64,000 nt of DNA from a virus: the IMG/VR virus record IMGVR_UViG_3300049783_001426, positions 21,639 through 85,638 of that record; one strand, 5' to 3'. The notes under the pieces are model-generated. The model searched no databases. It saw only the letters and a list, made by a program, of their open reading frames with translations, and had not been told where the DNA came from. Shown piece by piece: positions 1 through 64,000 of this stretch. The position numbers were made by a program, and so were the translations under genes. Each line of letters opens with the position of its first letter. The first letter of the stretch is position 1.

Positions 1-51
1 TTAGGTGATGGTATGATTGATTTAAATCCAATGGAACAGGAAGTAGAATAA
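1..51 (+). CDS. C-terminal end of an upstream gene (partial)
   Basis: An open frame enters from the left edge and ends with TAA at 49-51, leaving 16 residues ending in NPMEQEVE. The stop shares its last base with the ATG of the next gene (TAATG), the same coupling seen throughout the window, which argues that it is a real gene end. Function cannot be told from this fragment. Confidence 0.6.
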   Translation, partial: LGDGMIDLNPMEQEVE

Positions 52-650
52 TGTCAAATAATGAAGCAGTAAAGTGGGATGGTACCGGAACCCCAAAAAA
101 TGGTATGTTAATTAACCGCAGTTGGCGTGTCGCTGGTTGCGGAGTAAAAGTTAAAGAAGTTTCCTTTGTTGGTGTTGACATAAACACCGAAATGTGGGTA
201 ATTAAAAATAAAATGGGGGAGTTTATTGCATTACCGATGAATTACTTTTCTCGTATTAAATCGGCTGTTGAAATTAAAAACAATGAGTTTTTAATTCAGC
301 TGGCCAACTTACTAGAAGAGCATAACATTTGCTTGGTTTCTAGAAAAGTTAGTGATTTATCAGAATATACTAAAATAGTTTTTCAGAGCAAAGATGTTGA
401 TAATATGTTCCCTAATTTTGGACGCTGTCATGTATCCCCATATGACTTAAGGGGTTTATCTGGGATGAGTAGTGAAGAAGCCAATGAGTTATATCATAAA
501 TTTTCAGCTGAAAATAAGATTAGTGTCGTTGCGCATCAAGAAAATACTCTTGCTACACCTAACCTTCCGGTTAATACTTGCGTTGAATTAAATAGACAAA
601 ATTCGATGACAGCGTTCAATAACTTGACCAGATATGGAGATAATATATGA
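51..650 (+). CDS. hypothetical phage protein, 199 aa
   Basis: I do not recognise this protein. It is soluble-looking, without signal peptide or membrane segment. The N-terminal half is beta-rich and has a short Gly/Lys stretch; the C-terminal third is polar. A purine-rich ribosome site (AGGAAG) lies before the ATG. The start overlaps the previous stop and the end overlaps the next ATG (ATGA at 647), so it is translationally coupled in a small-gene operon. Confidence 0.75.
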   Translation: MSNNEAVKWDGTGTPKNGMLINRSWRVAGCGVKVKEVSFVGVDINTEMWVIKNKMGEFIALPMNYFSRIKSAVEIKNNEFLIQLANLLEEHNICLVSRKVSDLSEYTKIVFQSKDVDNMFPNFGRCHVSPYDLRGLSGMSSEEANELYHKFSAENKISVVAHQENTLATPNLPVNTCVELNRQNSMTAFNNLTRYGDNI

Positions 651-898
651 TTATTGCATTCTGTATATTATCCGCATTTACTGCAATTTTATCTTTTATA
701 TTATCTTTTGTTTTTTATGGAATTGCTCACTTAAAAGGTCAACGTGACGAGCTTATTAGGCAGTCTAGAATTGACCACGAAAACCGCGAGCTAAGTGTAA
801 GATTGGTTTTAGAAAAGTTTGAGTATCATCTACCGCTTACCGAAAGGGCATTAATCGAAGAAATATTTAGTAACCGTGAGTTATCGAGTAAGTTATGA
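647..898 (+). CDS. small single-pass membrane protein, 83 aa
   Basis: Residues about 3-27 form one hydrophobic segment (IIAFCILSAFTAILSFILSF) followed by a charged, helical cytoplasmic-type tail. No lipobox is visible. It overlaps both neighbours by four bases. Small membrane proteins of this type are common in phage early regions; the role is unknown. Confidence 0.7.
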   Translation: MIIAFCILSAFTAILSFILSFVFYGIAHLKGQRDELIRQSRIDHENRELSVRLVLEKFEYHLPLTERALIEEIFSNRELSSKL

Positions 899-1149
899 GT
901 ATATTATTAACGTCAAAGCAGCGAAATAAAATTAATCGTGCCATAAAAGCTTTAAACGATGTCAGGCGAGAACTAGACAACGAGAATGGCGATTGTGATA
1001 TGCAATGGTATCTCGAAGACTGTGGCAATTTAAATTTAATGACAGGCGATTCCCATGATGACACGGGGCATGGCACTGGATATGGGCGAAGACAAGACTT
1101 GGTAATAGCTATGTTTGATTTAGAATATTCTAGCGGTGGGGGATGGTAA
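895..1149 (+). CDS. hypothetical protein, 84 aa, paralog of the gene at 1398
   Basis: The N-terminus is basic and helical (SKQRNKINRAIKALNDVRREL), followed by a well conserved QWYLED-x-GNLNLM-x-GDSHD segment and a Gly-rich tail ending in GGGW. The gene at 1398-1658 has the same plan with about two thirds identical residues, so the pair arose by duplication around the small gene at 1180. No known domain recognised. Confidence 0.75.
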   Translation: MSILLTSKQRNKINRAIKALNDVRRELDNENGDCDMQWYLEDCGNLNLMTGDSHDDTGHGTGYGRRQDLVIAMFDLEYSSGGGW

Positions 1150-1179
1150 TTATGAACAACATAATAGGAGAATAAAATT

Positions 1180-1380
1180 ATGGCTTTAAGTGATTTAAGG
1201 AAACAGGCTCGACTAAATGCAATATTGACTGCTGCTGAAAATGCACGGTCATATGGCGAAGAAGGCTCAGTGGCAGAAGACCATCAAATGACCGAAGAAG
1301 AATTTGATTTGTTTCTTGATGAATGTAAAAAGCTTTCTATTTTTCTTGAAAATAAAGCTAAAAAATTACAATTTAGATAA
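1180..1380 (+). CDS. hypothetical acidic protein, 66 aa
   Basis: A short, charged, helix-rich protein (many Glu and Ala) with a good ribosome site (AATAGGAG) before its ATG. It lies between the two paralogs at 895 and 1398. No family recognised. Confidence 0.65.
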   Translation: MALSDLRKQARLNAILTAAENARSYGEEGSVAEDHQMTEEEFDLFLDECKKLSIFLENKAKKLQFR

Positions 1381-1397
1381 CATAGGAAAATAAGATA

Positions 1398-1658
1398 ATG
1401 TCAGTTATAACTCTAACAACCAAACAAAGAAGTAAGATAAAAAGAGCTATAAAAGCACTTAATGATGTTAGACGAGAATTACAGAATGATAATAATGACT
1501 GTGATGTTCAATGGTATCTTGAAGACTCCGGAAACTTAAATTTAATGTCGGGCGACTCGCATGATGAAACTAGTGGAAGTGGATACGGAGATACATCGAG
1601 GCAGGATAGAGTTATAGCTATATTCGATTTAGATAATGCTGGCGGGGGTGCGTGGTAA
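1398..1658 (+). CDS. hypothetical protein, 86 aa, paralog of the gene at 895
   Basis: This is the second copy of the 84-86 residue family: a basic helical start (TKQRSKIKRAIKALNDVRREL), then QWYLEDSGNLNLMSGDSHDE and a C-terminal GGGAW. The TAA stop at 1656-1658 shares a base with the ATG of the NADAR-like gene, so the two are coupled. Confidence 0.75.
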   Translation: MSVITLTTKQRSKIKRAIKALNDVRRELQNDNNDCDVQWYLEDSGNLNLMSGDSHDETSGSGYGDTSRQDRVIAIFDLDNAGGGAW

Positions 1659-2140
1659 TGAATATTGGTTCTGGTTCTGGTTACCCAGAGAGTGCGTTAT
1701 CTAATTTTGCTCCACATGCATTTGTGTTTGATGGTGTTGATTGCGCTAGCATGGAAGGTCTATTGCAGTCATTTAAATTTAAAAATGAAATGATGCAGGC
1801 ACACGTTTGTACCTTGGTGGGAAAGAAAGCTAAGTTTAAAGGTAAACCAAAAAAATGGTATAAGACGCAAACTCTCTGGTGGAAAGGTTTGGAACTAAAA
1901 AGAAACAGTCAGGAATATCAGGGCTTATTAGATGCCGCATTTACTGCCTTGGCCACCAACACTAAATTTATTAAGGCATTGACGGCTACAAATAATGCAG
2001 TACTAAAACATTCTATTGGTAAATCTGATATTAGTCGTACAATATTAACCACCTCAGAATTTTGTAGCCGACTTACTAAAATTAGAGATGGAATAGAAAT
2101 AAAACAAAATGAAGATTTTTGGTCGTTGTTTAATACTTAG
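1658..2140 (+). CDS. NADAR/YbiA-like protein (ADP-ribose-processing family)
   Basis: The start resembles NADAR (NAD- and ADP-ribose-associated, YbiA-like) proteins: ALSNFAPHAFVFDGV near residues 11-25, then SMEG-LLQSFKFKN. Conserved aromatic and Lys positions follow through about residue 130. The ATG at 1658 is preferred to a GTG two codons upstream because it forms a TAATG junction with the preceding gene. Established: NADAR proteins are N-glycosidases acting on ADP-ribosyl or ribosyl-amine compounds, and some remove ADP-ribose from guanine in DNA, countering DarT-type toxins. Inference: in a phage that also carries NAD synthesis genes (38269-40711) it may protect against ADP-ribosylating or NAD-degrading defences. 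A purely hypothetical phage paralog without activity remains possible. Confidence 0.72.
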   Translation: MNIGSGSGYPESALSNFAPHAFVFDGVDCASMEGLLQSFKFKNEMMQAHVCTLVGKKAKFKGKPKKWYKTQTLWWKGLELKRNSQEYQGLLDAAFTALATNTKFIKALTATNNAVLKHSIGKSDISRTILTTSEFCSRLTKIRDGIEIKQNEDFWSLFNT

Positions 2141-2142
2141 TG

Positions 2143-2171
2143 TTGACACCATGATTTAGATTTAGTAAGAT
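2143..2171 (+). promoter_or_regulatory. sigma70-like early promoter P1
   Basis: TTGACA at 2143-2148, 17-bp spacer, TAAGAT at 2166-2171. The predicted transcript starts in the shared motif ACTGAAGTAAACAAC, 12-15 bases before the ATG at 2203. The sequence is nearly repeated at 2674. Confidence 0.8.
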
Positions 2172-2202
2172 ATCGGTACTGAAGTAAACAACCGAGAATA
2201 TT

Positions 2203-2625
2203 ATGACTAAAGTATTTGAAAATCAAGTCTGCGGTAGATGTGGTGGTACTGGACATTATTCTTATAATCAGGTTGACGGATCAACATGTTTTAAATGTCG
2301 CGGCTCTAAGACAAGGTTGACGCCTCGTGGCCTTGCTTCTCAAAATTATTATAACGACCTTATAACCATTCCAATTGGCGATGTCAAAATTGGCGATAAA
2401 ATTATACCTATGACATTTGAAAGGGCGGGTGTAGTTACTGAAGTATCTGTTGATTCAAGTGGAGTGTTATTTATAACAGTCAATAATTGTTCTTATGGGA
2501 TGTCTAACACCTCAACAGTTAAAGTCGTTGTCGTGGGAGATGAAAGGCAGAAAAATATCGATTTGGCTTTACTCTTTCAATCCAAACTTACCAAAGCGGG
2601 TAAATTAATGAAAAAACACCAATAA
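2203..2625 (+). CDS. DnaJ-type zinc-finger-like protein, 140 aa
   Basis: The N-terminus carries CGRCGGTGHY (C-x2-C-x-G-x-G) and, about 15 residues on, CFKCRGS, which together make a four-cysteine zinc site of the DnaJ cysteine-rich type. The remainder is beta-rich with no J domain. It is the first gene after promoter P1. Similar short CxxCxGxG proteins are common in phages; the role is unknown. Confidence 0.75.
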   Translation: MTKVFENQVCGRCGGTGHYSYNQVDGSTCFKCRGSKTRLTPRGLASQNYYNDLITIPIGDVKIGDKIIPMTFERAGVVTEVSVDSSGVLFITVNNCSYGMSNTSTVKVVVVGDERQKNIDLALLFQSKLTKAGKLMKKHQ

Positions 2626-2673
2626 ATTAACTGGGGTTTTTTTTGGGCGGGGGTCATTGTTTGATAATTAGCG

Positions 2674-2702
2674 TTGACGCCATGATTTAGATTTAGTAAG
2701 AT
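2674..2702 (+). promoter_or_regulatory. sigma70-like early promoter P2, near copy of P1
   Basis: TTGACG at 2674-2679, 17 bp, TAAGAT at 2697-2702. From -35 through the leader (ACTGAAGCAGACAAC) it matches P1 at nearly every base, so it is a duplicated promoter. It drives the small gene at 2736. Confidence 0.75.
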
Positions 2703-2735
2703 ATCCGTACTGAAGCAGACAACAGAGACAAAATA

Positions 2736-2915
2736 ATGAAAATATTAAATAAAAACATCGCTGGAATAGAATGTATCTTAACGTGCTCAAAAACAGCAAC
2801 TAAGTTAATTTCAAAAAAACACATCACAACACGTTGGAATATAAAAGAAGTTGGTGACAGTGTCGGTATTTCATTGCTTGGTGCGGAAGCAGTTCGAAGA
2901 TACATATCTGCTTAA
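2736..2915 (+). CDS. small basic protein, 59 aa
   Basis: An ATG at 2736 lies in the normal position after the promoter P2 leader and opens a frame to TAA at 2913. The product is basic (KILNKNIAGIECILTC..., ending RRYISA) with no known domain. The promoter and position support a real gene over the antisense frame on this stretch. Confidence 0.6.
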   Translation: MKILNKNIAGIECILTCSKTATKLISKKHITTRWNIKEVGDSVGISLLGAEAVRRYISA

Positions 2916-2925
2916 TAATTTAACC

Positions 2926-2939
2926 AGCCCTTCGGGGCT
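2926..2939 (+). other. stable TTCG-loop hairpin
   Basis: AGCCC-TTCG-GGGCT forms a compact stem with a UUCG tetraloop just after the gene at 2736-2915. There is no run of T after it, so it is either a weak terminator or an RNA-end/processing structure. Confidence 0.5.
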
Positions 2940-2992
2940 ATAGGGGTTAGCATGACAACAATAACAGATAATTTAATTAAGAGTTGCAGAGT

Positions 2993-3106
2993 ATGAAATA
3001 TTTTATTCACGACCGTCATGTAACTCTGTATTGGCGGTACCTTATTGCATATAAATTATATATAAGCGCAGAGAAAATATATAACGATGATTTATGGCAA
3101 GCTTAA
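2993..3106 (+). CDS. possible micro-protein, 37 aa
   Basis: An ATG at 2993 overlaps the stop of a 14-codon frame starting at 2952 (ATGA). It encodes a 37-residue aromatic- and Tyr-rich peptide ending DDLWQA. The purine-rich stretch before the ATG could serve as a ribosome site. Only position and coding-like composition support it. Confidence 0.35.
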   Translation: MKYFIHDRHVTLYWRYLIAYKLYISAEKIYNDDLWQA

Positions 3107-3172
3107 ACAAGCAGTTATTTAGCAGGGGTTTTAGGAAATAGTAATTAATTAAGATATAGTTGCGAATAAGTG

Positions 3173-3201
3173 TTTACATACGAATTTAGATGTACTATTA
3201 T
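3173..3201 (+). promoter_or_regulatory. sigma70-like early promoter P3
   Basis: TTTACA at 3173-3178, 17 bp, TATTAT at 3196-3201, followed by ACTGAAGCAAAACAAAC and then the ATG at 3236. It lies inside the 5' extension of the longer reading frame, which fixes the gene start at 3236. Confidence 0.75.
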
Positions 3202-3235
3202 ATCGCCACTGAAGCAAAACAAACGAGTAAATAAA

Positions 3236-3475
3236 ATGTCATCATGTAAAGACCTTCTAAGAATCCAAATCGAAGATTTCAACTCAGACACTAGTGATAC
3301 TTGGAGTCCATGTAAGCCTACACTAGCTGAAGAGATGAGTCAGTTGAAGTACAACGCATGTCATTATGCTTATGCGGATGAGTCTATAACTAAAGCTGAA
3401 GCCATATCAGCATTTGGCCAAGACATATATGACGAAGTAGCAACCGCTGCGTATGAGTATGAGATGGACATATAA
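3236..3475 (+). CDS. hypothetical acidic protein, 79 aa
   Basis: The frame is open further upstream, but promoter P3 overlaps that extension, so the ATG at 3236 (MSSCKDLL...) is chosen. The product is acidic and helical with a Tyr-rich C-terminus (AAYEYEMDI). No family recognised. The stop is separated from the next ATG by one base. Confidence 0.7.
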   Translation: MSSCKDLLRIQIEDFNSDTSDTWSPCKPTLAEEMSQLKYNACHYAYADESITKAEAISAFGQDIYDEVATAAYEYEMDI

Positions 3476-3476
3476 A

Positions 3477-3677
3477 ATGAATGTATCTTGGAAGAGAATG
3501 AGTGACAGTGGACATTTATCTACACCTAGCAAAACCCACCTTATCTCTAGGGTTAACACTACAGCCTGTGGTAAGCCCATACCAAGGTACGGTGCTGATG
3601 TGGATTACGAAGATTCTTGTTATACAGACTGTAAGGTGTGTTCTAATGCCTATGAAAAAAATAGACACGCATACTAA
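3477..3677 (+). CDS. small cysteine-containing protein, 66 aa
   Basis: The start at 3477 follows the preceding stop. The C-terminal half carries TACGKPI... and YTDCKVCSNAYEK, a possible four-Cys metal site of the form C...C-x3-C-x2-C. This resembles the small zinc-knuckle proteins common in phages; function unknown. Confidence 0.6.
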   Translation: MNVSWKRMSDSGHLSTPSKTHLISRVNTTACGKPIPRYGADVDYEDSCYTDCKVCSNAYEKNRHAY

Positions 3678-3827
3678 AATACACCGCCCCTTAACTGGGG
3701 ATTTCTAGTGCAAGTAATATTATTTTTTTATTAATGTAACCACAGGGAATAAAGTAATGAATAAATAAAAATTGATGTTGGTGGAGAGAGATAGAGAGAC
3801 TGTAATAACTAAGCGAGACTAAAAAAA

Positions 3828-4148
3828 ATGATTTATCAATATATTTGGTTAGTAATTATATGGGCATTGTCGATATATTTATATAGAGTATATGCCAAAA
3901 AACTACCAAAAATTATTAAAAAGCACATCTATTTATTGCAGGTTGTAATGTTACTATCTGTAATAAGTTTTATGGGCTTACCTGTTAAATTTGAGAGTAC
4001 TACTTTTAGCGGTAAACGCTCATTTCAAACAGAACATGTGATTGTGGACAAGGTTGATGCAGATGCCGAGCCAGATGCTGAAAATTTAGAAAAGCAATAC
4101 GAAATTTTAAAACAAAACACTAAGGATATTCAAAATGAAATCGATTAA
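3828..4148 (+). CDS. two-pass membrane protein, 106 aa
   Basis: Two hydrophobic segments (about residues 3-20 and 35-55) are followed by an acidic, coiled-coil-like tail (AEPDAENLEKQYEILKQNTKDIQ). Its end overlaps the start of the SPFH lipoprotein by 14 bases, so the two are probably made together and may act together at the inner membrane. Confidence 0.7.
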   Translation: MIYQYIWLVIIWALSIYLYRVYAKKLPKIIKKHIYLLQVVMLLSVISFMGLPVKFESTTFSGKRSFQTEHVIVDKVDADAEPDAENLEKQYEILKQNTKDIQNEID

Positions 4149-4992
4149 ATTTTTAATTATATCAGCATTAATACTAACATTGACGGGGTGTGGTTTTTAT
4201 ACGGTACCACCAGCATCCAAAGGAAAAATATTAACCACTTCGGGATATTTACCAGAAGTACTTGAGTCCGGTAAATACACTCTTTGGGGTCGCGATAGCC
4301 TAATTACATTAGACACATCAACTAAAGTTTATAATGAAAGTGTTGATGTAATTTTATCAGACAAACTAACACTCAAAGTTGACGTCAGATTTGCTGGACG
4401 TATCGCGGGGTCTCCGGCAGTAATAAATACTATGTTTAATGATATTGTTGCGGGACCAGACGAAAAAATTAACTTCAATGAAGTGTATGCTGTTTATGGT
4501 CGTATGATTGTGCGTAATAAAACACGAGAAATTATTAGTGAGTATAACGTCGATGAAGTACATAAAAACTACAAACGCATTAGTGCTCAAATCGCAGAAG
4601 TTATATCAAGTGCCTTTGTGACTACACCACTAGAAATATCTAATATAGCAATCGGTAACATTGAATACCCAACGGTAGTAACAGATGCAATACAGGCTAA
4701 CGAAAAGCGTAGGCTAGCCATTGACAAAGAAAAGGCACAGGCAGCCATTGATATAGTTAAAAAGAAAAACGAATTAGCTCTTGCTGACGCCAACTACGGT
4801 ATTCAGATTAAGCTAGCTGAAGCTATACGTGATAAAAATAAAATTATAGGCCAAGGCATTACCCCCGCTCTATTGCAACTAAGAGCATTAGAAGTCCAAG
4901 AAAAAATGGCCGAAAATAAATCTGCGGTGTTTGTCCCATACGAAGCTATGGGTAGCGTAGGTGTACAAAACCGAGTCTTTAGTAAAAATTAA
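4135..4992 (+). CDS. SPFH/band-7 (prohibitin-like) lipoprotein, 285 aa
   Basis: The signal peptide ends in a lipobox (LTLTGC, lipidated Cys19). Residues about 20-170 fit a SPFH/band-7 domain: VPPASKGKIL... near the start, a middle section VDVRFAGRI, and RTREII/ISAQIAEVISS. The helical region from about 190 (QANEKRRLAIDKEKAQAAIDIVKKK) is the typical coiled coil after the domain. Established: SPFH proteins build ring or cage oligomers on membranes and, in bacteria, regulate the FtsH protease (HflK/C). Inference: the phage protein may alter host membrane microdomains or protease control early in infection. A small two-pass membrane protein directly precedes it, and a strong terminator follows. 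Confidence 0.8.
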   Translation: MKSIKFLIISALILTLTGCGFYTVPPASKGKILTTSGYLPEVLESGKYTLWGRDSLITLDTSTKVYNESVDVILSDKLTLKVDVRFAGRIAGSPAVINTMFNDIVAGPDEKINFNEVYAVYGRMIVRNKTREIISEYNVDEVHKNYKRISAQIAEVISSAFVTTPLEISNIAIGNIEYPTVVTDAIQANEKRRLAIDKEKAQAAIDIVKKKNELALADANYGIQIKLAEAIRDKNKIIGQGITPALLQLRALEVQEKMAENKSAVFVPYEAMGSVGVQNRVFSKN

Positions 4993-5024
4993 ATCGTAAT
5001 TAAATCGTAAGTAGAATATAAAAA

Positions 5025-5045
5025 CCCCACTAATGTGGGGTTTTT
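5025..5045 (+). terminator. intrinsic terminator after the SPFH operon
   Basis: CCCCAC-TAAT-GTGGGG followed by TTTTT: a GC-rich stem of six pairs, four-base loop and T-run. Confidence 0.9.
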
Positions 5046-5079
5046 ATTGCACGTCATAAACTATTACTGAAAATAGGGG

Positions 5080-5108
5080 TTGACGCCATGCGTTAAATTT
5101 AGTAATAT
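5080..5108 (+). promoter_or_regulatory. sigma70-like early promoter P4
   Basis: TTGACG at 5080-5085, 17 bp, TAATAT at 5103-5108, then CCACTGAATAAA and the ATG at 5145. It belongs to the same family as P1 and P2. Confidence 0.75.
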
Positions 5109-5144
5109 AACCCCACTGAATAAATTTACCGAATCGAGAATATT

Positions 5145-5315
5145 ATGGCCAACCAGACACTAGACTTAGGCAACAATGAACAATTATCTAGCGGTGTGTT
5201 TCCTAACAGTGATGGTACTTTTACTGCATTAACCTTTACTAAAAGCAAAGATTTTAAAACTCAAGGTGGGGCGAACCGCTGGTACAGCAAAAACACCGGA
5301 GAGCAGGTCTTATGA
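5145..5315 (+). CDS. small protein, 56 aa, DUF1391-like
   Basis: A 56-residue frame starting just after the P4 leader. The core GVFPNSDGTFTALTFTKSK followed by FKTQGGANRWY resembles the small phage/prophage DUF1391 type (GVF...DGTFTAMT...SK-FKT..GA..W); this family link is from memory and tentative. The TGA stop overlaps the next ATG (ATGA at 5312). Function unknown. Confidence 0.7.
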   Translation: MANQTLDLGNNEQLSSGVFPNSDGTFTALTFTKSKDFKTQGGANRWYSKNTGEQVL

Positions 5316-5635
5316 AGCTTATTATAGAAAGCGGTATATTCTGGCTGTCCGGTAGTCATAAACAAAAAGCAATGATAGACGAAATGAGGGTGCAATTAGA
5401 GCATAAGCTTGACGCTGTAGTTGCGGCTGATGAAAGTGATGATGATGAAATATGCTTAGTGTTCTGCTATGACAAAGATGCTTACATAATAGATGATGTT
5501 AGGTGGCAATATAGAAAGATTAAGAAAGAACTTACGTTAATGAAAATGAACTCACTATATTATGTATATAAGAGGGAAGATGCACCAGAAGAGTTAATTA
5601 CTCGACATCCTGTCGCCAAAGCCTATAATGGCTAA
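5312..5635 (+). CDS. hypothetical protein, 107 aa
   Basis: A mixed alpha/beta soluble protein with an acidic middle (AADESDDDEICLVF). Coupled to the preceding small gene by ATGA. No family recognised. Confidence 0.7.
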   Translation: MKLIIESGIFWLSGSHKQKAMIDEMRVQLEHKLDAVVAADESDDDEICLVFCYDKDAYIIDDVRWQYRKIKKELTLMKMNSLYYVYKREDAPEELITRHPVAKAYNG

Positions 5636-5660
5636 TTTAATAAACCCCAAGGATAATTAA

Positions 5661-5870
5661 ATGCTTCAAATAATAGATGACGTCACCAACTCTCAAGGCA
5701 TAACCACATTTGAATTTAGTGATGGTACTACTTTGAATGCTAGGCAGTTGCATCACATCTCAGGGGCACCATTTGTGGCAATAGATAAGGTCACTGCACT
5801 GCAATGTAACTTAGTAATGGGTTGGAGCGGCTGCGCCATGCACCGTGATGCCGAACAGAGGAAATCCTAA
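5661..5870 (+). CDS. hypothetical protein, 69 aa
   Basis: A short soluble protein with no recognised domain. It has a ribosome site (CCAAGGATAATTAA) and its stop shares a base with the next ATG (TAATG). Confidence 0.65.
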   Translation: MLQIIDDVTNSQGITTFEFSDGTTLNARQLHHISGAPFVAIDKVTALQCNLVMGWSGCAMHRDAEQRKS

Positions 5871-6346
5871 TGAGTAAGAAGAAAATTAAGCCAAGGGTAT
5901 TCATAATGAAAAATAAGCTAAGCCTTAAGCCAACTTTTATATCACAATTAACAGCATTGGCAACCACGATGGACACTACAGTAGAATATGAATTTGATAT
6001 GTATTCTTATTGCAAAACTGCATGTTGTATTTGTGGTCACCAAGTCAAAACAAATAAATTAGATTTATTTCCGCTGGCTAAAAGTTCTCGATGGCCTGAA
6101 ACCAAGGCTAGGGTTCTATTAGATGACCTAAATTATGCATGTGAGCGACTGCTCGGTGAGTCATATCTATCAATGTCAGTTCATTACTCAGGCTCAGTCA
6201 GTAGACGTAATAAAGCAAGACTTTCTAATCTACTTAATAATGAACAGCTTATGCACGAGCACCTGACAGGAGAATCAAGTCCCAAAATTTCTGCGGATTA
6301 TATGAGAATGCTCATTGGTATTTTATCAAAAAATAAGTTGGGTTAA
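5870..6346 (+). CDS. hypothetical zinc-site protein, 158 aa; first of a tandem pair
   Basis: The core LKPTFISQLTALATTMD is followed by TACCICGHQ and NKLDLFPLAKS, then ARLSNLLNNEQLMHEHL and SSPKISADYMRMLIGILSK. The next gene repeats the same motifs in the same order, so the two are tandem duplicates. The CCICG motif may bind metal with a distant Cys (YACERL). Function unknown. Confidence 0.7.
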   Translation: MSKKKIKPRVFIMKNKLSLKPTFISQLTALATTMDTTVEYEFDMYSYCKTACCICGHQVKTNKLDLFPLAKSSRWPETKARVLLDDLNYACERLLGESYLSMSVHYSGSVSRRNKARLSNLLNNEQLMHEHLTGESSPKISADYMRMLIGILSKNKLG

Positions 6347-6349
6347 CTA

Positions 6350-7075
6350 ATGAATAATAAGCTAAAAATTAAGCCAACTTTTATATCACAGTTAATGGTA
6401 TTGGCAGTCACCATGGACAAAACACCATCATCGGGATTTTTTATGGGGTCTTGGTGCGGAACTTCATGTTGTATTTGTGGAAATCAAGCGATTACTAATA
6501 ACTTAGATTTATTTCCATTAGCTAAAAGTGCTCGTTTGTTGGTCACGAAGGCTATGTTTGTGTCGGATGAGTTAAATTATGCTTGTGAACGCCTGACCAA
6601 TGAAACAAAATTATCTCGTTCAGTATATGAAGCATTTTCTACAGCTAGGCATAACATGGCATCTAGTTCCGGCTTACTTAATAAACATCAGCTTAGACAC
6701 CCCCATCTTAATGGAAACTCAAGCCCAAAAATCGCAACTGATTATATAAGAATGATTATTGGTATTGTATCGAAACCAGAAATATTCGCAGAACGTATAA
6801 TTTTAAATAAAGCACCACTAGGGGCAACTCATTACTTAATTAATCAATATAATTTTACAGAGGGTTATTTTCAACTAACTGAAGATTGTGATGTATTGGT
6901 TGATGGATTTAATGGCTGGGAGACAGTCGATATTGATATTTCAATAAACGGCAATCATGAGGTTCGGTGCATATCTGATATAGCGCGTCAAGTAGAATTG
7001 TTCGATAAAATCACTGAGCTTGAGCAAAACAATGGGATTGTGTCGACAGTTGCCTGCCTCATGGGGGGTTTGTAG
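6350..7075 (+). CDS. hypothetical zinc-site protein, 241 aa; second of a tandem pair with a C-terminal extension
   Basis: Residues 1-140 parallel the gene at 5870 (LKIKPTFISQL, SCCICGNQ, NLDLFPLAKSAR, SSPKIATDYIRMIIGIVSK). A further ~100 residues (AERIILNKAPLGATHYLINQYNF... to CLMGGL) are unique. They look beta-rich and could be an added domain. The stop TAG overlaps the next GTG start (TAGTG). Confidence 0.7.
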   Translation: MNNKLKIKPTFISQLMVLAVTMDKTPSSGFFMGSWCGTSCCICGNQAITNNLDLFPLAKSARLLVTKAMFVSDELNYACERLTNETKLSRSVYEAFSTARHNMASSSGLLNKHQLRHPHLNGNSSPKIATDYIRMIIGIVSKPEIFAERIILNKAPLGATHYLINQYNFTEGYFQLTEDCDVLVDGFNGWETVDIDISINGNHEVRCISDIARQVELFDKITELEQNNGIVSTVACLMGGL

Positions 7076-7536
7076 TGAATAATATACATTTATCTATTAG
7101 TCTTAGGCAGGCCAACAAGAAAATAGGTGAGCAGAAACTTAAGATTTCGGAGCTTACCAAATACAACGGCGAACTTGTGGCTGACCAAGTTGTAAATGAA
7201 ATATTATGGAAAGAGCGTATTGCAGGGCTTGAGAAAGAGAAGTCCGAAGCATTGGCTTGTATAGAATGGACTAAACAAGGGCACGAAGAATATTTAGAGG
7301 GTGAGTATGAGGGGCAATTAGGTGATGCCGAAAGCGTTCTTAGAGAAATGAAATCTAAAAACGCAGAGCTTGAAAAAGACATTTCAATCGCTACAAAAAT
7401 AATGATTGATATAACTAACGCGCAGACTGTTACGGATGACGGTCATAGTGTGGGTTATCTCGTTACAAATAAGGTGATGAAAAAACTTGATGTATTTATT
7501 AGTAAAGCACTAAAAAATAAAAAAAAAGGTTTTTAA
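7075..7536 (+). CDS. coiled-coil protein, 153 aa, GTG start
   Basis: Almost wholly helical, with heptad-like stretches (EQKLKISELTKYNGELVADQ; REMKSKNAELEKDISIATK). The GTG at 7075 is used: it overlaps the previous stop (TAGTG) and lies behind a G-rich ribosome site. It resembles phage coiled-coil proteins of unknown role. Confidence 0.65.
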   Translation: MNNIHLSISLRQANKKIGEQKLKISELTKYNGELVADQVVNEILWKERIAGLEKEKSEALACIEWTKQGHEEYLEGEYEGQLGDAESVLREMKSKNAELEKDISIATKIMIDITNAQTVTDDGHSVGYLVTNKVMKKLDVFISKALKNKKKGF

Positions 7537-7733
7537 TGAGAATTAAATTTAATTATATTATATCCTTAGTGGGATTGTCTATACTTATTATATCGCCCTT
7601 TATTATGCCGTGGTTTATTCTAGAAATAACATTTTCTTCGGGTGCTATGGGGTATTTTAAAGTCTGGGGTTATATTTGTTGTTGTTGTGTATTCCTAATG
7701 GTACCCCATTTAGCTGATAAATGGGTGGAATAA
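7536..7733 (+). CDS. two-pass membrane protein, 65 aa
   Basis: Two hydrophobic segments (about residues 6-30 and 43-57) with a CCCC run in the second. TAATG coupling to the preceding gene. Function unknown. Confidence 0.6.
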   Translation: MRIKFNYIISLVGLSILIISPFIMPWFILEITFSSGAMGYFKVWGYICCCCVFLMVPHLADKWVE

Positions 7734-7752
7734 TAAAATACAACGAAATTGC

Positions 7753-7780
7753 TTTACAATATGCTTGGGTTGGGTATAAT
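7753..7780 (+). promoter_or_regulatory. sigma70-like early promoter P5
   Basis: TTTACA at 7753-7758, 16 bp, a perfect TATAAT at 7775-7780, then TACCTAACTCAAGCATAACAT, a variant of the shared leader, before the ATG at 7816. Confidence 0.8.
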
Positions 7781-7815
7781 TACCTAACTCAAGCATAACA
7801 TCTTAGGAATTCTAA

Positions 7816-8103
7816 ATGGCAAAGGTATTCGCGGTAATTCTAGAAGACCAAGACTTAGTTTTAAAAACATGGTCTAGTGCTAAATTATTTAATAAAACCG
7901 AGTCGTGGTTAGATGATAAATTTATTTGTATCGCAACCTCTGATGATTTTAAAGGTAATAATAGTTTTCCACCACGTGGAGTATTCGATGATGAAATTAT
8001 AGAAGGCGAGGTCTCGTTTTTTATTCGAACACAGAATGAGATTGCAGCTCACAATATTATGCATGATGCGCGTAATAATTATATGGGTTTGAGTAAATTA
8101 TGA
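7816..8103 (+). CDS. hypothetical protein, 95 aa
   Basis: A soluble mixed-structure protein with no recognised motif. First gene after promoter P5, ATGA overlap with the next gene. Confidence 0.7.
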   Translation: MAKVFAVILEDQDLVLKTWSSAKLFNKTESWLDDKFICIATSDDFKGNNSFPPRGVFDDEIIEGEVSFFIRTQNEIAAHNIMHDARNNYMGLSKL

Positions 8104-8297
8104 ATTTATCACAGAAGAAAAATTGCAATGGATGTAAGGCTGGGTGGTACAATACTCATCCCCTTAATCACAAATGTGACCTACATATACCCATTAAAAA
8201 TGGAAATTATGAGGGTATACCACTCAAGCCATGCATGAAGCCATTAACTAATAAAGACTATGCTAGTCTTATAATAATACGTAGGAATAAATCATGA
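8100..8297 (+). CDS. small zinc-ribbon-like protein, 65 aa
   Basis: Cys and His are spaced as CNGC, then H-x-C-x-LH and C-x-KP (CNGCKAGWY...HKCDLHIP...KPCMKP), similar to small phage proteins with a predicted zinc-ribbon. The tail is basic (IIIRRNKS). ATGA overlaps on both sides. Confidence 0.65.
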   Translation: MNLSQKKNCNGCKAGWYNTHPLNHKCDLHIPIKNGNYEGIPLKPCMKPLTNKDYASLIIIRRNKS

Positions 8298-8707
8298 AGA
8301 GTATAAATTGGAATGAATTATCACAACTTGGGTTAGTTGAACTAATTAATAGAGAAACCCTACATCCATTGGGCTTGTCAATTTCAGTAGAACCTGATAC
8401 TGGAATCAGTAGAAAAATTATAGTTTCTCCCGATGGCGGTTTTCACTACAAACATATAAAGCCAGAATTGGTAAGTGATGACGTGATTACCCGCAGACTT
8501 AATGAAATTCTATCAACTCGGGACGATGGCAATGAGTTGGATACTGAAAAATCGACTGAGGTAGAAAAACTAAATCAAAAAGCAGAAGGTGTGTTTGATG
8601 CCATTTCCACAATTCCAACCGCAAACTATTTTGGGTCGAATTTTATTAGTCTTACGGCACTTAATAATTTCGGCGTATCATTAAAGCAAAAAGCAGAGAA
8701 ATTGTGA
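8294..8707 (+). CDS. hypothetical phage protein, 137 aa (LGL-INRE-LHPLGL type)
   Basis: The N-terminus LGLVELINRETLHPLGLSIS followed by EPDTG...VSPDGGFHY matches a widespread short phage family that I know only as hypothetical. The C-terminal half is helical. Start and stop overlap neighbours by four bases. Confidence 0.7.
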   Translation: MKSINWNELSQLGLVELINRETLHPLGLSISVEPDTGISRKIIVSPDGGFHYKHIKPELVSDDVITRRLNEILSTRDDGNELDTEKSTEVEKLNQKAEGVFDAISTIPTANYFGSNFISLTALNNFGVSLKQKAEKL

Positions 8708-8919
8708 TTAGGAAGGTGATAGTTGACGGTATTTGTCCATATATCATATCGTATGAATACAATATGATTGACCCACCTAAAGTTTTATCAGTAGAGTACT
8801 TAGACGGTAGCATTATTTGCGACGTTACTGTATTACTTGCAATGATCAACAAACAACATTATAATATGATTTTATGCCTTCATATATCTTCTATGAAAAA
8901 CTACAAATTACTAAGGTAA
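8704..8919 (+). CDS. hypothetical protein, 71 aa, GTG start
   Basis: The GTG at 8704 overlaps the preceding TGA (GTGA) behind a purine-rich stretch. The product is hydrophobic in its middle (ICDVTVLLAMI) but lacks a clear signal. An alternative frame crosses its end; the downstream gene at 8925 has a better start, so this call is moderate. Confidence 0.5.
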   Translation: MIRKVIVDGICPYIISYEYNMIDPPKVLSVEYLDGSIICDVTVLLAMINKQHYNMILCLHISSMKNYKLLR

Positions 8920-8924
8920 ATATA

Positions 8925-9143
8925 ATGAGTAAAAGAAAAACAAAACATATTATTGCTGCGGTGCATCCAGATAAATCTATTTTGGCCATGAACGTTTTCA
9001 CTAATAAATTTTTATGGTATCGCGTTAATTCTAAAGAAATTTATTCTTTTTTAGAATCGGGTCATGGTGTAGAAATGGACGACGTTAATCCAAAATCTTG
9101 GGTACTAAAACAAATAAATAGTGGCATTAGACTAATTCGTTAA
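8925..9143 (+). CDS. small basic protein, 72 aa
   Basis: The frame is open further upstream, but the ATG at 8925 (MSKRKTKH...) is preferred because AAGG lies just before it and it follows the previous stop. Short alpha/beta protein; no domain recognised. Confidence 0.6.
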   Translation: MSKRKTKHIIAAVHPDKSILAMNVFTNKFLWYRVNSKEIYSFLESGHGVEMDDVNPKSWVLKQINSGIRLIR

Positions 9144-9157
9144 CAATTGGAAATTTT

Positions 9158-10087
9158 ATGAGTAAAAAATTATTATGGGTTGAAAAATATCGACCTAACA
9201 CAATAGAAGAATGTATATTGCCAGAAAAGGTTAAGCAGCAAGCCAAAGGTATGGTTGCGGATGGAAATATAAATCACCTCCTCCTTAGTGGCCCTGCTGG
9301 CACAGGCAAGACTACCTTAGCCAAAGCCATATGTTATGAATTAGGTGCAGACTGGCTGATGTACAATGGCTCTGATGGCTCACTTAACATCGAAGAATTG
9401 AGGGAGAATATTGCAGACCACGCTTATACGACTAGTCTGACTGGTCGGGATCAAACAAAAGTTATATTAATTGATGAAGCTGATGGGTTAAGTTCGTTAG
9501 TTCAGGGTGCATTGAGAAATGCAATGGAAAAATATTCAAACAATTGCAGGTTTATACTTACGTGCAATTACCCAGATAAAATTATTAGCCCATTACATTC
9601 TCGTTGTGCATCTATTGATTATAAATTTAATAAAACAGAACTAAATGACTTAGTTCGACAGTTTGCTAAAAGAACATTAGAAATACTAAAAGAAGAAGAA
9701 ATAACATATGATGTCGCTGCAATTAAGGGCGTCGTGATGCAATATTTTCCAGATAACCGGAAGATATTAAACGAGCTGCAGCAATATGCACGTAGGACTG
9801 GCACAATAGATATGGAAATATTAGAAGACTTAAAATCTGATATGGAAATATTATTTAAAGCCGTATTAGATAAGAATTTTGCAGATACCAAATCTTGGAT
9901 TGCGAACCATTCAGTTGGTACTATTTTTAATTCTTTATATAAACAGTCTGAGAGGTATATACCGAAACAGAACATGCCACTTTTTATAATGAGACTCGGT
10001 GAGTATCAAAAATATCATGGTATTGTTCCCAACCAAGAACTTAATATTTTGGCATGTCTGACTGAGTTTATGTCTGATTTACCTTAA
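9158..10087 (+). CDS. 44: sliding clamp loader large subunit (gp44-like AAA+ ATPase)
   Basis: The AAA+ order is complete: WVEKYRP at the start (RFC box II), Walker A GPAGTGKTT at residues 45-53, Walker B ILIDEADG near 105, sensor 1 TCNYPDKI, and the SRC arginine-finger motif near 148. The length (309 aa) fits T4 gp44 (319). In T4 four gp44 subunits and one gp62 load the gp45 clamp onto primer ends using ATP. Its partner gp62 is encoded at 10359 with one small membrane gene between. Confidence 0.95.
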   Translation: MSKKLLWVEKYRPNTIEECILPEKVKQQAKGMVADGNINHLLLSGPAGTGKTTLAKAICYELGADWLMYNGSDGSLNIEELRENIADHAYTTSLTGRDQTKVILIDEADGLSSLVQGALRNAMEKYSNNCRFILTCNYPDKIISPLHSRCASIDYKFNKTELNDLVRQFAKRTLEILKEEEITYDVAAIKGVVMQYFPDNRKILNELQQYARRTGTIDMEILEDLKSDMEILFKAVLDKNFADTKSWIANHSVGTIFNSLYKQSERYIPKQNMPLFIMRLGEYQKYHGIVPNQELNILACLTEFMSDLP

Positions 10088-10095
10088 ATAAAATA

Positions 10096-10123
10096 CTTAC
10101 TTTTCTGCATAAGTTAGTATACT
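10096..10123 (+). promoter_or_regulatory. probable promoter P6
   Basis: TATACT at 10118-10123 lies 16 bp after a weak -35 (CTTACT at 10096). The downstream bases ACAACCTACACAAATAACCAAGGA resemble the shared leader. It precedes the small membrane gene and the gp62-like gene. Confidence 0.5.
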
Positions 10124-10156
10124 TATACAACCTACACAAATAACCAAGGAATTGAC

Positions 10157-10411
10157 ATGTTCGAAATTTTAATTGGCATTTTATTTTATGTACTAATCGC
10201 GACTATTTTATTCATTAACTGTGTTTTAAATGACTTAAATATTAAATACGAAAAGTTTTCACATATGACAGAAACGCACCACGAAATGTATTTGTTTTTT
10301 TGTTCTATTTGGTTATTTTTGGTTATTTTAATACTTTATGGAAATATTAAGGATTGGTATGTTAAATATATTCGGGGAAACTTCAGTCGATCTGGTGGAG
10401 GAGGAGTTTAA
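10157..10411 (+). CDS. two-pass membrane protein, 84 aa
   Basis: Hydrophobic segments lie at about residues 4-23 and 45-64. A good ribosome site (AAGGAATTGAC) precedes the ATG. The last 53 bases overlap the start of the gp62-like gene in another frame, an unusually long overlap for this window. Function unknown. Confidence 0.6.
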   Translation: MFEILIGILFYVLIATILFINCVLNDLNIKYEKFSHMTETHHEMYLFFCSIWLFLVILILYGNIKDWYVKYIRGNFSRSGGGGV

Positions 10412-10841
10412 GGCTCCACCAAACCCAAAGTTATTTGATTGGCTGGCTTCAATAAATAAATCTAAGGTCGATTTAAGACTCACTTCACTTAGTGATAATA
10501 TCGGACCTGATTCTATGATGAAAGGTTATGAACCCTTCATCATAAATAAAGGTATTGGGCAATCTGTTGGTACTATTGGCTTTGCTAATATATTAAATCG
10601 GTTACCTCATATCCCAAAGGAACAACAATATCTATTTCTTATGATGGGTATACCACGCAATAAATCATTTGCTGCATGGGCTAAAGAAGAAAAAATAAAT
10701 AACTTAAAAGAAGTTATGGACAAATTGTGCTATACAAAAGAAAAGGCCAAAGAAGCTATATTGGTCTTGGGAGTTGATGGCGTTAACGAACTGCTACACG
10801 AAAAGGGTGGCATACAAAAGAAAATCAGGGGAAAGAAATGA
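10359..10841 (+). CDS. 62: clamp loader small subunit (gp62-like)
   Basis: The pattern PKLFDWLASIN, then GYEPFIINKGIG, LPHIPKEQQYLFLMMGIPRNKSFAAWAKEE and a helical tail matches T4-type gp62 proteins (YEPFIVN; KKRF..WAKKE). I start at 10359 (MLNIFGE) because AAGGATTGG precedes it; an in-frame ATG at 10338 would add seven residues. It forms the clamp loader with gp44. No ATPase motifs are present, as expected for gp62. Confidence 0.85.
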   Translation: MLNIFGETSVDLVEEEFKAPPNPKLFDWLASINKSKVDLRLTSLSDNIGPDSMMKGYEPFIINKGIGQSVGTIGFANILNRLPHIPKEQQYLFLMMGIPRNKSFAAWAKEEKINNLKEVMDKLCYTKEKAKEAILVLGVDGVNELLHEKGGIQKKIRGKK

Positions 10842-11467
10842 GTACATTTGATAGAGTTGCATTATGGAACACCGTTTGTGGTAAAGTTGCGCCAGAATTT
10901 GGTACACTCGATTATTTCACTACATTACGTAATCAGGCAAAAAGAATCCAAGAAGAATTGGACGAATTAGTGCTTGCAGTTGATGTTGCAGAAAATATAC
11001 AAAATATTATATTAGATCAGTCTTGTTCTATTAATGTAGTTAATATTGACGGCGTATTTTATGAATGCACCGAAGAAGAATTAAGTAAACAACATCAGGA
11101 AATTCTAGACGCTGGCTGTGATTTAGATGTAGTTGTTGCTGGTTTGAACTTCTTGTCCGGTCATGCTTACTCTCTTGCAATCGAAGAAGTTTTGGCTAAT
11201 AATGATGCTAAATACACAGGCGTAGCTGATTTTGCTATAGATTCACTAGAGTCTTATGGTGATGGTCACCGGATAGTAAGTACGCATATTGAAGTTGAGT
11301 CATCTCAACGTGATGATTTATTGGAAGGTGGCTTCACTACATACGTAAAAAATGGATTATTGTTTGCTATTTTTCATACAGTGCATCGAGATAAAGACGA
11401 TAAAATTATGAAGTTGCTCGGTCACCCTAAAGTAGACCTGATCCCATTCACAAGAACAGAAGCATAA
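10838..11467 (+). CDS. MazG-like all-alpha NTP pyrophosphohydrolase, 209 aa
   Basis: The N-terminal region carries the family layout LRNQAKRIQEELDELVLAVD (E-x2-E motif) and later the acidic helix EILDAGCDLDVVVAG with the second metal pair (E..D). Such enzymes hydrolyse NTPs or dNTPs to NMP and pyrophosphate. It sits between clamp loader and polymerase genes, so dNTP-pool cleaning or signal-nucleotide hydrolysis is plausible. The C-terminal ~100 residues are not recognised. Confidence 0.7.
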   Translation: MSTFDRVALWNTVCGKVAPEFGTLDYFTTLRNQAKRIQEELDELVLAVDVAENIQNIILDQSCSINVVNIDGVFYECTEEELSKQHQEILDAGCDLDVVVAGLNFLSGHAYSLAIEEVLANNDAKYTGVADFAIDSLESYGDGHRIVSTHIEVESSQRDDLLEGGFTTYVKNGLLFAIFHTVHRDKDDKIMKLLGHPKVDLIPFTRTEA

Positions 11468-11475
11468 TATAACTA

Positions 11476-11514
11476 ATACCCATTCAAATAATCTTTGGGT
11501 GGGTATAAGGAGGG
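11476..11514 (+). promoter_or_regulatory. hairpin adjoining the Shine-Dalgarno of the DNA polymerase gene
   Basis: ATACCCA at 11476-11482 pairs perfectly with TGGGTAT at 11500-11506, and AAGGAGGG follows at once (11507-11514), 6 bases before a TTG start. In T4, gp43 represses its own translation by binding a hairpin beside its ribosome site. The layout here allows a similar control, but the loop is longer (17 nt) and its sequence differs from T4. Confidence 0.55.
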
Positions 11515-11520
11515 TGATAA

Positions 11521-14130
11521 TTGAGTGATACATGGTTTATTAATTGTGAGGGTAGGGGTAATAATCTATTACTTACCTACGTTCATGACGAACAAATAAA
11601 ATACGTAAAGGTACCAAATTACAAACCTATTCTTTTTACATCGGGTAATGGACAACCATCAAATTTTACTGAACTATTGACGAAAAAATCATTAGTTGCT
11701 GTGCAGTTTGATAGCATTAGGGACGCCAATGACGCCATAAGGGAGTCGCGGGATTCTGGTGAAACTTTATATGGTAACCGTAACTTTAAATATGCATTTC
11801 TACATTCACAATTTAAAAACATGGAAACTGCATATGATCCTAAACTAGTGCGGGGCTTTTTCTTAGATATTGAGTGTCCAAGTGAAAATGGTTTCCCTGA
11901 CCCCGCTAAAGCAGAGTGGCCTATAAACTTGATGGGCATATATGATACATTTACAAAAAAATATCATATATGGGGATTAAATAAATATGATATTAACAAA
12001 TATGCCGATAAATTACTTGAATCTGGTGTGCGCGTAGATGAAATTATATATCATGAATTTATAGACGAAGTCATACTCCTCAGTCATATGCTCAAATGGT
12101 GGAATAATAACTGCCCAGCGTATGTAACTGGATGGAATACTAGTGGTTTCGATAACCCATATTTATGTCACAGGCTACAAAAAATGGGTCTAGATATCGG
12201 TAAATTGTCTCCGTGGGGTGTTACTACCATAAGAGAGTCAGATTACCTAGGTAAAACTATTTTTATCGTCAAAATCCTTGGTGTGGCAGACCTAGATTAC
12301 ATGAAGGTATATAAAGATAATAGATTTAAAACACAGGAGAGTTATAAACTTGATCACATAGCTCATGTAGAGTTAGGTAGAAAAAAAGTTGATTACTCTG
12401 AAGTTGCATCAGACCTACGCACATTACACAAAAAAGATTGGGATTTGTATGCCACATATAATGTTATGGACTGCGCGTTAGTTAAGCAACTTGATGATAA
12501 ATTGGGTTATATTAATATAACACTGGCAGTTGCCTATAACGCAGGTATAAATCTAGATGATGTTAAATCTCCGGTGGCCACTTGGGAAAATATATTATAT
12601 AGAGAGCTTATTGATAAAAATATAGTTCTTCCACCCAAATCTAATAACCAAAAAGTTAATTTTGAAGGTGGGTATGTCAAGTCTCCACAGAAAGGTAAAC
12701 ATAAATGGGTTTGTAGTTTTGATTTGAATTCATTATATCCGCATATTATAATGGGGAGTAACATTAGCCCAGAAACTATAACTCCAGTGGTGGTACCAGA
12801 AGCTAATGTTGATAATATATTGTTAGGTATTGAGACCGGAGAACCAACTTGTATAATACCGAAAGGTAATTTATCGGTCTGCGCATCAGGTAATACTTTT
12901 AGCAATGATCAGATGGGTGTTGCTGGTTTGCTGATGGAAAAGTTATACATCGAAAGAAAACGAATCAAGACCGAAATGTTAGTTCATGAACAAGATGTAC
13001 AGAACATCATGGCTGATCAATTAGAAGGTATGATTGAAAAATACGGCGACCTTTGCAAAGAAGATCTTATAGCCGCGGCAGAAAAACAAGTGACATTAAA
13101 AAATGGTGGCCAGATGGTCCGAAAGATTTTGTTAAATAGTTTTTATGGGGCGCTCGCAAATGTTTATTTTTGTTTGTTTGATATCCGTCTAGCTGAGTCA
13201 GTAACAAAGCAGGGGCAATTGTCGATTCGATGGGCTGGTGATTGGGTAAATAAAGAATTGCAGAAAGTTTTTGCAAACAAAAAAGATTATATTGTTTATA
13301 CTGATACTGATTCTATCTATGTTTGCTTAGATGATGTAGTGAACCGAATGGGGTTCGCTGAAAAGAGCACTGCTGAGACTGTCGAGATGTTAGATAACTT
13401 TTGTAAATCTAAGATGATGCCTATTTTGAACAAGGGGTATGATGAATTACAGCGACACTGTAACAGTCGAGATCAGAAGATGATTATGGCTCGGGAAGTA
13501 ATTTCAGATAACAGTGTGTTCTGCTCCAAAAAACATTATGCCTTGAGTGTGTGGAATTCTGAAGGTGTTGCATTTAGTGAACCATATATTAAAAATATAG
13601 GGCTTCATGTAGTAAAGTCTTCAACACCACAAATTGTTCGAAGTGCTATGAATAAAACTATAAGTTTAATTTTAAATAGCACAGAATCAGATGTACAAAA
13701 GTACATCAAAGAATTCAAGAAAGTTTTTATTAAAAATAAAGTCGAAGATATTTCTTTCCCGAGAGGTGTTAATGGTATGGAAGATAAGTACTGTGACGCA
13801 CTAGGTGACTTTTTGAGTGGTGTTACGGTGCCCATTAATAGCAGGGCGGCCATTACATACAATAAAGCTTTAAAGGCCAAGGGACTCGATAATTATCAGG
13901 AAATTGTGGCAGGGGATAAGATTAAATATGTGTACATAGAATTACCAAACCAAATCAACACTAACGTGATGGGTTTTATTGATATGTTACCGCCAGAATT
14001 TAATCTTCATGATAGCATTGACTGGGATTTGATGTACCTCAAGGTTTACTTAGCACCAATGCGTGAAATTATTAACTTAATTGGGTGGTCAGTAGAGCCT
14101 ATAGCATCATTAGAATCATTTTTTGATTAA
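11521..14130 (+). CDS. 43: family B DNA polymerase (gp43-like)
   Basis: All motifs are visible. Exonuclease: LDIECPSENG (D116/E118), TGWNTSGFDNPYL, and YNVMDC. Polymerase: motif A DLNSLYP (residues 401-407), motif B KILLNSFYGA (K535-G543), motif C TDTDSIY (DTDS 595-598). The 869 residues fit T4 gp43 (898). The gene starts with TTG behind a near-perfect AAGGAGG, so the rare start is well supported. It is the replicative polymerase with proofreading, working with gp44/62, gp45 and gp32 encoded nearby. Confidence 0.97.
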   Translation: MSDTWFINCEGRGNNLLLTYVHDEQIKYVKVPNYKPILFTSGNGQPSNFTELLTKKSLVAVQFDSIRDANDAIRESRDSGETLYGNRNFKYAFLHSQFKNMETAYDPKLVRGFFLDIECPSENGFPDPAKAEWPINLMGIYDTFTKKYHIWGLNKYDINKYADKLLESGVRVDEIIYHEFIDEVILLSHMLKWWNNNCPAYVTGWNTSGFDNPYLCHRLQKMGLDIGKLSPWGVTTIRESDYLGKTIFIVKILGVADLDYMKVYKDNRFKTQESYKLDHIAHVELGRKKVDYSEVASDLRTLHKKDWDLYATYNVMDCALVKQLDDKLGYINITLAVAYNAGINLDDVKSPVATWENILYRELIDKNIVLPPKSNNQKVNFEGGYVKSPQKGKHKWVCSFDLNSLYPHIIMGSNISPETITPVVVPEANVDNILLGIETGEPTCIIPKGNLSVCASGNTFSNDQMGVAGLLMEKLYIERKRIKTEMLVHEQDVQNIMADQLEGMIEKYGDLCKEDLIAAAEKQVTLKNGGQMVRKILLNSFYGALANVYFCLFDIRLAESVTKQGQLSIRWAGDWVNKELQKVFANKKDYIVYTDTDSIYVCLDDVVNRMGFAEKSTAETVEMLDNFCKSKMMPILNKGYDELQRHCNSRDQKMIMAREVISDNSVFCSKKHYALSVWNSEGVAFSEPYIKNIGLHVVKSSTPQIVRSAMNKTISLILNSTESDVQKYIKEFKKVFIKNKVEDISFPRGVNGMEDKYCDALGDFLSGVTVPINSRAAITYNKALKAKGLDNYQEIVAGDKIKYVYIELPNQINTNVMGFIDMLPPEFNLHDSIDWDLMYLKVYLAPMREIINLIGWSVEPIASLESFFD

Positions 14131-14135
14131 AAAGC

Positions 14136-14164
14136 TTTACATTTATTTTTAATTCATATATAAT
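14136..14164 (+). promoter_or_regulatory. sigma70-like promoter P7
   Basis: TTTACA at 14136-14141, 17 bp, perfect TATAAT at 14159-14164. It lies directly after the polymerase stop and 25 bases before the gp59-like gene. The conserved ACTGAA leader is absent here. Confidence 0.8.
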
Positions 14165-14188
14165 TTCATGTCAATGTAGGAGAGTAGT

Positions 14189-14809
14189 ATGATTGGTATT
14201 TATTTGAGTGGGTACCAGTCATATAAATTATTTATGGCGATTAACCTTCACTTCAATCAAGAAAAATATGATATTTTTGAAATGAAGGGGAGGACCAAAA
14301 TTAATGAAAATTCATTTACTAAAAGGAACGATAAGCATTTTTTTACTACTCTAGGGAGAGAGTATAAACGCGGTGACCTTGGTGATTATTATATGGCTAA
14401 TATTATGGCTGGGTGTACTCATATATCACAGTACACTGATTATAATCTACGGGAATGGAAATCAAAGATGCATAGGATAGACTACATCTTTGAGGAGGAT
14501 CTCAAAAAGTTAAGTTTTCTTGTTGTGAAACATGAAATAAAATTTAATGATTTATTTTCTTCGATTACAGGGAACTTACCTCTGGTCGTGCAACTTTTGA
14601 ACGGCGGCCACATTAACTTAGAGACTATATGTATAATCGATAAGATTTTGGGAGGTGGTATATTATTAAGATTTGACGAACAAATCAGAGATAAATTTGT
14701 ATGGCCGAAATTAAGGATGAGGATACATAAATATTCTCGCTGGCTTAATAAATTGGAATTATCCACTTTAAGAAAAACATTAATAAATTACACAAAACAG
14801 GAAAAATAA
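14189..14809 (+). CDS. 59: replicative helicase loader (gp59-like)
   Basis: The order YKLFMAINLHFNQEKYD, then a KRNDKHFFTTLGREYK block, IANIMAG-like segment and IDYIFEEDL follows T4 gp59 (YKLYLMIKQHMNGKYDV, KRRDKYFFQKLSEKYK, KFKFEEDI). The length is 206 against 217 in T4. gp59 loads the gp41 helicase onto gp32-coated forks. It lies directly upstream of gp32, as in T4 itself. gp41 is not in this window. Confidence 0.88.
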   Translation: MIGIYLSGYQSYKLFMAINLHFNQEKYDIFEMKGRTKINENSFTKRNDKHFFTTLGREYKRGDLGDYYMANIMAGCTHISQYTDYNLREWKSKMHRIDYIFEEDLKKLSFLVVKHEIKFNDLFSSITGNLPLVVQLLNGGHINLETICIIDKILGGGILLRFDEQIRDKFVWPKLRMRIHKYSRWLNKLELSTLRKTLINYTKQEK

Positions 14810-14813
14810 ATAC

Positions 14814-15983
14814 ATGACATCATTTGCATCACTTAAAAACAATAAATCAAATGCACTAGCTGGACTAAGAGAGAAAGTTCAGGCATCCGCTGCAGGAGAA
14901 GGGGGGACACCAAAAGACCCAAGAAAGTTTAAATTGACGTGGGACAAAAAAACACATATCGGCAGTGCAATAATTCGGTTTTTACCGTTCGGTAATGGCG
15001 ATAGATTGCCGTGGGCTGAATGGGCTGAATTTTCTTTTAAAGGTAAGGGCGGTAACTACTGGGAACGCTCTCGAAAAACTATCGGAGAGGATGACCCAGT
15101 GGCTGCACTAAACAAAGCGCAATGGGCGCGTGGCCAAGGCGAAGACGAAAATCAAGTTAAAAACCGTGGTCGTAGATTACGATATATATCAAATATCGTA
15201 GTGATTAGTGACCCAGAACACCCAGAAAATAACGGCCAGAATTTTCTATTTGAGTATGGACCAGCAATACATAAAATGATTATTTCTGCTATGGTACCTG
15301 AGTACGCTGACCAACAACCAGTAGAAGTTTATGATATGTGGAACGGTGCTACTTTCCGTTTACGCTCGAAAGACAAGGGTGGAAATGTAAATTACGACAG
15401 CTCTGCTTTTGATGCACCGTCGTGTCTACATGCAGATGACAGTATACTAGAAAGATTTTATAATGGTATGATAGATCTATCTGAGTTTGAATCAGCAGAT
15501 TTATGTAAAACATATGATGAATTAGACAAGTCGATGCGCAAAGTGTTGGGTGGTGCTTATTGTGCCAGTATACTGGGTGAAACTATACAGCATGGTGGTG
15601 CTGACCCTGATAGCAATAATCCATTTAGTGAGATGCAGGGTAACCAAGGTAACCAAGGTAACCAAGGTAACCAAGGCATTCAATTCGAGAAACACCAAGC
15701 TCAACAACCACAAGGTAACCAAGGTAATGCAGACCCTTTCGCGGATCAAGGTCAACAGCCACCTTTAGGGGATGATCCGTTTGCTAACCAACAACCACAA
15801 GGTAACCAAGGTAATGCAGACCCGTTTGCAAATCAGACCCAACAGAAGGCAGCAGGAGATGATCCGTTTGCTAACCAAAATCAGGGGCAGAGCAGCCAAG
15901 GACAGAGCAATGCAGATCCGTTTGCAAGCCAATCAAGTGACTCAAACTCAGATGACCCGTTTGCTGATATGGATATGGGGTAA
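14814..15983 (+). CDS. 32: single-stranded DNA-binding protein (gp32-like) with a long Q/N/G-rich tail
   Basis: The N-terminal FASLKNNKSNALAGLREK (oligomerisation and basic LAST-like motif) and the body with KKTHIGSAIIRFLPFG, WAEWAEFSF, GRRLRYISNIVVISDPEHPEN and FEYGPAIHKMI fit gp32. The zinc-binding Cys/His cluster of T4 gp32 is not seen. The protein is 389 aa against 301 in T4. The extra length is a low-complexity tail of GNQ repeats and repeated DPFANQ units ending DDPFADMDMG, which keeps the acidic end that binds partner proteins. Confidence 0.93.
   Translation: MTSFASLKNNKSNALAGLREKVQASAAGEGGTPKDPRKFKLTWDKKTHIGSAIIRFLPFGNGDRLPWAEWAEFSFKGKGGNYWERSRKTIGEDDPVAALNKAQWARGQGEDENQVKNRGRRLRYISNIVVISDPEHPENNGQNFLFEYGPAIHKMIISAMVPEYADQQPVEVYDMWNGATFRLRSKDKGGNVNYDSSAFDAPSCLHADDSILERFYNGMIDLSEFESADLCKTYDELDKSMRKVLGGAYCASILGETIQHGGADPDSNNPFSEMQGNQGNQGNQGNQGIQFEKHQAQQPQGNQGNADPFADQGQQPPLGDDPFANQQPQGNQGNADPFANQTQQKAAGDDPFANQNQGQSSQGQSNADPFASQSSDSNSDDPFADMDMG
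15638..15675 (+). repeat. tandem 9-bp repeats coding GNQ
   Basis: The unit GGTAACCAA is repeated four times in a row inside the gp32 tail, with further single copies at about 15712, 15800 and nearby. It encodes Gly-Asn-Gln and is in frame, so copy-number change would only shorten or lengthen the tail. Confidence 0.85.
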
Positions 15984-15987
15984 TATT

Positions 15988-16206
15988 ATGATTAAATCAA
16001 AAATAAACCCAGAAACTTACGCGGAACGAATTTCTGACATCCACGATATGCTATCTGATGATGTTAGTCTACATAGACTTACCGAAAAATGTATGGATAT
16101 GAAAGTTCAGGAGTTTAATAAACTCGAAGATTTTCTTATGATATTACATGAATCTGGTAATGAAGATGGTATTGCTGCATTATCCGAAGAGCTAATGAAA
16201 GCTTAA
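15988..16206 (+). CDS. hypothetical helical protein, 72 aa
   Basis: The frame stays open back into gp32, but the ATG at 15988 follows the gp32 stop by four bases and starts MIKSKINPETYAERI. Acidic and helical; last gene before a strong terminator. Not recognised. Confidence 0.7.
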   Translation: MIKSKINPETYAERISDIHDMLSDDVSLHRLTEKCMDMKVQEFNKLEDFLMILHESGNEDGIAALSEELMKA

Positions 16207-16213
16207 TAATTGT

Positions 16214-16237
16214 GGCGGGGTGTACCCCGCCTTTTTT
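16214..16237 (+). terminator. strong intrinsic terminator after the gp32 operon
   Basis: GGCGGGG-TGTA-CCCCGCC followed by TTTTTT: seven GC-rich pairs, a four-base loop and a T-run. Confidence 0.95.
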
Positions 16238-16248
16238 GGTAACATTAT

Positions 16249-16422
16249 ATGAAGAAAATAATAAAAGTAAAACGTCATATTAAAAGTGATGGTTCGGTTG
16301 TCGAGTCATATAACCGAACTATAGACACGAATGATGTAAAATCGCTAAGTTTCTCTATCAAGAAGAAAAGATTAGAAGAAGAACAAGCAAGTATATTAAA
16401 TTCATTCAGAGAGGAGGATTAA
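16249..16422 (+). CDS. small basic protein, 57 aa
   Basis: An ATG just after the terminator opens a frame of 57 Lys/Glu-rich residues whose end (SFREED) carries the strong AGAGGAGG ribosome site for the next gene. The stop and the next ATG overlap (TAATG at 16420-16424). This tight coupling supports a real gene that sets RNase H expression. Confidence 0.65.
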   Translation: MKKIIKVKRHIKSDGSVVESYNRTIDTNDVKSLSFSIKKKRLEEEQASILNSFREED

Positions 16423-17357
16423 TGGCAATATATCTAGATTTTTCGGGTAGTATGTTTGCTGCATTGCATGTGGACTTAAAGGCTGGAGAGAAACCTGACC
16501 CTGATTATTTACGGTATCTAATATTAAATAATATTAGATTCTATAATAAAATGTTTAGTAGTGAGTTTGGGTTGATGCATATATGCCTAGATTCTAGTTC
16601 ATGGCGCGATGGTGTATTCCCGCAGTATAAATATGAAAGACGGGCGAACAGAGCAGAAGATAATAATGATTGGGAACAAATATTTGACCACATCTATACA
16701 ATACAATCTGAAATTAAAGAACATTTACCATTTCCGGTAATACAGGCTGACGGCGCAGAAGCAGATGATATAATTGGTGTCCTATGTAGTTCCAACACAG
16801 AGCCTAGCATTTTAGTTTCTAATGATAAAGATTTCGCTGCTTTACTCAAACACAAGCACGTTAAGCGTTATAGGCCCATAGTTAAAGGTGTAGAAAAAAC
16901 CCCGATAACTGACCCAGAAAGGTTCGAGTTTGACTTGATACTCAGTGGTGATAAATCTGATGGAATTCCATCTGTACGCTGCCATGACGATTTTTATGTA
17001 GAACAACACAGGGCTAAGTTAGCCAATGAAGCAATAGTGCGAGCGCCACCTGTCAGTGCAAAATTAAAAAACTCTTGCTATGAAGCTTTTAATAAAAGCG
17101 AAGAAGAACTGGAAATAGTAATGGGTAAGTTTTTATATAAAAATTATTTAAGGAACCAATTATTAATATCATTGGATTATGTCCCAGATGATGTTAAGGT
17201 TGCTATCCATAAATCAGTGCGGGACGCGTCACCAGCAAAAATAATGAAGACTTTAAATTTTCTTATGCAAAATCGTATGCAACGCCTTGTTGCTGAAATT
17301 AAAGACTTTACTCCAAACCAAACCCCACGGAAAGTAACATCCGTGTTTGATATATAA
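16422..17357 (+). CDS. rnh: RNase H / 5'-3' exonuclease (T4 Rnh-like, FEN family)
   Basis: Acidic metal ligands appear in order: YLDFSGSMF at the start, CLDSSSWRDGVFPQYKYERRA, GAEADDIIGVL, VSNDKDFAALL, and SGDKSDGIPSVR. This is the T4 RNase H arrangement (LIDFSQ, YEADDHIAVL, SSDGDFTQL, KGDKKDNVASV). Length 311 against 305. It removes RNA primers and adjacent DNA from lagging-strand fragments, with gp32 and gp45 encoded on either side. Confidence 0.92.
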   Translation: MAIYLDFSGSMFAALHVDLKAGEKPDPDYLRYLILNNIRFYNKMFSSEFGLMHICLDSSSWRDGVFPQYKYERRANRAEDNNDWEQIFDHIYTIQSEIKEHLPFPVIQADGAEADDIIGVLCSSNTEPSILVSNDKDFAALLKHKHVKRYRPIVKGVEKTPITDPERFEFDLILSGDKSDGIPSVRCHDDFYVEQHRAKLANEAIVRAPPVSAKLKNSCYEAFNKSEEELEIVMGKFLYKNYLRNQLLISLDYVPDDVKVAIHKSVRDASPAKIMKTLNFLMQNRMQRLVAEIKDFTPNQTPRKVTSVFDI

Positions 17358-17366
17358 GGATTTGTT

Positions 17367-18071
17367 ATGAAAATCTCAGATGAGACTATAGTAATTTTAA
17401 AAAACCTTGCGACTTTTAATAATCATCTCGTCGTTAAGGCGGGTAATGTTATCAGTACAGTGAATGAAAAGAAAAGCACATTAATTAAAATTGTTGTGCC
17501 AGAAGAATTTCCAATAGAATTTGCACTGCATGATTTATCTGGATTACTGAAGACGATTACATTGTTTGAAGATCCCGATTTTGTTTTTGGTGATAATTCA
17601 ATAGTAATTAGTGATTCCAGTGGGACAACCCAAGAATATTATTACTCGGACAAAGATAAACTCATCTGGGATGAGCGAGATATTACTTTCCCTGAGTGTG
17701 ATATCTCGGTAACAATTACATGTGATGTTTTAAAGAAAGTCATTAAAGCTGCTGGTATAAATGGGTTTGAAGATATTGCTATTGTCGGCGAAGACGGTAA
17801 AGTATTCTTGCGTACATTAGATAAAGAAAAAGCGACGGGCGATAACTTAACTAAAAGTAAGCGCACGTTTAGTGTATTGATTGGTGAAGAGGATAAAGGT
17901 GAATTTACTGTATTCCTCAAGCACATGAAGAAGGGTGGCAATAAGCTATCGTTTCTGCCGTTAGATTATGAACTTTCTATTTCTAATAAAAAAATAGTAA
18001 GGTTTGTATCTAACGTAGAACAATATTCAATAAGCTACATTATGGGAATAGAAGCAGATTCTGTGATTTAA
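17367..18071 (+). CDS. 45: sliding clamp (gp45-like)
   Basis: 234 residues (T4: 228) with the clamp layout: N-terminal ISDETIVILKNLATFNNHLVVKAGN, an EFPIEFALHDLSGLLKTITLF segment and a second-half repeat ending with the VEQYSISYIMGIE strand. It forms the ring that tethers the polymerase and, in T4, also activates late transcription. Position after RNase H and near the clamp loader supports this. Confidence 0.88.
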   Translation: MKISDETIVILKNLATFNNHLVVKAGNVISTVNEKKSTLIKIVVPEEFPIEFALHDLSGLLKTITLFEDPDFVFGDNSIVISDSSGTTQEYYYSDKDKLIWDERDITFPECDISVTITCDVLKKVIKAAGINGFEDIAIVGEDGKVFLRTLDKEKATGDNLTKSKRTFSVLIGEEDKGEFTVFLKHMKKGGNKLSFLPLDYELSISNKKIVRFVSNVEQYSISYIMGIEADSVI

Positions 18072-18077
18072 TGGCAT

Positions 18078-18120
18078 TGCAATATAGTTACTAAATTATA
18101 ATACGGGTAATTATATTGCA
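18078..18120 (+). promoter_or_regulatory. 15-bp dyad with a TATAAT box in its loop
   Basis: Bases 18078-18092 pair with 18106-18120 over 15 positions (two G-T wobbles), and the loop holds TATAAT at 18097-18102. A weak -35 (TTGCAA at 18077) overlaps the left arm. No T-run follows, so it is more likely an operator/promoter than a terminator. It precedes the lipoprotein at 18154. Confidence 0.55.
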
Positions 18121-18153
18121 TTACATATACCTGAAACATCAAATGGTGAAAAA

Positions 18154-18423
18154 ATGATTAAAAAAATGTTATTAGCTAGCTCAATTACAACAATTCTTCT
18201 GGGTTGCGGTGAGGCCGAACAAAAAGATATTGATGCCCATTTAAACCGCTCATTAATTAAATTTACTGAGTCATCTGGAGTCGAATGTATTTTTATTCCA
18301 ACGGGTGGAATTTCTTGTAATTGGGATAAGTACAATAAATTAATTGAAAAATGCCAACAGGAATATCTAAATTTTCCAGATATTGAAGGGCGGTGTGAGG
18401 AAGTGGTCAAAAATAATGACTAA
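18154..18423 (+). CDS. small lipoprotein, 89 aa
   Basis: A signal peptide ends in the lipobox ILLGC (Cys18). The mature part is short with three Cys (VECIFIP, ISCNW, EKCQ), a helical segment and one more Cys near the end. It may modify the host envelope, for example in superinfection exclusion, but nothing specific shows this. The next gene overlaps its end by eight bases. Confidence 0.7.
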   Translation: MIKKMLLASSITTILLGCGEAEQKDIDAHLNRSLIKFTESSGVECIFIPTGGISCNWDKYNKLIEKCQQEYLNFPDIEGRCEEVVKNND

Positions 18424-18772
18424 TAACAACAAAGAATTAATAAGGCCACATGTAAATGTTGGTACAATTGGCCACATCGACCATGGCTTTTCTAGGATTA
18501 TGACTACCTTAGCGCACCATTCTAAAGCGGTTGCAGTCGTAACAACTGGCGACTATATTGATCCCACACTTTGGACCCCAGAAGACCAAGCCAGACTTTT
18601 AGTTGCTATAAAAGAAGTTCATAAACTATGCGACCCAATTGATAATGTGAAAATTGACCGTGACGGTATTGTTTCATTGGACTTAACTAAGAAGTCAGTT
18701 AGGGAGAAAGTCGCGCTACAGGCTAAAAGATTTGCTGTAATAAAAACCAATAAACCAAAGCGGAGAAAATAA
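18416..18772 (+). CDS. EF-Tu N-terminus-like protein with a lost P-loop lysine, 118 aa
   Basis: Residues 10-24 read RPHVNVGTIGHIDHG, nearly identical to the start of elongation factor Tu. EF-Tu continues KTTL, whereas here FSR follows, so the GTP-binding lysine is gone. The rest (KSVREKVALQAKRF..KPKRRK) is not EF-Tu. Short phage proteins carrying this EF-Tu-like start are known; here the nucleotide site appears dead. The ATG at 18416 overlaps the lipoprotein end. Possible roles are mimicry of EF-Tu or binding to its partners (inference). Confidence 0.7.
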   Translation: MTNNNKELIRPHVNVGTIGHIDHGFSRIMTTLAHHSKAVAVVTTGDYIDPTLWTPEDQARLLVAIKEVHKLCDPIDNVKIDRDGIVSLDLTKKSVREKVALQAKRFAVIKTNKPKRRK

Positions 18773-18774
18773 TA

Positions 18775-19125
18775 ATGGATAAAAATATAGTACATGTAAA
18801 GAGTAACGTCATATACAAAATAAAGGGAGTATTAAAGGCTAAAATTAATGGGGCGTGGGTCACATTGAATTTCGAAAATGATGCACTAGAGCAATTCGCA
18901 AAAAAAGAAAATGACTTTGATGGATTTCTTGATGTGGAGCCTGACTTTAGTGCAAATTTGGGTGCTCATATTAAGGAACAAGGCTGTTTACAGATAGATA
19001 CTTCTGCTAGATTAAGCCTTGCAGCTAAAACTCTATTAGATGAAGCAATTTCATTAGTAAAAGCAGGATTGTTGGTTGAAATTTCAGGTATACATAAAAT
19101 TAGAACATTTTCGCTAGGGAAATAA
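18775..19125 (+). CDS. hypothetical protein, 116 aa
   Basis: Soluble, beta-rich start followed by a long helix (SLAAKTLLDEAISLVKAG). No family recognised. Closely spaced between the EF-Tu-like gene and dNMP kinase. Confidence 0.7.
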   Translation: MDKNIVHVKSNVIYKIKGVLKAKINGAWVTLNFENDALEQFAKKENDFDGFLDVEPDFSANLGAHIKEQGCLQIDTSARLSLAAKTLLDEAISLVKAGLLVEISGIHKIRTFSLGK

Positions 19126-19127
19126 TA

Positions 19128-19700
19128 ATGAATTTAATAGGACTATGTGGAAGAGCTGGGAGCGGTAAAGATTTTTTGGCTGATAAATTAGTCAGAGATT
19201 ATGGGTATACTAAGATAGCATTTGGCACGGAGCTAAAGGTTATTGCAAATTCAATTTACCCGTGGGTGGATTTGGATTATTTGCATGGCGAGAAAGAGGT
19301 GCCCATAAACCATTCAGAGAATCACCTAAAAAAGACACCAAGGGATATATGGTTACATTTAAATAAACTTAGGGAGATGGATAATAATGTATTTACGAGG
19401 GGCACAAAACTAAAGATAGAAGCACTTATTGCGGCTGAAAAAAATATTGTAGTTACTGATATAAGAAAACAAAACGAACTTGATTTGTTGCGTAACTTAA
19501 AGTTTATTACCATTAAAATAAAAAGTCACATACATGATATACATAAAATTGAATCTGAAAATAGACTAGATTTATTTAAATGTGATTATGGTTTCTTTAA
19601 TCAAAAACACGGTGGGTTAGAAAAATGGGTCAATGCATTTAAATCTATATGTTTAAATGAGGCAATCAAAAACTTTAATTCGATAACTCATGGCACTTGA
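19128..19700 (+). CDS. deoxynucleoside monophosphate kinase (gp1-like)
   Basis: The P-loop GLCGRAGSGKD is at residues 5-15, followed by DKLVRDYGYTKIAFGTELK as in dNMP kinases, and later VVTDIRKQNELDLL (acidic and Arg residues of the acceptor site/LID). Length 190 against 241 in T4 gp1. It would phosphorylate dNMPs for phage DNA synthesis. Its end overlaps the uvsW start by 11 bases. Confidence 0.78.
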   Translation: MNLIGLCGRAGSGKDFLADKLVRDYGYTKIAFGTELKVIANSIYPWVDLDYLHGEKEVPINHSENHLKKTPRDIWLHLNKLREMDNNVFTRGTKLKIEALIAAEKNIVVTDIRKQNELDLLRNLKFITIKIKSHIHDIHKIESENRLDLFKCDYGFFNQKHGGLEKWVNAFKSICLNEAIKNFNSITHGT

Positions 19701-21231
19701 TTGCAAGGTATACTTTATCAAAAAAGATGAGGTGTATGGTCAAATACAAACTGAAGATTTTGATTTTCTCTGTCAATTAAGAAACCACTTTTCTTTCTTT
19801 GTTGATGGGTATAAATTTCAGCCAAGTTACAAGAATGGATTCTGGGATGGAAAGAAAAGACTACTTTCGGAAAGTGGTAAAATGCATCTTGGACTTTGGC
19901 CTGAAGTAGTTAAGTTCTGTAAGTCGTATGATCAACCGTATAAAATTGACCCAAAAATCAAAAAGTTTAATTTAGATGATACTAAATTTCAAGTATTTGT
20001 GGATAAATTAGATACACGGGATGATGGAGAAAAAATCCCACCCTACGAATATCAGGTAACGGCAGCAAGAAAATCACTAGAGTGGCAGAGGTGTATATTA
20101 CTATCACCAACCAGCTCAGGTAAAAGTTTAATCCAATATATTTTAATTCGAATGTACGAACGGGTTGTACCGAAGCAGAAAATACTAATGGTGGTGCCTA
20201 CCATAGCATTAGTGTCTCAGATGGCCGACGACTTTAATAATTATAGCTCCGATATAGAATGGAGTGCATACGACGAAATTCATCAAATTACAGCTGGTGT
20301 GGACAAGGTAACTGGTAAGAAGATAACCATATCAACATATCAGTCATTGGCGAAGCAACCACCTGAATTTTTTCATGATTTTGGGGCAATCTTGGTAGAC
20401 GAGGTACACACTGCAACTAGTGTTAGTGTGATGAAAATATTAGAAAATTCAATTAATGCATCTTGGCGGGTAGGGTTGACTGGTACTCTCGATGAATGTA
20501 AAACCAACTTAATGATATTAAAGGGCTTATTTGGTCCTGTGTTTAACGTAATTTCAACAAAAGAACTGATGGACATGAATCGGGTTGCACAGCTTTCAGT
20601 AAAAGTTAAGATAATTAAACATTCAGAAGAAGATTGCAAAAATATGCGTTCTGCGCCTAGGGGAGAAGTGGACGAAAAAACAAATAAACCCAAAAGGCGC
20701 AAGGCTACATATCAGGAGGAAATTAATGAAATAATAGATAACGAAAAAAGAAATGATTATATAGTAAATTACGCAACAAAGCTTGATGGCAATTCAATTA
20801 TTATGGTTAATCGGATTGAGCATGCAAATTTATTATTTAAGAAAATTACTGAGCTGCATCCAGATAGGGATGTATTTTTATATTATGGCGATACCAAAAA
20901 GGAAGAAAGGGATCGCATCAGAAAAATAATGGAGAGTAAAGAAAATGCGATTATTATTGGGAGTATTGGCGTCCTTAGTACTGGGATTAGTGTCAAGCGT
21001 CTTCATCATCTTTTATTGTGTCATCCGTCCAAGTCTAGAATCAAGGTTCTGCAGAGCATTGGTCGAATACTTCGTAAATCTAAATACGGAAACAGTGTTT
21101 TTGTTCATGATTTTGTTGATGATTATACTATCGGGGCTTTTGTAAATTATGTTTATCAGCATGGCCAGAAAAGAGTAGAGTTTTATACTCAGCAACAATT
21201 TGATTTTAATGTCGAAAGTATAAAAATATAA
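19690..21231 (+). CDS. uvsW: UvsW-like superfamily 2 DNA/RNA helicase
   Basis: The N-terminal domain (FVDGYKFQPSYKNGFWDGKKRLL) fits the UvsW DNA-binding domain. Motif I is SPTSSGKS (from residue 139), motif II DEVH (237), motif III GLTGTLDE, motif V ISVKRLHHLL and motif VI QSIGRILRKS. Length 513 is normal. UvsW unwinds R-loops and branched DNA and drives the shift from origin- to recombination-dependent replication. Confidence 0.94.
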   Translation: MALDCKVYFIKKDEVYGQIQTEDFDFLCQLRNHFSFFVDGYKFQPSYKNGFWDGKKRLLSESGKMHLGLWPEVVKFCKSYDQPYKIDPKIKKFNLDDTKFQVFVDKLDTRDDGEKIPPYEYQVTAARKSLEWQRCILLSPTSSGKSLIQYILIRMYERVVPKQKILMVVPTIALVSQMADDFNNYSSDIEWSAYDEIHQITAGVDKVTGKKITISTYQSLAKQPPEFFHDFGAILVDEVHTATSVSVMKILENSINASWRVGLTGTLDECKTNLMILKGLFGPVFNVISTKELMDMNRVAQLSVKVKIIKHSEEDCKNMRSAPRGEVDEKTNKPKRRKATYQEEINEIIDNEKRNDYIVNYATKLDGNSIIMVNRIEHANLLFKKITELHPDRDVFLYYGDTKKEERDRIRKIMESKENAIIIGSIGVLSTGISVKRLHHLLLCHPSKSRIKVLQSIGRILRKSKYGNSVFVHDFVDDYTIGAFVNYVYQHGQKRVEFYTQQQFDFNVESIKI

Positions 21232-21246
21232 TTTGATTTAATCGTA

Positions 21247-21267
21247 GAGGTGAGTTATTCTCGCCTC
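21247..21267 (+). other. hairpin after uvsW
   Basis: GAGGTGAG-TTATT-CTCGCCTC forms an eight-pair stem between uvsW and the next gene. No T-run follows, so termination is doubtful. Confidence 0.45.
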
Positions 21268-21293
21268 CACAATCAATAAAGAGTCAAAATATT

Positions 21294-21581
21294 ATGCCAC
21301 AAGTTAACAATTATAATTATGGTGTATGTGATACTAATGAAGTATTTATACAAACAGAGCCGCGTCAATTGGATTCCAATAAAGGTAAAGTCTATCTCCG
21401 GAAATGTGATTTAGTTGCACTAATTCAGCTACTAGAAGACGATGAGGCGGGGGACACTATGGGTAATCTATCAGTATCAATATTACAAAAAGAGCGCATA
21501 GCAGAATTAGAACGTAAAGTTGCCCGATTACAAAGAGCAAAGGCAGCGTTTAATGCTCACAAAAATAGCGGAGGGTGGTAG
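21294..21581 (+). CDS. hypothetical coiled-coil protein, 95 aa
   Basis: The C-terminal half is a short coiled coil (QKERIAELERKVARLQRAK) ending in a Gly-Gly-Trp tail similar to the small paralogs near 895. No known function. Confidence 0.65.
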   Translation: MPQVNNYNYGVCDTNEVFIQTEPRQLDSNKGKVYLRKCDLVALIQLLEDDEAGDTMGNLSVSILQKERIAELERKVARLQRAKAAFNAHKNSGGW

Positions 21582-21583
21582 TT

Positions 21584-22078
21584 ATGTTAAGTTTTTTTAA
21601 GAAAATTAGTGGATTGGATTCAATAAAAGGTCATGTATTTTTGGTGGGGGATATATACCAAAAAAAGAATTATGATGAATGGCAATTAAATAATGGCCCA
21701 AAAGTGACCATAGTGGATATTAGTAGTAGGCGTGATAGGCTGAAATACAAAGAGCATTTTTCTTCGGTTGTTAGGGAGTGCAGTTATGTACGGTTTTTAT
21801 CTAAGTATAATTTAGTACCAACACAAATAACACAAATAACCCCTGACCCATATTCAGTACACCCAATTATAGTATGCAAGGAAAATGATGAGACGAACCA
21901 AAATAGCACGACGGTTGAGGTTGGCGAGGCGGTTAAGGTGGATGAGAAAGTAAAGCCAGTCGGTCCCCCAAATGAAAGATTTAGTCTTTGGTTTACAGGC
22001 AGCGAAAATTTTCCATTATTAATTAGTTGGGGTATAGTTACAATTTTATTAATTTGCATTTTAAGTGTGGTTGTATGA
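21584..22078 (+). CDS. tail-anchored membrane protein, 164 aa
   Basis: A soluble basic N-terminal part (LSFFKKISGLDSIKG...) leads to a linker rich in Val, Glu and Pro, then a C-terminal hydrophobic segment (LLISWGIVTILLICILSVVV), so the bulk would face the cytoplasm. The ATG at 21584 is chosen over an in-frame GTG at 21575. Function unknown. Confidence 0.65.
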   Translation: MLSFFKKISGLDSIKGHVFLVGDIYQKKNYDEWQLNNGPKVTIVDISSRRDRLKYKEHFSSVVRECSYVRFLSKYNLVPTQITQITPDPYSVHPIIVCKENDETNQNSTTVEVGEAVKVDEKVKPVGPPNERFSLWFTGSENFPLLISWGIVTILLICILSVVV

Positions 22079-22359
22079 ATGAATCTATTTTACTTGTAAT
22101 GAAGTGGATTAAAGACCGAAAATCCGTAAGTCGTGAAGAATTAAAAGCTAATATGGATAGGGTTAATCTAAATTATAGTAATGTTGACATCGAACATAAC
22201 GATATTATTAGATCTGAATATAAAGCTGCTTATTATTCATTGTTGTGTGCCTGTTATGCTCACGAAACAACACATTTTAATAGCGCGACTAGATGGGTTA
22301 ATGTGTACTTTAGTTTGAGTAATGAAGATTGCAATGATTACTTAGCGGAGCTAAATTAA
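22075..22359 (+). CDS. hypothetical protein, 94 aa, related to the gene at 24183
   Basis: The start MNESILLVMKWIKDRKSVSREELKANMD followed by a spaced Ala/Tyr helix and a RWVNVYF end corresponds to a common phage family (SVS-EELK-N ... A-rich ... W/Y end). The gene at 24183 has the same plan. The ATG at 22075 overlaps the previous stop. Confidence 0.65.
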   Translation: MNESILLVMKWIKDRKSVSREELKANMDRVNLNYSNVDIEHNDIIRSEYKAAYYSLLCACYAHETTHFNSATRWVNVYFSLSNEDCNDYLAELN

Positions 22360-22791
22360 ATGTATAATTTTGAAGACTTGATTTCTGAGATTACTGCGGA
22401 TAGTAAAATCGATCAAACTAACATAGAAAGTGAAATTGTTAGATGTACTAGCCTTATTGCAAAGTATTTACGAATACATCGAAAATACAAAGAGGGGCTG
22501 ATACAAATGTGGGCCAAGAGAGATGCTACCACATTAGAAAAACAAGAGTATTATGCCGGACGGGCATTAGATTATGTCTACAAAGAAAAACCTTTTAATT
22601 TAGAAGTCAAAAACGCTGTTGAAATGAAACGCTGGATTGACGGTGATTTAGATTTACTTAATATGAATAAAGTGATATTATCTGTCGAAGATCAAATGGA
22701 AAAGGTTGAGATGATGCTAGAACAACTCAAGTATCGCCCCAATCATATCCAAACAATACTACAAATTAGAATGTTTGAATCGGGTGCCTAA
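22360..22791 (+). CDS. uvsY: recombination mediator UvsY
   Basis: 143 residues (T4 UvsY: 137) in the same order: EDLISEITADSKIDQTNIESE at the start, a KYLRIHRKYKEGL segment, QEYYAGRAL (T4 DYYSGR), and the end HIQTILQIRMFESG (T4 HIQDMRAFEAG). UvsY helps UvsX displace gp32 on single-stranded DNA. It lies within one kilobase of uvsW, a T4-type arrangement. UvsX is not in this window. Confidence 0.88.
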   Translation: MYNFEDLISEITADSKIDQTNIESEIVRCTSLIAKYLRIHRKYKEGLIQMWAKRDATTLEKQEYYAGRALDYVYKEKPFNLEVKNAVEMKRWIDGDLDLLNMNKVILSVEDQMEKVEMMLEQLKYRPNHIQTILQIRMFESGA

Positions 22792-22795
22792 CTGG

Positions 22796-22816
22796 TATTT
22801 GTTGCTCAATAATTAA
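22796..22816 (+). repeat. 21-bp direct repeat, copy 1
   Basis: The 21 bases from 22796 (TATTTGTTGCTCAATAATTA + A) recur exactly at 23809-23829. There they encode the last residues and stop of a membrane protein; here they follow the uvsY stop without coding, so they may be a relic of a deleted duplicate. Confidence 0.8.
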
Positions 22817-22824
22817 GGGGTTTT

Positions 22825-23115
22825 ATGTGCGGTTCTTTTGAGACAGATGATGAAAGAAATATTATGGCGAGCAGGGATGTATTGTACGCCCATATGCTTA
22901 ATGAAGTAACTACGGTAAATAAAATAGGCCGTGATTACACACAGATGCAGAAATGGCAAGAAGAGATGGATAAAGACAATGAAAACTACATGCATCTTTG
23001 GTTCGGCACCCCCGAAGATATAGAAAAGTACCATCAGTGGCACCATGTACCTCATGAAATAATCCCTTATTGGCAGGTTTGTGTTAATAAAATAAATGAT
23101 AGCTTATCTGAGTAA
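22825..23115 (+). CDS. hypothetical protein, 96 aa
   Basis: Acidic, Met- and His-rich helical protein with a W-x-x-H motif (KYHQWHHVPHE). A ribosome site (AAGGGG) precedes the ATG. Not recognised. It sits between uvsY and a promoter. Confidence 0.6.
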   Translation: MCGSFETDDERNIMASRDVLYAHMLNEVTTVNKIGRDYTQMQKWQEEMDKDNENYMHLWFGTPEDIEKYHQWHHVPHEIIPYWQVCVNKINDSLSE

Positions 23116-23121
23116 AACTAC

Positions 23122-23150
23122 TTGACTTTTTTTTGGAAATTGAGTACACT
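23122..23150 (+). promoter_or_regulatory. sigma70-like promoter P9
   Basis: TTGACT at 23122-23127, 17 bp, TACACT at 23145-23150, about 30 bases before the ATG at 23181. Confidence 0.75.
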
Positions 23151-23180
23151 CATCACTTACTTAATTAATTAGGAAATCAA

Positions 23181-23825
23181 ATGAATATATGTGATATATA
23201 CATTACACAAGAATATCGTATGCGCCGTGACACAAGATGGATGAAATCTGGCTACAAATCACGAGCAACCATTGTTGATATAAACCTAGAGTTGGGTGAG
23301 GTTAAGTATAAAAAAGATAGCACTGGTCAATTTTATACTCAAGGAGCATCTAAATTTTTATCTAGTTATGTACCTATAATAATTTTAGATGGTACACGAC
23401 AAGATAAACCCTTGGGTGATAGTCAGCGACCGCAACCCTTAAAGGAGGAAAAGGGACTTCAGCCTGCAAAGAATCCACCTAGAATGCCACAAGTAAAACC
23501 ACCTATTTCAGAATATTTAAACGGGCAGAACATGTCAGAACAAGAAAAAATGATATTAAAGAAAGCAAAAGCGGGAGCTGGCTTAGCTAGAGCAAAGATG
23601 CTCATTGTTGATGCACGTAGGTCTGGTACTGATAAAATATTTCAATCACGAGTAGCCACTACAATACCAACACCACCACGACCACCTATTTCGGAAATAT
23701 ATGCACCAGATGACGCGAAAATTGAAGATACCGCATTTAATAAAATATTTTTTACTCCTATCTTTAATTGCATTCATTTAATTGCTGCATTTGTAGTTGT
23801 CACGTGCTTATTTGTTGCTCAATAA
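23181..23825 (+). CDS. tail-anchored protein with Pro-rich linker, 214 aa; paralog of the gene at 23842
   Basis: The start (RRDTRWMKSGYKSRATIVDINLELGEVKY) is repeated in the next gene. A long Pro/Lys-rich linker follows, then a C-terminal hydrophobic segment (FNCIHLIAAFVVVTCLFVAQ). The N-terminal beta module would face the cytoplasm. Likely a duplicated gene with an insertion of about 100 residues relative to its neighbour. Confidence 0.65.
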   Translation: MNICDIYITQEYRMRRDTRWMKSGYKSRATIVDINLELGEVKYKKDSTGQFYTQGASKFLSSYVPIIILDGTRQDKPLGDSQRPQPLKEEKGLQPAKNPPRMPQVKPPISEYLNGQNMSEQEKMILKKAKAGAGLARAKMLIVDARRSGTDKIFQSRVATTIPTPPRPPISEIYAPDDAKIEDTAFNKIFFTPIFNCIHLIAAFVVVTCLFVAQ

Positions 23826-23829
23826 TTAA
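23809..23829 (+). repeat. 21-bp direct repeat, copy 2
   Basis: Exact copy of 22796-22816. It spans the end of the membrane protein gene (LFVAQ and stop). Confidence 0.8.
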
Positions 23830-23841
23830 TTAGGAAATAAA

Positions 23842-24186
23842 ATGAATATATTTGAAAAATATTATAAACGAGGCGATACCCCGTGGTTACGGAGTGGCTA
23901 CAAGACAGAGGTGACTATTATTGATATTAACCAACATTTGGGTGAGGTTAAAATTAATGAAAGTCACACGGGTGATATTCGTACAGTTCTTATTACGATA
24001 TTTTTAACGCAATACGCAATAATAGTAACACCACCACCACCACCTACTACAGAAATAATGAACCCAATCCCGCCGCCAAAAATTATAAAATGTGATGATT
24101 TAAGTACTCCACCCGCGTTAGTATTAACTGCATTGATAGTTATTGTGGTGTTGACTACATTACTAGTTTGGGGCATGAAAGGATGA
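23842..24186 (+). CDS. tail-anchored protein with Pro-rich linker, 114 aa; paralog of the gene at 23181
   Basis: The N-terminal DTPWLRSGYKTEVTIIDINQHLGEVK matches the preceding gene, followed by a short Pro-rich stretch (PPPPPTTEI) and a C-terminal membrane segment (ALVLTALIVIVVLTTLLVWG). The stop overlaps the next ATG. Confidence 0.65.
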   Translation: MNIFEKYYKRGDTPWLRSGYKTEVTIIDINQHLGEVKINESHTGDIRTVLITIFLTQYAIIVTPPPPPTTEIMNPIPPPKIIKCDDLSTPPALVLTALIVIVVLTTLLVWGMKG

Positions 24187-24473
24187 GTGCCCATATTCAA
24201 CTCATTAAAAAATTTCTAAATGATTATAGTTCAGTTAGCCCAGAAGAATTAAAAGAGAATTTGTTATCTGCTGATATAATCACAAAAAACAAATACAAAA
24301 GTGCCGATGGGTTTACCTACAAGCTAATTCTTGATGGTAGGACTGCTAGGGCTGTCAGGAATGCAGCATCAGCAGCATGTGACTTATGTGGTGCCGTTGA
24401 TAAGGATTTTAGAATGTCTGCCATTTCGTCTGTTCATTTTTGGATTAATAAATATGAGGAATTATCAAAATGA
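24183..24473 (+). CDS. hypothetical protein, 96 aa, related to the gene at 22075
   Basis: SSVSPEELKENLLSADI followed by an Ala-rich helix (ARAVRNAASAACDL) and a W-containing end (SSVHFWINKYEEL) matches the 22075 gene in plan. The ATG at 24183 is chosen because it overlaps the preceding TGA. It overlaps the CCA enzyme start by four bases. Confidence 0.65.
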   Translation: MSAHIQLIKKFLNDYSSVSPEELKENLLSADIITKNKYKSADGFTYKLILDGRTARAVRNAASAACDLCGAVDKDFRMSAISSVHFWINKYEELSK

Positions 24474-25768
24474 AAATATATTTAGTTGGTGGTGCAGTAC
24501 GGGACTTGTTTCTTGGCCTAGTACCAAAAGATTATGACTTTGTTGTGGTAGGTAGTAGCCCAAAAGAAATGCTCGAAATGGGTTACATACAGGTTGGTAA
24601 AGACTTTCCTGTATTCCTTCACCCAGTTTCCAAAATGGAATATGCGCTGGCCAGAACAGAACGAAAAGTTGGGCTTGGTCATACTGGGTTTACCTGCGAT
24701 TGGGAGAATGTAACATTAGAACAAGACCTATTGAGACGAGATCTAACGATTAACTCAATGGCTGTGCAAGTCGAAGTAGACAAAAACGGGTTGATGGTTC
24801 GTCATATTGGAATATTATGTGACCCATTTCATGGCCAAGAACATATAGAATCTAAGATGCTGGTCGCAACATCTAATGCATTTATGGAAGACCCACTAAG
24901 AGTTTTACGGGTTGCTAGGTTCCGAGCAAGACTTGGACCCGAATGGCAAGTAGAAACACATACACAAGAAATGATGAAAAATATTAGTGACCGTGGTGAA
25001 TTGCAGAGTATATCACCGGAGAGAGTATGGAAAGAACTGGAGTCTGCTTTAAGTGAACCACATCCAAATTTATTCTTCGAAACTTTATTTGGGTATGATA
25101 TATTCCATATGAGTAAATGGATGGAGGAAACTCCTCAGCGAGCAGACCACCACCCAGAAGGTGATGTATTCATACATACCATGCTAACCCTAAAATTGGC
25201 CGCACAACGTTGTGTGAGTCCACAAGAAATGTTTGCTTGTTATGCCCATGACTTTGGTAAGCCTAGCTGTCACGACGAGTTTGGGAGTGCTCATGGACAT
25301 GAAAAGGTTGGATTAAGTTTTATCGATGAATTTTGTGATTTATATAAAGTGCCTAATAAATTTAGAAAATTAGCTTTACATGTATGTGAATATCATACTA
25401 TAATTCACGGTTGTCTTGGTCGTGGACCGAATAAAGGAATCACAGCCAAGACTATAATGAAAATGTTTGAAGCAACAGGGGCATTGAAGAGTCCTGACTA
25501 CTTTTTTCAAATATTGCGCTGCAGTCAGATGGATGCAGGGGGTAGGGGGTACGGAGAAGAACAAATATTAGAATATGCAAATAAACCATACCCCCAAGTA
25601 AGTTACTTACTTGGGTGCTTGCGGTGGGCTATAAATTGTGACACAAAGCCTCTGGTAAAAAAATTACAAGATAATGGCGTTGATGGTAGAGTCATTGGAA
25701 TTGAGATTAGAGCAGCCAGAATGAATGAGATAAAAAGATTTAAATGGGAATGGGAACATAATGAGTGA
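24470..25768 (+). CDS. cca: CCA-adding tRNA nucleotidyltransferase with HD domain
   Basis: Class II nucleotidyltransferase signatures run in order: LVGGAVRDLFLG and DYDFVVVG (metal site DxD), RRDLTINSMA, DPLRVLRVARFRARLG, and an ERVWKELESAL block. An HD region follows (HTMLTL...CYAHDFGKP). The length (432) is close to bacterial Cca (412). It repairs or adds the 3' CCA of tRNA. No tRNA genes were seen in this window, so host tRNAs or phage tRNAs elsewhere would be the substrates. Its neighbours are a second nucleotidyltransferase and a MazG-like gene. Confidence 0.93.
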   Translation: MKIYLVGGAVRDLFLGLVPKDYDFVVVGSSPKEMLEMGYIQVGKDFPVFLHPVSKMEYALARTERKVGLGHTGFTCDWENVTLEQDLLRRDLTINSMAVQVEVDKNGLMVRHIGILCDPFHGQEHIESKMLVATSNAFMEDPLRVLRVARFRARLGPEWQVETHTQEMMKNISDRGELQSISPERVWKELESALSEPHPNLFFETLFGYDIFHMSKWMEETPQRADHHPEGDVFIHTMLTLKLAAQRCVSPQEMFACYAHDFGKPSCHDEFGSAHGHEKVGLSFIDEFCDLYKVPNKFRKLALHVCEYHTIIHGCLGRGPNKGITAKTIMKMFEATGALKSPDYFFQILRCSQMDAGGRGYGEEQILEYANKPYPQVSYLLGCLRWAINCDTKPLVKKLQDNGVDGRVIGIEIRAARMNEIKRFKWEWEHNE

Positions 25769-26267
25769 GATAAAAGTATTAAGAAGTTTATATTATGCGG
25801 GGAAAAGACTCAGGGATACGTCTCCAGTTGATGATGATTTTCCAGAAATGATGCATAATTTTGATGGTGCATTATCGTTAGCCGAAAAATCAATAAATAC
25901 CGGAGAACACCAAAGTATTAGTGATTTATGTAAACGCCATTTCGATTGGGTTGAACGTATGGGTTGGCATAATAAAACTGTATTAGAATCGTTAGCATTA
26001 ATTGCCAGTGAAGTCGGAGAAGCTTCAGAAGAGCTATCCGAAAATGACCCAATGCAATTAAAAATGGCAGGATTATCTAGAACTATCGCGAAAGCGGTTA
26101 ATTGTTGCCGTAAAGAAAAACCGACTGATAATTTTAAAACAGAATTAGCAGATATATGTCTTCGTACATTTGACCTAGCAGAGACTGAGGGTATTGACTT
26201 ACTTGAAGTAATACTAGCTAAAATGAAGGTTAATGAAGCCAACGGCACTAGAGGCCGAAAAATTTAA
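25761..26267 (+). CDS. MazG-like NTP pyrophosphohydrolase, 168 aa
   Basis: The central helix ASEVGEASEELSENDPMQ gives the E-x2-E metal motif, and FKTELADICLRTFDLAE the second acidic motif (E-x3-D), the layout of MazG/all-alpha NTP-PPases. The gene overlaps cca by eight bases. It may hydrolyse non-canonical dNTPs or alarmones. The window has a second, unrelated-looking MazG-type gene at 10838. Confidence 0.78.
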   Translation: MSEIKVLRSLYYAGKRLRDTSPVDDDFPEMMHNFDGALSLAEKSINTGEHQSISDLCKRHFDWVERMGWHNKTVLESLALIASEVGEASEELSENDPMQLKMAGLSRTIAKAVNCCRKEKPTDNFKTELADICLRTFDLAETEGIDLLEVILAKMKVNEANGTRGRKI

Positions 26268-26282
26268 CAATGGGGGAACATA

Positions 26283-27263
26283 ATGAGACTAAATGAGACA
26301 CAAAAGTTGTGGCTGAATGAGAAGGTAAAAGATAAGGACGTAATATTTATGTCTGTTCATGGTAGCAGACTTTATGGACTAGCATCCGAAACAAGTGATC
26401 ACGACATCAAGGCTATATATTGCCCTTCAAAAGAAGACTTACTTATGGGTCGAGCACTAAAAACATATAATTCAAAAAATCATAATATGAATATAGAATT
26501 AGAGCTTAAATCTATTAGTAGTTTCTTAAAAAGTGCATTGAGTTGCGACACAAACTGTATCGATTTATTATTTACGCCACCAGAACATATTCTGTTCGAT
26601 TCTAATTTATGGAATAAAATAAAATACTTTCGGCACGATATATTCTCTCAAGACATGAAAGGTATTATTGGTTATATAAAAACACATAGTTATAAATATA
26701 CTAATAAAATTGATAGATTTGATGAGATTTCTAAATTATTAGAAATAACATTAAATATGCGGGATTTTGGGTCTACGTTAACATCAGATGTCGCCAACTC
26801 ATCAAAATTAATTGATGGGAATTTTAAATATATAAAAAATGTAACCTTGGTTTCTGACCACGAGCAACAGTATTTGGAAGTTTGTGGTAAAAAATACATA
26901 CATAATTTAAGTATTAATTCTTTAATTAGAGCACTACAACACGAAGTTTCTCGTTACGGTAACCGAACCAAGAAAGGTAGTGATGGTGGCATAGATACAA
27001 AAAGTCTAAGTCATGCAATTAGGGTGTTATCACAACTTGAAGAAATTATTAATTACGGCCGTGTGAATTTTCCTCTAATTGAGGCACCATATATTATGAA
27101 TGTTAAGAATGGAAGGGTTGCACTCGAAAAAGTTATGACTGATATTGATGAACGTTATGATAGATGTATTCATCTATTAGCAAAAAACAAAAATAATTTC
27201 CCCGAAGTATCCAATGTGGATAATATGATTTCGGTAATTAGTAAATACGTTTTTGGGTATTGA
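26283..27263 (+). CDS. predicted nucleotidyltransferase (COG3541/YcgL-like)
   Basis: The start HGSRLYGLASETSDHDIKAIY carries the polymerase-beta-type GS-x10-DxD site. The end KSLSHAIRVLSQLEEIINYGRVNFPL is typical of the COG3541 family, whose members are found in bacteria and phages, often beside RNA ligases. The substrate is not established. Adjacency to the CCA-adding enzyme suggests nucleotide addition to RNA ends (inference). Confidence 0.8.
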   Translation: MRLNETQKLWLNEKVKDKDVIFMSVHGSRLYGLASETSDHDIKAIYCPSKEDLLMGRALKTYNSKNHNMNIELELKSISSFLKSALSCDTNCIDLLFTPPEHILFDSNLWNKIKYFRHDIFSQDMKGIIGYIKTHSYKYTNKIDRFDEISKLLEITLNMRDFGSTLTSDVANSSKLIDGNFKYIKNVTLVSDHEQQYLEVCGKKYIHNLSINSLIRALQHEVSRYGNRTKKGSDGGIDTKSLSHAIRVLSQLEEIINYGRVNFPLIEAPYIMNVKNGRVALEKVMTDIDERYDRCIHLLAKNKNNFPEVSNVDNMISVISKYVFGY

Positions 27264-27267
27264 ATGA

Positions 27268-28188
27268 ATGAGACATTCTTATTTCTATGGGTTCTACTCT
27301 AACCAACCATATTTGTGTTTTTCAAATAACTGGGAAGAGTTTTGTGGTACCATGCGTGGTTTATCTGAGGTGGCTGGATATAAACCTAGCCCGAAAGAAT
27401 ATGATAAATATTACGGGCTAATTTCTGCAGCTATATATGATAATGAAACTGATAAACGGGCTAATGATAATGTAGTTGGTTGGGATTTATTAATATTAGA
27501 TATCGACGACACTGATAAAAATCTAGATGAAATTAACGAAATATTTTGGGATTTTCATAGGCTGATGTATTCTAGTGCGAGCTGTACTCACGCCAAACTA
27601 AAACTTAGGATTATTATACCACTAGATTCAACTGCACCAGCTGATAAGCTAAAGGATGTTTGGTACGCCGCCCAGATGTGGTGTGGTGGTCTGATAGACA
27701 AGCAAACTAAAGATATGTCTAGGATGCATTACATACCAGCTAGATATACCAATAAAGGTGATGATTACAGGCATTTTTTCGAGGTTAAGGCTGGTGTTTA
27801 TCTAAATTGGAGGGGGTTAATAGAGAAATACCCAATGCCGCCTTCCAGTGAGCGTTTTAGGGAGAATAATCCACTAAAAAAACTAAAGAGAAAAATATTT
27901 GTAGATAATAATCCGTTGCCTTGTTTTGATATACAATCTACTGACTGCAAGTTTGTCTGGGATTCTATGCTAAAGGAGTACGCACTGTTACCGGACGGAA
28001 GTCACCATTTGGGTATGTATCGGTTTTTAGTAAAAGTTTGTTACAATGCACAGAAATTAAACTACCCATTAACGTGTGAAGAATTAACCGATATGGGTGT
28101 ACAGCTCGACGAAATAGATGGTGGTTTCTATGACGAAAAGAAAATACAAAATAGCTCATATGATGCTATGGATTTTGTTGGTTTATAG
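27268..28188 (+). CDS. primase-like protein (archaeo-eukaryotic primase fold, N-terminal type)
   Basis: WDLLILDIDDTDKNLDE gives an acidic DxDD motif. It is followed by SSASCTHAKLKLRIIIPLD (small-residue/His strand and R-I-I-I-P-L), WYAAQMWCGGLIDKQTKDMSRMHYIPARY and a C-terminal helical domain. This order matches plasmid/phage AEP-type primases. It directly precedes the Dda-like helicase. No T4-type gp61 primase was found in this window, so this could be the phage primase. The ATG at 27268 is chosen; an overlapping ATG at 27264 is out of frame. Confidence 0.55.
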   Translation: MRHSYFYGFYSNQPYLCFSNNWEEFCGTMRGLSEVAGYKPSPKEYDKYYGLISAAIYDNETDKRANDNVVGWDLLILDIDDTDKNLDEINEIFWDFHRLMYSSASCTHAKLKLRIIIPLDSTAPADKLKDVWYAAQMWCGGLIDKQTKDMSRMHYIPARYTNKGDDYRHFFEVKAGVYLNWRGLIEKYPMPPSSERFRENNPLKKLKRKIFVDNNPLPCFDIQSTDCKFVWDSMLKEYALLPDGSHHLGMYRFLVKVCYNAQKLNYPLTCEELTDMGVQLDEIDGGFYDEKKIQNSSYDAMDFVGL

Positions 28189-28217
28189 CCAAATTACAAA
28201 CAATAGGGGAGAAGATA

Positions 28218-29513
28218 TTGGTAACATTAAACGATGGTCAAGCTAACGCAAAGAAAGTGATTCTAGGTGTAATAAATAGGGGAGAAAACAGTAAGGTTGA
28301 TAAATTTGTTACTTTGGTTGGTCCCGCTGGTTGCGGTAAAACATTTACTGTAGTTGAAATATTAAAATCTCTCGGCCCAAGAGTTTCAGTTGGTCTTACC
28401 TCACCAACACACAAGGCATGCGCAGTTCTTCGCCAAATGGCATTTACTGCGGGTATTGCGAATAGATGCGATATTAGGACAATACATAGTGCATTGGGAT
28501 TAGTACTAAAGCAAGTGGATGGCGCAGAAGAAATAAGTAGAGATAGATACGCAGAAGAAAAAATATATGATGTGTTATTTATTGATGAATGTTCGATGAC
28601 TGACGACGCTTTACTCGAATTTATTATAGAAAGTGAATCAACTACAATAATATTTGTTGGGGATGTTGCTCAAATTTCACCTGTTACTTCAGTTTCCGGT
28701 ATGATAAGTAAAACATTTACTGAAGTTTCTCAGGTTATAAAATTGACTGATATTGTCCGGCAGGCTCAAGGTAACCCAATAATTCAGTTGGCGACTGCAC
28801 TTAGATTATGTCAAGAAGACCCAAACCGAGGGTGGCCAAAAATATTACCTAATTTATTAGATGATGGGAGTGGGGTCAACGTGTTAAATAAGCCCACTTG
28901 GTTTAATGAAGCAGTTAATATATTCTCCAGCGAAGAATTTAAATCAAATCAAGATTTATGTAGATGCATCGCATATACAAATAAAACAGTTGATATGATT
29001 AATGAAAAAATTCGTAAAGCCATTCATGGCCAAGATGTACCAGAATACATGAAAACCGAAACTATTATTGCCCAAAGTGCTGGTAAATTTCATAAAAATG
29101 CAGAAGAAATGCGAATTATGGAGATCGAGCTTATAGACGATGAAGTGTACAACTTATCGTGCTGGTCTATGAAATTATACTCTTTGCATGATGATGTTAT
29201 ACATAACGTATTAGTATTGAGTGATGTATCAAAAAAGGATTATGAATCAAAGTTAAATAAGTTTTCAGAACTAGCAAGATTAGACTCCCAGAATAAAGGT
29301 CAGCATTGGAAATCATTCTGGACACTAAAAAACACGTTTGATGATTTTAAACATATTTATGCAATGAGTGCTCATAAAAGTCAGGGGTCTACTATAAAAT
29401 ATGTGTATGTCTACGCACCAGATTTTATTAGGTTTGGTGCTACTATGGAAATGAAACAGTTAGTATATACTGCGACAACAAGAGCTAGTTTTCTAACTAC
29501 CTTTACTTACTAG
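28218..29513 (+). CDS. dda: Dda-like superfamily 1 DNA helicase
   Basis: Motif I GPAGCGKTF (from residue 35), Ia SPTHKACAVL, IHSALG, motif II FIDECSMTDD, motif III GDVAQISPV and the C-terminal SAHKSQGST (motif V) fit Dda (439 aa in T4; 431 here). It opens replication origins and moves proteins off DNA. It starts at TTG 28218 behind AGGGGAGAAG, the second rare TTG start in the replication genes. Confidence 0.92.
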   Translation: MVTLNDGQANAKKVILGVINRGENSKVDKFVTLVGPAGCGKTFTVVEILKSLGPRVSVGLTSPTHKACAVLRQMAFTAGIANRCDIRTIHSALGLVLKQVDGAEEISRDRYAEEKIYDVLFIDECSMTDDALLEFIIESESTTIIFVGDVAQISPVTSVSGMISKTFTEVSQVIKLTDIVRQAQGNPIIQLATALRLCQEDPNRGWPKILPNLLDDGSGVNVLNKPTWFNEAVNIFSSEEFKSNQDLCRCIAYTNKTVDMINEKIRKAIHGQDVPEYMKTETIIAQSAGKFHKNAEEMRIMEIELIDDEVYNLSCWSMKLYSLHDDVIHNVLVLSDVSKKDYESKLNKFSELARLDSQNKGQHWKSFWTLKNTFDDFKHIYAMSAHKSQGSTIKYVYVYAPDFIRFGATMEMKQLVYTATTRASFLTTFTY

Positions 29514-29521
29514 GAAATATT

Positions 29522-29878
29522 ATGTTTAAAAAATTATGGTTTTATGTAATTTGCTGGAAACATAGAAATACACCGTTCTTTGATTTAGCTGATCAATATT
29601 CTCTGTTATTAAAAGCTGCTCGGAGGTGCTCATACGATATGTCTCATTGCTCAAGTGAGCTAGATATGTTGTTGTCGAGAACTAACGAAAAGGCTATTAT
29701 AGATTTTCATGAACGTTCGAGAATGTGGCTTGGTTTATTTAATCCAGATGGCGGTAAAGACTACCGTCATCGTTTACATCATGACATCGATATATTAGAC
29801 TTAGAAATATCAAGACTAAAGCGTTTATGTAATGAGCATAAAATCGACCACACAGACCCAGATGGAGCACCATTCTAA
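29522..29878 (+). CDS. hypothetical protein, 118 aa
   Basis: Helical, Arg/Lys-rich, with a hydrophobic aromatic start that is not a clear signal. The stop overlaps the start of dCMP deaminase (TAATG). Not recognised. Confidence 0.65.
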   Translation: MFKKLWFYVICWKHRNTPFFDLADQYSLLLKAARRCSYDMSHCSSELDMLLSRTNEKAIIDFHERSRMWLGLFNPDGGKDYRHRLHHDIDILDLEISRLKRLCNEHKIDHTDPDGAPF

Positions 29879-30534
29879 TGAAAAACACAGTGAATTTTGA
29901 AAAATATAATTTAGTGTTCGCATCTACCCAAGATTTTGGTTGGTTAGAACCCGACTGGAACGGCGTCCGTAAGCAAAACAAAATGGATATCATTAGACTA
30001 AAGCAAGCACAGGTAGAATCTGAAAATAGCAATTGTGTTAAGCATAGTGTTGGTTGCATCATTACGGACGTAGAGGGTAAGATTTTATCTTCTGGGTACA
30101 ACGGCACACCGAAAGGTCACCAGAACTGCTGCGCTAAGTTTCCAAATTTTAAAAATGAAGTAAAAAATTCAGAAACTAAAATCGAAGCCCTTCATATGTT
30201 GCCTGAAGGAAGTTGGAACGCCGCAAGAAAACTCCTACTTAGACAAGAAGAAGATAAATTATTGCGCCTGCGTGATGAACATCATCTGTGGTCAAAAAAG
30301 AATGAAAATCATGCAGAAGTTAACGCAATGTTACGTAGTGACCCAAAATCTCGTATTGGTGGCACGGTATATGTAAACCTACAACCATGCGAAGAATGCG
30401 CTAAAATGATAGCAGGTTCCGGTGTTTCTCGCGTAGTCTATGGAAAGGCATATGAAAGGTCAGATAAGTCGTTTTCTGAGTCGTTTTTTAGTGCTTCTAA
30501 CATCAAATACATACATATCCCTGACATTATATAA
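29878..30534 (+). CDS. cd: deoxycytidylate (dCMP) deaminase
   Basis: Zinc ligands are complete: the catalytic HAEVNAM and PCEECAKMI. Upstream are KHSVGCIITDVEGKILSSGYNGTP and a CC pair, as in T4-type dCMP deaminases. Length 218 against 193 in T4. It converts dCMP to dUMP, feeding dTTP synthesis and suiting the AT-rich genome. No thymidylate synthase is in this window. Confidence 0.93.
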   Translation: MKNTVNFEKYNLVFASTQDFGWLEPDWNGVRKQNKMDIIRLKQAQVESENSNCVKHSVGCIITDVEGKILSSGYNGTPKGHQNCCAKFPNFKNEVKNSETKIEALHMLPEGSWNAARKLLLRQEEDKLLRLRDEHHLWSKKNENHAEVNAMLRSDPKSRIGGTVYVNLQPCEECAKMIAGSGVSRVVYGKAYERSDKSFSESFFSASNIKYIHIPDII

Positions 30535-30541
30535 TTAATCC

Positions 30542-30583
30542 TTTACTTCTTAGTTCAGTAGTGTAATATGCACCTGAGCTAAG
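30542..30583 (+). promoter_or_regulatory. promoter P10 with a dyad flanking the -10, before array A
   Basis: TTTACT at 30542-30547, 16 bp, TAATAT at 30564-30569. CTTAGTTCAG (30549-30558) and CTGAGCTAAG (30574-30583) pair over ten positions with the -10 in between, so a dimeric repressor could sit across the promoter. A near-identical copy occurs at 45250-45291. Confidence 0.75.
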
Positions 30584-30618
30584 GGGGTTGTCCCGAAGCA
30601 GGCTTACGGAATCACATC

Positions 30619-30828
30619 ATGTTAAATGAAAAAATGAAATCGGTTATAGCTGCCTTACGTAATGGTAAATATAATCAATCTAAGGTTAGCCTGCAAGATT
30701 CTGATATGCAGTGCTATTTAGGTGTTTTATGTGACGAAAAGGAAACTGGGCATAAAAGTAGACGTAACTCATCCCCAGAAATCGCTGTCGTTGATAACAC
30801 AAACACAGAAGGATTACTTATATGTTAA
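30619..30828 (+). CDS. array A copy 0: internally deleted paralog, 69 aa
   Basis: The N-terminal 40 residues match the array family (MLNEKMKSVIAALRNGKYNQSKVSLQD) and the last residues (NTEGLLIC) match its end, but about 45 central residues with the W-V-G-L motif are missing. CYLGVLCDEKETG replaces the usual CCLGVMCEVYEKETG. It is probably a degenerate copy that keeps translational coupling to copy 1 (overlap at 30822). Confidence 0.7.
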   Translation: MLNEKMKSVIAALRNGKYNQSKVSLQDSDMQCYLGVLCDEKETGHKSRRNSSPEIAVVDNTNTEGLLIC

Positions 30829-31169
30829 ACGAAAATATGAAATCGGTTATAGTTGCCCTACGTAGTGGTAAATACAAGCAGACCGTAGGTGCTTTACAAA
30901 ATAGCTGTGGTCATTGCATACTTGGTGTAATTTGTGAGGTGTACGAAACAGACACTGGGGAAAGTCCAAAACGTGATTTGCGTGGTCGATTAATAGGTGA
31001 AGATTTATCTAGCCATATGGATGTACAGGAGTGGGTGGGTTTAGTGGACGGTGACGGTGATTGCGGCATTAGTAGACCATCACTAATGACTATGAACGAT
31101 ATACACAAAAATACATTCTCGGAAATCGCTGATTTTATTGAGTCTAATCCAGAAGGATTATTAGTATGA
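30822..31169 (+). CDS. array A copy 1, 115 aa (GHCCLGVMCE family)
   Basis: Family plan: (1) NENMK-x-V-VALRSG-Y-QT; (2) GHC-LGV-CEVYE-ETG; (3) a variable centre; (4) V-x2-WVGL; (5) MND-x4-TF-EIADFIE-x-PEGLLV. Single-copy relatives are common in phages as hypothetical proteins; their function is unknown. This copy has GHCILGVICEVYETDTG and a centre unlike its neighbours. It is linked to copy 2 by ATGA. Confidence 0.85.
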   Translation: MLNENMKSVIVALRSGKYKQTVGALQNSCGHCILGVICEVYETDTGESPKRDLRGRLIGEDLSSHMDVQEWVGLVDGDGDCGISRPSLMTMNDIHKNTFSEIADFIESNPEGLLV

Positions 31170-31510
31170 TAAACAAAAATATGAAAAAAGTGTTGGTTGC
31201 CTTACGCTCCGGTGAATTTACACAAACTGTAGCAAAATTACAAGATAGTTCTGGCCACTGTTGTTTAGGTGTGATGTGCGAAGTTTATGAGAAAGAAACT
31301 GGTGATGAACTTCCGCGTGACCAATCAGATTTTTTAGTGGGCAATAATCTTAACGACCATCAAAATGCATTACTTTGGCTGGGGCTAAGCAGCCCTCAAG
31401 GGCATAATGAGGTTGGTAGCAGCCTTATTTGCAGAAATGATTTTAATAGAAATACATTCTTAGAAATTGCTGATTTCATCGAATCTGAACCAAAAGGATT
31501 ATTAGTATGA
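31166..31510 (+). CDS. array A copy 2, 114 aa
   Basis: Conserved first and last blocks (GHCCLGVMCEVYEKETG; NTFLEIADFIESEPKGLLV) with a distinct centre; the usual WVGL is WLGL here. ATGA overlap at both ends. Confidence 0.85.
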   Translation: MINKNMKKVLVALRSGEFTQTVAKLQDSSGHCCLGVMCEVYEKETGDELPRDQSDFLVGNNLNDHQNALLWLGLSSPQGHNEVGSSLICRNDFNRNTFLEIADFIESEPKGLLV

Positions 31511-31881
31511 TAAACAAAAATATGAAAAAAGTGTTGGTTGCCTTACGCTCTGGTGAATTCACCCAAGCCGAAGGTATGCTACAATGTTCTGGTGGCCACT
31601 GTTGTTTAGGTGTGATGTGCGAGGTTTATGAGAAAGAAACTGGTGATGAACTTCCACATAATAGCATGGGGTTTTTGGTAGGTGGGGATCTTGATGGGCA
31701 GTTTTTTGGTAAAGTAAAGAGTTGGGTGGGACTAAAAAGTTACTCTGGAAAATTTGTTGGTTCATCGGGTAATCCCAATACTCCCAATAATTCACTAGTG
31801 GATATGAATGACACATTAAATAAGTCATTCGATGATATTGCTGATTTCATCGAAACTGAACCAGAAGGATTATTAGTATGA
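31507..31881 (+). CDS. array A copy 3, 124 aa
   Basis: The longest of array A: the centre has an insertion around KSWVGLKSYSGKFVGSSGN. The first 30 codons are nearly identical in DNA to copy 2, while the middle is not, the pattern expected from partial gene conversion. Confidence 0.85.
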   Translation: MINKNMKKVLVALRSGEFTQAEGMLQCSGGHCCLGVMCEVYEKETGDELPHNSMGFLVGGDLDGQFFGKVKSWVGLKSYSGKFVGSSGNPNTPNNSLVDMNDTLNKSFDDIADFIETEPEGLLV

Positions 31882-32231
31882 TAAACGAAAATATGAAGAA
31901 AGTTTTAGTTGCCTTACGTTCCGGTGAATATCAGCAAACTAAATGTAAATTACAAGATAGTTATGGTCACTGTTGTTTAGGTGTGATGTGTGATGTTTAC
32001 GAAAAAGAAACTGGTGTCAAACTTCGACGAGATACTGATAATTATATAAATGGATACAGTCTTGTCTTTATACAAGAAGTGCAGCAGTGGGTTGGATTAA
32101 CTGATACACATGGTACATTTATGTCACCAAGTAAACCATACTCACTAGCGACGATGAACGATCTTGAGGATAAAACATTCCTAGAAATTGCTGATTTCAT
32201 CGAAACTGAGCCAGAAGGATTATTAGTATGA
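31878..32231 (+). CDS. array A copy 4, 117 aa
   Basis: Same plan with GHCCLGVMCDVYEKETG, QQWVGL and FLEIADFIETEPEGLLV. ATGA coupling to both neighbours. Confidence 0.85.
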   Translation: MINENMKKVLVALRSGEYQQTKCKLQDSYGHCCLGVMCDVYEKETGVKLRRDTDNYINGYSLVFIQEVQQWVGLTDTHGTFMSPSKPYSLATMNDLEDKTFLEIADFIETEPEGLLV

Positions 32232-32563
32232 TAAACGAAAATATGAAAAAGGTTTTAGTTGCCTTACGTAGTGGTGAATATAAACAAACTCAATATAGAT
32301 TACAAGATTCTGGTGGCCACTGTTGCTTAGGTGTGATGTGCGAAGTTTATGAGAAAGAAACTGGTGTCAAACTTCCGCGAGATGGTGTATCAGGTTTTAT
32401 AGTAGGTTCTAATCTTAATAAATTTCCGTTAGTAAAGAGCTGGGTGGGATTACACGAAGACATCGTAGCTGATGTTAATGCGAATATCGATTTACTGGTG
32501 GGTATGAATGACACATTTAATAATTCATTCGATGAAATCGCTGACTTCATCGAAACTGAATAA
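32228..32563 (+). CDS. array A copy 5, 111 aa, shortened C-terminus
   Basis: Ends ADFIETE and lacks the final PEGLLV because a TAA replaces that stretch. As a result the ATGA overlap is lost and copy 6 starts 12 bases downstream behind its own AAAAGGA site. The centre (FIVGSNLNKFPLVKSWVGL) is shared with copy 6. Confidence 0.85.
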   Translation: MINENMKKVLVALRSGEYKQTQYRLQDSGGHCCLGVMCEVYEKETGVKLPRDGVSGFIVGSNLNKFPLVKSWVGLHEDIVADVNANIDLLVGMNDTFNNSFDEIADFIETE

Positions 32564-32574
32564 AAAGGATTATT

Positions 32575-32928
32575 ATGATAAACGAAAATATGAAGAAAGT
32601 TTTAGTTGCCTTACGTTCCGGTGAATTCACACAAACAACATCAACCTTACAAGATAGTTGTGGTCACTGTTGTTTAGGTGTGATGTGTGAAGTTTACGAA
32701 AAGGAAACTGGTGTCAAACTTCCGCGAGATATATCAGGTTTTATAGTAGGTTCTAATCTTAGTGGTTTTCCTCTAGTAAAGAGCTGGGTGGGATTAAATA
32801 AAGACAACGATGCGGGTCATGCAGATGGCAGTATATATTCACTAGTGGATATGAACGATAGGCTCAATAATACTTTCTTAGAAATTGCTGATCATATCGA
32901 GTCTCAACCAAAAGGATTATTAGTATGA
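32575..32928 (+). CDS. array A copy 6, 117 aa
   Basis: Close to copy 5 through SGFIVGSNL and FPLVKSWVGL, then diverges and ends with the full EIADHIESQPKGLLV. Copies 5 and 6 look like the most recent duplication in array A. Confidence 0.85.
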   Translation: MINENMKKVLVALRSGEFTQTTSTLQDSCGHCCLGVMCEVYEKETGVKLPRDISGFIVGSNLSGFPLVKSWVGLNKDNDAGHADGSIYSLVDMNDRLNNTFLEIADHIESQPKGLLV

Positions 32929-33269
32929 TAAACGAAAATATGAAGAAAGTTTTAGTTGCCTTACGCTCCGGTGAATATAAACAAACTCAAGAATCGTTAC
33001 AAGATAAATCTGGTCACTGTTGTTTAGGTGTGATGTGTGAAGTTTACGAAAAAGAAACTGGGGATACTATCCCCCGTAGTAGTAGTGGACTTATTATCGG
33101 TGGTGATCTTGGTGTAAGACGCCAAAAAGTAAGACGCTGGGTGGGACTAAAACATCATAACGGTTCGTGCTTGGTTGGCAAATCACTAATTTCTATGAAT
33201 GACGCAAATAAGTCATTCATAGAAATTGCTGATCATATCGAGTCTCAACCAGAAGGGTTATTAGTATAA
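32925..33269 (+). CDS. array A copy 7 (last), 114 aa
   Basis: Standard ends; the centre (GVRRQKVRRWVGLKHHNGS) is unusually basic. It ends with GLLV and TAA rather than an ATGA, marking the end of the array. Confidence 0.85.
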   Translation: MINENMKKVLVALRSGEYKQTQESLQDKSGHCCLGVMCEVYEKETGDTIPRSSSGLIIGGDLGVRRQKVRRWVGLKHHNGSCLVGKSLISMNDANKSFIEIADHIESQPEGLLV

Positions 33270-33284
33270 TTAACAAATAAAGCT

Positions 33285-33312
33285 TTTATATTATAAAATA
33301 GTCTGGTACACT
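33285..33312 (+). promoter_or_regulatory. sigma70-like early promoter P12
   Basis: TTTATA at 33285-33290, 16 bp, TACACT at 33307-33312, then TACCTTTCTCAAATAAACAAC, the shared leader, before the ATG at 33352. Confidence 0.75.
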
Positions 33313-33351
33313 TACCTTTCTCAAATAAACAACTAACAGCAGGAAAACACA

Positions 33352-35358
33352 ATGGATTTCATGACACTGAAGATGGCAATAAACAATAAGTTTGACGAAC
33401 TTCAAAAGGGCAACTTATATATTTCCAATGCAACTAAAGAAGAATTATGGGACACGTACATATCTTCGTTTCGCCCAGAAGATAACCCAATGTTTCGTGA
33501 GCGAACCGAACATGATTGTAATTGCTGCAAGTCTTTTATTCGCACTGCTGGCGGTATGTTGTCCATCGTTAATAATAAGATTGTGTCTATTTGGGATGTC
33601 GTAGATGTACCAGAGGGCTATCAAATCGTCGCCGATGCTATGTCTGCATTAGTTAAAAGTAGGGGCATAGATACTGAATTTCTTCACTATGAAAATACTG
33701 TTGGTACGGACCATAACCACGACACAGAAACTGATGTTGTGTGGAATCATTTTTATTTAAAATTACCATCTAGATTTGTTAATAAAGACTCAGGTGCAGT
33801 AACTGGTCTAACCCGTGACCGATACAATATGGCACGTCGTTCATTAGCTGGGATCACGATGGAATCTATTAATATTGTGATTGAGTTAGTTAAAAATAAA
33901 GAAATTTATCGCGGCGAAGAGCACTTAGATTCCATTAATAAATTCGCCGGAACGAAAAATGCTTTCGAGAGTATTAGTGAGCAAAATGTCGAAGCTAGAA
34001 CAGCATTTCTCTGGGAAGCCAGTAAAAGAATTGGTGCAGCATCTGGTTTTCGAACTACAGTAATTGGTACGTTGTTATCTGATATTAGTGAAGGGGTTGA
34101 ATTATATAAAGCTGTAAAGTCTTTTGAGAGTAAAGTAGCACCAAGTAATTACAAGCGACCAACTCAGATTTTATCTAAGGCTGCCATCGAAAAAGCTGAA
34201 GCTAAAATGATTGAGTTGCTTATCACAGATGCATCACTTGAACGCAGAATGTCAAGAGCTGAAGACATTACTATAAATAATGTGTTATTTGCAGACCGCT
34301 CCGCTCAAGAAAAAATGGGTATTTTTCATATGCTACAATCTGAGGTTAAGGTTAAGGTGCCGTCATATAAAAAGGACATGGAAATGTCAATTGATGAGTT
34401 CATAAACGACGTGTTACCAAACGTATCGACGGTTGAAATGGCCATGGATAACACACATGTCGGTAATTTAATGACCTTAGTCTCGCCAATATACGAAGAA
34501 GCTGAATCAATCCTCAAGTGGGGCAATAATTTTAGTTGGTCATATAATGGTGAAGTTACTGACTCAATCAAAGAGCGCGTAAAAGCTGCTGGCGGTAATG
34601 TAACTGGCGATGTACGAGTCTCATTGAGTTGGCACAACGCTGATGACTTAGATTTGCATGCCAAAACACCTAATGGGCGAAGAATTAATTTTAGTAATCG
34701 AACTGATGGGCGTGGCGGTGAGTTAGATGTCGATATGAACGCTAATGGTAGACATGACAGAATAAATCCAGTAGAAAACATTACGTGGCCAGATGAGTCA
34801 CGGATGCATAATGGTTTATATGAAGTTAATGTTCATAATTACACGAAGCGTCAAAATGATAATATCGGGTTTGAGGTTGAGTTAGAGCATAAAGGTATAA
34901 TCCATAAATTCGTTTATGATAAGGCAGTGAAGGACGGAGAATCTATTGAAGTGGTTCAGTTTGATTTTAATACACGAAATGGTATTAGTATAATTAAGTC
35001 ATTGCCATCAGTTAATTCTCAAAGACAAGTTTGGGGTGTCTCCACCAATAAATTCCAAAAGGTGAGTATGATTATGAATTCACCAAACCATTGGGATGGT
35101 GAAGCTACCGGAAACAAGCATGTGTTCTTTATGTTAGAAGGGTGTGTTAATCCAGAACCAGTGCGCGGATTTTATAACGAATTCCTACGCGATGATTTAC
35201 ACAGTGAACGCAAAGTGTTTGAAGTACTGGCTGGTAAAATGAAACCGGAACCATCAGTTAATCAGTTATCTGGTTTAGGGTTCTCAAGTACGCAGCGCAA
35301 TAGTGTATTATGTAAAGTTACAGGCGAAATCAATCGCACAATTAAAATTAAGTTCTGA
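33352..35358 (+). CDS. large phage protein with a YfaP/DUF2135-like beta domain, 668 aa
   Basis: Residues about 420-545 (VSLSWHNADDLDLHAKTPNGR-, a GELDVDMNANG turn, and NGLYEVNVHNYTKR) fit the YfaP/DUF2135-type beta sandwich, which has acidic DxD and D-x-N-x-N sites that may bind calcium. The N-terminal 400 residues are helical with CNCC near residue 60. Such large proteins, followed by a ~130-aa helical gene as here, recur in phages but remain uncharacterised. First gene after promoter P12. Confidence 0.75.
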   Translation: MDFMTLKMAINNKFDELQKGNLYISNATKEELWDTYISSFRPEDNPMFRERTEHDCNCCKSFIRTAGGMLSIVNNKIVSIWDVVDVPEGYQIVADAMSALVKSRGIDTEFLHYENTVGTDHNHDTETDVVWNHFYLKLPSRFVNKDSGAVTGLTRDRYNMARRSLAGITMESINIVIELVKNKEIYRGEEHLDSINKFAGTKNAFESISEQNVEARTAFLWEASKRIGAASGFRTTVIGTLLSDISEGVELYKAVKSFESKVAPSNYKRPTQILSKAAIEKAEAKMIELLITDASLERRMSRAEDITINNVLFADRSAQEKMGIFHMLQSEVKVKVPSYKKDMEMSIDEFINDVLPNVSTVEMAMDNTHVGNLMTLVSPIYEEAESILKWGNNFSWSYNGEVTDSIKERVKAAGGNVTGDVRVSLSWHNADDLDLHAKTPNGRRINFSNRTDGRGGELDVDMNANGRHDRINPVENITWPDESRMHNGLYEVNVHNYTKRQNDNIGFEVELEHKGIIHKFVYDKAVKDGESIEVVQFDFNTRNGISIIKSLPSVNSQRQVWGVSTNKFQKVSMIMNSPNHWDGEATGNKHVFFMLEGCVNPEPVRGFYNEFLRDDLHSERKVFEVLAGKMKPEPSVNQLSGLGFSSTQRNSVLCKVTGEINRTIKIKF

Positions 35359-35368
35359 GGAGAATATT

Positions 35369-35761
35369 ATGAATAAAATAGAAAAGGCAACACGAATTAA
35401 ATTACGTTTCGACACAGCTCGTGGCTTACTTCCAGTAGAAGATTTATTTTCTCTGCCATTAGATAAAGGTGCGGTATCGCTAGATTCCTTACATTCTAAG
35501 ATAAAGCAAAGAATAAAATCATCTACTGAAGATAGTTATCTCAAAACACGTTCGAAAGAACAAGATATTGATGAATTACGGATAGAAATATTAGAAGATA
35601 TTATGGATGAGCGCATAGCTGAAGCTAATGCTAAAGTTCAGCAGATTGCAAAAGCTCAACGTCGTAGTTATCTAGAATCACTTATCGCAGAAAAGGATGT
35701 TGCTGCAGATAAGAATATGACCAAAAAGCAATTATTGGCTGAATTGGACAAAATAACCTAG
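35369..35761 (+). CDS. hypothetical helical protein, 130 aa, partner of the 668-aa gene
   Basis: The start IKLRFDTARGLLPVEDLFSLPL followed by LDSLHSKIKQRI and a long helix ending KKQLLAELDKIT matches a short family seen directly after the large YfaP-domain protein in other phages (from memory). I begin at 35369 behind GAGGAGA; the frame extends upstream into the previous gene. Confidence 0.75.
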   Translation: MNKIEKATRIKLRFDTARGLLPVEDLFSLPLDKGAVSLDSLHSKIKQRIKSSTEDSYLKTRSKEQDIDELRIEILEDIMDERIAEANAKVQQIAKAQRRSYLESLIAEKDVAADKNMTKKQLLAELDKIT

Positions 35762-35786
35762 ATATAAAATCTAAATAGACCAAAAA

Positions 35787-35809
35787 CCTCGCTAATGTGG
35801 GGTTTTTTT
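35787..35809 (+). terminator. intrinsic terminator
   Basis: CCTCGC-TAAT-GTGGGG then a run of seven T; two wobble pairs but a good T-run. Confidence 0.8.
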
Positions 35810-35820
35810 GTTTTAGTCTC

Positions 35821-35848
35821 TTTACATATCACATCAGTTAGGTATACT
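35821..35848 (+). promoter_or_regulatory. sigma70-like early promoter P13
   Basis: TTTACA at 35821-35826, 16 bp, TATACT at 35843-35848, then TACCCCACTGAAGAAATACAAC, the type example of the shared leader. ATG at 35886. Confidence 0.85.
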
Positions 35849-35885
35849 TACCCCACTGAAGAAATACAACCAAGAGATTAAAACA

Positions 35886-36680
35886 ATGTCAGATTTAATA
35901 AACCTCATAGAAACAATTGCTATTAAGTCAAATGAAAGATTTCATGCCATTCAACTAAGGCTCGACGAAAAATCAGCTACTGCCAACAATGATATTTATC
36001 CGACTGTAGATGCACATGGTCGACGCCATGCACCATGCGATGCGTATATGTGGGATGATGTTATGTATCAAGGTGGTGCTTATTTACATACACCTTCCGA
36101 AGTGCTGGAAATGCTAGCAGAGTCTGGGGTTTTGTTGGGGTCGTTTGATAGCAGTAAATTTATTAAACGCACAAAACTAAAGGCCGATTTAGATATATTT
36201 AATCAAATCGAAATATTATGTAATACATATAAAATTGACATGGAAGTAAAACATGGTGCTGTGTGGAATGAAGGCGAATGTTATATTTATATGTCATCAA
36301 AAAAATCTAGTCTAATTGAAGCAATAGAGGTATATGCAAAGGAAGCCAAGGAAGCCTATTTTCAGTCTTTGCGCGTAGGCAAGGGCATTGCTCCGGTAGG
36401 TAAGTTATCTATCGATGGCGTAGTCCTCAGCATCAAAGAAGTGGTGTTCACTAGAGAGTTATATAGAGGCCGAAGCGAAACCACAATCTCATATAAATGC
36501 ATAATTCAGTTAGAAAATAAATCTACTGTTTATGGTTCAGTGCCTGCAAAGATTGAGCTTGATAATCTTATTGGTAAAACTGTTCGTCTTACTGCTAATT
36601 TTGAGCATGCACAGGGCGACCAAACGCATAGTTTTTATAAGAGACCATCGAAAGCATCGATAGTTTTGGCCACAGTATAA
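35886..36680 (+). CDS. hypothetical protein, 264 aa
   Basis: The segment DAHGRRHAPCDAYMWDD followed by YQGGAYL resembles a recurring phage family of unknown role. The C-terminal 100 residues look like an OB/beta domain (VVFTRELYRGRSETTISYKC...IELDNLIGKTVRLTANFE). Soluble. Confidence 0.7.
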   Translation: MSDLINLIETIAIKSNERFHAIQLRLDEKSATANNDIYPTVDAHGRRHAPCDAYMWDDVMYQGGAYLHTPSEVLEMLAESGVLLGSFDSSKFIKRTKLKADLDIFNQIEILCNTYKIDMEVKHGAVWNEGECYIYMSSKKSSLIEAIEVYAKEAKEAYFQSLRVGKGIAPVGKLSIDGVVLSIKEVVFTRELYRGRSETTISYKCIIQLENKSTVYGSVPAKIELDNLIGKTVRLTANFEHAQGDQTHSFYKRPSKASIVLATV

Positions 36681-36694
36681 GGATTAGAATAAAA

Positions 36695-37489
36695 ATGAAT
36701 AATAAAATGAAGAAAGAAATAGAAGCTGGCGATATAGTCGTCGTTATTATGACCAACACACAACTGAAGGGAATTGGGTTAGATTTCACAACTAATATGG
36801 GGCAAGAATTCAAAGTCTTAGCTATATCAGCTGATAAGCAAAAATTACAGATTTATTGGGGCTGGATTACAATTAAAGCATTTCGGTTAGTGAACCCAAA
36901 CAAGTGGTCAATCTTTAATAATAAAATTAAATGGTGTGAGTTGGATGATGACCAGAAAAAGAGCTTGCTGCTTGCTGGGTATAATGGGCATAAATTTAAG
37001 TTAGATAATTCTAATCATAATTTATTTTTTACACCAAAATTTGATAGCCCAGAAGCAGTATATACTGTGGTTATTACAGATTCAGATAAAATATATAATG
37101 TAATTAAGCCAGATAAGGATTTATTAAAAGAACAAAGAGATGCTAATCATATATTATTAAGTGATATAGAACACTATAAATCTGTGTGTGCGTCCAAGGA
37201 CAAAGACATTAACACCCTTTATAATAAACTTTTAGCTGAAGAGAAGGAGAACTTAAAATTAAGAAAAACAGCCCAACCAAAACACTTAATATCTAAAGGT
37301 AAAAACAATAGCCATGCTGACAGTACAGCGCGAGACCTGATTAATCGTAATTCGGAACTGGAGCGGGTACTTAAGCTTGTGCATTATGATTTACTTCTTC
37401 GCGCAGAGGAGGACTCAGATGGCGTTAAGGTGGTAGATGTGGGTTCATCGGTATGGGCTTCATTAAAGGGTGCCATTGGTCTAGCTTAA
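36695..37489 (+). CDS. hypothetical protein with a C-terminal coiled coil, 264 aa
   Basis: The N-terminal half is beta-rich (GDIVVVIMTNTQLKGIGL, FKVLAISADKQKLQIYWG). The second half is helical and charged (KEQRDANHILLSDIEHYKS; YNKLLAEEKENLKLRK). It ends at a strong terminator. Not recognised. Confidence 0.7.
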   Translation: MNNKMKKEIEAGDIVVVIMTNTQLKGIGLDFTTNMGQEFKVLAISADKQKLQIYWGWITIKAFRLVNPNKWSIFNNKIKWCELDDDQKKSLLLAGYNGHKFKLDNSNHNLFFTPKFDSPEAVYTVVITDSDKIYNVIKPDKDLLKEQRDANHILLSDIEHYKSVCASKDKDINTLYNKLLAEEKENLKLRKTAQPKHLISKGKNNSHADSTARDLINRNSELERVLKLVHYDLLLRAEEDSDGVKVVDVGSSVWASLKGAIGLA

Positions 37490-37500
37490 TTATTAAAAAA

Positions 37501-37520
37501 CCCACCTATGTGGGTTTTTT
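37501..37520 (+). terminator. intrinsic terminator
   Basis: CCCAC-CTAT-GTGGG then TTTTTT, with six A before the stem, so it could stop transcription from both sides. Confidence 0.9.
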
Positions 37521-37525
37521 AATGC

Positions 37526-37553
37526 TTTACAATCCAATTTAGATAGGTATACT
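37526..37553 (+). promoter_or_regulatory. sigma70-like early promoter P14
   Basis: TTTACA at 37526-37531, 16 bp, TATACT at 37548-37553, then TACCTCACTAAAGAAAATCAAC. Near copy of P13. ATG at 37591. Confidence 0.85.
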
Positions 37554-37590
37554 TACCTCACTAAAGAAAATCAACCAAGAGATTAAGCAA

Positions 37591-37941
37591 ATGGACAATA
37601 AAACAGTCGAATCTACCCTAAGTCATTCTATGCAGGCATGTGAATTACCAGAAAATGTATTTGTTTATAACGCAGAAGAAGTAGAAGCGTTACTCGAAGA
37701 AAAAGATAATCTAATTGCAGCACAGCAACAAAATATTGTTGAGTTAGAAAAACAAATCGCTTATTATGTTACTAACTCTGGGATAAATCGTGGAGTTATT
37801 CTTGATTTAAAAACAGAAAATAATATTTTACAAAATGAAGCAAAAACAAGACAGGAACAGTACGAGGAAGTGAGGAAGGCTGCACTTGTATGGAGAGGTG
37901 CGGCGGCTATAGCGGATAGGGATGGATGCCCGCACGTCTAA
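37591..37941 (+). CDS. coiled-coil protein, 116 aa
   Basis: A central heptad region (EEVEALLEEKDNLIAAQQQN, IVELEKQIAYYVTN) ending in WRGAAAIADRDG. First gene after promoter P14. Function unknown. Confidence 0.65.
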   Translation: MDNKTVESTLSHSMQACELPENVFVYNAEEVEALLEEKDNLIAAQQQNIVELEKQIAYYVTNSGINRGVILDLKTENNILQNEAKTRQEQYEEVRKAALVWRGAAAIADRDGCPHV

Positions 37942-37963
37942 TGAAATGAAATCCGAAATAGTG

Positions 37964-37992
37964 TTGACTATACGCGACTGCACTGGTATTAT
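37964..37992 (+). promoter_or_regulatory. sigma70-like promoter P15
   Basis: TTGACT at 37964-37969, 17 bp, TATTAT at 37987-37992, leader ATACAGTCACAAAACAAAGC, then ATG at 38034. It would drive the PRPP synthetase-like/NAMPT-like operon. Confidence 0.75.
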
Positions 37993-38033
37993 CGGTAATA
38001 CAGTCACAAAACAAAGCAGAAGGCGAAACACCC

Positions 38034-38243
38034 ATGGTCATATCATTAAAGATATTTCTCGCTCAAGTCAACCTAAGTAAGAACTTTGTTACCTTAACAG
38101 AGGGTGTAAATAACGGGTTCATAATTTATCGAATTAAAAATCGAGAATTAGAATTAAATGCTCAAGTTGACACCAAAGAATTTGAGTGGGTGTCACAAGA
38201 AGTAGCTGCCGATGGTACATTATCATATACTGGCAGTAAGTAA
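38034..38243 (+). CDS. hypothetical protein, 69 aa
   Basis: Small beta-rich protein directly upstream of the nucleotide pair, first in its transcript. Not recognised. Confidence 0.65.
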   Translation: MVISLKIFLAQVNLSKNFVTLTEGVNNGFIIYRIKNRELELNAQVDTKEFEWVSQEVAADGTLSYTGSK

Positions 38244-38268
38244 TTTTTAATAACTGGAGATAATAGTA

Positions 38269-39141
38269 ATGTTTAACGATATTAGGGTAATATTAAATAA
38301 TAATGTGGGTATGAGTGTTATAGTCAGTCAGTTTAATGATGGGTCGGTTAATGTATGCCTACCACCTGATGTACGCTGTCCGATTAGTGTGGGTTCGATT
38401 GTAGTGCGTGCTAAATTGACAAGTTCTGTTAGTTTAGTTGCATTGTTACTGACGGTTGATGCGTGTCGTCGGAAATTCCCAGATTTACAATTCATCTCTT
38501 TGGTTGCTCATTATATGCCATACGCAAGACAAGACCGTGTGTGTAATATGGGTGAGTCACTTTCGTCGAAAGTTATGGCTGGCCTTATTAATGGTTGTGG
38601 TTTTAGTAGTGTGACTATCGCAGACCCACACAGTGATGTGATGGTGGCGTTGATAGATAATTGTAAAGTTATTAGTGCAGAAAGTATCATTGCTTCTAAT
38701 GAAGTTCTATCTAATAGAATTATGGGTGGATTTTATACACTAGTTGCGCCGGATGCTGGCTCAAGAAAGAAAGTAGAAAAAATCGCAACACGTTTTGGAC
38801 TCGATGGATTTGTGCAGGGGTCAAAACATAGAAACTTAAAGACTGGGGAATTGTCAGAAATAACATTTAGTGGTGATGTCCAAGATAAACATTGCCTTAT
38901 CATAGATGATATATGCGATGGTGGTGGGACATTCGTTGGTCTAGCAGAAATAATGAAGGAAGCTGGGGCACTTAGTGTAGATTTGTATGTGACACACGGG
39001 TTCTTTTCTCGTGGCACCGATACAGTAAATGGCGAAAATAAGGCAATAAACCAAATATTCACAACAGACTCAATTAGCAGAGACCAAGGCACACGTAAGT
39101 CTCTTAATATAATCGAAATAGGAAATAATAATTATGAGTAA
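38269..39141 (+). CDS. ribose-phosphate pyrophosphokinase-like protein (Prs / possible Adps of NARP1)
   Basis: The PRPP synthetase layout is present: ISLVAHYMPYARQDRV (ATP loop), SSKVMAGLINGCGFSSVTIADPHSD, LVAPDAGSRKK and the PRPP-binding loop CLIIDDICDGGGTF. Length 290 against about 315 in bacteria. Classical Prs makes PRPP from ribose 5-phosphate and ATP. Phage homologs in the NARP1 pathway instead pyrophosphorylate ADP-ribose. The gene overlaps the NAMPT-like gene by eight bases, so the two must act together. Which substrate applies cannot be read from sequence alone. Confidence 0.88.
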   Translation: MFNDIRVILNNNVGMSVIVSQFNDGSVNVCLPPDVRCPISVGSIVVRAKLTSSVSLVALLLTVDACRRKFPDLQFISLVAHYMPYARQDRVCNMGESLSSKVMAGLINGCGFSSVTIADPHSDVMVALIDNCKVISAESIIASNEVLSNRIMGGFYTLVAPDAGSRKKVEKIATRFGLDGFVQGSKHRNLKTGELSEITFSGDVQDKHCLIIDDICDGGGTFVGLAEIMKEAGALSVDLYVTHGFFSRGTDTVNGENKAINQIFTTDSISRDQGTRKSLNIIEIGNNNYE

Positions 39142-40711
39142 CGTCGTACCAGCAACATTAGCAAAAGATGCATACAAGGCATTTCACCCATTAGCATATC
39201 ACCCTGATGTCTCAGAAGTTTATGCAAATTACATAAATCGCTCTGGTCGTTTAAGTAATATACCAACTAAGATAAATCTTGGTGGTGTAGTTAATATTGG
39301 CGCACAAAGATTCTGTATGGATTTCTTAATTGGCGAGTTTAATGATACTTTCTTCAACCTAGATGAAGATGTGGCCATTGAGCAGCATGCTCGTGTATTT
39401 AGAGCTATGTTAGGGCGAGCATTTAGCGACGAAAGACTACGTAAACTACATAAGTTGGGTTATCTTCCTCTTCGCCTTAAAACACTACCAGAAGGCACAA
39501 TAACTCCGTATGGTGTTGCTAACATTACTGTGCGATCAACCAAATCTGATTTTCAGTGGTTAACAAACTCAATTGAAACTGTATTGAGCTGTGAAGTTTC
39601 TGGTATATCTACTTCATGCACCACAGCCACTGCATACCTAAAAACTTTTATTAAATATGCTCGACTCACTGGATTAGATGAAGAATTCTGTCAATTTCAG
39701 GGGCATGATTTTTCAATGCGCGGTATGATTTTTGGTCGACATGGCGCATACCTTTCTGGTTTAGGGCATCTTGCATCTGGCTTAGTTGGTACCGATACCA
39801 TGGGTTCAGTTTTATTAGCCGAGAAATTCTATGGCGCAAACCTAGAAACTGAGTTAGTTGGTGTATCAGTTGATGCAACAGAACATAGTGTAACTTGTTC
39901 TTGGATCGAAGAAGGCGAAGAAGAGTTCTGTAAATATTTAATGAGTAAAGCTTCACCTTCCGGTATTCTTTCGGTAGTTGCTGACACTTGGGACTTTGAG
40001 AATTTTGTGTGCAATATTGTACCTAAATTAAAAGAAGCAATTATGGCACGTGATGGGTCGTTTATAATCCGCCCCGACTCTGGTTGTCCGGTCAAGGTAT
40101 TAACTGGTTATACTAGCGAAGAAGTGAGCATGGATTATCGCGGTAAATTCTACCCACTTGATGATGATGGCGAAGTAGATTATTATTCTAAAGCCCTAAC
40201 ACAATTTGAAATTGATGGCCTCATTGAAACATTATGGAATCAATTTGGTGGCACACTAACTGATAAAGGTTATAAGCTTTTAGATGAGCATATTGGTGCA
40301 ATTTATGGGGACTCAATTACATTAGAACGTCAAGAGCTAATCTTACAGCGTTTAATGGATAAGGGGTTCGCTTCTAAGGTTGTCCTTGGTATTGGTAGTT
40401 ACACGTATCAACACGTGACACGCGACACACATGGCTCTGCAGTAAAAGCTACTAGTATGATTAAAGATGGCCGTCGCGTTGCTATATTTAAAGACCCTAA
40501 AGGTGATAGCAGTAAGAAATCCGCGAAAGGTTTGTTGTATGTTGGTCGCGATGAGAATGGTGTAATACACCAATTTGATGATGTATCTGAGGAACACGAA
40601 AGAGAAGGTTTATTGGAAACTATATTTTTGGATGGTAAAATGGTTAAAACCACTACACTAAAAGAAATTCGTGCTCTAATTATGTCACAGCTCCAAACTC
40701 AACTTAAATAA
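39134..40711 (+). CDS. nicotinamide phosphoribosyltransferase-like protein (NadV/NAMPT; possible Namat of NARP1)
   Basis: NAMPT signatures: GHDFSMRGM, GLVGTDTMG, ATEHSVTCSW (catalytic His), LSVVADTWDFENFV and IIRPDSGCPV. Length 525 against about 490, with a longer C-terminus. NAMPT joins nicotinamide to PRPP giving NMN; the phage NARP1 homolog joins it to ADPR-pyrophosphate giving NAD directly. No NMN adenylyltransferase was found in this window, consistent with the NARP1 variant or with host enzymes finishing the route. Confidence 0.9.
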   Translation: MSNVVPATLAKDAYKAFHPLAYHPDVSEVYANYINRSGRLSNIPTKINLGGVVNIGAQRFCMDFLIGEFNDTFFNLDEDVAIEQHARVFRAMLGRAFSDERLRKLHKLGYLPLRLKTLPEGTITPYGVANITVRSTKSDFQWLTNSIETVLSCEVSGISTSCTTATAYLKTFIKYARLTGLDEEFCQFQGHDFSMRGMIFGRHGAYLSGLGHLASGLVGTDTMGSVLLAEKFYGANLETELVGVSVDATEHSVTCSWIEEGEEEFCKYLMSKASPSGILSVVADTWDFENFVCNIVPKLKEAIMARDGSFIIRPDSGCPVKVLTGYTSEEVSMDYRGKFYPLDDDGEVDYYSKALTQFEIDGLIETLWNQFGGTLTDKGYKLLDEHIGAIYGDSITLERQELILQRLMDKGFASKVVLGIGSYTYQHVTRDTHGSAVKATSMIKDGRRVAIFKDPKGDSSKKSAKGLLYVGRDENGVIHQFDDVSEEHEREGLLETIFLDGKMVKTTTLKEIRALIMSQLQTQLK

Positions 40712-40721
40712 TAAATAAGGC

Positions 40722-40749
40722 TTTACATTTTGTTTCAGTTAGGTACAAT
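40722..40749 (+). promoter_or_regulatory. sigma70-like early promoter P16
   Basis: TTTACA at 40722-40727, 16 bp, TACAAT at 40744-40749, then TACCTTTCTGAAACAAAACAACC, the shared leader; ATG at 40788. Confidence 0.85.
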
Positions 40750-40787
40750 TACCTTTCTGAAACAAAACAACCCCAAGTGAGATTAGA

Positions 40788-40916
40788 ATGAAAAATAAAT
40801 ACAGATTTGAAAGTGGCTCGGTTTATGAATTCGATGAAGAAAGTAATGCTTACATTTTCATCGGTAAGCTCAATGGTCGCACAAAGAAACAATTTCTTGC
40901 TGACTGGTCTTACTAG
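40788..40916 (+). CDS. small conserved phage protein, 42 aa
   Basis: A 42-residue frame right after the P16 leader. It contains YRFESGSVYEFDEESNAYIF followed by IGKLNGRTKKQF, a sequence type that I have seen repeatedly as a short phage hypothetical. The antisense frame here is rejected because this gene has promoter, ribosome site and position. Confidence 0.75.
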   Translation: MKNKYRFESGSVYEFDEESNAYIFIGKLNGRTKKQFLADWSY

Positions 40917-40929
40917 GGGGAATAACATC

Positions 40930-41460
40930 ATGAAAAACTTTTATATTATAGGTATGCCACGATGTAGGTCATTGTGGTTTGCTCATCTACTCACAGTCAA
41001 CAAAGTACATTGCTTTCATGAAAGGCTAAGTAAACGTAGGCTATGGCCAAATCCAACGCTCCCTAAGAGCATGCACTACAAATGTGATGTAATTGGGTCA
41101 GCTGATACATATCCGAGCGGATTTGACGCAGAATTAGTAGGTAACGCACCTGTTGTTGTCATAACAAGACCACTAAATGATGTTTTAATGTCACTCTCTA
41201 AAAATTTTGAGCTACCCGCATCACACAAATCTTATAGTTACATTAAGAGCGAGTATGCTGTTTTAAATTCAATTAAGACTGATAATATGATGACTGTCGA
41301 TTTCTCTGAACTAAACTGTGTGTATAAAATTAGAGAAATATGTGATTTTATTGGCGTGACTTTATCACTAAGACATATCAGAAGATACGTGAATAGTAAA
41401 ATTACCGTGGATAATAAACAGGTGATGATGTCAAACCATGCATTTTTGGATAATTTATAA
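40930..41460 (+). CDS. sulfotransferase-like P-loop protein, 176 aa
   Basis: The start [18 protein letters not shown] resembles the 5'-phosphosulfate loop of sulfotransferases (G-x-PRSGT-x-L), with R-C-R-S in place of [21 protein letters not shown] fits the 3'-phosphate segment, and the tail ([11 protein letters not shown]) is the usual helix. The length is short for the family, and an unrelated P-loop-like fold is possible. The ATG at 40930 follows AGGGGG; the frame extends upstream over the small gene at 40788. Confidence 0.6.
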
Positions 41461-42041
41461 TGAATGACTTAAAGATTAATTTTGGCCGAGAAGTTGTACC
41501 ATACGATGATATTAAAACACTAGAAGATGTCGAAGAAGCACTTTTAGTATATACTAGTAGCATGAGCCGACACGACCTTATGTATAAAAAAGCTGAACTA
41601 AACTCACTGAAGGGTAAGATGGACGGGCACTGCAATGTTACGCAATGCCAAAAGCCTCATGCTATTATGTGGAATAATGGAACAAATGCTTGGTATTGTA
41701 AAAGCTGCGCAGAAGATATTAATAATTCATGCAGGTTCAGTGATTTTTGGCCATTGTGTGTGTCAAAACAAACTCAACTAGATAAGTTGTCTGAGCGAGA
41801 TTTACTGTATGTTGGGCACGAAGACCAACTACCACCGTTAAATGATATCAATTTTCATAACCACTCACGTCATCCCAATAAAGTGCCAAGCTCAAGGAGC
41901 TACGATAATTTTTATTACCATAAAATTGGTTTTGAGAAAGCTAAAGTGCCATACAAAAGAGAGTTGGCTAAAATAGGCCGTAATGCACCATGTCCATGTG
42001 GCCGTGGATTAAAATATAAAAAATGTTGTGGGAGAAAATAA
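41460..42041 (+). CDS. SEC-C motif protein, 193 aa
   Basis: The C-terminal [19 protein letters not shown] is a classical SEC-C zinc motif (C-x-C...C-C), the metal site found at the end of SecA and many unrelated proteins. A second Cys pair set lies in the middle (HCNVTQCQ and YCKSCAED), likely another zinc site. The remainder is helical. TAATG junctions on both sides. Function unknown. Confidence 0.75.
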
Positions 42042-42526
42042 TGTCAGATAACATGTGTACTTTGCTTGAAATAAAGAAAACGCATTACGCATTTCATGGT
42101 AATAGATTTGATTTAAGATTTAATGGATTCGAAGATAACGTAATGTCGATAGAGAATGCTCATCCTCAAATTTTACATTGTGACTTCACTGTTGAGCAAC
42201 GTCAATCTAAAGCATTTTCTGTAAATGGCCAACAACATTATATTATTTGGTCACCGGAACTAGAAAATGTGCTTGGTGTTCCACTGTCAATATTTCAAAA
42301 ATTAAATGATGAGGTTGCAGATTTACAGGATAATGTTTGCAAAAAATCCAAGAAAATCTGTTTTTTATCTAATAAAATAAGTGACATTAGTGAGAATTAT
42401 GATGTAGTCGAAAAAGAATTACATAAAACACAGAGTAAACTATTAGATAGCTGTAGAATTTGCGCAGTGTTTGTTTGTTTATTTATATTAAGTATGTTAG
42501 AAATTTCAGGTGTGTTGCGCCAGTAA
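42041..42526 (+). CDS. tail-anchored protein, 161 aa
   Basis: A soluble domain with a coiled-coil (DEVADLQDNVCKKSKKICFL, VEKELHKTQSKLL) and a C-terminal hydrophobic segment (CAVFVCLFILSMLEI). I use the ATG at 42041, which overlaps the previous stop. A strong hairpin follows. Confidence 0.65.
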   Translation: MSDNMCTLLEIKKTHYAFHGNRFDLRFNGFEDNVMSIENAHPQILHCDFTVEQRQSKAFSVNGQQHYIIWSPELENVLGVPLSIFQKLNDEVADLQDNVCKKSKKICFLSNKISDISENYDVVEKELHKTQSKLLDSCRICAVFVCLFILSMLEISGVLRQ

Positions 42527-42540
42527 ATAAAATTAGTTAC

Positions 42541-42569
42541 ATACCAGAAGAATAATCTTCTGGTATTTT
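42541..42569 (+). terminator. 11-bp perfect hairpin, probable terminator
   Basis: ATACCAGAAGA-ATAA-TCTTCTGGTAT followed by TTT. The stem is long but AT-rich and the T-run short. Confidence 0.65.
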
Positions 42570-42587
42570 AAACAACGAGGGGATAGT

Positions 42588-43133
42588 ATGAGATATACAG
42601 TTGATTTTTATCGTAAGTTATTGGTGTTAGTTAGTGTCGGTGATATTACGTCCAGAGAGTTTCAGGGTATTGCGAATAAGCTACCTGAAACAAAAGGTAA
42701 TGGTGGTGCAGTGAAGTCTATATTACCAAGAATAGAAAGAGCACTGAGTGGGGATTTCAGAGAAAGTGACAAGAAGCGAATAGCTACATTATATCGAATT
42801 AGACAAGCTCATTATGGATTGGGTGGTTGTAAACTCGCGCCAATAACTGGAAGATTTGATGCCGCTATTGACTACACAAGATCAAAATGTTTTAATTTTG
42901 AGTCTTACACCAATAGTTATCATGCAACGGAACGGGAATACGTGCTTCAAATAATAAATCTTAAATCAAATCTCAGTAACCAAGGTTTGATTGCAGGTAA
43001 CACACAAGAGTTATTTAATCCATCTGGAGTAAAATCTTTTGATGCACCAATAAAAGATTTACGTGGACCGAAAACTAAAGTGCATATTTTCTTTAGTAAA
43101 ATCATCAAATACATTAAGTCTATATTCTGCTAG
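42588..43133 (+). CDS. hypothetical protein, 181 aa
   Basis: Basic protein with a helical N-terminus (VDFYRKLLVLVSVGDITSRE) and a KKR-rich middle; ends in aromatic residues (FFSKIIKYIKSIFC). Possible nucleic-acid binding from charge only. Not recognised. Confidence 0.65.
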   Translation: MRYTVDFYRKLLVLVSVGDITSREFQGIANKLPETKGNGGAVKSILPRIERALSGDFRESDKKRIATLYRIRQAHYGLGGCKLAPITGRFDAAIDYTRSKCFNFESYTNSYHATEREYVLQIINLKSNLSNQGLIAGNTQELFNPSGVKSFDAPIKDLRGPKTKVHIFFSKIIKYIKSIFC

Positions 43134-43161
43134 AATACGATTTTAAATAACTGAGGTACAT

Positions 43162-43800
43162 ATGAAAGATAGTCCACAACACATTATTTATGACTTTGAA
43201 ACGGTCGACACTAAACCGACGTCGGCGGTGGCATCAGTAGCTTTTATTCTCTTTAGACCAGAAGAATTAAAGACATTTGATGAATTGGTGTCGGGTGCAT
43301 TGAGAATTAAGTTTGACTTAAAAGAACAATTATCTACACTCAATAGAACATTCTCAAAGGAAACCATAGAGTGGTGGAAATCTGAAGAAAATGCAGAGGC
43401 ATACAAAAAAGTTATCATGCCATCACCACAAGATGTTTCAATTAGATTTTTTAATCAAATTCTGACAAAGTGGCTGGCTGATAATAAATATGTAGCTAAT
43501 TGCGGGGAAAAGGTTTGGACTCGTGGTAACAATTTTGATCCTCCAATTTTTGACAATATATACCAGCAGTTTGGTTGGGAGGCTAACTACCCATGGTGGA
43601 ATGTAAGAGACGTTCGCACTGAGATAGATGCTGTTGTACCTTATTGGGATGATGAGCACGAAGGTCGCGGTTATATTAAAGAGTTTCCATATGACGATAA
43701 ATTTATGAAGCATATGGAAACTCATGATTGTGCTCGTGATATATTAATGATGCAATATGCCCATATTGGGTTAGCACATAAACTTTCAGGTGAGAGGTAA
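43162..43800 (+). CDS. dexA: exonuclease A (DexA-like, DEDD 3'-5' exonuclease)
   Basis: YDFETVDTKPTSAVASVAF gives the DxE site. FDELVSGALRIKFDLKEQL, FSKETIEWWKS and RGNNFDPPIFDNI (second D) and the final HDCARDILMMQYA (H...D) match T4 DexA (FDELVSRGIKIKFDLK; FTKSTIEWWK; HDCAKDILMMKYA). Length 212 against 227. It degrades single-stranded DNA. Directly upstream of array B. Confidence 0.9.
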   Translation: MKDSPQHIIYDFETVDTKPTSAVASVAFILFRPEELKTFDELVSGALRIKFDLKEQLSTLNRTFSKETIEWWKSEENAEAYKKVIMPSPQDVSIRFFNQILTKWLADNKYVANCGEKVWTRGNNFDPPIFDNIYQQFGWEANYPWWNVRDVRTEIDAVVPYWDDEHEGRGYIKEFPYDDKFMKHMETHDCARDILMMQYAHIGLAHKLSGER

Positions 43801-43802
43801 TT

Positions 43803-44165
43803 ATGATAAACGAAAACATGAAAAAGGTTTTGGTTGCCTTACGTTCCGGTGAATATAATCAATCTAAGCTTAATTTACAGAATATTAGTGGGTATTGTTG
43901 TTTGGGTGTTATGTGTGAAGTTTACGAAAAGGAAACAGGAAATACACTTGACCGTGATACTCTTGGAATAATAAAAGGATCGGACCTTAGAGACCAAGAA
44001 CATGTACAAAATTGGGTCGGACTTAGGACATTTATAGGTGAAGTTTTTTTAGACACCAATGAGCTGAATGCGCAGGACTTAACTATGATGAATGATCACT
44101 CAAACAAAACATTCCTAGAAATTGCTGATTTCATTGAATCTGAGCCAGAAGGTTTATTATTATGA
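43803..44165 (+). CDS. array B copy 1, 120 aa (GHCCLGVMCE family)
   Basis: Same plan as array A, here with GYCCLGVMCEVYEKETG, HVQNWVGL and KTFLEIADFIESEPEGLLL. It follows dexA by two bases, so array B joins the dexA transcript rather than having its own promoter. Confidence 0.85.
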   Translation: MINENMKKVLVALRSGEYNQSKLNLQNISGYCCLGVMCEVYEKETGNTLDRDTLGIIKGSDLRDQEHVQNWVGLRTFIGEVFLDTNELNAQDLTMMNDHSNKTFLEIADFIESEPEGLLL

Positions 44166-44536
44166 TAAACGAAAACATGAAAAAGGTTTTAGTTGCCTTA
44201 CGTTCCGATGAATATAAACAAACTAAGCTTATGTTACATAACACTGAAGGTCACTGTTGTTTAGGTGTTATGTGTGAAGTTTACGAAAAGGAAACAGGAA
44301 ATACACTTGACCGTGACACAACAGGTTTTATTATTGGGGGAGACCTCGACGACCAAGATAAAGTACAGGAGTGGGTTGGTCTTAGAACTTCTGAAGGTGA
44401 TCATCGAATGAAAAGGTATGCTGCTGATAAAGATCCTATTACCAGAGACCTGACCCAATTAAATGACAGCAGCAATTACAATTTCTTGCATATCGCTGAT
44501 CACATCGAATCTGAGCCAGAAGGTTTATTATTATGA
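44162..44536 (+). CDS. array B copy 2, 124 aa
   Basis: Very close to copy 1 to about residue 65 (NTLDRDT, GSDL/GGDL), then diverges (WVGLRTSEGDHRMKRYAADK). The end YNFLHIADHIESEPEGLLL differs slightly. ATGA coupled. Confidence 0.85.
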   Translation: MINENMKKVLVALRSDEYKQTKLMLHNTEGHCCLGVMCEVYEKETGNTLDRDTTGFIIGGDLDDQDKVQEWVGLRTSEGDHRMKRYAADKDPITRDLTQLNDSSNYNFLHIADHIESEPEGLLL

Positions 44537-44880
44537 TAAACGAAAACATGAAAAAGGTTTTAGTTGCCTTACGTTCCGGTGAATATAAACAAACTCAAGA
44601 ATCGTTACAAGATGGGCAAGGGCATTGTTGTTTAGGTGTCATGTGTGATGTCTTCGCGAAAGAGACGGGCAGTACTCTCAGAACGTTTGATGACACAGGT
44701 CACATATACGGGGTCAGCCTTAATGAGCATAATGATGTACAAGAGTGGGCGGGACTCCAGCATTGCACCGGAGAAAGTCAATTTAAATTTAGCTTAGTGC
44801 AGCTAAATGATATTGAGGGTAAAACATTCTCAGAAATCGCTGACTTCATCGAAACTGAGCCAGAAGGATTATTAGTATGA
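44533..44880 (+). CDS. array B copy 3, 115 aa
   Basis: The first 27 residues (EYKQTQESLQD) match array A copy 7, while the centre (FAKETGSTLRTFDD) differs from every other copy. So exchange between the two arrays is likely. The middle motif is WAGL rather than WVGL. Confidence 0.85.
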   Translation: MINENMKKVLVALRSGEYKQTQESLQDGQGHCCLGVMCDVFAKETGSTLRTFDDTGHIYGVSLNEHNDVQEWAGLQHCTGESQFKFSLVQLNDIEGKTFSEIADFIETEPEGLLV

Positions 44881-45242
44881 TAAACGAAAACATGAAAAAG
44901 GTTTTAGTTGCCTTACGTTCCGGTGAATATAAACAAACTAAGGAAGCACTTCAAAATTCTAGTGGTCACTGCTGTTTAGGTGTCATGTGTGAGGTCTACG
45001 AAAAGGAAACGGGGGATATTATAGACCGGAGAACATCTGGTAATATTATGGGAGGTAATTTAAGTAGGCATGAAAAAGTACAGACGTGGGTTGGTCTATT
45101 GACATCATCAGGGGATATAACGATTGTCTCGCCAAATAGCTCAAAACATATCTCACTGGCACATATGAATGATAGTGAGGGTAAAACATTCTCAGAAATT
45201 GCCGATTTTATTGAGTCTGAGCCAAAAGGATTATTAGTATAA
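44877..45242 (+). CDS. array B copy 4 (last), 121 aa
   Basis: Standard ends (GHCCLGVMCEVYEKETG; KTFSEIADFIESEPKGLLV), its own centre. It ends with TAA, and the twin of promoter P10 begins eight bases later. Confidence 0.85.
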   Translation: MINENMKKVLVALRSGEYKQTKEALQNSSGHCCLGVMCEVYEKETGDIIDRRTSGNIMGGNLSRHEKVQTWVGLLTSSGDITIVSPNSSKHISLAHMNDSEGKTFSEIADFIESEPKGLLV

Positions 45243-45249
45243 TCAATCC

Positions 45250-45291
45250 TTTACATCTTAGTTCAGTAGTGTAATATGCACCTGAGCTAAG
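45250..45291 (+). promoter_or_regulatory. promoter P11 with dyad, twin of P10, after array B
   Basis: TTTACA at 45250-45255, 16 bp, TAATAT at 45272-45277, with the same CTTAGTTCAG/CTGAGCTAAG dyad at 45257-45266 and 45282-45291. Downstream bases (AAGGGGTTGTCCCGAAGCAG) also match P10. It drives the gene at 45330. Confidence 0.78.
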
Positions 45292-45329
45292 GGGTTGTCC
45301 CGAAGCAGTTCGAAAGGAAGACCCAGATA

Positions 45330-45539
45330 ATGAGACAATATGCCGTAACTAAAATAAAAAACAGTGATTGCGAAAAATTTAAAAATATCCATGTGGGTAT
45401 GGAAATGGACCAGCAGACGATATCTGAGAATTTTGATGATTGTGATTTGATTTCGTTTAGGTTTCATTACGGAAAAAGAACTGTTGTTGTGGGAAATTCA
45501 TTATCTTTTATTTACTTTACTGAATTAGAGAATTATTAA
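45330..45539 (+). CDS. hypothetical protein, 69 aa
   Basis: Small soluble protein with an acidic centre (DFDDCDLISF type). First gene after promoter P11. Ribosome site AAAGGAAGAC. Not recognised. Confidence 0.65.
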   Translation: MRQYAVTKIKNSDCEKFKNIHVGMEMDQQTISENFDDCDLISFRFHYGKRTVVVGNSLSFIYFTELENY

Positions 45540-45540
45540 C

Positions 45541-46041
45541 ATGCAAAATAAATTAAAAATCGCTTCAGATTTGGCCGTAAAATTAGGCGCGAACATTAAC
45601 TTACTTGAGTTACGCGCAGAATCACAAACACTAACACCACACAATACATTAATTACCACATTTTACTATAATGATGAATTGTTTGTACACTCCTACTTAT
45701 ATATCAATACTGGTTATTTTGGTACATGTCTGCGCGTAGGCGAAGAACAAGAGGATATAGCGGCATCTGGTACTATAGAATCTGGTACTATAGAAGCGGC
45801 ATCTGGTACATCTGGTACTACAGAAACAGTTGATTGGGACTCATTACCAGAGATGGTGACTATTTGGGTTTACAAGAGCTTGTGGGCAACGGATGGTAAG
45901 ACATTGGAACGGGTTGCGCATAAATTCGGTGAGTGGTATAGATTAGAAATTGGAGTGCCAGCATCTGGCTGTAAAAAAATTACATACATGGTACATGAGT
46001 CAAGGGTAGATAAAATAATCAAAGCTGGCAAGATTGGATAG
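45541..46041 (+). CDS. hypothetical protein with a Ser-Gly-Thr repeat, 166 aa
   Basis: Two folded parts are joined by a low-complexity linker (IESGTIEAASGTSGTTE) encoded by imperfect repeats of TCTGGTACTATAGAA. The second part is alpha/beta with WDSLPEMVTIWVYKS. Function unknown. Confidence 0.65.
   Translation: MQNKLKIASDLAVKLGANINLLELRAESQTLTPHNTLITTFYYNDELFVHSYLYINTGYFGTCLRVGEEQEDIAASGTIESGTIEAASGTSGTTETVDWDSLPEMVTIWVYKSLWATDGKTLERVAHKFGEWYRLEIGVPASGCKKITYMVHESRVDKIIKAGKIG
45764..45822 (+). repeat. imperfect 15-bp tandem repeats in the linker of the 166-aa gene
   Basis: Repeats of the type TCTGGTACTATAGAA, partly shortened, coding SGTIE/SGT. A slippage-prone low-complexity stretch. Confidence 0.65.
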
Positions 46042-46321
46042 ATTTCCGTTAATTGAATTAATAGATGCATTAGATGATGATTTATGCAATACTCCTCTTG
46101 TCGTCAAGGCGATGCCAGCAGAAGGCGAACGAAAATTGTGTTTTTTTCGAGGAGAATGGATAGTGCTTCAGGTTGATCTTGAGTCCCCAACATTTGAAGA
46201 AAACTTTATGCCGTTTTTGTATTGGCGGGAACCGTTTTCGGATACACTTTGCATTGAACACCATGACGTGTCAACATGGGTAGACTTACCCGAAATACCA
46301 ACAGAAGAGATAACATTATGA
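46034..46321 (+). CDS. hypothetical acidic protein, 95 aa, TTG start
   Basis: The frame begins with TTG at 46034, overlapping the previous gene by eight bases; no in-frame ATG lies near. The product is acidic with a CFFRGEWIVLQVD strand and is followed by an ATGA-type junction. Start uncertain. Confidence 0.5.
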   Translation: MDRFPLIELIDALDDDLCNTPLVVKAMPAEGERKLCFFRGEWIVLQVDLESPTFEENFMPFLYWREPFSDTLCIEHHDVSTWVDLPEIPTEEITL

Positions 46322-46734
46322 TGGAAAAAGACCAATTCAAAAAAATGATTACTGATGCAGCTGATAAGTTGTTTATCCAAAACAAACAAAGTAAGAGAGT
46401 GAGCACTTCAGCTGACGGTGCAACTACTATAAAATGTTCATATAGAGGTGATGGTGGTACATGTTGTCCAGTGGGTTTCATGATGGATGACGAGAGTGCT
46501 AGATTGGCAGATCTAGAAACAAATAGTGGCGTGACTGCTATATACAAAAAAGGTATTTGGGGTACGGAACTAACGGAGTACCAAGTTGGTATATTATCTC
46601 GTTTACAGGCGACACATGATAAGGCAGACAAGGTCAGTATTAGTTTTCAAGTCCAATTCATAGAAAAACTTAGGATAAATTCTTTGGGGTGGGTAGCTGA
46701 TTATATTGAAGGAAATAATGATGGCCAAGTATGA
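46318..46734 (+). CDS. hypothetical protein, 138 aa, CCPVGFMM-DDE type
   Basis: The segment CSYRGDGGTCCPVGFMMDDESA resembles a frequent phage family with C-x-YR..G.KC-x-GCLIPDE, unknown in role and only loosely similar to the CCLGVMCE arrays. Helical otherwise. Two ATGs in a row (46318, 46321) could both start it. Confidence 0.65.
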   Translation: MMEKDQFKKMITDAADKLFIQNKQSKRVSTSADGATTIKCSYRGDGGTCCPVGFMMDDESARLADLETNSGVTAIYKKGIWGTELTEYQVGILSRLQATHDKADKVSISFQVQFIEKLRINSLGWVADYIEGNNDGQV

Positions 46735-46996
46735 GCCTATTTTTTTATCTGGGAATGGTGGTTACCCCCGATCTACATTGCGGGATCGCGTTGCTGCACT
46801 CCAAAAAGAAAATAAAGAATATAAGCATAAGGTAGATGTTCTCACTAAGTTAGTTGAAGGATTATGTGAGACCGTATCTATTGCAGTGGTCACCATAGAA
46901 GGTCACGAGCATGATGATAAAGAATTAATGCTACTTGAAGCTGACCTTACAGAATTAATATCAATGGCCAACGATGAAGTTTCATCGTTGTCATAA
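46721..46996 (+). CDS. hypothetical coiled-coil protein, 91 aa
   Basis: A short N-terminus (YEPIFLSGNGGYPRS) then a coiled coil (RVAALQKENKEYKHKVDVL). Adjacent ATGs at 46718 and 46721; the second has better spacing from AAGGA. Not recognised. Confidence 0.6.
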   Translation: MAKYEPIFLSGNGGYPRSTLRDRVAALQKENKEYKHKVDVLTKLVEGLCETVSIAVVTIEGHEHDDKELMLLEADLTELISMANDEVSSLS

Positions 46997-47013
46997 ATTT
47001 ATAGGATAAAATA

Positions 47014-47304
47014 ATGGAAATATTTACATTGTTCGTCGGTCAATTTTTGATGATTTATGTGTTAGGATTGCAGTCATTAATGGTTCGAGACAATAACTAC
47101 ATCGGTGCGGCGATAGGTTCTACCCTAATTGGAATCTCGCAGTTTTACTTAACTTCATTGATTGCCGATATGGGTTTAGAATCAATTGGCACAATAGCTT
47201 GGTATGTTTTTATTATTGCTGGACCACTTGCGATAGTGACCTCGATGAAGACTCATCCGTTTATTGCACAATTAACAAAGAAGAAAATCAAAAAAGCAGA
47301 TTAA
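47014..47304 (+). CDS. three-pass membrane protein, 96 aa
   Basis: Three hydrophobic segments (about residues 4-22, 30-50, 58-78) with the conserved-looking LGLQSLMVRDNNYIGAAIGS. Similar small membrane proteins recur in phages without known function. Ends in a Lys-rich tail. Confidence 0.7.
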   Translation: MEIFTLFVGQFLMIYVLGLQSLMVRDNNYIGAAIGSTLIGISQFYLTSLIADMGLESIGTIAWYVFIIAGPLAIVTSMKTHPFIAQLTKKKIKKAD

Positions 47305-47318
47305 TTTGTGGGTTATAC

Positions 47319-47346
47319 TTTACATGATAAATATATTATGTATACT
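47319..47346 (+). promoter_or_regulatory. sigma70-like early promoter P17
   Basis: TTTACA at 47319-47324, 16 bp, TATACT at 47341-47346, then CACCCCATCGAAATAAACAACA; ATG at 47384. Confidence 0.82.
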
Positions 47347-47383
47347 CACCCCATCGAAATAAACAACATAGTAGGAATACACA

Positions 47384-47725
47384 ATGAGTCTAAAGACTGC
47401 AATAGAACAAGAATGCAAGAACTGCACATATGACCAATCGTCTGACGGTAGCTGGAGACAGCAAATCAAAGGGTGTTGTGGCAGTAAGTGTGAATTGTAC
47501 AAAGTCCGTCCGTTACCAATTGGGGATAGACATGAAATTCTTTCTAGTCGCCGCAAAGCTGTCGATGCTCAATGCAAGGCCTGTATATACGATGTGGGTG
47601 ATTTAGATGCAGTGGGTACATGGAGACAACAAGTTCGAGATTGTAAGTCTACTGGGTGTGGCATATATAAAGAAAGACCAATGCCTATCTCCAGCAATGA
47701 AATACAAATAGTGGAGTTACACTAA
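47384..47725 (+). CDS. two-module cysteine-rich protein, 113 aa
   Basis: Two internal repeats, each with C-x2-C-x-YD ... GSWRQQ-x3-C ... C-x-LYK/IYKxRP-LPI (EQECKNCTYD...KCELYKVRPLPI; DAQCKACIYD...GCGIYKERPMPI). Each module likely holds one zinc. Comparable short zinc modules (C-x2-C ... W..Q...C ... C..Y..RP) occur in other phages. It is linked to the ligase by TAATG. Confidence 0.72.
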   Translation: MSLKTAIEQECKNCTYDQSSDGSWRQQIKGCCGSKCELYKVRPLPIGDRHEILSSRRKAVDAQCKACIYDVGDLDAVGTWRQQVRDCKSTGCGIYKERPMPISSNEIQIVELH

Positions 47726-49131
47726 TGTCACTTGTTTATGAAGCAATAAAAAGTTTAACTGCCGCCAAGGGCGCAAATAATAAATTACTTATATTGCGCG
47801 AAGAGCTAAGCACACTACAAAGTAAAGCATTAATGGAAATTGTCATTTATACATATGACAATATGAGAAGTTACCATGTATCCAACATCATAGAAGAGCC
47901 ATGTAGTTTTGCTGGCAGTATATTTGATGATGTAACCACGAAGAACTATGCACTGACTGACGTGCTAAAATACCTTAGATATCTAAACGAAAAGGGTAGC
48001 GCAAACAGCGAAGATAAGAGAATGCTCGGTAAAATTAAGGCTGGTCTATCTCATGAAAATAAGACAGTCATGGACCTAATCATCAGAAGAGATTTACGTT
48101 GCGGCCTCGGCCTTAAAAGTTTCCGTAAGGTGTGGGGCCAAGGATTCCTACCTGACATGAGTTATGCGCTGATGGCCTCATTCAATGAAAAAAAGGTAAA
48201 GAAGTCCATCAACTTTAAAGTGGGTGCATTTAGTCAATTAAAGTCTGATGGCAAACGTAGTATATTAACATGTAGAAATCGTTCGTTTGTATCTCGCTCA
48301 CGTAATGGGATACCAAACGGTCAAGTTGACCAGATTACCGAAATGGCTAAGCAATTTAAAATTGCCGGAGACTTTGACCTAGATGGTGAGCTAGTAGTAT
48401 TAGACGAAAATGGCGATATTTTGCCACGAACCACTGGCAATGGCATTGTAGCTAAAGTAGCGGCAGGGTCTGCATCTAAAGATGAATTAGCTAGGGTTAG
48501 ATATGTAGTTTGGGACTTAATCTTACATGACGAAGAACCAATGGTGTACGAAGAACGTTTTGATATGCTAAAAAAAGAACTTGCTCGTCTATTTCTTAAT
48601 GGTTACCCAGAAGAAAGTATAATATTAACGGATAGTAAATTTGTATACTCACTGAAGGAAGCAAAAGATCATTATCGTGAGCTAGTTAAATCAGGCAAAG
48701 AAGGTACAATTTTAAAGGACAGAAGCAGTTTATGGACGTGTGGTGATAGCGATAGCTGCCGAGAAGTTAATGGCTTCAAATTCAAAGAATTATTAGAGGG
48801 TGACTTCGAGATTACTGGTTGGTATTATGGAAAGAAAGGCACAAAGTACGAAAATGCTATTGGTGGCCTAGAATGTAAGTCATCTTGTGGGCAGATAGTG
48901 TTTAATGTCGGTAGTGGTCTAACGGACGATGTTAGATTCATGGATGACCCAGACAAACTAATAGCAACTATAGTCGAGTGTTTGTATAATGCACGAACGA
49001 TGGTCGAAGGCAGGGGGACTTGGTCGTTGTTCTTACCGCGTGTAACTGAGTTTAGGACGGATAAGTCGGTTGCTGATGACTTAGATAAAATAATCAAAGC
49101 TGAAGAAGCTTATAGAAATTTGGAGGAATAA
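47725..49131 (+). CDS. 30: ATP-dependent DNA ligase (gp30-like)
   Basis: Motif I KSDGKR places the adenylated lysine at residue 173. Motif III (FDLDGELVV), motif IV (VSK/GTILKDRSS region) and motif V (EVNGFKFKELLEGDFEI) follow. The N-terminal helical domain is present. Length 468 against 487 in T4. It seals nicks between lagging-strand fragments. The acyl-carrier-like gene follows after two bases. Confidence 0.94.
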   Translation: MSLVYEAIKSLTAAKGANNKLLILREELSTLQSKALMEIVIYTYDNMRSYHVSNIIEEPCSFAGSIFDDVTTKNYALTDVLKYLRYLNEKGSANSEDKRMLGKIKAGLSHENKTVMDLIIRRDLRCGLGLKSFRKVWGQGFLPDMSYALMASFNEKKVKKSINFKVGAFSQLKSDGKRSILTCRNRSFVSRSRNGIPNGQVDQITEMAKQFKIAGDFDLDGELVVLDENGDILPRTTGNGIVAKVAAGSASKDELARVRYVVWDLILHDEEPMVYEERFDMLKKELARLFLNGYPEESIILTDSKFVYSLKEAKDHYRELVKSGKEGTILKDRSSLWTCGDSDSCREVNGFKFKELLEGDFEITGWYYGKKGTKYENAIGGLECKSSCGQIVFNVGSGLTDDVRFMDDPDKLIATIVECLYNARTMVEGRGTWSLFLPRVTEFRTDKSVADDLDKIIKAEEAYRNLEE

Positions 49132-49133
49132 TC

Positions 49134-49385
49134 ATGTCAATAAAAACAGCAGTGCTATCAATAATCTCGGACGTTCTGTATATCGCACCTAGCTTTAATC
49201 CAGAACAACAAATAGTTGATGACTTGGGTGCCGATGAGATTGATATATTAAATATAGTTACGGAACTAGAAAATCATTTTGATGTTGTAATATTAGATAA
49301 ACAAATTTTTGAAAGTATGCGAGCTATGCATTTAGTTGGGGTAATTGAAGATTTAGTCGACGAAAAAAATAACAGTCGTTCCTAA
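49134..49385 (+). CDS. acyl carrier protein-like, without the phosphopantetheine serine, 83 aa
   Basis: The fold signature is clear: IVDDLGADEIDILNIVTELENHFD at residues 28-50, matching the bacterial ACP segment with DSL at the attachment site. Here the serine is replaced by Glu35 (D34-E35-I36), so the normal prosthetic group cannot be attached. It may act as a stand-alone ACP mimic or a binding partner of host ACP-using enzymes (inference). Confidence 0.75.
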   Translation: MSIKTAVLSIISDVLYIAPSFNPEQQIVDDLGADEIDILNIVTELENHFDVVILDKQIFESMRAMHLVGVIEDLVDEKNNSRS

Positions 49386-49409
49386 TTAAGCTCTTGATAA
49401 ATTAGGTGT

Positions 49410-49529
49410 ATGTATGCATGCATGCACCGTGTTGTTTTAAGGAGGGAATGGATAACTACCGGAAATTTACGGTATATGTCATATTATGAAGCCATGCGTA
49501 ATATGAATAGGTTTAATAATGGGGAATGA
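49410..49529 (+). CDS. possible micro-protein, 39 aa
   Basis: A frame from ATG 49410 (alternative ATG 49422) to TGA 49527-49529 gives a basic peptide with LRREWITTGNLRYMSYYEAM followed by RNMNRFNNGE. It fills most of the 177-base space after the ACP-like gene. An overlapping short frame with a stronger AAGGAGGG site (ATG 49451) has only 13 codons. Support is weak. Confidence 0.3.
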   Translation: MYACMHRVVLRREWITTGNLRYMSYYEAMRNMNRFNNGE

Positions 49530-49562
49530 TCACCCCGTAACATTTAACATTAGGAAAAAATA

Positions 49563-50561
49563 ATGGCTAAACTTCGAAAACTTTTTAAAGATGATGAAAT
49601 TCTGGACTCCATAGCAGCAACAAAAAGTGATGGGGCCGCCGGAAGAAAGTTATCCGAATTAGGTCGTGGGAAAATATCAAAACAGTTGATGCGCTATTGG
49701 AGACGTCAACTGACTGAGATAACAAAAAAAGATGGGACGCCATATTCGGGATCTGGTAAATTAGATAAGAAAATTCAGTTAGAAGAAGTGAAATTACGTA
49801 CACCGAGTCAATCGGACGATGACCGGACAACAGTAGTTACTTATGATGACACAAGAATACTTAATATACCAGACCAGCATGCACCGTACCAGCACCCAGA
49901 TGCACTAGATTTCTTGATGGCAGTCAAAAAAGAAATTGAGCCTACAAGAATAGTAAATTTGGGAGATGAGACGGACGGACACGGATTATCGATGCATGAC
50001 TCAGATCCTAACCTAGACTCAGCTGGTGTTGAGCTGGTTAGGGCTAGAGAGTGGCTACAATCACTCGAAGAAGAATTTCCAATTATGGATATATGTCACA
50101 GTAACCACGGCAGCCTAATTTATCGTAGAGCATTTAAATTTGGTATACCAGCTCAGTACATAAAATCATATAGAGAAATAATTTTTCCGGATGGAAGTGG
50201 CCAAGGTTGGGACTGGAAAGGTCGACATAGAGCAGTATTACCGAACGGCGAAGATGTTATTTTTCAACATCAATCTGCTGGTGATACTCTGATTAACGCA
50301 GGGCATGAAAGGGCTAGTATCGTAGAGGGACATGAACACGGTAAATTTGAAATACAATACCGTAAATCTACCAATGCGCTATACTGGACTATCATATCTG
50401 GTTGTTTGATTGACCCCGATGCCATGGCGTTTGCGTATGGTAAATTGTTCCCAAAAAGACCAATTTTGGGCTGTTCCGTCATCATCGATTCAATACCTAG
50501 GTTAATACCCATGGTCTTGGATAGACGAGGCAGATGGATACGAACACTTAGCGGTTTTTAA
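49563..50561 (+). CDS. calcineurin-like metallophosphoesterase, 332 aa
   Basis: Metal motifs: ILNIPDQHAPY (D-x-H), IVNLGDETDGH (GD), CHSNHGSL (in place of GNH[DE]) and EGHEHGK (GHxH). The N-terminal ~60 residues (DEILDSIAATKSDGAAGRKL..) look like a small helix-turn-helix-type DNA-binding domain. Substrates of phage enzymes of this kind include DNA ends and nucleotides; none is established here. A strong terminator follows. Confidence 0.8.
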   Translation: MAKLRKLFKDDEILDSIAATKSDGAAGRKLSELGRGKISKQLMRYWRRQLTEITKKDGTPYSGSGKLDKKIQLEEVKLRTPSQSDDDRTTVVTYDDTRILNIPDQHAPYQHPDALDFLMAVKKEIEPTRIVNLGDETDGHGLSMHDSDPNLDSAGVELVRAREWLQSLEEEFPIMDICHSNHGSLIYRRAFKFGIPAQYIKSYREIIFPDGSGQGWDWKGRHRAVLPNGEDVIFQHQSAGDTLINAGHERASIVEGHEHGKFEIQYRKSTNALYWTIISGCLIDPDAMAFAYGKLFPKRPILGCSVIIDSIPRLIPMVLDRRGRWIRTLSGF

Positions 50562-50567
50562 AAAAAA

Positions 50568-50590
50568 GGCACCCAATTGGGTGCCTTTTT
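50568..50590 (+). terminator. strong intrinsic terminator
   Basis: GGCACCC-AATT-GGGTGCC then TTTTT, with seven A before it. Confidence 0.95.
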
Positions 50591-50605
50591 ATTTTCTATT
50601 AATTA

Positions 50606-50634
50606 TTGACATACAATATGTTTTTGGTTAATAT
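50606..50634 (+). promoter_or_regulatory. sigma70-like early promoter P18
   Basis: A perfect TTGACA at 50606-50611, 17 bp, TAATAT at 50629-50634, then ACTCAAATAAACAACTA, the shared leader; ATG at 50673. Confidence 0.85.
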
Positions 50635-50672
50635 GTACTCACTCAAATAAACAACTAGATACGGGAAATACA

Positions 50673-51038
50673 ATGGCACAATTATTAAAACGGAGAGTGA
50701 CAATGGATATAAAGGCACAATTATTAGAACAAGTGGCAATGCTTGAACGTTACATCAAAGACGGTTCTTGTAATGACAACTCACGTGGATTATGTGATAA
50801 TGTGTTACTTGACTTTGAGGAAAGCACTGTTTACTTTTACTGGACTGATGTATTTGGGAGTTGGTCACAATTCAGGGATGATTCGAATTCGACTTTTCCT
50901 ATTGAAGGGGATTGGTTAAATTATCACGAAAATGATTTAAAGCATGATAGAAGAACTATATGGGGTAATCTTCGTTTATCATTAGCCAAGCATTGTTTAG
51001 AACATACACAAAAAGTGTTGGCAGAACTAAATGAATAA
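50673..51038 (+). CDS. hypothetical protein, 121 aa
   Basis: The ATG at 50673 fits the position of first genes after the shared leader; an in-frame ATG at 50703 has a better ribosome site (GGAGAG), and the bases GGCACAATTATTA occur at both starts. The protein has a WTDVFGSWSQFRDD beta segment and helical ends. Not recognised. Confidence 0.7.
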   Translation: MAQLLKRRVTMDIKAQLLEQVAMLERYIKDGSCNDNSRGLCDNVLLDFEESTVYFYWTDVFGSWSQFRDDSNSTFPIEGDWLNYHENDLKHDRRTIWGNLRLSLAKHCLEHTQKVLAELNE

Positions 51039-51231
51039 TAAAATGTGCGAAACCATTGAGAAAGTATCGCCTATGGGACTGAGTAATATTAACTACTCTA
51101 GATATGGCACAATAACGAATGTAACAATAACGTGGATTAGATATACCCCGAAACTAAATAGTAAACGGGGGCGTTTTGGGTTACGTAATCGTAATAGAAA
51201 AGTATGTGTCCTTAAATTTGTTTTTGACTAA
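51031..51231 (+). CDS. small basic protein, 66 aa
   Basis: Arg/Asn-rich C-terminus (GLRNRNRKVCVLKF). Overlaps the previous gene by eight bases and the next by one (TAATG). Not recognised. Confidence 0.6.
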   Translation: MNNKMCETIEKVSPMGLSNINYSRYGTITNVTITWIRYTPKLNSKRGRFGLRNRNRKVCVLKFVFD

Positions 51232-51416
51232 TGACAAACTCTCAACTAAAGAAAATGAAGGCCAGAGAATTTAATCTACGACGCGATGAGGTTCTGGCTT
51301 ATCAAATTGATAGGAAACTTTTTCCTCCAATTGAACTACCACGCACTGCATCAGAAGAGGCCATCAGGCATAAATTAATGACTTATCTTGCATTTGGCTA
51401 TGGATTTATTAATTAA
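51231..51416 (+). CDS. small helical protein, 61 aa
   Basis: Charged helix (KKMKAREFNLRRDEVLAYQ) with a Pro-rich middle. Not recognised. Confidence 0.6.
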   Translation: MTNSQLKKMKAREFNLRRDEVLAYQIDRKLFPPIELPRTASEEAIRHKLMTYLAFGYGFIN

Positions 51417-51427
51417 TAAAGGATAAA

Positions 51428-51814
51428 ATGATGGACAAAGAATTACTAAAGAAAGAACGTGATGCTAAAACTAAATTATATTATTCGTTAAGAGAAGATT
51501 GTTATATATTTAAACATAAATTAATGGAGCTAACAAAACACAGAGGGCATAGTGGTGCATTTAGAGTTATGGTAGCTGCACTCGACGTATTCGATGATCA
51601 AATTAATAATGATCATCAGAGGTACGTAAGGCGTATTAGATTAATTGATGACAAACCAATCATTAAAGAATTACAGAACAGTCTAAATCGGGAGCGAGCT
51701 AAGCGAGAAGAGTTAGAAAAACAAATTAAAGAAGCCACGACATCTAGTGGTCTGTTCATTAAATACGTTAAGGATGCATTGAGCATAGGTACCAAAAATA
51801 AAAATAATAATTAA
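51428..51814 (+). CDS. coiled-coil protein, 128 aa
   Basis: Long helical stretches (ELQNSLNRERAKREELEKQI) and a basic Asn/Lys-rich end. Starts with two Met. Function unknown. Confidence 0.65.
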   Translation: MMDKELLKKERDAKTKLYYSLREDCYIFKHKLMELTKHRGHSGAFRVMVAALDVFDDQINNDHQRYVRRIRLIDDKPIIKELQNSLNRERAKREELEKQIKEATTSSGLFIKYVKDALSIGTKNKNNN

Positions 51815-51828
51815 TGATGATTTAAGAC

Positions 51829-51858
51829 TTGACTCCACAGAATAATAGCTCATAATAA
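51829..51858 (+). promoter_or_regulatory. probable promoter P19
   Basis: TTGACT at 51829-51834 with CATAAT/TAATAA at 51851-51858 (spacer 16-18). The leader does not match the shared motif. Confidence 0.5.
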
Positions 51859-51890
51859 CCACAATCTTAATTTACTAAATAGGAAAGAAA

Positions 51891-52265
51891 ATGCAGTTAA
51901 TAAATTTAGAAGATCGCATGGTCGTTAGACAAAGAAGTGGTGATTACAAAATTGTAATGGGTGAATGTCTAGCTGGCCTAAAGCATTATTTGTCGTTATC
52001 TTCACTTGATAATAATATGAAATGTAAAAGTAATAGAATGTCCAGCAGTGATATTATGGCAGTATATAAAACAGATTATCACAGCACAATAACGGATTAT
52101 TTGGCTGGTAACGGGCTATTTCTATTATGGGAAAGACAAGAAAAAACACCGAGGCAACTAGAATTGGATGATTTAAATGGTAGAATGAGTGGACTTATAC
52201 AAGAATATAAAAAGTTAGATTCATTTAGTGCTGCCGTAAAATTACTCAATGATTCAGTGTCATGA
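51891..52265 (+). CDS. hypothetical protein, 124 aa, paralog of the next gene's C-terminal part
   Basis: The layout LEDRMVVRQRSGDYKIVMG, DIMAVYKTDY, LFLLWERQEKTPRQLELDDL then a helix is a common small phage fold (beta module that ends with W-E-R and a helix). The next gene repeats it at its C-terminus. ATGA overlap. Confidence 0.7.
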   Translation: MQLINLEDRMVVRQRSGDYKIVMGECLAGLKHYLSLSSLDNNMKCKSNRMSSSDIMAVYKTDYHSTITDYLAGNGLFLLWERQEKTPRQLELDDLNGRMSGLIQEYKKLDSFSAAVKLLNDSVS

Positions 52266-52837
52266 ATATAATCGAAACTGGCGATACCGTATTCTTTCGG
52301 AATATCCAAACAAAAATCCATGAGATACAACACAAGAAAATGGAAAAAGGATTGGTCGTAAGTGACGATAACGATGAATTTGTTGTTGTACAGTGGTCGA
52401 TTAGACGAACTTGGTGCAGAAAAAAAGATTTAGTTCTAATTAATAAAGGAAAACACATGTTTAATAAATCTGCACTAGAAACTGGGATGTTTGTCAAACA
52501 AAGAAATGGAAAATTTAAAATTGTTCTGGGGGATATTATATGCGGCGAAGATTCTAATTTCGGGAGATTATCCGAGTACTCGGATAATTTAAAAAATATA
52601 TCACATGAAAGATTTGATATTGTTGGTGTATACAAACCAAACGGCGAAGCACCCCTCTCTAAATTTTTATTTGGGCAGAAATTAACTGCTATCTGGGAAG
52701 ACAAGACACCGAAGCAGATAGAAATAGAATCTTTGCATTTGCAATATTTTGAGTTAGTCCAGAAATACAGGGATTTGGGTGCGATAGGGGATTTACAGTC
52801 GTTACTTAATGCATATGGGTACCAATACACTGATTAA
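52262..52837 (+). CDS. hypothetical two-module protein, 191 aa
   Basis: Residues 1-65 form a separate small beta domain (GDTVFFRNIQTKIHEIQ; FVVVQWSIRRTWCRKKD). Residues 68-191 repeat the neighbouring protein's plan (LETGMFVKQRNGKFKIVLG, DIVGVYKPNG, LTAIWEDKTPKQIEIESL). It looks like a fusion of a new N-terminal module to a duplicated gene. Confidence 0.7.
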   Translation: MNIIETGDTVFFRNIQTKIHEIQHKKMEKGLVVSDDNDEFVVVQWSIRRTWCRKKDLVLINKGKHMFNKSALETGMFVKQRNGKFKIVLGDIICGEDSNFGRLSEYSDNLKNISHERFDIVGVYKPNGEAPLSKFLFGQKLTAIWEDKTPKQIEIESLHLQYFELVQKYRDLGAIGDLQSLLNAYGYQYTD

Positions 52838-52894
52838 TTTTATAGTAAAGCGTTTATCAATAATGGTGGCGCTAACAAAAAGAGGAAGAGACAG

Positions 52895-53179
52895 ATGAGT
52901 ATGTTCAAGAAAAAAAGTAAAGTAAGTGATATCGTAGCTACGTTGGTTAAAGTTCGCATTGAGTTAGATAATGCGGTCGAGCAAAATAAACAAAAAATAA
53001 TTAAAAGTATGAACGTTGTGCAAATTGGAACAGATGCCATGTATGCCGCAATCAATAAAGCCAAATCAATCCAAGATGAATTAACTTCAGATGAAGGTGT
53101 AATTACTGAAGCAGCAGAAGCGGAAATCAAAGAAGCTAAGTTGTGGATTGAATCACTCCCTTCCCCAGATAAAAAATAA
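52895..53179 (+). CDS. helical protein, 94 aa; last plus-strand gene
   Basis: Almost wholly helical (VSDIVATLVKVRIELDNAVE; EAAEAEIKEAKLWIES). Ends before the bidirectional terminator. Not recognised. Confidence 0.65.
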   Translation: MSMFKKKSKVSDIVATLVKVRIELDNAVEQNKQKIIKSMNVVQIGTDAMYAAINKAKSIQDELTSDEGVITEAAEAEIKEAKLWIESLPSPDKK

Positions 53180-53211
53180 TTAATATATAAATAAAAGAAA
53201 TCAGTGCCGAA

Positions 53212-53243
53212 GAAAAAAAAACCCCTCATAAGAGGGGTTTTTT
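53212..53243. terminator. bidirectional intrinsic terminator between converging gene sets
   Basis: AACCCCTC-ATAA-GAGGGGTT, with T on the right and an A-run on the left, so it ends transcripts from both strands. It separates the early/middle plus-strand genes from the minus-strand lysis and tail genes. Confidence 0.93.
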
Positions 53244-53263
53244 GGTTCTAGTAATAGTCAAAA

Positions 53264-53689
53264 CTATAGTTTTTCTCTACCAAATAGAGCAAGAATGAAA
53301 TTAGCTATGCCTTTGGTTGGGATATATACAGTAGACTTAAAAATGTCAGTAATTAGCCACTTAGCGCCTGTGTAAGTTTCTTTTGGGCTAGGTATACACC
53401 AACCCCCAAGTAACACCATAATCAGCAAATACTCCATTGGGATATTTTCAGTTATTTGTGTTACTGTATCTGCAGTGTATGACGTATCATTAGATATCTC
53501 ATCAGCTGTCTGACTAGTTGCACCTTGGTCTACAGAAACTACGGATTTTTCTTGCTTGACATTCTTACCAACATTAGCATTTACTTCAAGTGAGGGTTTC
53601 TCTTTAAGTATAGATAGAGGGTCCAGTGCTGCGCACCCACTAAATCCTAATGACAGAATGAGTGCAATTGTCTTTATGTAATTTCTCAT
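53264..53689 (-). CDS. lysis-cassette lipoprotein (spanin-like), 141 aa
   Basis: A signal peptide ends in a lipobox (LGFSGC). A long polar linker rich in Ser, Thr and Gln follows, then a hydrophobic segment (YLLIMVLLGGWCIPSP) and an amphipathic C-terminus. Similar lipoproteins (LDPLSIL... GWLLPSP) lie next to endolysins in other phages. I start at the ATG at 53689 overlapping the endolysin stop. A role in outer-membrane disruption is inferred from position. Confidence 0.65.
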   Translation of the reverse strand: MRNYIKTIALILSLGFSGCAALDPLSILKEKPSLEVNANVGKNVKQEKSVVSVDQGATSQTADEISNDTSYTADTVTQITENIPMEYLLIMVLLGGWCIPSPKETYTGAKWLITDIFKSTVYIPTKGIANFILALFGREKL

Positions 53690-54231
53690 TCTATGGCCAT
53701 TATACGCCCAGCTAATCTGGATGCCCGAGATGGTGTCTGCATTGCCCAACGTGACGTTAGCATTTCGCCAGCAGATAAATCATATTGCTTAGATTTTAGA
53801 TTAGATATAGTTTTCTTAAATTCCAACAAACCACTATTTCCGAGCTGATATGTCATGTTAATTAAAACTAATCTGACTTCACCTTCAGCCCACGGATGCA
53901 ATCTACTTACGCTTTCCTGTGCTAATGCATAATCATGGCGTAATATCTCAACTGCTTTGTGTGGCGTCAAATCATGGAATGTCTCACCTTCCTTAATTAG
54001 GTGCCCAAAACCTACGGTCAGTTTACCAAGAGAGTCTTTATATGGCTTGGAACGATAGCCTTCGTCCATGACTATCTGTGCTATCTCTGACTTGGTGACT
54101 CGTTCGGCTTTAAGGCCACTAATATCATCGATGAGTGGCTTTATTGAACTAAAACCGATATAGACTACCAATATCATAAGAATAGTGTTTAGACACCTAT
54201 GAATTGCTTGTGCTTTTTCGTTTTTTAACAT
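53686..54231 (-). CDS. T4-type lysozyme (SAR/signal-anchor endolysin)
   Basis: The T4 lysozyme catalytic triad spacing is exact: Glu57-x8-Asp66-x5-Thr72 in the segment EGYRSKPYKDSLGKLTVGFG. An N-terminal hydrophobic segment (residues about 16-33, ILMILVVYIGFSSI) would act as a signal-anchor, allowing export without a classical holin. Length 181. It hydrolyses peptidoglycan at the end of infection. The spanin-like and the coiled-coil membrane genes adjoin it. Confidence 0.9.
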   Translation of the reverse strand: MLKNEKAQAIHRCLNTILMILVVYIGFSSIKPLIDDISGLKAERVTKSEIAQIVMDEGYRSKPYKDSLGKLTVGFGHLIKEGETFHDLTPHKAVEILRHDYALAQESVSRLHPWAEGEVRLVLINMTYQLGNSGLLEFKKTISNLKSKQYDLSAGEMLTSRWAMQTPSRASRLAGRIMAIE

Positions 54232-54234
54232 TTG

Positions 54235-54573
54235 TTATTTCTCTTGTTTTAACAATGCGTCCAGACGTACCGTATTGACTGTTGTAACTCTTACGATCTT
54301 ATCGAGACTCGTGTCAATTTTTGTTAGTGTTAAATTAAGGCGATTTATTACAGAGTTAGTAACAGCACCTTCTCTTGTGTTCTTTTCTACTTTTTCTTCG
54401 ATAATGTTTAGTTTATTATGTAAAGTTTTATTATCTTCGATTAACATCATTTGATTTGTCTTCATTTCTGTTATGGTGTTGGAATATGCCATCCACGCAG
54501 AACCGAATGAAATGAGCCAAGTCACTAAACATGTTGCAATGATTGCTTTGGTTTGGCCGTCTTTATTAAACAT
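54235..54573 (-). CDS. single-pass membrane protein with coiled coil (lysis region), 112 aa
   Basis: One N-terminal membrane segment (AIIATCLVTWLISFGSAWMA) is followed by a periplasmic-type coiled coil (LHNKLNIIEEKVEKNT; NLTLTKIDTSLDKIV). This shape fits an inner-membrane spanin or a holin-like XhlA protein. I use the ATG at 54573 with GGGAA; a TTG four codons upstream is less likely. Position before the lysozyme supports a lysis role. Confidence 0.6.
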   Translation of the reverse strand: MFNKDGQTKAIIATCLVTWLISFGSAWMAYSNTITEMKTNQMMLIEDNKTLHNKLNIIEEKVEKNTREGAVTNSVINRLNLTLTKIDTSLDKIVRVTTVNTVRLDALLKQEK

Positions 54574-54653
54574 TATTATTCCCAATGTAAACGAGTATAT
54601 TTACTCATGTGTTATGGTGATGAATCAAATATATCTGACTCTATTTTTTAATT

Positions 54654-55235
54654 CTACTCGACTGATATAACTTTATAGTAAAAACCCTCAACCACAATAG
54701 TTGCAGCTCCAGCTGATTTAAGCCTAAGTCTTGCACTGTTATTAACAGTATCTTGTGAAATCATAGGCAGTTCAAAAAATGCAGTTACTGTCACATCGTT
54801 TGTTGCAGTCACATAGTAATCATGTGTAAGATTTAACGTATACGGCGAAATCGAACCTTCTGCTAAATCAATTACTAAATTAAGTTCTTGTGCCGCCGCG
54901 TGATCAACAACTAAATCAACTCTAAAATTAACAATGTCATTAAGTTTTAAGCTACTAAAATTAAAAGAGTTAGTTACTGGATTCCATATATCATCTTTCC
55001 CCCTAGGATTATATGAGTAAGTCCTTGAGCCTTCAGAATTGTTGGTCAAAAAGGTTGTGTTTGATCCAGCGACGTGAGTTATTTTAGTTCCACCGTCTGC
55101 TGGATTGGTCGCAGTGTCATTAGAATAAAACCAATATACTTGGTGAATACTCTCCGCTAAAGTTTTGATTTGGTTAATTATAGTTGCAATATCACCGCCT
55201 TCAGTTACATTACATACTATATCTTCAATTGGCAT
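54654..55235 (-). CDS. putative virion/tail-fibre-associated protein, 193 aa
   Basis: Beta-rich, low in Lys and Cys. The start (DIVCNVTEGGDIATIINQIK) is helical, and the rest (YSYNPRGKDDIWNPVTNSFN, AFFELPMISQD) is typical of small phage tail or receptor-binding beta domains. The assignment rests on composition and position only. Confidence 0.5.
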   Translation of the reverse strand: MPIEDIVCNVTEGGDIATIINQIKTLAESIHQVYWFYSNDTATNPADGGTKITHVAGSNTTFLTNNSEGSRTYSYNPRGKDDIWNPVTNSFNFSSLKLNDIVNFRVDLVVDHAAAQELNLVIDLAEGSISPYTLNLTHDYYVTATNDVTVTAFFELPMISQDTVNNSARLRLKSAGAATIVVEGFYYKVISVE

Positions 55236-55241
55236 AATTTA

Positions 55242-55577
55242 TTATACTCCACATGGGATTGTTTCTGAAAACGACAATGTGCCGTTACATGTTAAAACTC
55301 CACTTTCGTTAAATAGTGGGATTGTGTCAACTGATGGACCATCGTGGTTATCTGAATGAACTATGTATGTACCTGTAGTAACCACTTCAATTGTAGTATT
55401 GGCACCTTTTGCAGAAAAATAAATACCCGATGATGAAAGCGGAATTAATCCGCCGCCATCACCAAACTCTATTGTCCCCGTACCAGATATCATCACTACA
55501 TAAAAAAATGAACGGCGTTTACCACTATTTGGGTGACCAAATAGCTTATTTCCGGTGTACTCATTACTAGTACTCAT
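55242..55577 (-). CDS. small beta protein, 111 aa, YTG-x-K-x-F-GKRR family (copy 2)
   Basis: The start SNEYTGNKLFGHPNSGKRRS followed by FFYVVM and a GDGGGLIPL turn is almost identical in protein and DNA to the next gene (55618). It is also related to the first 80 residues of the 998-aa protein. It has a 30-residue C-terminal extension with two Cys. Probably a virion decoration or fibre-tip module. Confidence 0.65.
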   Translation of the reverse strand: MSTSNEYTGNKLFGHPNSGKRRSFFYVVMISGTGTIEFGDGGGLIPLSSSGIYFSAKGANTTIEVVTTGTYIVHSDNHDGPSVDTIPLFNESGVLTCNGTLSFSETIPCGV

Positions 55578-55617
55578 TATTTTGTGTTTCCTATTTATAT
55601 ATAAAAAAATAAATATT

Positions 55618-55860
55618 TTAGGTTTCGTGGTTATCTGAATGAACTACATATGTTCCGGTGGTTACCACTTCAATTGTAGTATTGGCACCATCTATCGTTT
55701 GATATTCACCATTAATCCCGAGAGGAATTAATCCTCCACCATCACCAAACTCTACTGTCCCAGTACCAGATAACATCACCACATAAAAAAATGAACGACG
55801 TTTGCCACTATTTGGGTGACCAAATAGTTTATTCCCAGTGTACTCATTACTAGTACTCAT
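55618..55860 (-). CDS. small beta protein, 80 aa, YTG-x-K-x-F-GKRR family (copy 1)
   Basis: Nearly the same as the first 80 residues of the 111-aa copy (SNEYTGNKLFGHPNSGKRRS), ending at YVVHSDNHET. The two genes are a recent tandem duplication with only the centre and end changed. Confidence 0.65.
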   Translation of the reverse strand: MSTSNEYTGNKLFGHPNSGKRRSFFYVVMLSGTGTVEFGDGGGLIPLGINGEYQTIDGANTTIEVVTTGTYVVHSDNHET

Positions 55861-55887
55861 TGTTGTATATTCCTCATTGTTTTTATG

Positions 55888-56217
55888 TTAGATTATTTCT
55901 TCCGTATCTGGAAACCTTGTTTTTCTTATGTAATTAGCTTGAGCTTTACTAATCCACACTTCGTCCGACGTCGGCGGTGGCGTGTCTGCTAGCAACTCAT
56001 CAACCATTGCGTCAAGTTGCTCTGCAGTCAAACCTGTATTTTCTGCATCAAAGGGGTAATTAAACCCCATTGATGCTAAATCTACTATACCCGAAGGTTC
56101 CGTAGCACCTGTAATAAATAACGTTATTGTTCCATAAACAGCAGCGTATTTATGCAGGTTTTTTAGCTCTTCTGGTGCATGATTTGTATCATATACGAAG
56201 TACTTTGGTGTGTTCAT
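55888..56217 (-). CDS. hypothetical acidic protein, 109 aa, tail region
   Basis: Acidic, with a helical middle and Pro-rich linker (LTAEQLDAMVDELLADTPPP). Ends NYIRKTRFPDTEEII. Possibly a small tail-fibre assembly or cap protein; position only. Confidence 0.5.
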   Translation of the reverse strand: MNTPKYFVYDTNHAPEELKNLHKYAAVYGTITLFITGATEPSGIVDLASMGFNYPFDAENTGLTAEQLDAMVDELLADTPPPTSDEVWISKAQANYIRKTRFPDTEEII

Positions 56218-56232
56218 TATATTACTCCTTCA

Positions 56233-59229
56233 TTAGTTTTGTGTTGCTACTATTGTGTTAGATTTGATTGAGATACCTGCATCGATATCGACGTAATCAT
56301 CTGGATCTTGCCCTGTAACAATAGTGCCTACATACATCGTAGTTGCAGTAGCTACAAAAGTACTATCTACTGAATGAGACCCAGAAGACGAGGTATTAAT
56401 AGCAAGCTCTACGCCTAATTGCGAAGAAGGAGCTACCCTTAGCCTGACTTCGGCAGCTGGATTGTTACTAGCTGCGCTCATTAATATCGAATACTCACTA
56501 CCAATTATCATATTTTGAAGTGCGGATACTGAGCCAAATGTGTCTGTGTTTTTTGCGGTAGCTCTGAGTTTATTATTCACAGCACTAATAATTGTAGGTT
56601 CTGTGGGGGTTCTAGCTGGTGACCAGTCTACAGCACTATCAAATGTGTTATTCGTAATTTCTTCACTGCCAACATAGACGCCATCGATTAATGTGTTTGT
56701 ATCACGGTCTTCTAGGGCTATGTTTTCGTATGTTATGTAGTTGGTTACTTCACGTAGCGATATACTTGCCACTGTATTTTCCGACGAACTCACAACCCGA
56801 ATTGCATTGTATGCGATTGAGCTGTTTGTCTTAAGCACCCCTTTGTAAGTACCAGCAAACATTGATGGACTTATATTATTACCATCAGATGTTGCGCCTC
56901 CTAACTGCAATTGAACCGCCCCTGAGCCACTAACAACAATTGCGTATTCATATGTTGTAGACGGTGTAAGAGGGCTACCTGTAGTGATTCTCAGCTCAGA
57001 ACTTCCACCAGTGTGTGTATAACTTCCATCGCCATTGTCTGACCAACCTGTTTGGATTGTCGTAGGAGGATTAGCCCACAATTCACTACCGAACACGTTA
57101 CCAACAGGTAGTTCATACTCTTTAGTCAACTCATTGAGCTTGAATTCTAAAGTGTTAGCCGGAGTAGTTAGGTCTATTAGATTGGGTCTTGATAGCATGC
57201 CGTTGAATTTCCTACCGTGACCACCTCCAATTTCACCACTAAACGTTAGCGCGTCGTTTATTGTTGTGGTTGTGCCTAGTGGCGTACCGTTTAATCTAGC
57301 AGTAATCACACCACCAACTCGCTTAATACTAACTAAGTTGAGTTTTCCGTCTAGTATTCCCGCTTGTCCGCCGAAAATCTTACGGAAGAAACTACCTGCT
57401 CCATCGCTAACTAGAAATTGAAGTCCATCTGGGTTATCAATATATACTAAGACACTATTGGCGGGGGCGAATGCTATATCTTCGTCATTTAATGCCATAT
57501 CACTTGTTAAATGTGTTGAGGATACATAGCAGCTGAACTCGAAATCAGCAAGAGCAACGAAAGGCTTACCTAATAAAGCATGAGAGTTAGCAGTAGAGTC
57601 AAAGTGAAACATTACCACAGTTTCATCGAACAAGTCAGTTATTTGAGATGCTTTATGAATTAACTCTTTAAACGAAGGCTTACTTAAGGTTGTGTCCACG
57701 TATCCAGTAAACCGCTTAAATTGCTGGTTGCCGTCTACTGCCAATTCAGCATCTATGATGAATGGCCCAGCAGATTCTATTCTCGCACTATCCGTGCCTG
57801 TTGCAAAAGCCGTAAGCCCAGTCCCCGTACCACTCAAAGCTTCAACAACACCTTCAAGTCTAGAAAACCTAGGTTGGTTGCCTCCATACAAAAGCTGCAA
57901 AGACGAGAAACTTCCGTCACCTACCATCGACCACTTATTATCTGCAAAGCTCCATATGTCGTCGGGTGAGTTCTGTGGATTCTCCCATAAATCTTGAGTA
58001 AACAAATCGCTACCAATATGCAAGCCAGTAGCTGAGGTGTAAGTATCACGGTCTTCTACGTCTATGTTTTGGTAGGTTAAGATGTTAGTTACTGATTTAA
58101 CTGAAATATCATCCCAGTTAATTGTCCCTGCAACACTACACCGTAAATACACGTAACTTGTTGTGCTAATAGCTACAAATGATACGAAATGCTCAGATGG
58201 TACTGATGTCTCAAATGAGTCGGCTATGCCTGCATCTGCGTATGCTCCGTCACCTACTCTAATTAAATGAGCAGTAGATGCAATTGTAGATTTACCAGTT
58301 ATAAGATACCTTTTACCTATTTCTGTTGTAAATACTTGATGTGAACCCCTGCCTGACCCAGCTGAAATAATTTCTATTGTTCCATTATCCCAAGATGCAG
58401 TTGAAGATCCCTCATCCCAGTTATTAATATTTGTAAAAAAGTTACCGTTAATGGCTAGTTCACTACCGAACACGTTACCAACAGGTAGTTCATACTCTTT
58501 AGTCAACTCATTGAGCTTGAATTCTAAAGTGTTAGCCGGAGTAGTTAGGTCTATAAAGCTAGGTCTAGATATCAGGCCACCCGAAACCGAGCCACTTTGT
58601 AGCCCTATCCCCTCCACATTTAATGCAGTGGTAAGTACAGTTTCAATTGAAACTTCATAACCGTTAATAAAGATTTGGCCAGTAGCTCCAATTCTCCTTA
58701 CTCTGATAAAAGAAAACTTATCTACTAGAACTGATCCTGCTAAGGAATCTATACCCGCATCACTTAGAGATGTGGGTCTCCAATTTATAGAGCCGTCTGG
58801 ATTTATCGTTAGTCTCCCATCGTAGTTTGAAAGATTACCCCAAACTCTAATTTCATCACCGATAAAATATACATAGAAACTAATTGAGTAGTCAGCAGCG
58901 GCAACCCATGGTGTACCTAATCGGTAATGAGAACCTGCAGTACTATTTAGCTTAATAAATCTTTCTAATATTAAAAATGAATAATCAGAACCAAGATGCA
59001 AATCAGTAAATACTACATAATCACCAATGGATTCGACGTTTATTTCTGTGTTCATTCCTATGCTGCGAGAGAAATTTTCTCCACCTATTACAGGAAATTT
59101 AAAGCTATCAACACCACCAAATTGGATTGTGGTATCAAGCTCTGTTATTAATTTAAAAAATTTACGGCGTTGACCACCAACCCCCTTTTCGAATTTTCTA
59201 CCACCTGTGTATTTTACACTCTTTGACAT
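56233..59229 (-). CDS. large putative tail fibre / receptor-binding protein, 998 aa
   Basis: The first 80 residues (YTGGRKFEKGVGGQRRKFF) match the two small proteins downstream. Two long modules of concanavalin/LamG-like type follow, each with an A-D-F/Y-S-x-YV strand, and each ending LTTPANTLEFKLNELTKEYE before a carbohydrate-binding-like domain with N-x-D and W-x-D-G motifs. The segments are repeated in DNA (57082-57177 and 58459-58554). The last ~130 residues form a CBM-like beta domain. Likely a surface-sugar-binding fibre. Confidence 0.75.
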   Translation of the reverse strand: MSKSVKYTGGRKFEKGVGGQRRKFFKLITELDTTIQFGGVDSFKFPVIGGENFSRSIGMNTEINVESIGDYVVFTDLHLGSDYSFLILERFIKLNSTAGSHYRLGTPWVAAADYSISFYVYFIGDEIRVWGNLSNYDGRLTINPDGSINWRPTSLSDAGIDSLAGSVLVDKFSFIRVRRIGATGQIFINGYEVSIETVLTTALNVEGIGLQSGSVSGGLISRPSFIDLTTPANTLEFKLNELTKEYELPVGNVFGSELAINGNFFTNINNWDEGSSTASWDNGTIEIISAGSGRGSHQVFTTEIGKRYLITGKSTIASTAHLIRVGDGAYADAGIADSFETSVPSEHFVSFVAISTTSYVYLRCSVAGTINWDDISVKSVTNILTYQNIDVEDRDTYTSATGLHIGSDLFTQDLWENPQNSPDDIWSFADNKWSMVGDGSFSSLQLLYGGNQPRFSRLEGVVEALSGTGTGLTAFATGTDSARIESAGPFIIDAELAVDGNQQFKRFTGYVDTTLSKPSFKELIHKASQITDLFDETVVMFHFDSTANSHALLGKPFVALADFEFSCYVSSTHLTSDMALNDEDIAFAPANSVLVYIDNPDGLQFLVSDGAGSFFRKIFGGQAGILDGKLNLVSIKRVGGVITARLNGTPLGTTTTINDALTFSGEIGGGHGRKFNGMLSRPNLIDLTTPANTLEFKLNELTKEYELPVGNVFGSELWANPPTTIQTGWSDNGDGSYTHTGGSSELRITTGSPLTPSTTYEYAIVVSGSGAVQLQLGGATSDGNNISPSMFAGTYKGVLKTNSSIAYNAIRVVSSSENTVASISLREVTNYITYENIALEDRDTNTLIDGVYVGSEEITNNTFDSAVDWSPARTPTEPTIISAVNNKLRATAKNTDTFGSVSALQNMIIGSEYSILMSAASNNPAAEVRLRVAPSSQLGVELAINTSSSGSHSVDSTFVATATTMYVGTIVTGQDPDDYVDIDAGISIKSNTIVATQN
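57082..57177 (-). repeat. 96-bp direct repeat in the 998-aa gene, copy 2
   Basis: Identical by eye to 58459-58554, coding the same module boundary (LTTPANTLEFKLNELTKEYE and following residues). Identity at the DNA level suggests recent duplication or gene conversion. Confidence 0.85.
58459..58554 (-). repeat. 96-bp direct repeat in the 998-aa gene, copy 1
   Basis: The partner of 57082-57177, 1377 bp apart, which is a whole number of codons (459), so recombination would swap or delete exactly one module in frame. Confidence 0.85.
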
Positions 59230-59371
59230 TATGATTCCTTTTTTTACCCAACACGCCTTACGTGGGGAATATTTTGAAATACGCGTATTACGTAATTGTT
59301 ATTTTTTTTGGATTTTACTTTACTTTGAATACTTACTGATAATTTCATTAGATTCCCAAATGGTGTGTTAG

Positions 59372-59737
59372 TTATTGTATTGGAGAAAATAATACAGTGA
59401 GTGATCCATAGAGAATGGTTGTTTTATATCCTACCGTATTATTTGAGTCTGACAGATCAGTCACATGCTCAAAACGTATCTGATATGTATATTCACCCAC
59501 CTCTAAGTTCTGTGTTACACTTGAGTCTACTATCGCGTGGATTTTGTTTGTGTCATTCTCTGAGTTTATGAAGGTAAATGATTCAGCGAATGTATCATCT
59601 ACATCCAATACAAATTGCCCTTCTATGGTAATATCTGCAGGGCTAATTAGGGCTGAGTTTAGTGATATATCGAAGGCAACATCTAATGTGTCGCCTTTTA
59701 TTACCGATAAAGGTATAAATAATCCTTTTGTTGACAT
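59372..59737 (-). CDS. putative small tail/baseplate protein, 121 aa
   Basis: All-beta protein starting FIPLSVIKGDTLDVAFDISL, resembling the N-terminal domain of phage baseplate or fibre-attachment proteins (KGDT, strand-rich). Preceded on its strand by a ribosome site GGAGGA. The exact role is unclear. Confidence 0.55.
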   Translation of the reverse strand: MSTKGLFIPLSVIKGDTLDVAFDISLNSALISPADITIEGQFVLDVDDTFAESFTFINSENDTNKIHAIVDSSVTQNLEVGEYTYQIRFEHVTDLSDSNNTVGYKTTILYGSLTVLFSPIQ

Positions 59738-59950
59738 GGATGTCCTCCAAATAATTTATAACCACATCCATGTGGTTAATATTTATTTTTATAATATATG
59801 TAATAATATAGAAGCAGTTTCTGTTCTAGCTTCTGATGTGTTAATTAAACAAGTCACTGTATATTTGGCATTTTTTTTAAAAAATCTCCTTTTGTGGATA
59901 TATATATAGTGATTAATTTAGTAGACATAAACCCACTAATTAATTCTGAT
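59738..59950. other. 212-base space without a clear gene
   Basis: It contains a hairpin (AACCACAT at 59760-59767 with ATGTGGTT at 59770-59777) upstream of the minus-strand gene at 59737, and AT-rich sequence that could hold a minus-strand promoter. No convincing gene was found. A plus-strand frame covering it overlaps the minus-strand gene and lacks a ribosome site. Confidence 0.4.
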
Positions 59951-60418
59951 TTACATCTCTTTACTAATAAGGTAATGTGCGGTATCATATGTAATATTTA
60001 GATTATAGGCAATTGATAGCACATTAGCGTACTTGGCTATATACGCAATTTTTTGAGAGGAATTAGATTTATTTTCCTCGCACAAAAACTTAATTTGTTT
60101 AGCGAATGCTTTGACTTCTTTGTACTGCCTGTATGCAGTGTTGTGTGTGTAAACAAATCCATCTACTGTAGAGCAGAGAAAAAACACACAACTATGTATA
60201 ACGAAACTCGTCAATAATGATGGTAAAAATACAGCGCCCATTAAGCACACAATAAAGTAAAGTAAAAAAGTTAATTGGTACCACTGCCGTACATGCTCGT
60301 GTTCGTGTATAGCTAAATCTATATGATATTTATATTTTGGATTAATGCGGATGAACGGACCGTAACTGTCACCATAAGGGACTTTATCGGTAAATGTTGT
60401 GTAAGATGGAAACTTCAT
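59951..60418 (-). CDS. HExxH-type membrane metalloprotease-like protein, 155 aa
   Basis: The motif DLAIHEHEHVRQWYQ contains HEHEH (H-E-x-x-H), a zinc protease signature, just before two hydrophobic segments (residues about 55-95). A helical C-terminal domain follows. Phage families with H-E..H-x-x-Q-W occur among tail genes. Whether it is active is unknown. I use the ATG at 60418 behind AGGTAC; a longer frame begins 12 residues earlier. Confidence 0.6.
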   Translation of the reverse strand: MKFPSYTTFTDKVPYGDSYGPFIRINPKYKYHIDLAIHEHEHVRQWYQLTFLLYFIVCLMGAVFLPSLLTSFVIHSCVFFLCSTVDGFVYTHNTAYRQYKEVKAFAKQIKFLCEENKSNSSQKIAYIAKYANVLSIAYNLNITYDTAHYLISKEM

Positions 60419-60476
60419 TTTATGTACCTCTTTATATGATACAAAATGTACCAAAAATCATTTTGATTTGAGTGAA

Positions 60477-60514
60477 ATTACCTGAATTGATGTAGTTTCA
60501 TTCATTCAGGTAAT
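60477..60514 (-). other. 11-bp inverted repeat between tail genes
   Basis: ATTACCTGAAT at 60477-60487 pairs with ATTCAGGTAAT at 60504-60514. It lies between the genes ending at 60569 and starting at 60418 on the minus strand. No T-run follows on that strand, so it may process or pause the transcript rather than terminate it. Confidence 0.5.
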
Positions 60515-60568
60515 TAGTCACTAATGTATTAGAATTTAAAGCGTAACACACCAAATAAATTTTATTTT

Positions 60569-61204
60569 TTAAACGCCCCAGACTGCCGACATATGAATTT
60601 GCGCTAGTTTTCTTGCCAGTTTTAAATCTGCAAGCGTTACATTAGTCATAAAGCCCGATGGGGTACCATATAAAGACCACTGAACCGTATCTGTATCTAA
60701 AGCACCATCCTCCCACAATACTGCAATGGCTTCGCTCATTTGGGTTTTACTCCAAGTATCAGCGTGAAATAAGTGGCCGTTGGCATTAACCACTTTATTT
60801 TGTATCGAGGTTTCACGAGTTGCTTTAAATTCTGCAAGTGCAGCTGCGTCTTCTTCCTCTGCAAGATAGTCGGACATAATCAACCAAGTAACCAATTCAG
60901 GGTCAAGTTCATCCCAAGGCGAATATTCTTCATCAACAAATTTAGTTTGAGTTTCAAATACGTCTTGAGTTTCGAAAATAGGGATAGTTTCAAACAATTC
61001 AACATCTTCTTCATCAAAACCAATTGATACTTGTTCAGTTCCAATCTGTACTTGTTCAGTTCCAATTTTAACTTCTTCGGTTCCGTCTTGTACCTGTCTA
61101 GTTTTAGTTTCAAATCTGCGGATTATCCCGCTTGTGCGTGAACCGTCTTCGTGAGTTTCGGAGGTTTGAATAAAATCAGGTTCTATTTGTAGATATGTTT
61201 TCAT
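60569..61204 (-). CDS. tail fibre assembly-like protein with DUF4376-like end, 211 aa
   Basis: The C-terminal 85 residues (ETSIQNKVVNANGHLFHADT followed by W, then M and the IAVLWEDGALD and A-x2-LA segments) fit the DUF4376 tail-fibre-associated domain. The N-terminal half contains a run of EQVQIGTEQVSIG repeats and an FETQ repeat. Directly downstream of the 452-aa fibre gene, as expected of a fibre chaperone. Confidence 0.7.
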   Translation of the reverse strand: MKTYLQIEPDFIQTSETHEDGSRTSGIIRRFETKTRQVQDGTEEVKIGTEQVQIGTEQVSIGFDEEDVELFETIPIFETQDVFETQTKFVDEEYSPWDELDPELVTWLIMSDYLAEEEDAAALAEFKATRETSIQNKVVNANGHLFHADTWSKTQMSEAIAVLWEDGALDTDTVQWSLYGTPSGFMTNVTLADLKLARKLAQIHMSAVWGV

Positions 61205-62562
61205 TAGTAATTCACCTTAATTGACGCACCCGTCGAGCTTGAAAGGAAGTTATAAGCGACATTCGTTGTAACAGTTAATCCAGTAACTCGTAACACAAGA
61301 ACGTTAGCAGAAGTCTTAGCGTCTAAAGTTACATCAGCGGGTAGGACTGAACCCTCAATGACACCCCCATCCATAGTTCTAATCTGGAAATTTCCCGAAC
61401 CTAGTGTAATATCTGATGGTGCCCCCCCAAGGCTGATTATTGGAATATAAACTAATACACTCGTAGAGTTTATAGCATATCCAGTACCTAAAACTGTTCC
61501 GGCATCCCCTTCCCAAGTGTCAAAATTGGTGTTGCCCGTATTAAAGATTTCATGCCACACAGACCAACTGCCAGTGTTTTTAGTTCTAAACTTTTTTTGT
61601 GAGCCATCACCGGACAAACTCGTGACGAATTGAGCCACATAATTGGTGCCCGTATTAAGACCGCCACCAGTTGCAGTTAGGTGAAATGCACCGCCCGAGG
61701 CTGGAAACGGGTTTTCCCCTATTGAGGCATTACCATGAGAACCACCATAACCTACAAAATTACCAGACTTGTAATGAGTGTCTAAATCATAAGCTGGTGG
61801 TAATAAAACACTTTTATCCCCGAATCCATAGTCAAGCGGATTTATTGAGTTACCTGAGTGAAAAAGTTCTTCATCAACCCAAGTTAAGCCAGCGTCAAGA
61901 CTTGCTGATACGTAAGCTGTTACGCTGCCGTTCTCTGGACTAAGATATATTCTGGTGTGGCTATCTGAATTAGTATTTCTTTCCATATTAATAAACGAAC
62001 TGTATTCTGCATTATGTGGAAAATTAACACCACTACCACTACCACCTGAAAAAATTCCGTTGCTCAATGTTGTATTGGCATCATTTACAGTTGGACCTGC
62101 AGCGCCGATACCAAAACCCGCCAACGCACTATCAACCGTTGCATCTAATTCTGATTTAACTACTACTTCGTCTGCTTGACTTGATGCAGTTGCTTTAATT
62201 CTACCAGCTGCTGTACGTTTTACTAAACTGTCGGCGGCATTGGATACAGCGACACTGTCGGCCAACCCCTCATATGTTACTCTAAGGGTTCTAATTTCCG
62301 CCGCTGCTTCTTTAATTTCCGCTTTTGTTGGAGCTGAGATAGCGCCTTGCCCTGATGCTGTAGCGCCATTCCAGTTGTAGTATAATTCGATAGTCTGGGG
62401 TGACGCTGAAGTATTAACCGTTTTCACTTCAACAAATTGGTTTGTGCCAATCTGTAAAAATGAATTAGGAGAAATCAGCGACACATCATCCCCCGTAACC
62501 ACTTGGACAAAGGCATTGCCTGAAGTGGTTGTTACTGCTGTTGCTTTCCAAAATTGTGACAT
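61204..62562 (-). CDS. tail fibre protein, 452 aa
   Basis: Helical attachment domain, a coiled-coil stalk (EIKEAAAEIRTLRVTYEGLA), then Gly/Ser/Asn-rich beta structure with typical fibre motifs (ELFHSGNS, EIFNTGNTNFDTW) and a C-terminal beta-sandwich. Such LFHSGN/FNTGN units occur in many phage fibres. It adjoins the next gene (62566) by three bases. Confidence 0.82.
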   Translation of the reverse strand: MSQFWKATAVTTTSGNAFVQVVTGDDVSLISPNSFLQIGTNQFVEVKTVNTSASPQTIELYYNWNGATASGQGAISAPTKAEIKEAAAEIRTLRVTYEGLADSVAVSNAADSLVKRTAAGRIKATASSQADEVVVKSELDATVDSALAGFGIGAAGPTVNDANTTLSNGIFSGGSGSGVNFPHNAEYSSFINMERNTNSDSHTRIYLSPENGSVTAYVSASLDAGLTWVDEELFHSGNSINPLDYGFGDKSVLLPPAYDLDTHYKSGNFVGYGGSHGNASIGENPFPASGGAFHLTATGGGLNTGTNYVAQFVTSLSGDGSQKKFRTKNTGSWSVWHEIFNTGNTNFDTWEGDAGTVLGTGYAINSTSVLVYIPIISLGGAPSDITLGSGNFQIRTMDGGVIEGSVLPADVTLDAKTSANVLVLRVTGLTVTTNVAYNFLSSSTGASIKVNY

Positions 62563-62565
62563 GTC

Positions 62566-64000
62566 TTATTCCTCTGTGCTGACTACGCTTAGCGTCTGTG
62601 AATTTATATTTAATGTACTGTGATATCTTTGTTGACTGCTAATTGTAAGTCGGTAGTAATAATTACCAGCAGTGGTATTTGTATCTGTAGTAGTAAATGA
62701 GTTGGCCAACCCTTCAGTGACGATACAACCTAACTCAGGTTCTTCGTTCGTAATGGTCGTTCCGGTTAGGTTATTAGTTATCATATGAGTCCACGTAGAA
62801 CCATTCGTGCTTCTTTCTAGAGTCATTGTTGCACTGGGTTGCACTGGGTTGGTTGGACAAGAATTACCACTACCCGTTGTACTATTTGCAGCAAAACTAA
62901 AACTATAAACTACACTATGGTTTGCGCCTGTTGCACTAAAAGGACCAACCACTATAGACGGATTAAGGGTTTTTAAAGTCGTATTGCCTGCATTTTTATT
63001 TAGACCTGCAGACAAAGTGCCACCGAAGTATGCATCGCCGTTTTCTTTTAGAAAGAAAGTCGCATTGGTGTCTGTTTTGCTGCCCGTCCCAGACCATATC
63101 ATATACCCCTCTGGTCCCCCGACTTCTGTTCGTCGGCCAGTGTCTGCTGTCCTAACCAAAGCACCGATTACCTCCCCACCGATTACCTTTCCTGCCTTCA
63201 AGACGCCACTAAATGCCGCGGAATTTTCAACACTATCGAAAGTGATAAACGGGTTGTTGTTGTTATCTAAAAACTGGGTCTGATCAGTTTTTATTATAAT
63301 CACACTATTGTTTGGGGTAGCGTCTAGTTGAATAAAACTTAAATTGCCGTTAGCGTCCACTGCCAATTGAGCGGATGCTCTGTATTCAGCCAACCCGTCG
63401 TTTAGGGCAGTAGAAAGTGTTAGTGCGCTGCTGGCGGTACTACCCACACCACCTAACGTAGAAGCTATATTACTTATTGCAGTAGCGTTATCATCTGCGT
63501 CAATTTCAACAGCATCGATTCTAGTAACTGCAGCAGTAACGTTTGTGTTGGTGTTATCAACTCTTAAATCGACACTACTTATTGCAGAAGCATTATCATC
63601 TGCATCGATTTCAACAGCATCGATTCTAGTGATCGCTGATGTAAGGCTTGTGTTGGTGTTATCAACTCTTAAATCGACACTACTTATTGCAGAAGCATTA
63701 TCACTTGCATCGATTTCAACAGCATCGATTCTAGTGATCGCTGATGTAACGTTTGTGTTAGTATTATCAACTCTTAAATCAACGTTGCTTATTGCAGTAG
63801 CGTTATCATCTGCGTCAATTTCAACAGCATCGATTCTAGTGATCGCTGATGTAACGTTTGTGTTAGTATTATCAACTCGGGTATTAACACTACTTATTGC
63901 TGAAGCGTTATCACTTGCGTCAATTTCAACAGCATCGATTCTAGTAACTGCAGCAGTAACGTTTGTGTTAGTATTATCAACTCGGGTATTAACACTACTT
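62566..64000 (-). CDS. tail fibre/tip protein, partial (N-terminus beyond the window)
   Basis: The frame is open to the right edge of the window, so an internal GTG at 63447 is not the start. At least five 35-residue repeats lie in 63473-63997, each near ISSVDLRVDNTNTNVTSAIT and RIDAVEIDADDNATA. The C-terminal part (KVIGGEVIGALVRTADTGRR, FLKENGDAYFGG-LSAG) is like the end of phage host-specificity or tip proteins. The repeats would form a trimeric coiled-coil stalk. Confidence 0.8.
   Translation of the reverse strand, partial: SSVNTRVDNTNTNVTAAVTRIDAVEIDASDNASAISSVNTRVDNTNTNVTSAITRIDAVEIDADDNATAISNVDLRVDNTNTNVTSAITRIDAVEIDASDNASAISSVDLRVDNTNTSLTSAITRIDAVEIDADDNASAISSVDLRVDNTNTNVTAAVTRIDAVEIDADDNATAISNIASTLGGVGSTASSALTLSTALNDGLAEYRASAQLAVDANGNLSFIQLDATPNNSVIIIKTDQTQFLDNNNNPFITFDSVENSAAFSGVLKAGKVIGGEVIGALVRTADTGRRTEVGGPEGYMIWSGTGSKTDTNATFFLKENGDAYFGGTLSAGLNKNAGNTTLKTLNPSIVVGPFSATGANHSVVYSFSFAANSTTGSGNSCPTNPVQPSATMTLERSTNGSTWTHMITNNLTGTTITNEEPELGCIVTEGLANSFTTTDTNTTAGNYYYRLTISSQQRYHSTLNINSQTLSVVSTEE
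63473..64000 (-). repeat. 105-bp tandem repeats (at least five full copies) in the fibre stalk
   Basis: Copies begin at 63473, 63578, 63683, 63788 and 63893, a sixth at 63998, so the period is exactly 105 bp or 35 codons. Copies differ at a few bases (for example TTAAATC against CGGGTAT), showing both homogenisation and drift. The array continues past the window. Confidence 0.93.

Follow-up and report, generated by a model that had tools for sequence, protein, structure and literature searches.

A viral protein with the fold of an acyl carrier protein (ACP) lacks the serine to which phosphopantetheine is normally attached. The protein is encoded in a 64,000-nucleotide stretch of DNA (hereafter, the window; positions 21,639 to 85,638 of IMG/VR record IMGVR_UViG_3300049783_001426), which is part of an 85.6-kb viral record. 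We believe that it is probably a pseudo-acyl-carrier protein that does without phosphopantetheine and has been reused as a small acidic protein-binding module. Its fold and the loss of its attachment site are read from the sequence and a structural model, and the binding role is what we infer from them. Judging from its sequence, the protein is one of a recurring group of phage ACPs that lack the serine, and this group is apparently undescribed in print.

Table 1. Features of the window in and around the ACP-like gene (positions are those of the window).
Feature	Position	Strand	Basis and remarks
ACP-like gene	49134..49385	+	83 aa; ATG start, TAA stop; ORF list, Pfam PF00550, PHROG 5934, AlphaFold/Foldseek
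GAG codon, Glu35 at the place of E. coli AcpP Ser36	49236..49238	+	sequence, alignments, DSSP of model
Helix II (residues 35-49), ACP recognition helix	49236..49280	+	AlphaFold model, residue table
GGAGG ribosome-binding site	49122..49126	+	within the 3' end of the ligase gene; 7 bases upstream of the ACP-like ATG
ATP-dependent DNA ligase	47725..49131	+	directly upstream; Pfam DNA_ligase_A_M E=5e-19, PHROG 114 E=6e-89
Terminator-like hairpin, T-rich tail	49405..49428	+	immediately 3' of the ACP-like gene; consensus scan
Metallophosphoesterase	49563..50561	+	next downstream gene; PHROG 221 E=5.5e-76

The window protein is an ACP-fold protein, as judged from profile searches and its predicted structure. 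It matched Pfam PF00550 (PP-binding) with E=1.6e-6 and 28.7 bits, above the curated cut-off of 20.8, and PHROG 5934 (acyl carrier protein) with E=1.8e-7, and a profile built from its alignment matched ACPs in the PDB at E ~1e-28. The AlphaFold model (mean pLDDT 88.6) had the four ACP helices (residues 3-15, 35-49, 55-60, and 64-81). ACPs took the top ranks in a Foldseek search with the model, and the rmsd relative to E. coli AcpP was ~1 Å. The protein resembles bacterial AcpP (PF00550; E. coli PDB 1L0H) in fold, length, acidity (pI 4.1), and the motif DLGAD-x-x-D, and, like the phage ACPs of PHROG 5934, it is the product of a standalone phage gene. Many phage ACPs retain the serine (DSL; for example, Harreka_1, Bajun, and MW202777), unlike the window protein. 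PHROG 4154, the ACP of the Ackermannviridae, matched over residues 27-58 only (E=5.9e-5), and a full-length match with its N-terminal extension was not found.

The attachment serine is replaced by glutamate. The window motif DDLGADEIDILNI aligned with E. coli EDLGADSLDTVEL, placing Glu35 opposite Ser36, and in the model Glu35 was the first residue of helix II (by DSSP). The motif on either side was intact, with Asp34, Asp37, and the rest of DLGAD-x-x-D kept. There was no serine at residues 21-60, which take in helix II and the loop leading into it, ruling out a second attachment serine nearby. A sequencing error or isolated mutation was also ruled out: no Ser codon is fewer than two base changes away from GAG, and Glu is also encoded in two independent contigs. 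In E. coli, the Ser36-to-Thr variant of AcpP is neither modified nor functional (PMC3340395). Because Ser36 is replaced and helix II has no other serine, conventional acyl carriage by the window protein is excluded on the basis of its residues.

These results bear out the initial annotation, which had described an ACP-like protein with Glu for the phosphopantetheine serine (Pfam, PHROG, the model, and the GAG codon agree) that is unable to carry an acyl chain in the usual way. It had also held that a serine in most close relatives would speak against this description; a search with the window protein found two viral relatives, L001 and L002, and both had Glu at the site. Its further claim that everything else fits an ACP is right for the fold and DLGAD-x-x-D and too strong for helix II, in which Asn, Thr, and Asn take the places that Glu41, Met44, and Glu48 have in E. 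coli AcpP. The equivalents of AcpP D35 (just before helix II), D38, E47, F50, and I54 are kept. Overall, helix II of the window protein was identical to that of E. coli AcpP at 9/22 positions, compared to 13-16/22 in the Ackermannviridae proteins and a fusion to rIIB (below).

The ACP-like gene is probably co-transcribed with the ligase gene, since its ATG is only 2 nt past the ligase stop codon. The metallophosphoesterase gene is probably a separate unit; the consensus scan found one terminator-like hairpin compared to 0.6 expected, which is weak evidence taken alone. There was no ACP synthase or ketosynthase gene in the 85.6-kb record, which is possibly incomplete, and no Rfam family within the 64-kb window. 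The viral DNA polymerase shares 54-55% identity with its counterparts in Vibrio phages henriette 12B8, 2.058.O, and V6Aob, and relatives of this kind suggest a gammaproteobacterial host. A ligase-based search found no close viral relatives. The ACP-like gene is absent from the records of the three Vibrio phages, neither adjoining the ligase gene nor elsewhere, and because these are the nearest cultured relatives, sequence comparison places it as an accessory gene in the window virus.

Other parts of the window also drew our attention. A nicotinamide phosphoribosyltransferase gene (39134-40711, + strand; PHROG 448, E=1e-161) belongs to NAD salvage and might be relevant to counter-defence. Two arrays on the + strand (30822-33269 and 43803-45242) consist of head-to-tail overlapping ORFs of ~110-124 aa (MINENMKKVLVALRSGEY...CCLGVMCEVYEKETG). 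We read four paralogues from the second array, which belong to PHROG 18067 (function unknown), and the first array has a repeat unit in common with the second (Tandem Repeats Finder).

Serine-less ACPs recur among viruses, with different residues at the site. A motif scan that requires Glu is biased by design, and we therefore used a second scan for DLGAD-x-hydrophobic-D-x-hydrophobic-E in which the site codon begins with C or G, which excludes Ser. There were 73 serine-less viral ACP-like ORFs, all confirmed by HMM, with E in 33, D in 17, P in 12, Q in 4, V in 4, and A in 3 (Asp or Glu in 50/73); these counts include overlapping copies of one contig and give no share of serine-bearing members. 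A strict requirement for Glu is thus ruled out across phages, and the focus of the initial annotation on Glu, while apt for the window protein and its two relatives, was too narrow.

The serine-less genes in a marine clade (L043, L060, L009, L220, and others) are, from their substitution pattern, maintained under purifying selection. The clade consists of close orthologues with E, D, P, V, or A at the site (DLGAD[EDPVA]FD). In a 19-sequence subset having E or D at the site, dN/dS was ~0.17, indicating maintenance; for the window protein, the relatives are too few to estimate dN/dS. Like the window protein, the marine proteins have no serine at the site, but they form a separate clade and their genes adjoin spanin or tail genes. 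In four marine viruses (L043, at 5376-6076, L060, L084, and L072) the serine-less ACP gene immediately precedes an Rz-like spanin gene or a look-alike, and in some marine viruses there are DnaJ-like and ClpA-like genes nearby. The ACP-like gene of jumbo phage E9.1 (L265) also precedes a spanin gene. In contig L080 (10543-12446), a Glu-type ACP-like gene is between genes for a Sak4-like ssDNA-annealing ATPase and SSB, and this ATPase is also encoded upstream in the related contigs L002 and L018. Taken together, the contexts of serine-less members (ligase, ssDNA-annealing and SSB genes, spanins, and tail genes) are too varied for a single partner to be named. Phage ACPs without the serine did not come up in our literature search, which was thin on subscription journals and preprints.

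Serine-less ACPs are also present in cultured phages. An 'acyl carrier protein' is annotated in ~300 Ackermannviridae records (326 matches, some of them from other phages), and the site was Glu or Asp in all seven that we read (SKML-39, Det7, Kamild, Menlow, PM10, ECML-4, and Trex_ER12). Serratia phage MAM1 and Vibrio phage ICP1 likewise encode Glu at this position, and a jumbo coliphage encodes Trp. The Ackermannviridae protein (PHROG 4154; Det7, SKML-39, Menlow) is similar to the window protein in being a small acidic phage protein with Glu or Asp at the site. It differs in having an N-terminal extension of ~25-35 aa and a helix II much nearer that of E. coli AcpP, and in following a VWA-like protein of PHROG 2426. 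This 733-aa protein (L093:1173-3374; function unknown) is encoded just before the ACP-like gene, and a gene of similar size has this position in the other members looked at. We had considered that the neighbor was rIIA, which was ruled out, as was homology of the PHROG 2426 protein to a 668-aa protein of the window (33352-35358). In Aeromonas phage Aswh_1, rIIB (L216:2480-3724) begins with a Glu-type ACP-like domain with the motif DELD, fused to a helix-turn-helix and rIIB, in contrast to the standalone window protein. The only proteomic trace that we came across was from phage Sajous1, in which mass spectrometry retrieved a 'putative acyl carrier protein' once (PMC10892097), which indicates at most that the protein is made. 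A possible link to hypermodified DNA was dropped, as the match in the paper was only a table entry for an 'acyl carrier protein reductase'.

A few bacterial proteins have Glu-type ACP domains. Most of the 119 bacterial stretches found by a scan for the DLGADE motif were not ACPs, and four had such a domain, in proteins from Sphingobacterium, Pedobacter, Rubellimicrobium, and Mastigocoleus. From its sequence, the Pedobacter protein looks like a lipoprotein, and that from Rubellimicrobium, which is found alongside a normal AcpP, looks like it has a signal peptide. The Sphingobacterium protein (L175) is RHS-like, and its C-terminal Glu-type ACP-like domain appears to be duplicated.

Serine-less ACPs had more than one origin, as judged from a tree of 24 sequences in which the site itself was masked. 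The label (serine-less or not) must change six times on this tree, and holding all serine-less rows together was rejected (AU p=0.014). The window protein grouped with L001 (84/86). How many origins there were is uncertain, given the short alignment and the long branch of the window sequence.

We propose that an ACP-fold domain that lost phosphopantetheine attachment would have been kept by the phage as a protein-binding module. The serine position, once freed, could be taken by Glu, Asp, and Pro, residues suited to the position where helix II begins, and Glu would add negative charge next to Asp34 and Asp37. The face formed by loop 1 and helix II would then probably dock on a partner with no need for the arm. 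Glu, Asp, and Pro are favored in the first turn of helices, and because Glu35 is the first helical residue of the model, this preference would account for the spectrum of replacements with no special role for Glu. Nor need Glu be a dedicated mimic of a modified serine, since the residues found at the site across phages are E, D, P, Q, V, and A. A binding module would be expected to turn up in fusions, as the serine-less domain does in Aswh_1 rIIB and in bacterial proteins. Its partner may be a phage protein or a host protein that binds ACP and tolerates the apo form (for instance, MukB); we put the chance of a host protein at about even, that of a phage protein somewhat lower, and that of anything else as small.

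A special case of such a binding module is a host-takeover decoy that fills the ACP-binding pockets of acyltransferases, SpoT, AcpS, or MukB and blocks or redirects them. This is possible, although we think it less likely than not. The acidity of the window protein and its equivalents of Asp35, Asp38, and Glu47 fit a decoy, but much of helix II does not, given the low identity and the changes M44T, E41N, and E48N. Known interactions also divide the candidate partners. SpoT binding is abolished by AcpP M44I and M44K (PMC3340395), and SpoT is therefore an unlikely partner of the window protein, which has Thr at this position. Binding of IscS requires AcpP D35, D38, and S36 (PMC13343975), making IscS unlikely as well, again as judged from the residues present. 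In contrast, apo- and holo-AcpP stimulate the MukB ATPase to the same degree (PMC8602292), and, by analogy, MukB is a possible partner because it accepts the apo form. The decoy idea is stronger for the Ackermannviridae, whose helix II is much nearer that of E. coli AcpP, and the rIIB fusion has comparable identity.

The other explanations have less in their favor. Glu35 together with Asp29, Asp34, and Asp37 might bind Ca, Mn, or Mg, such that a metal-locked fold replaces the function of the arm. Metal site A of E. coli ACP is Glu30/Asp35/Asp38 (PMC12469350), and its equivalents (Asp29, Asp34, and Asp37) are kept in the window protein; the prevalence of Asp and Glu in the serine-less set and the exported-looking bacterial proteins with Glu-type domains are also consistent with a metal-stabilized domain. 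We consider it quite unlikely, as close relatives within one clade have Pro, Val, or Ala there, indicating that the extra carboxylate is not required. The same substitutions in the marine orthologues count against a carrier of another type, with cargo on the Glu side chain, even though Glu is the commonest residue at the serine-less sites. The model for such a carrier, the amino-group carrier protein LysW, uses a C-terminal Glu in a fold unrelated to ACP, and we regard this explanation as highly improbable. Finally, the gene might be decaying or recently acquired and have no function, as could be the case for an accessory gene on a long branch that is missing from the three nearest cultured phages. 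We give this little credence: the ORF and DLGAD-x-x-D are intact, the ribosome-binding site is good, the ACP model is confident, Ser could become Glu only through two or more base changes, and selection on the serine-less relatives is purifying.

Databases and the literature class phage 'acyl carrier proteins' as auxiliary metabolic genes (PMC5463345, PMC8224337; also the PHROG category). Should a large proportion of these proteins, among them those of the well-studied Ackermannviridae, be without the attachment serine, this annotation is wrong for them. A broader reading, which we think rather unlikely, is that phages repeatedly converged on phosphopantetheine-free ACP mimics (the window virus, Ackermannviridae, ICP1, Aeromonas rIIB, and marine viruses) that dock on a shared gammaproteobacterial ACP-binding hub that is independent of the arm, such as MukBEF, and control chromosome or membrane functions during infection. 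If this were true, what is annotated as an 'acyl carrier protein' in hundreds of phages would be a takeover factor and not a metabolic gene. The serine-less proteins also raise a concrete question for laboratory systems: what the ACP fold does without its arm, and which host hub it touches.
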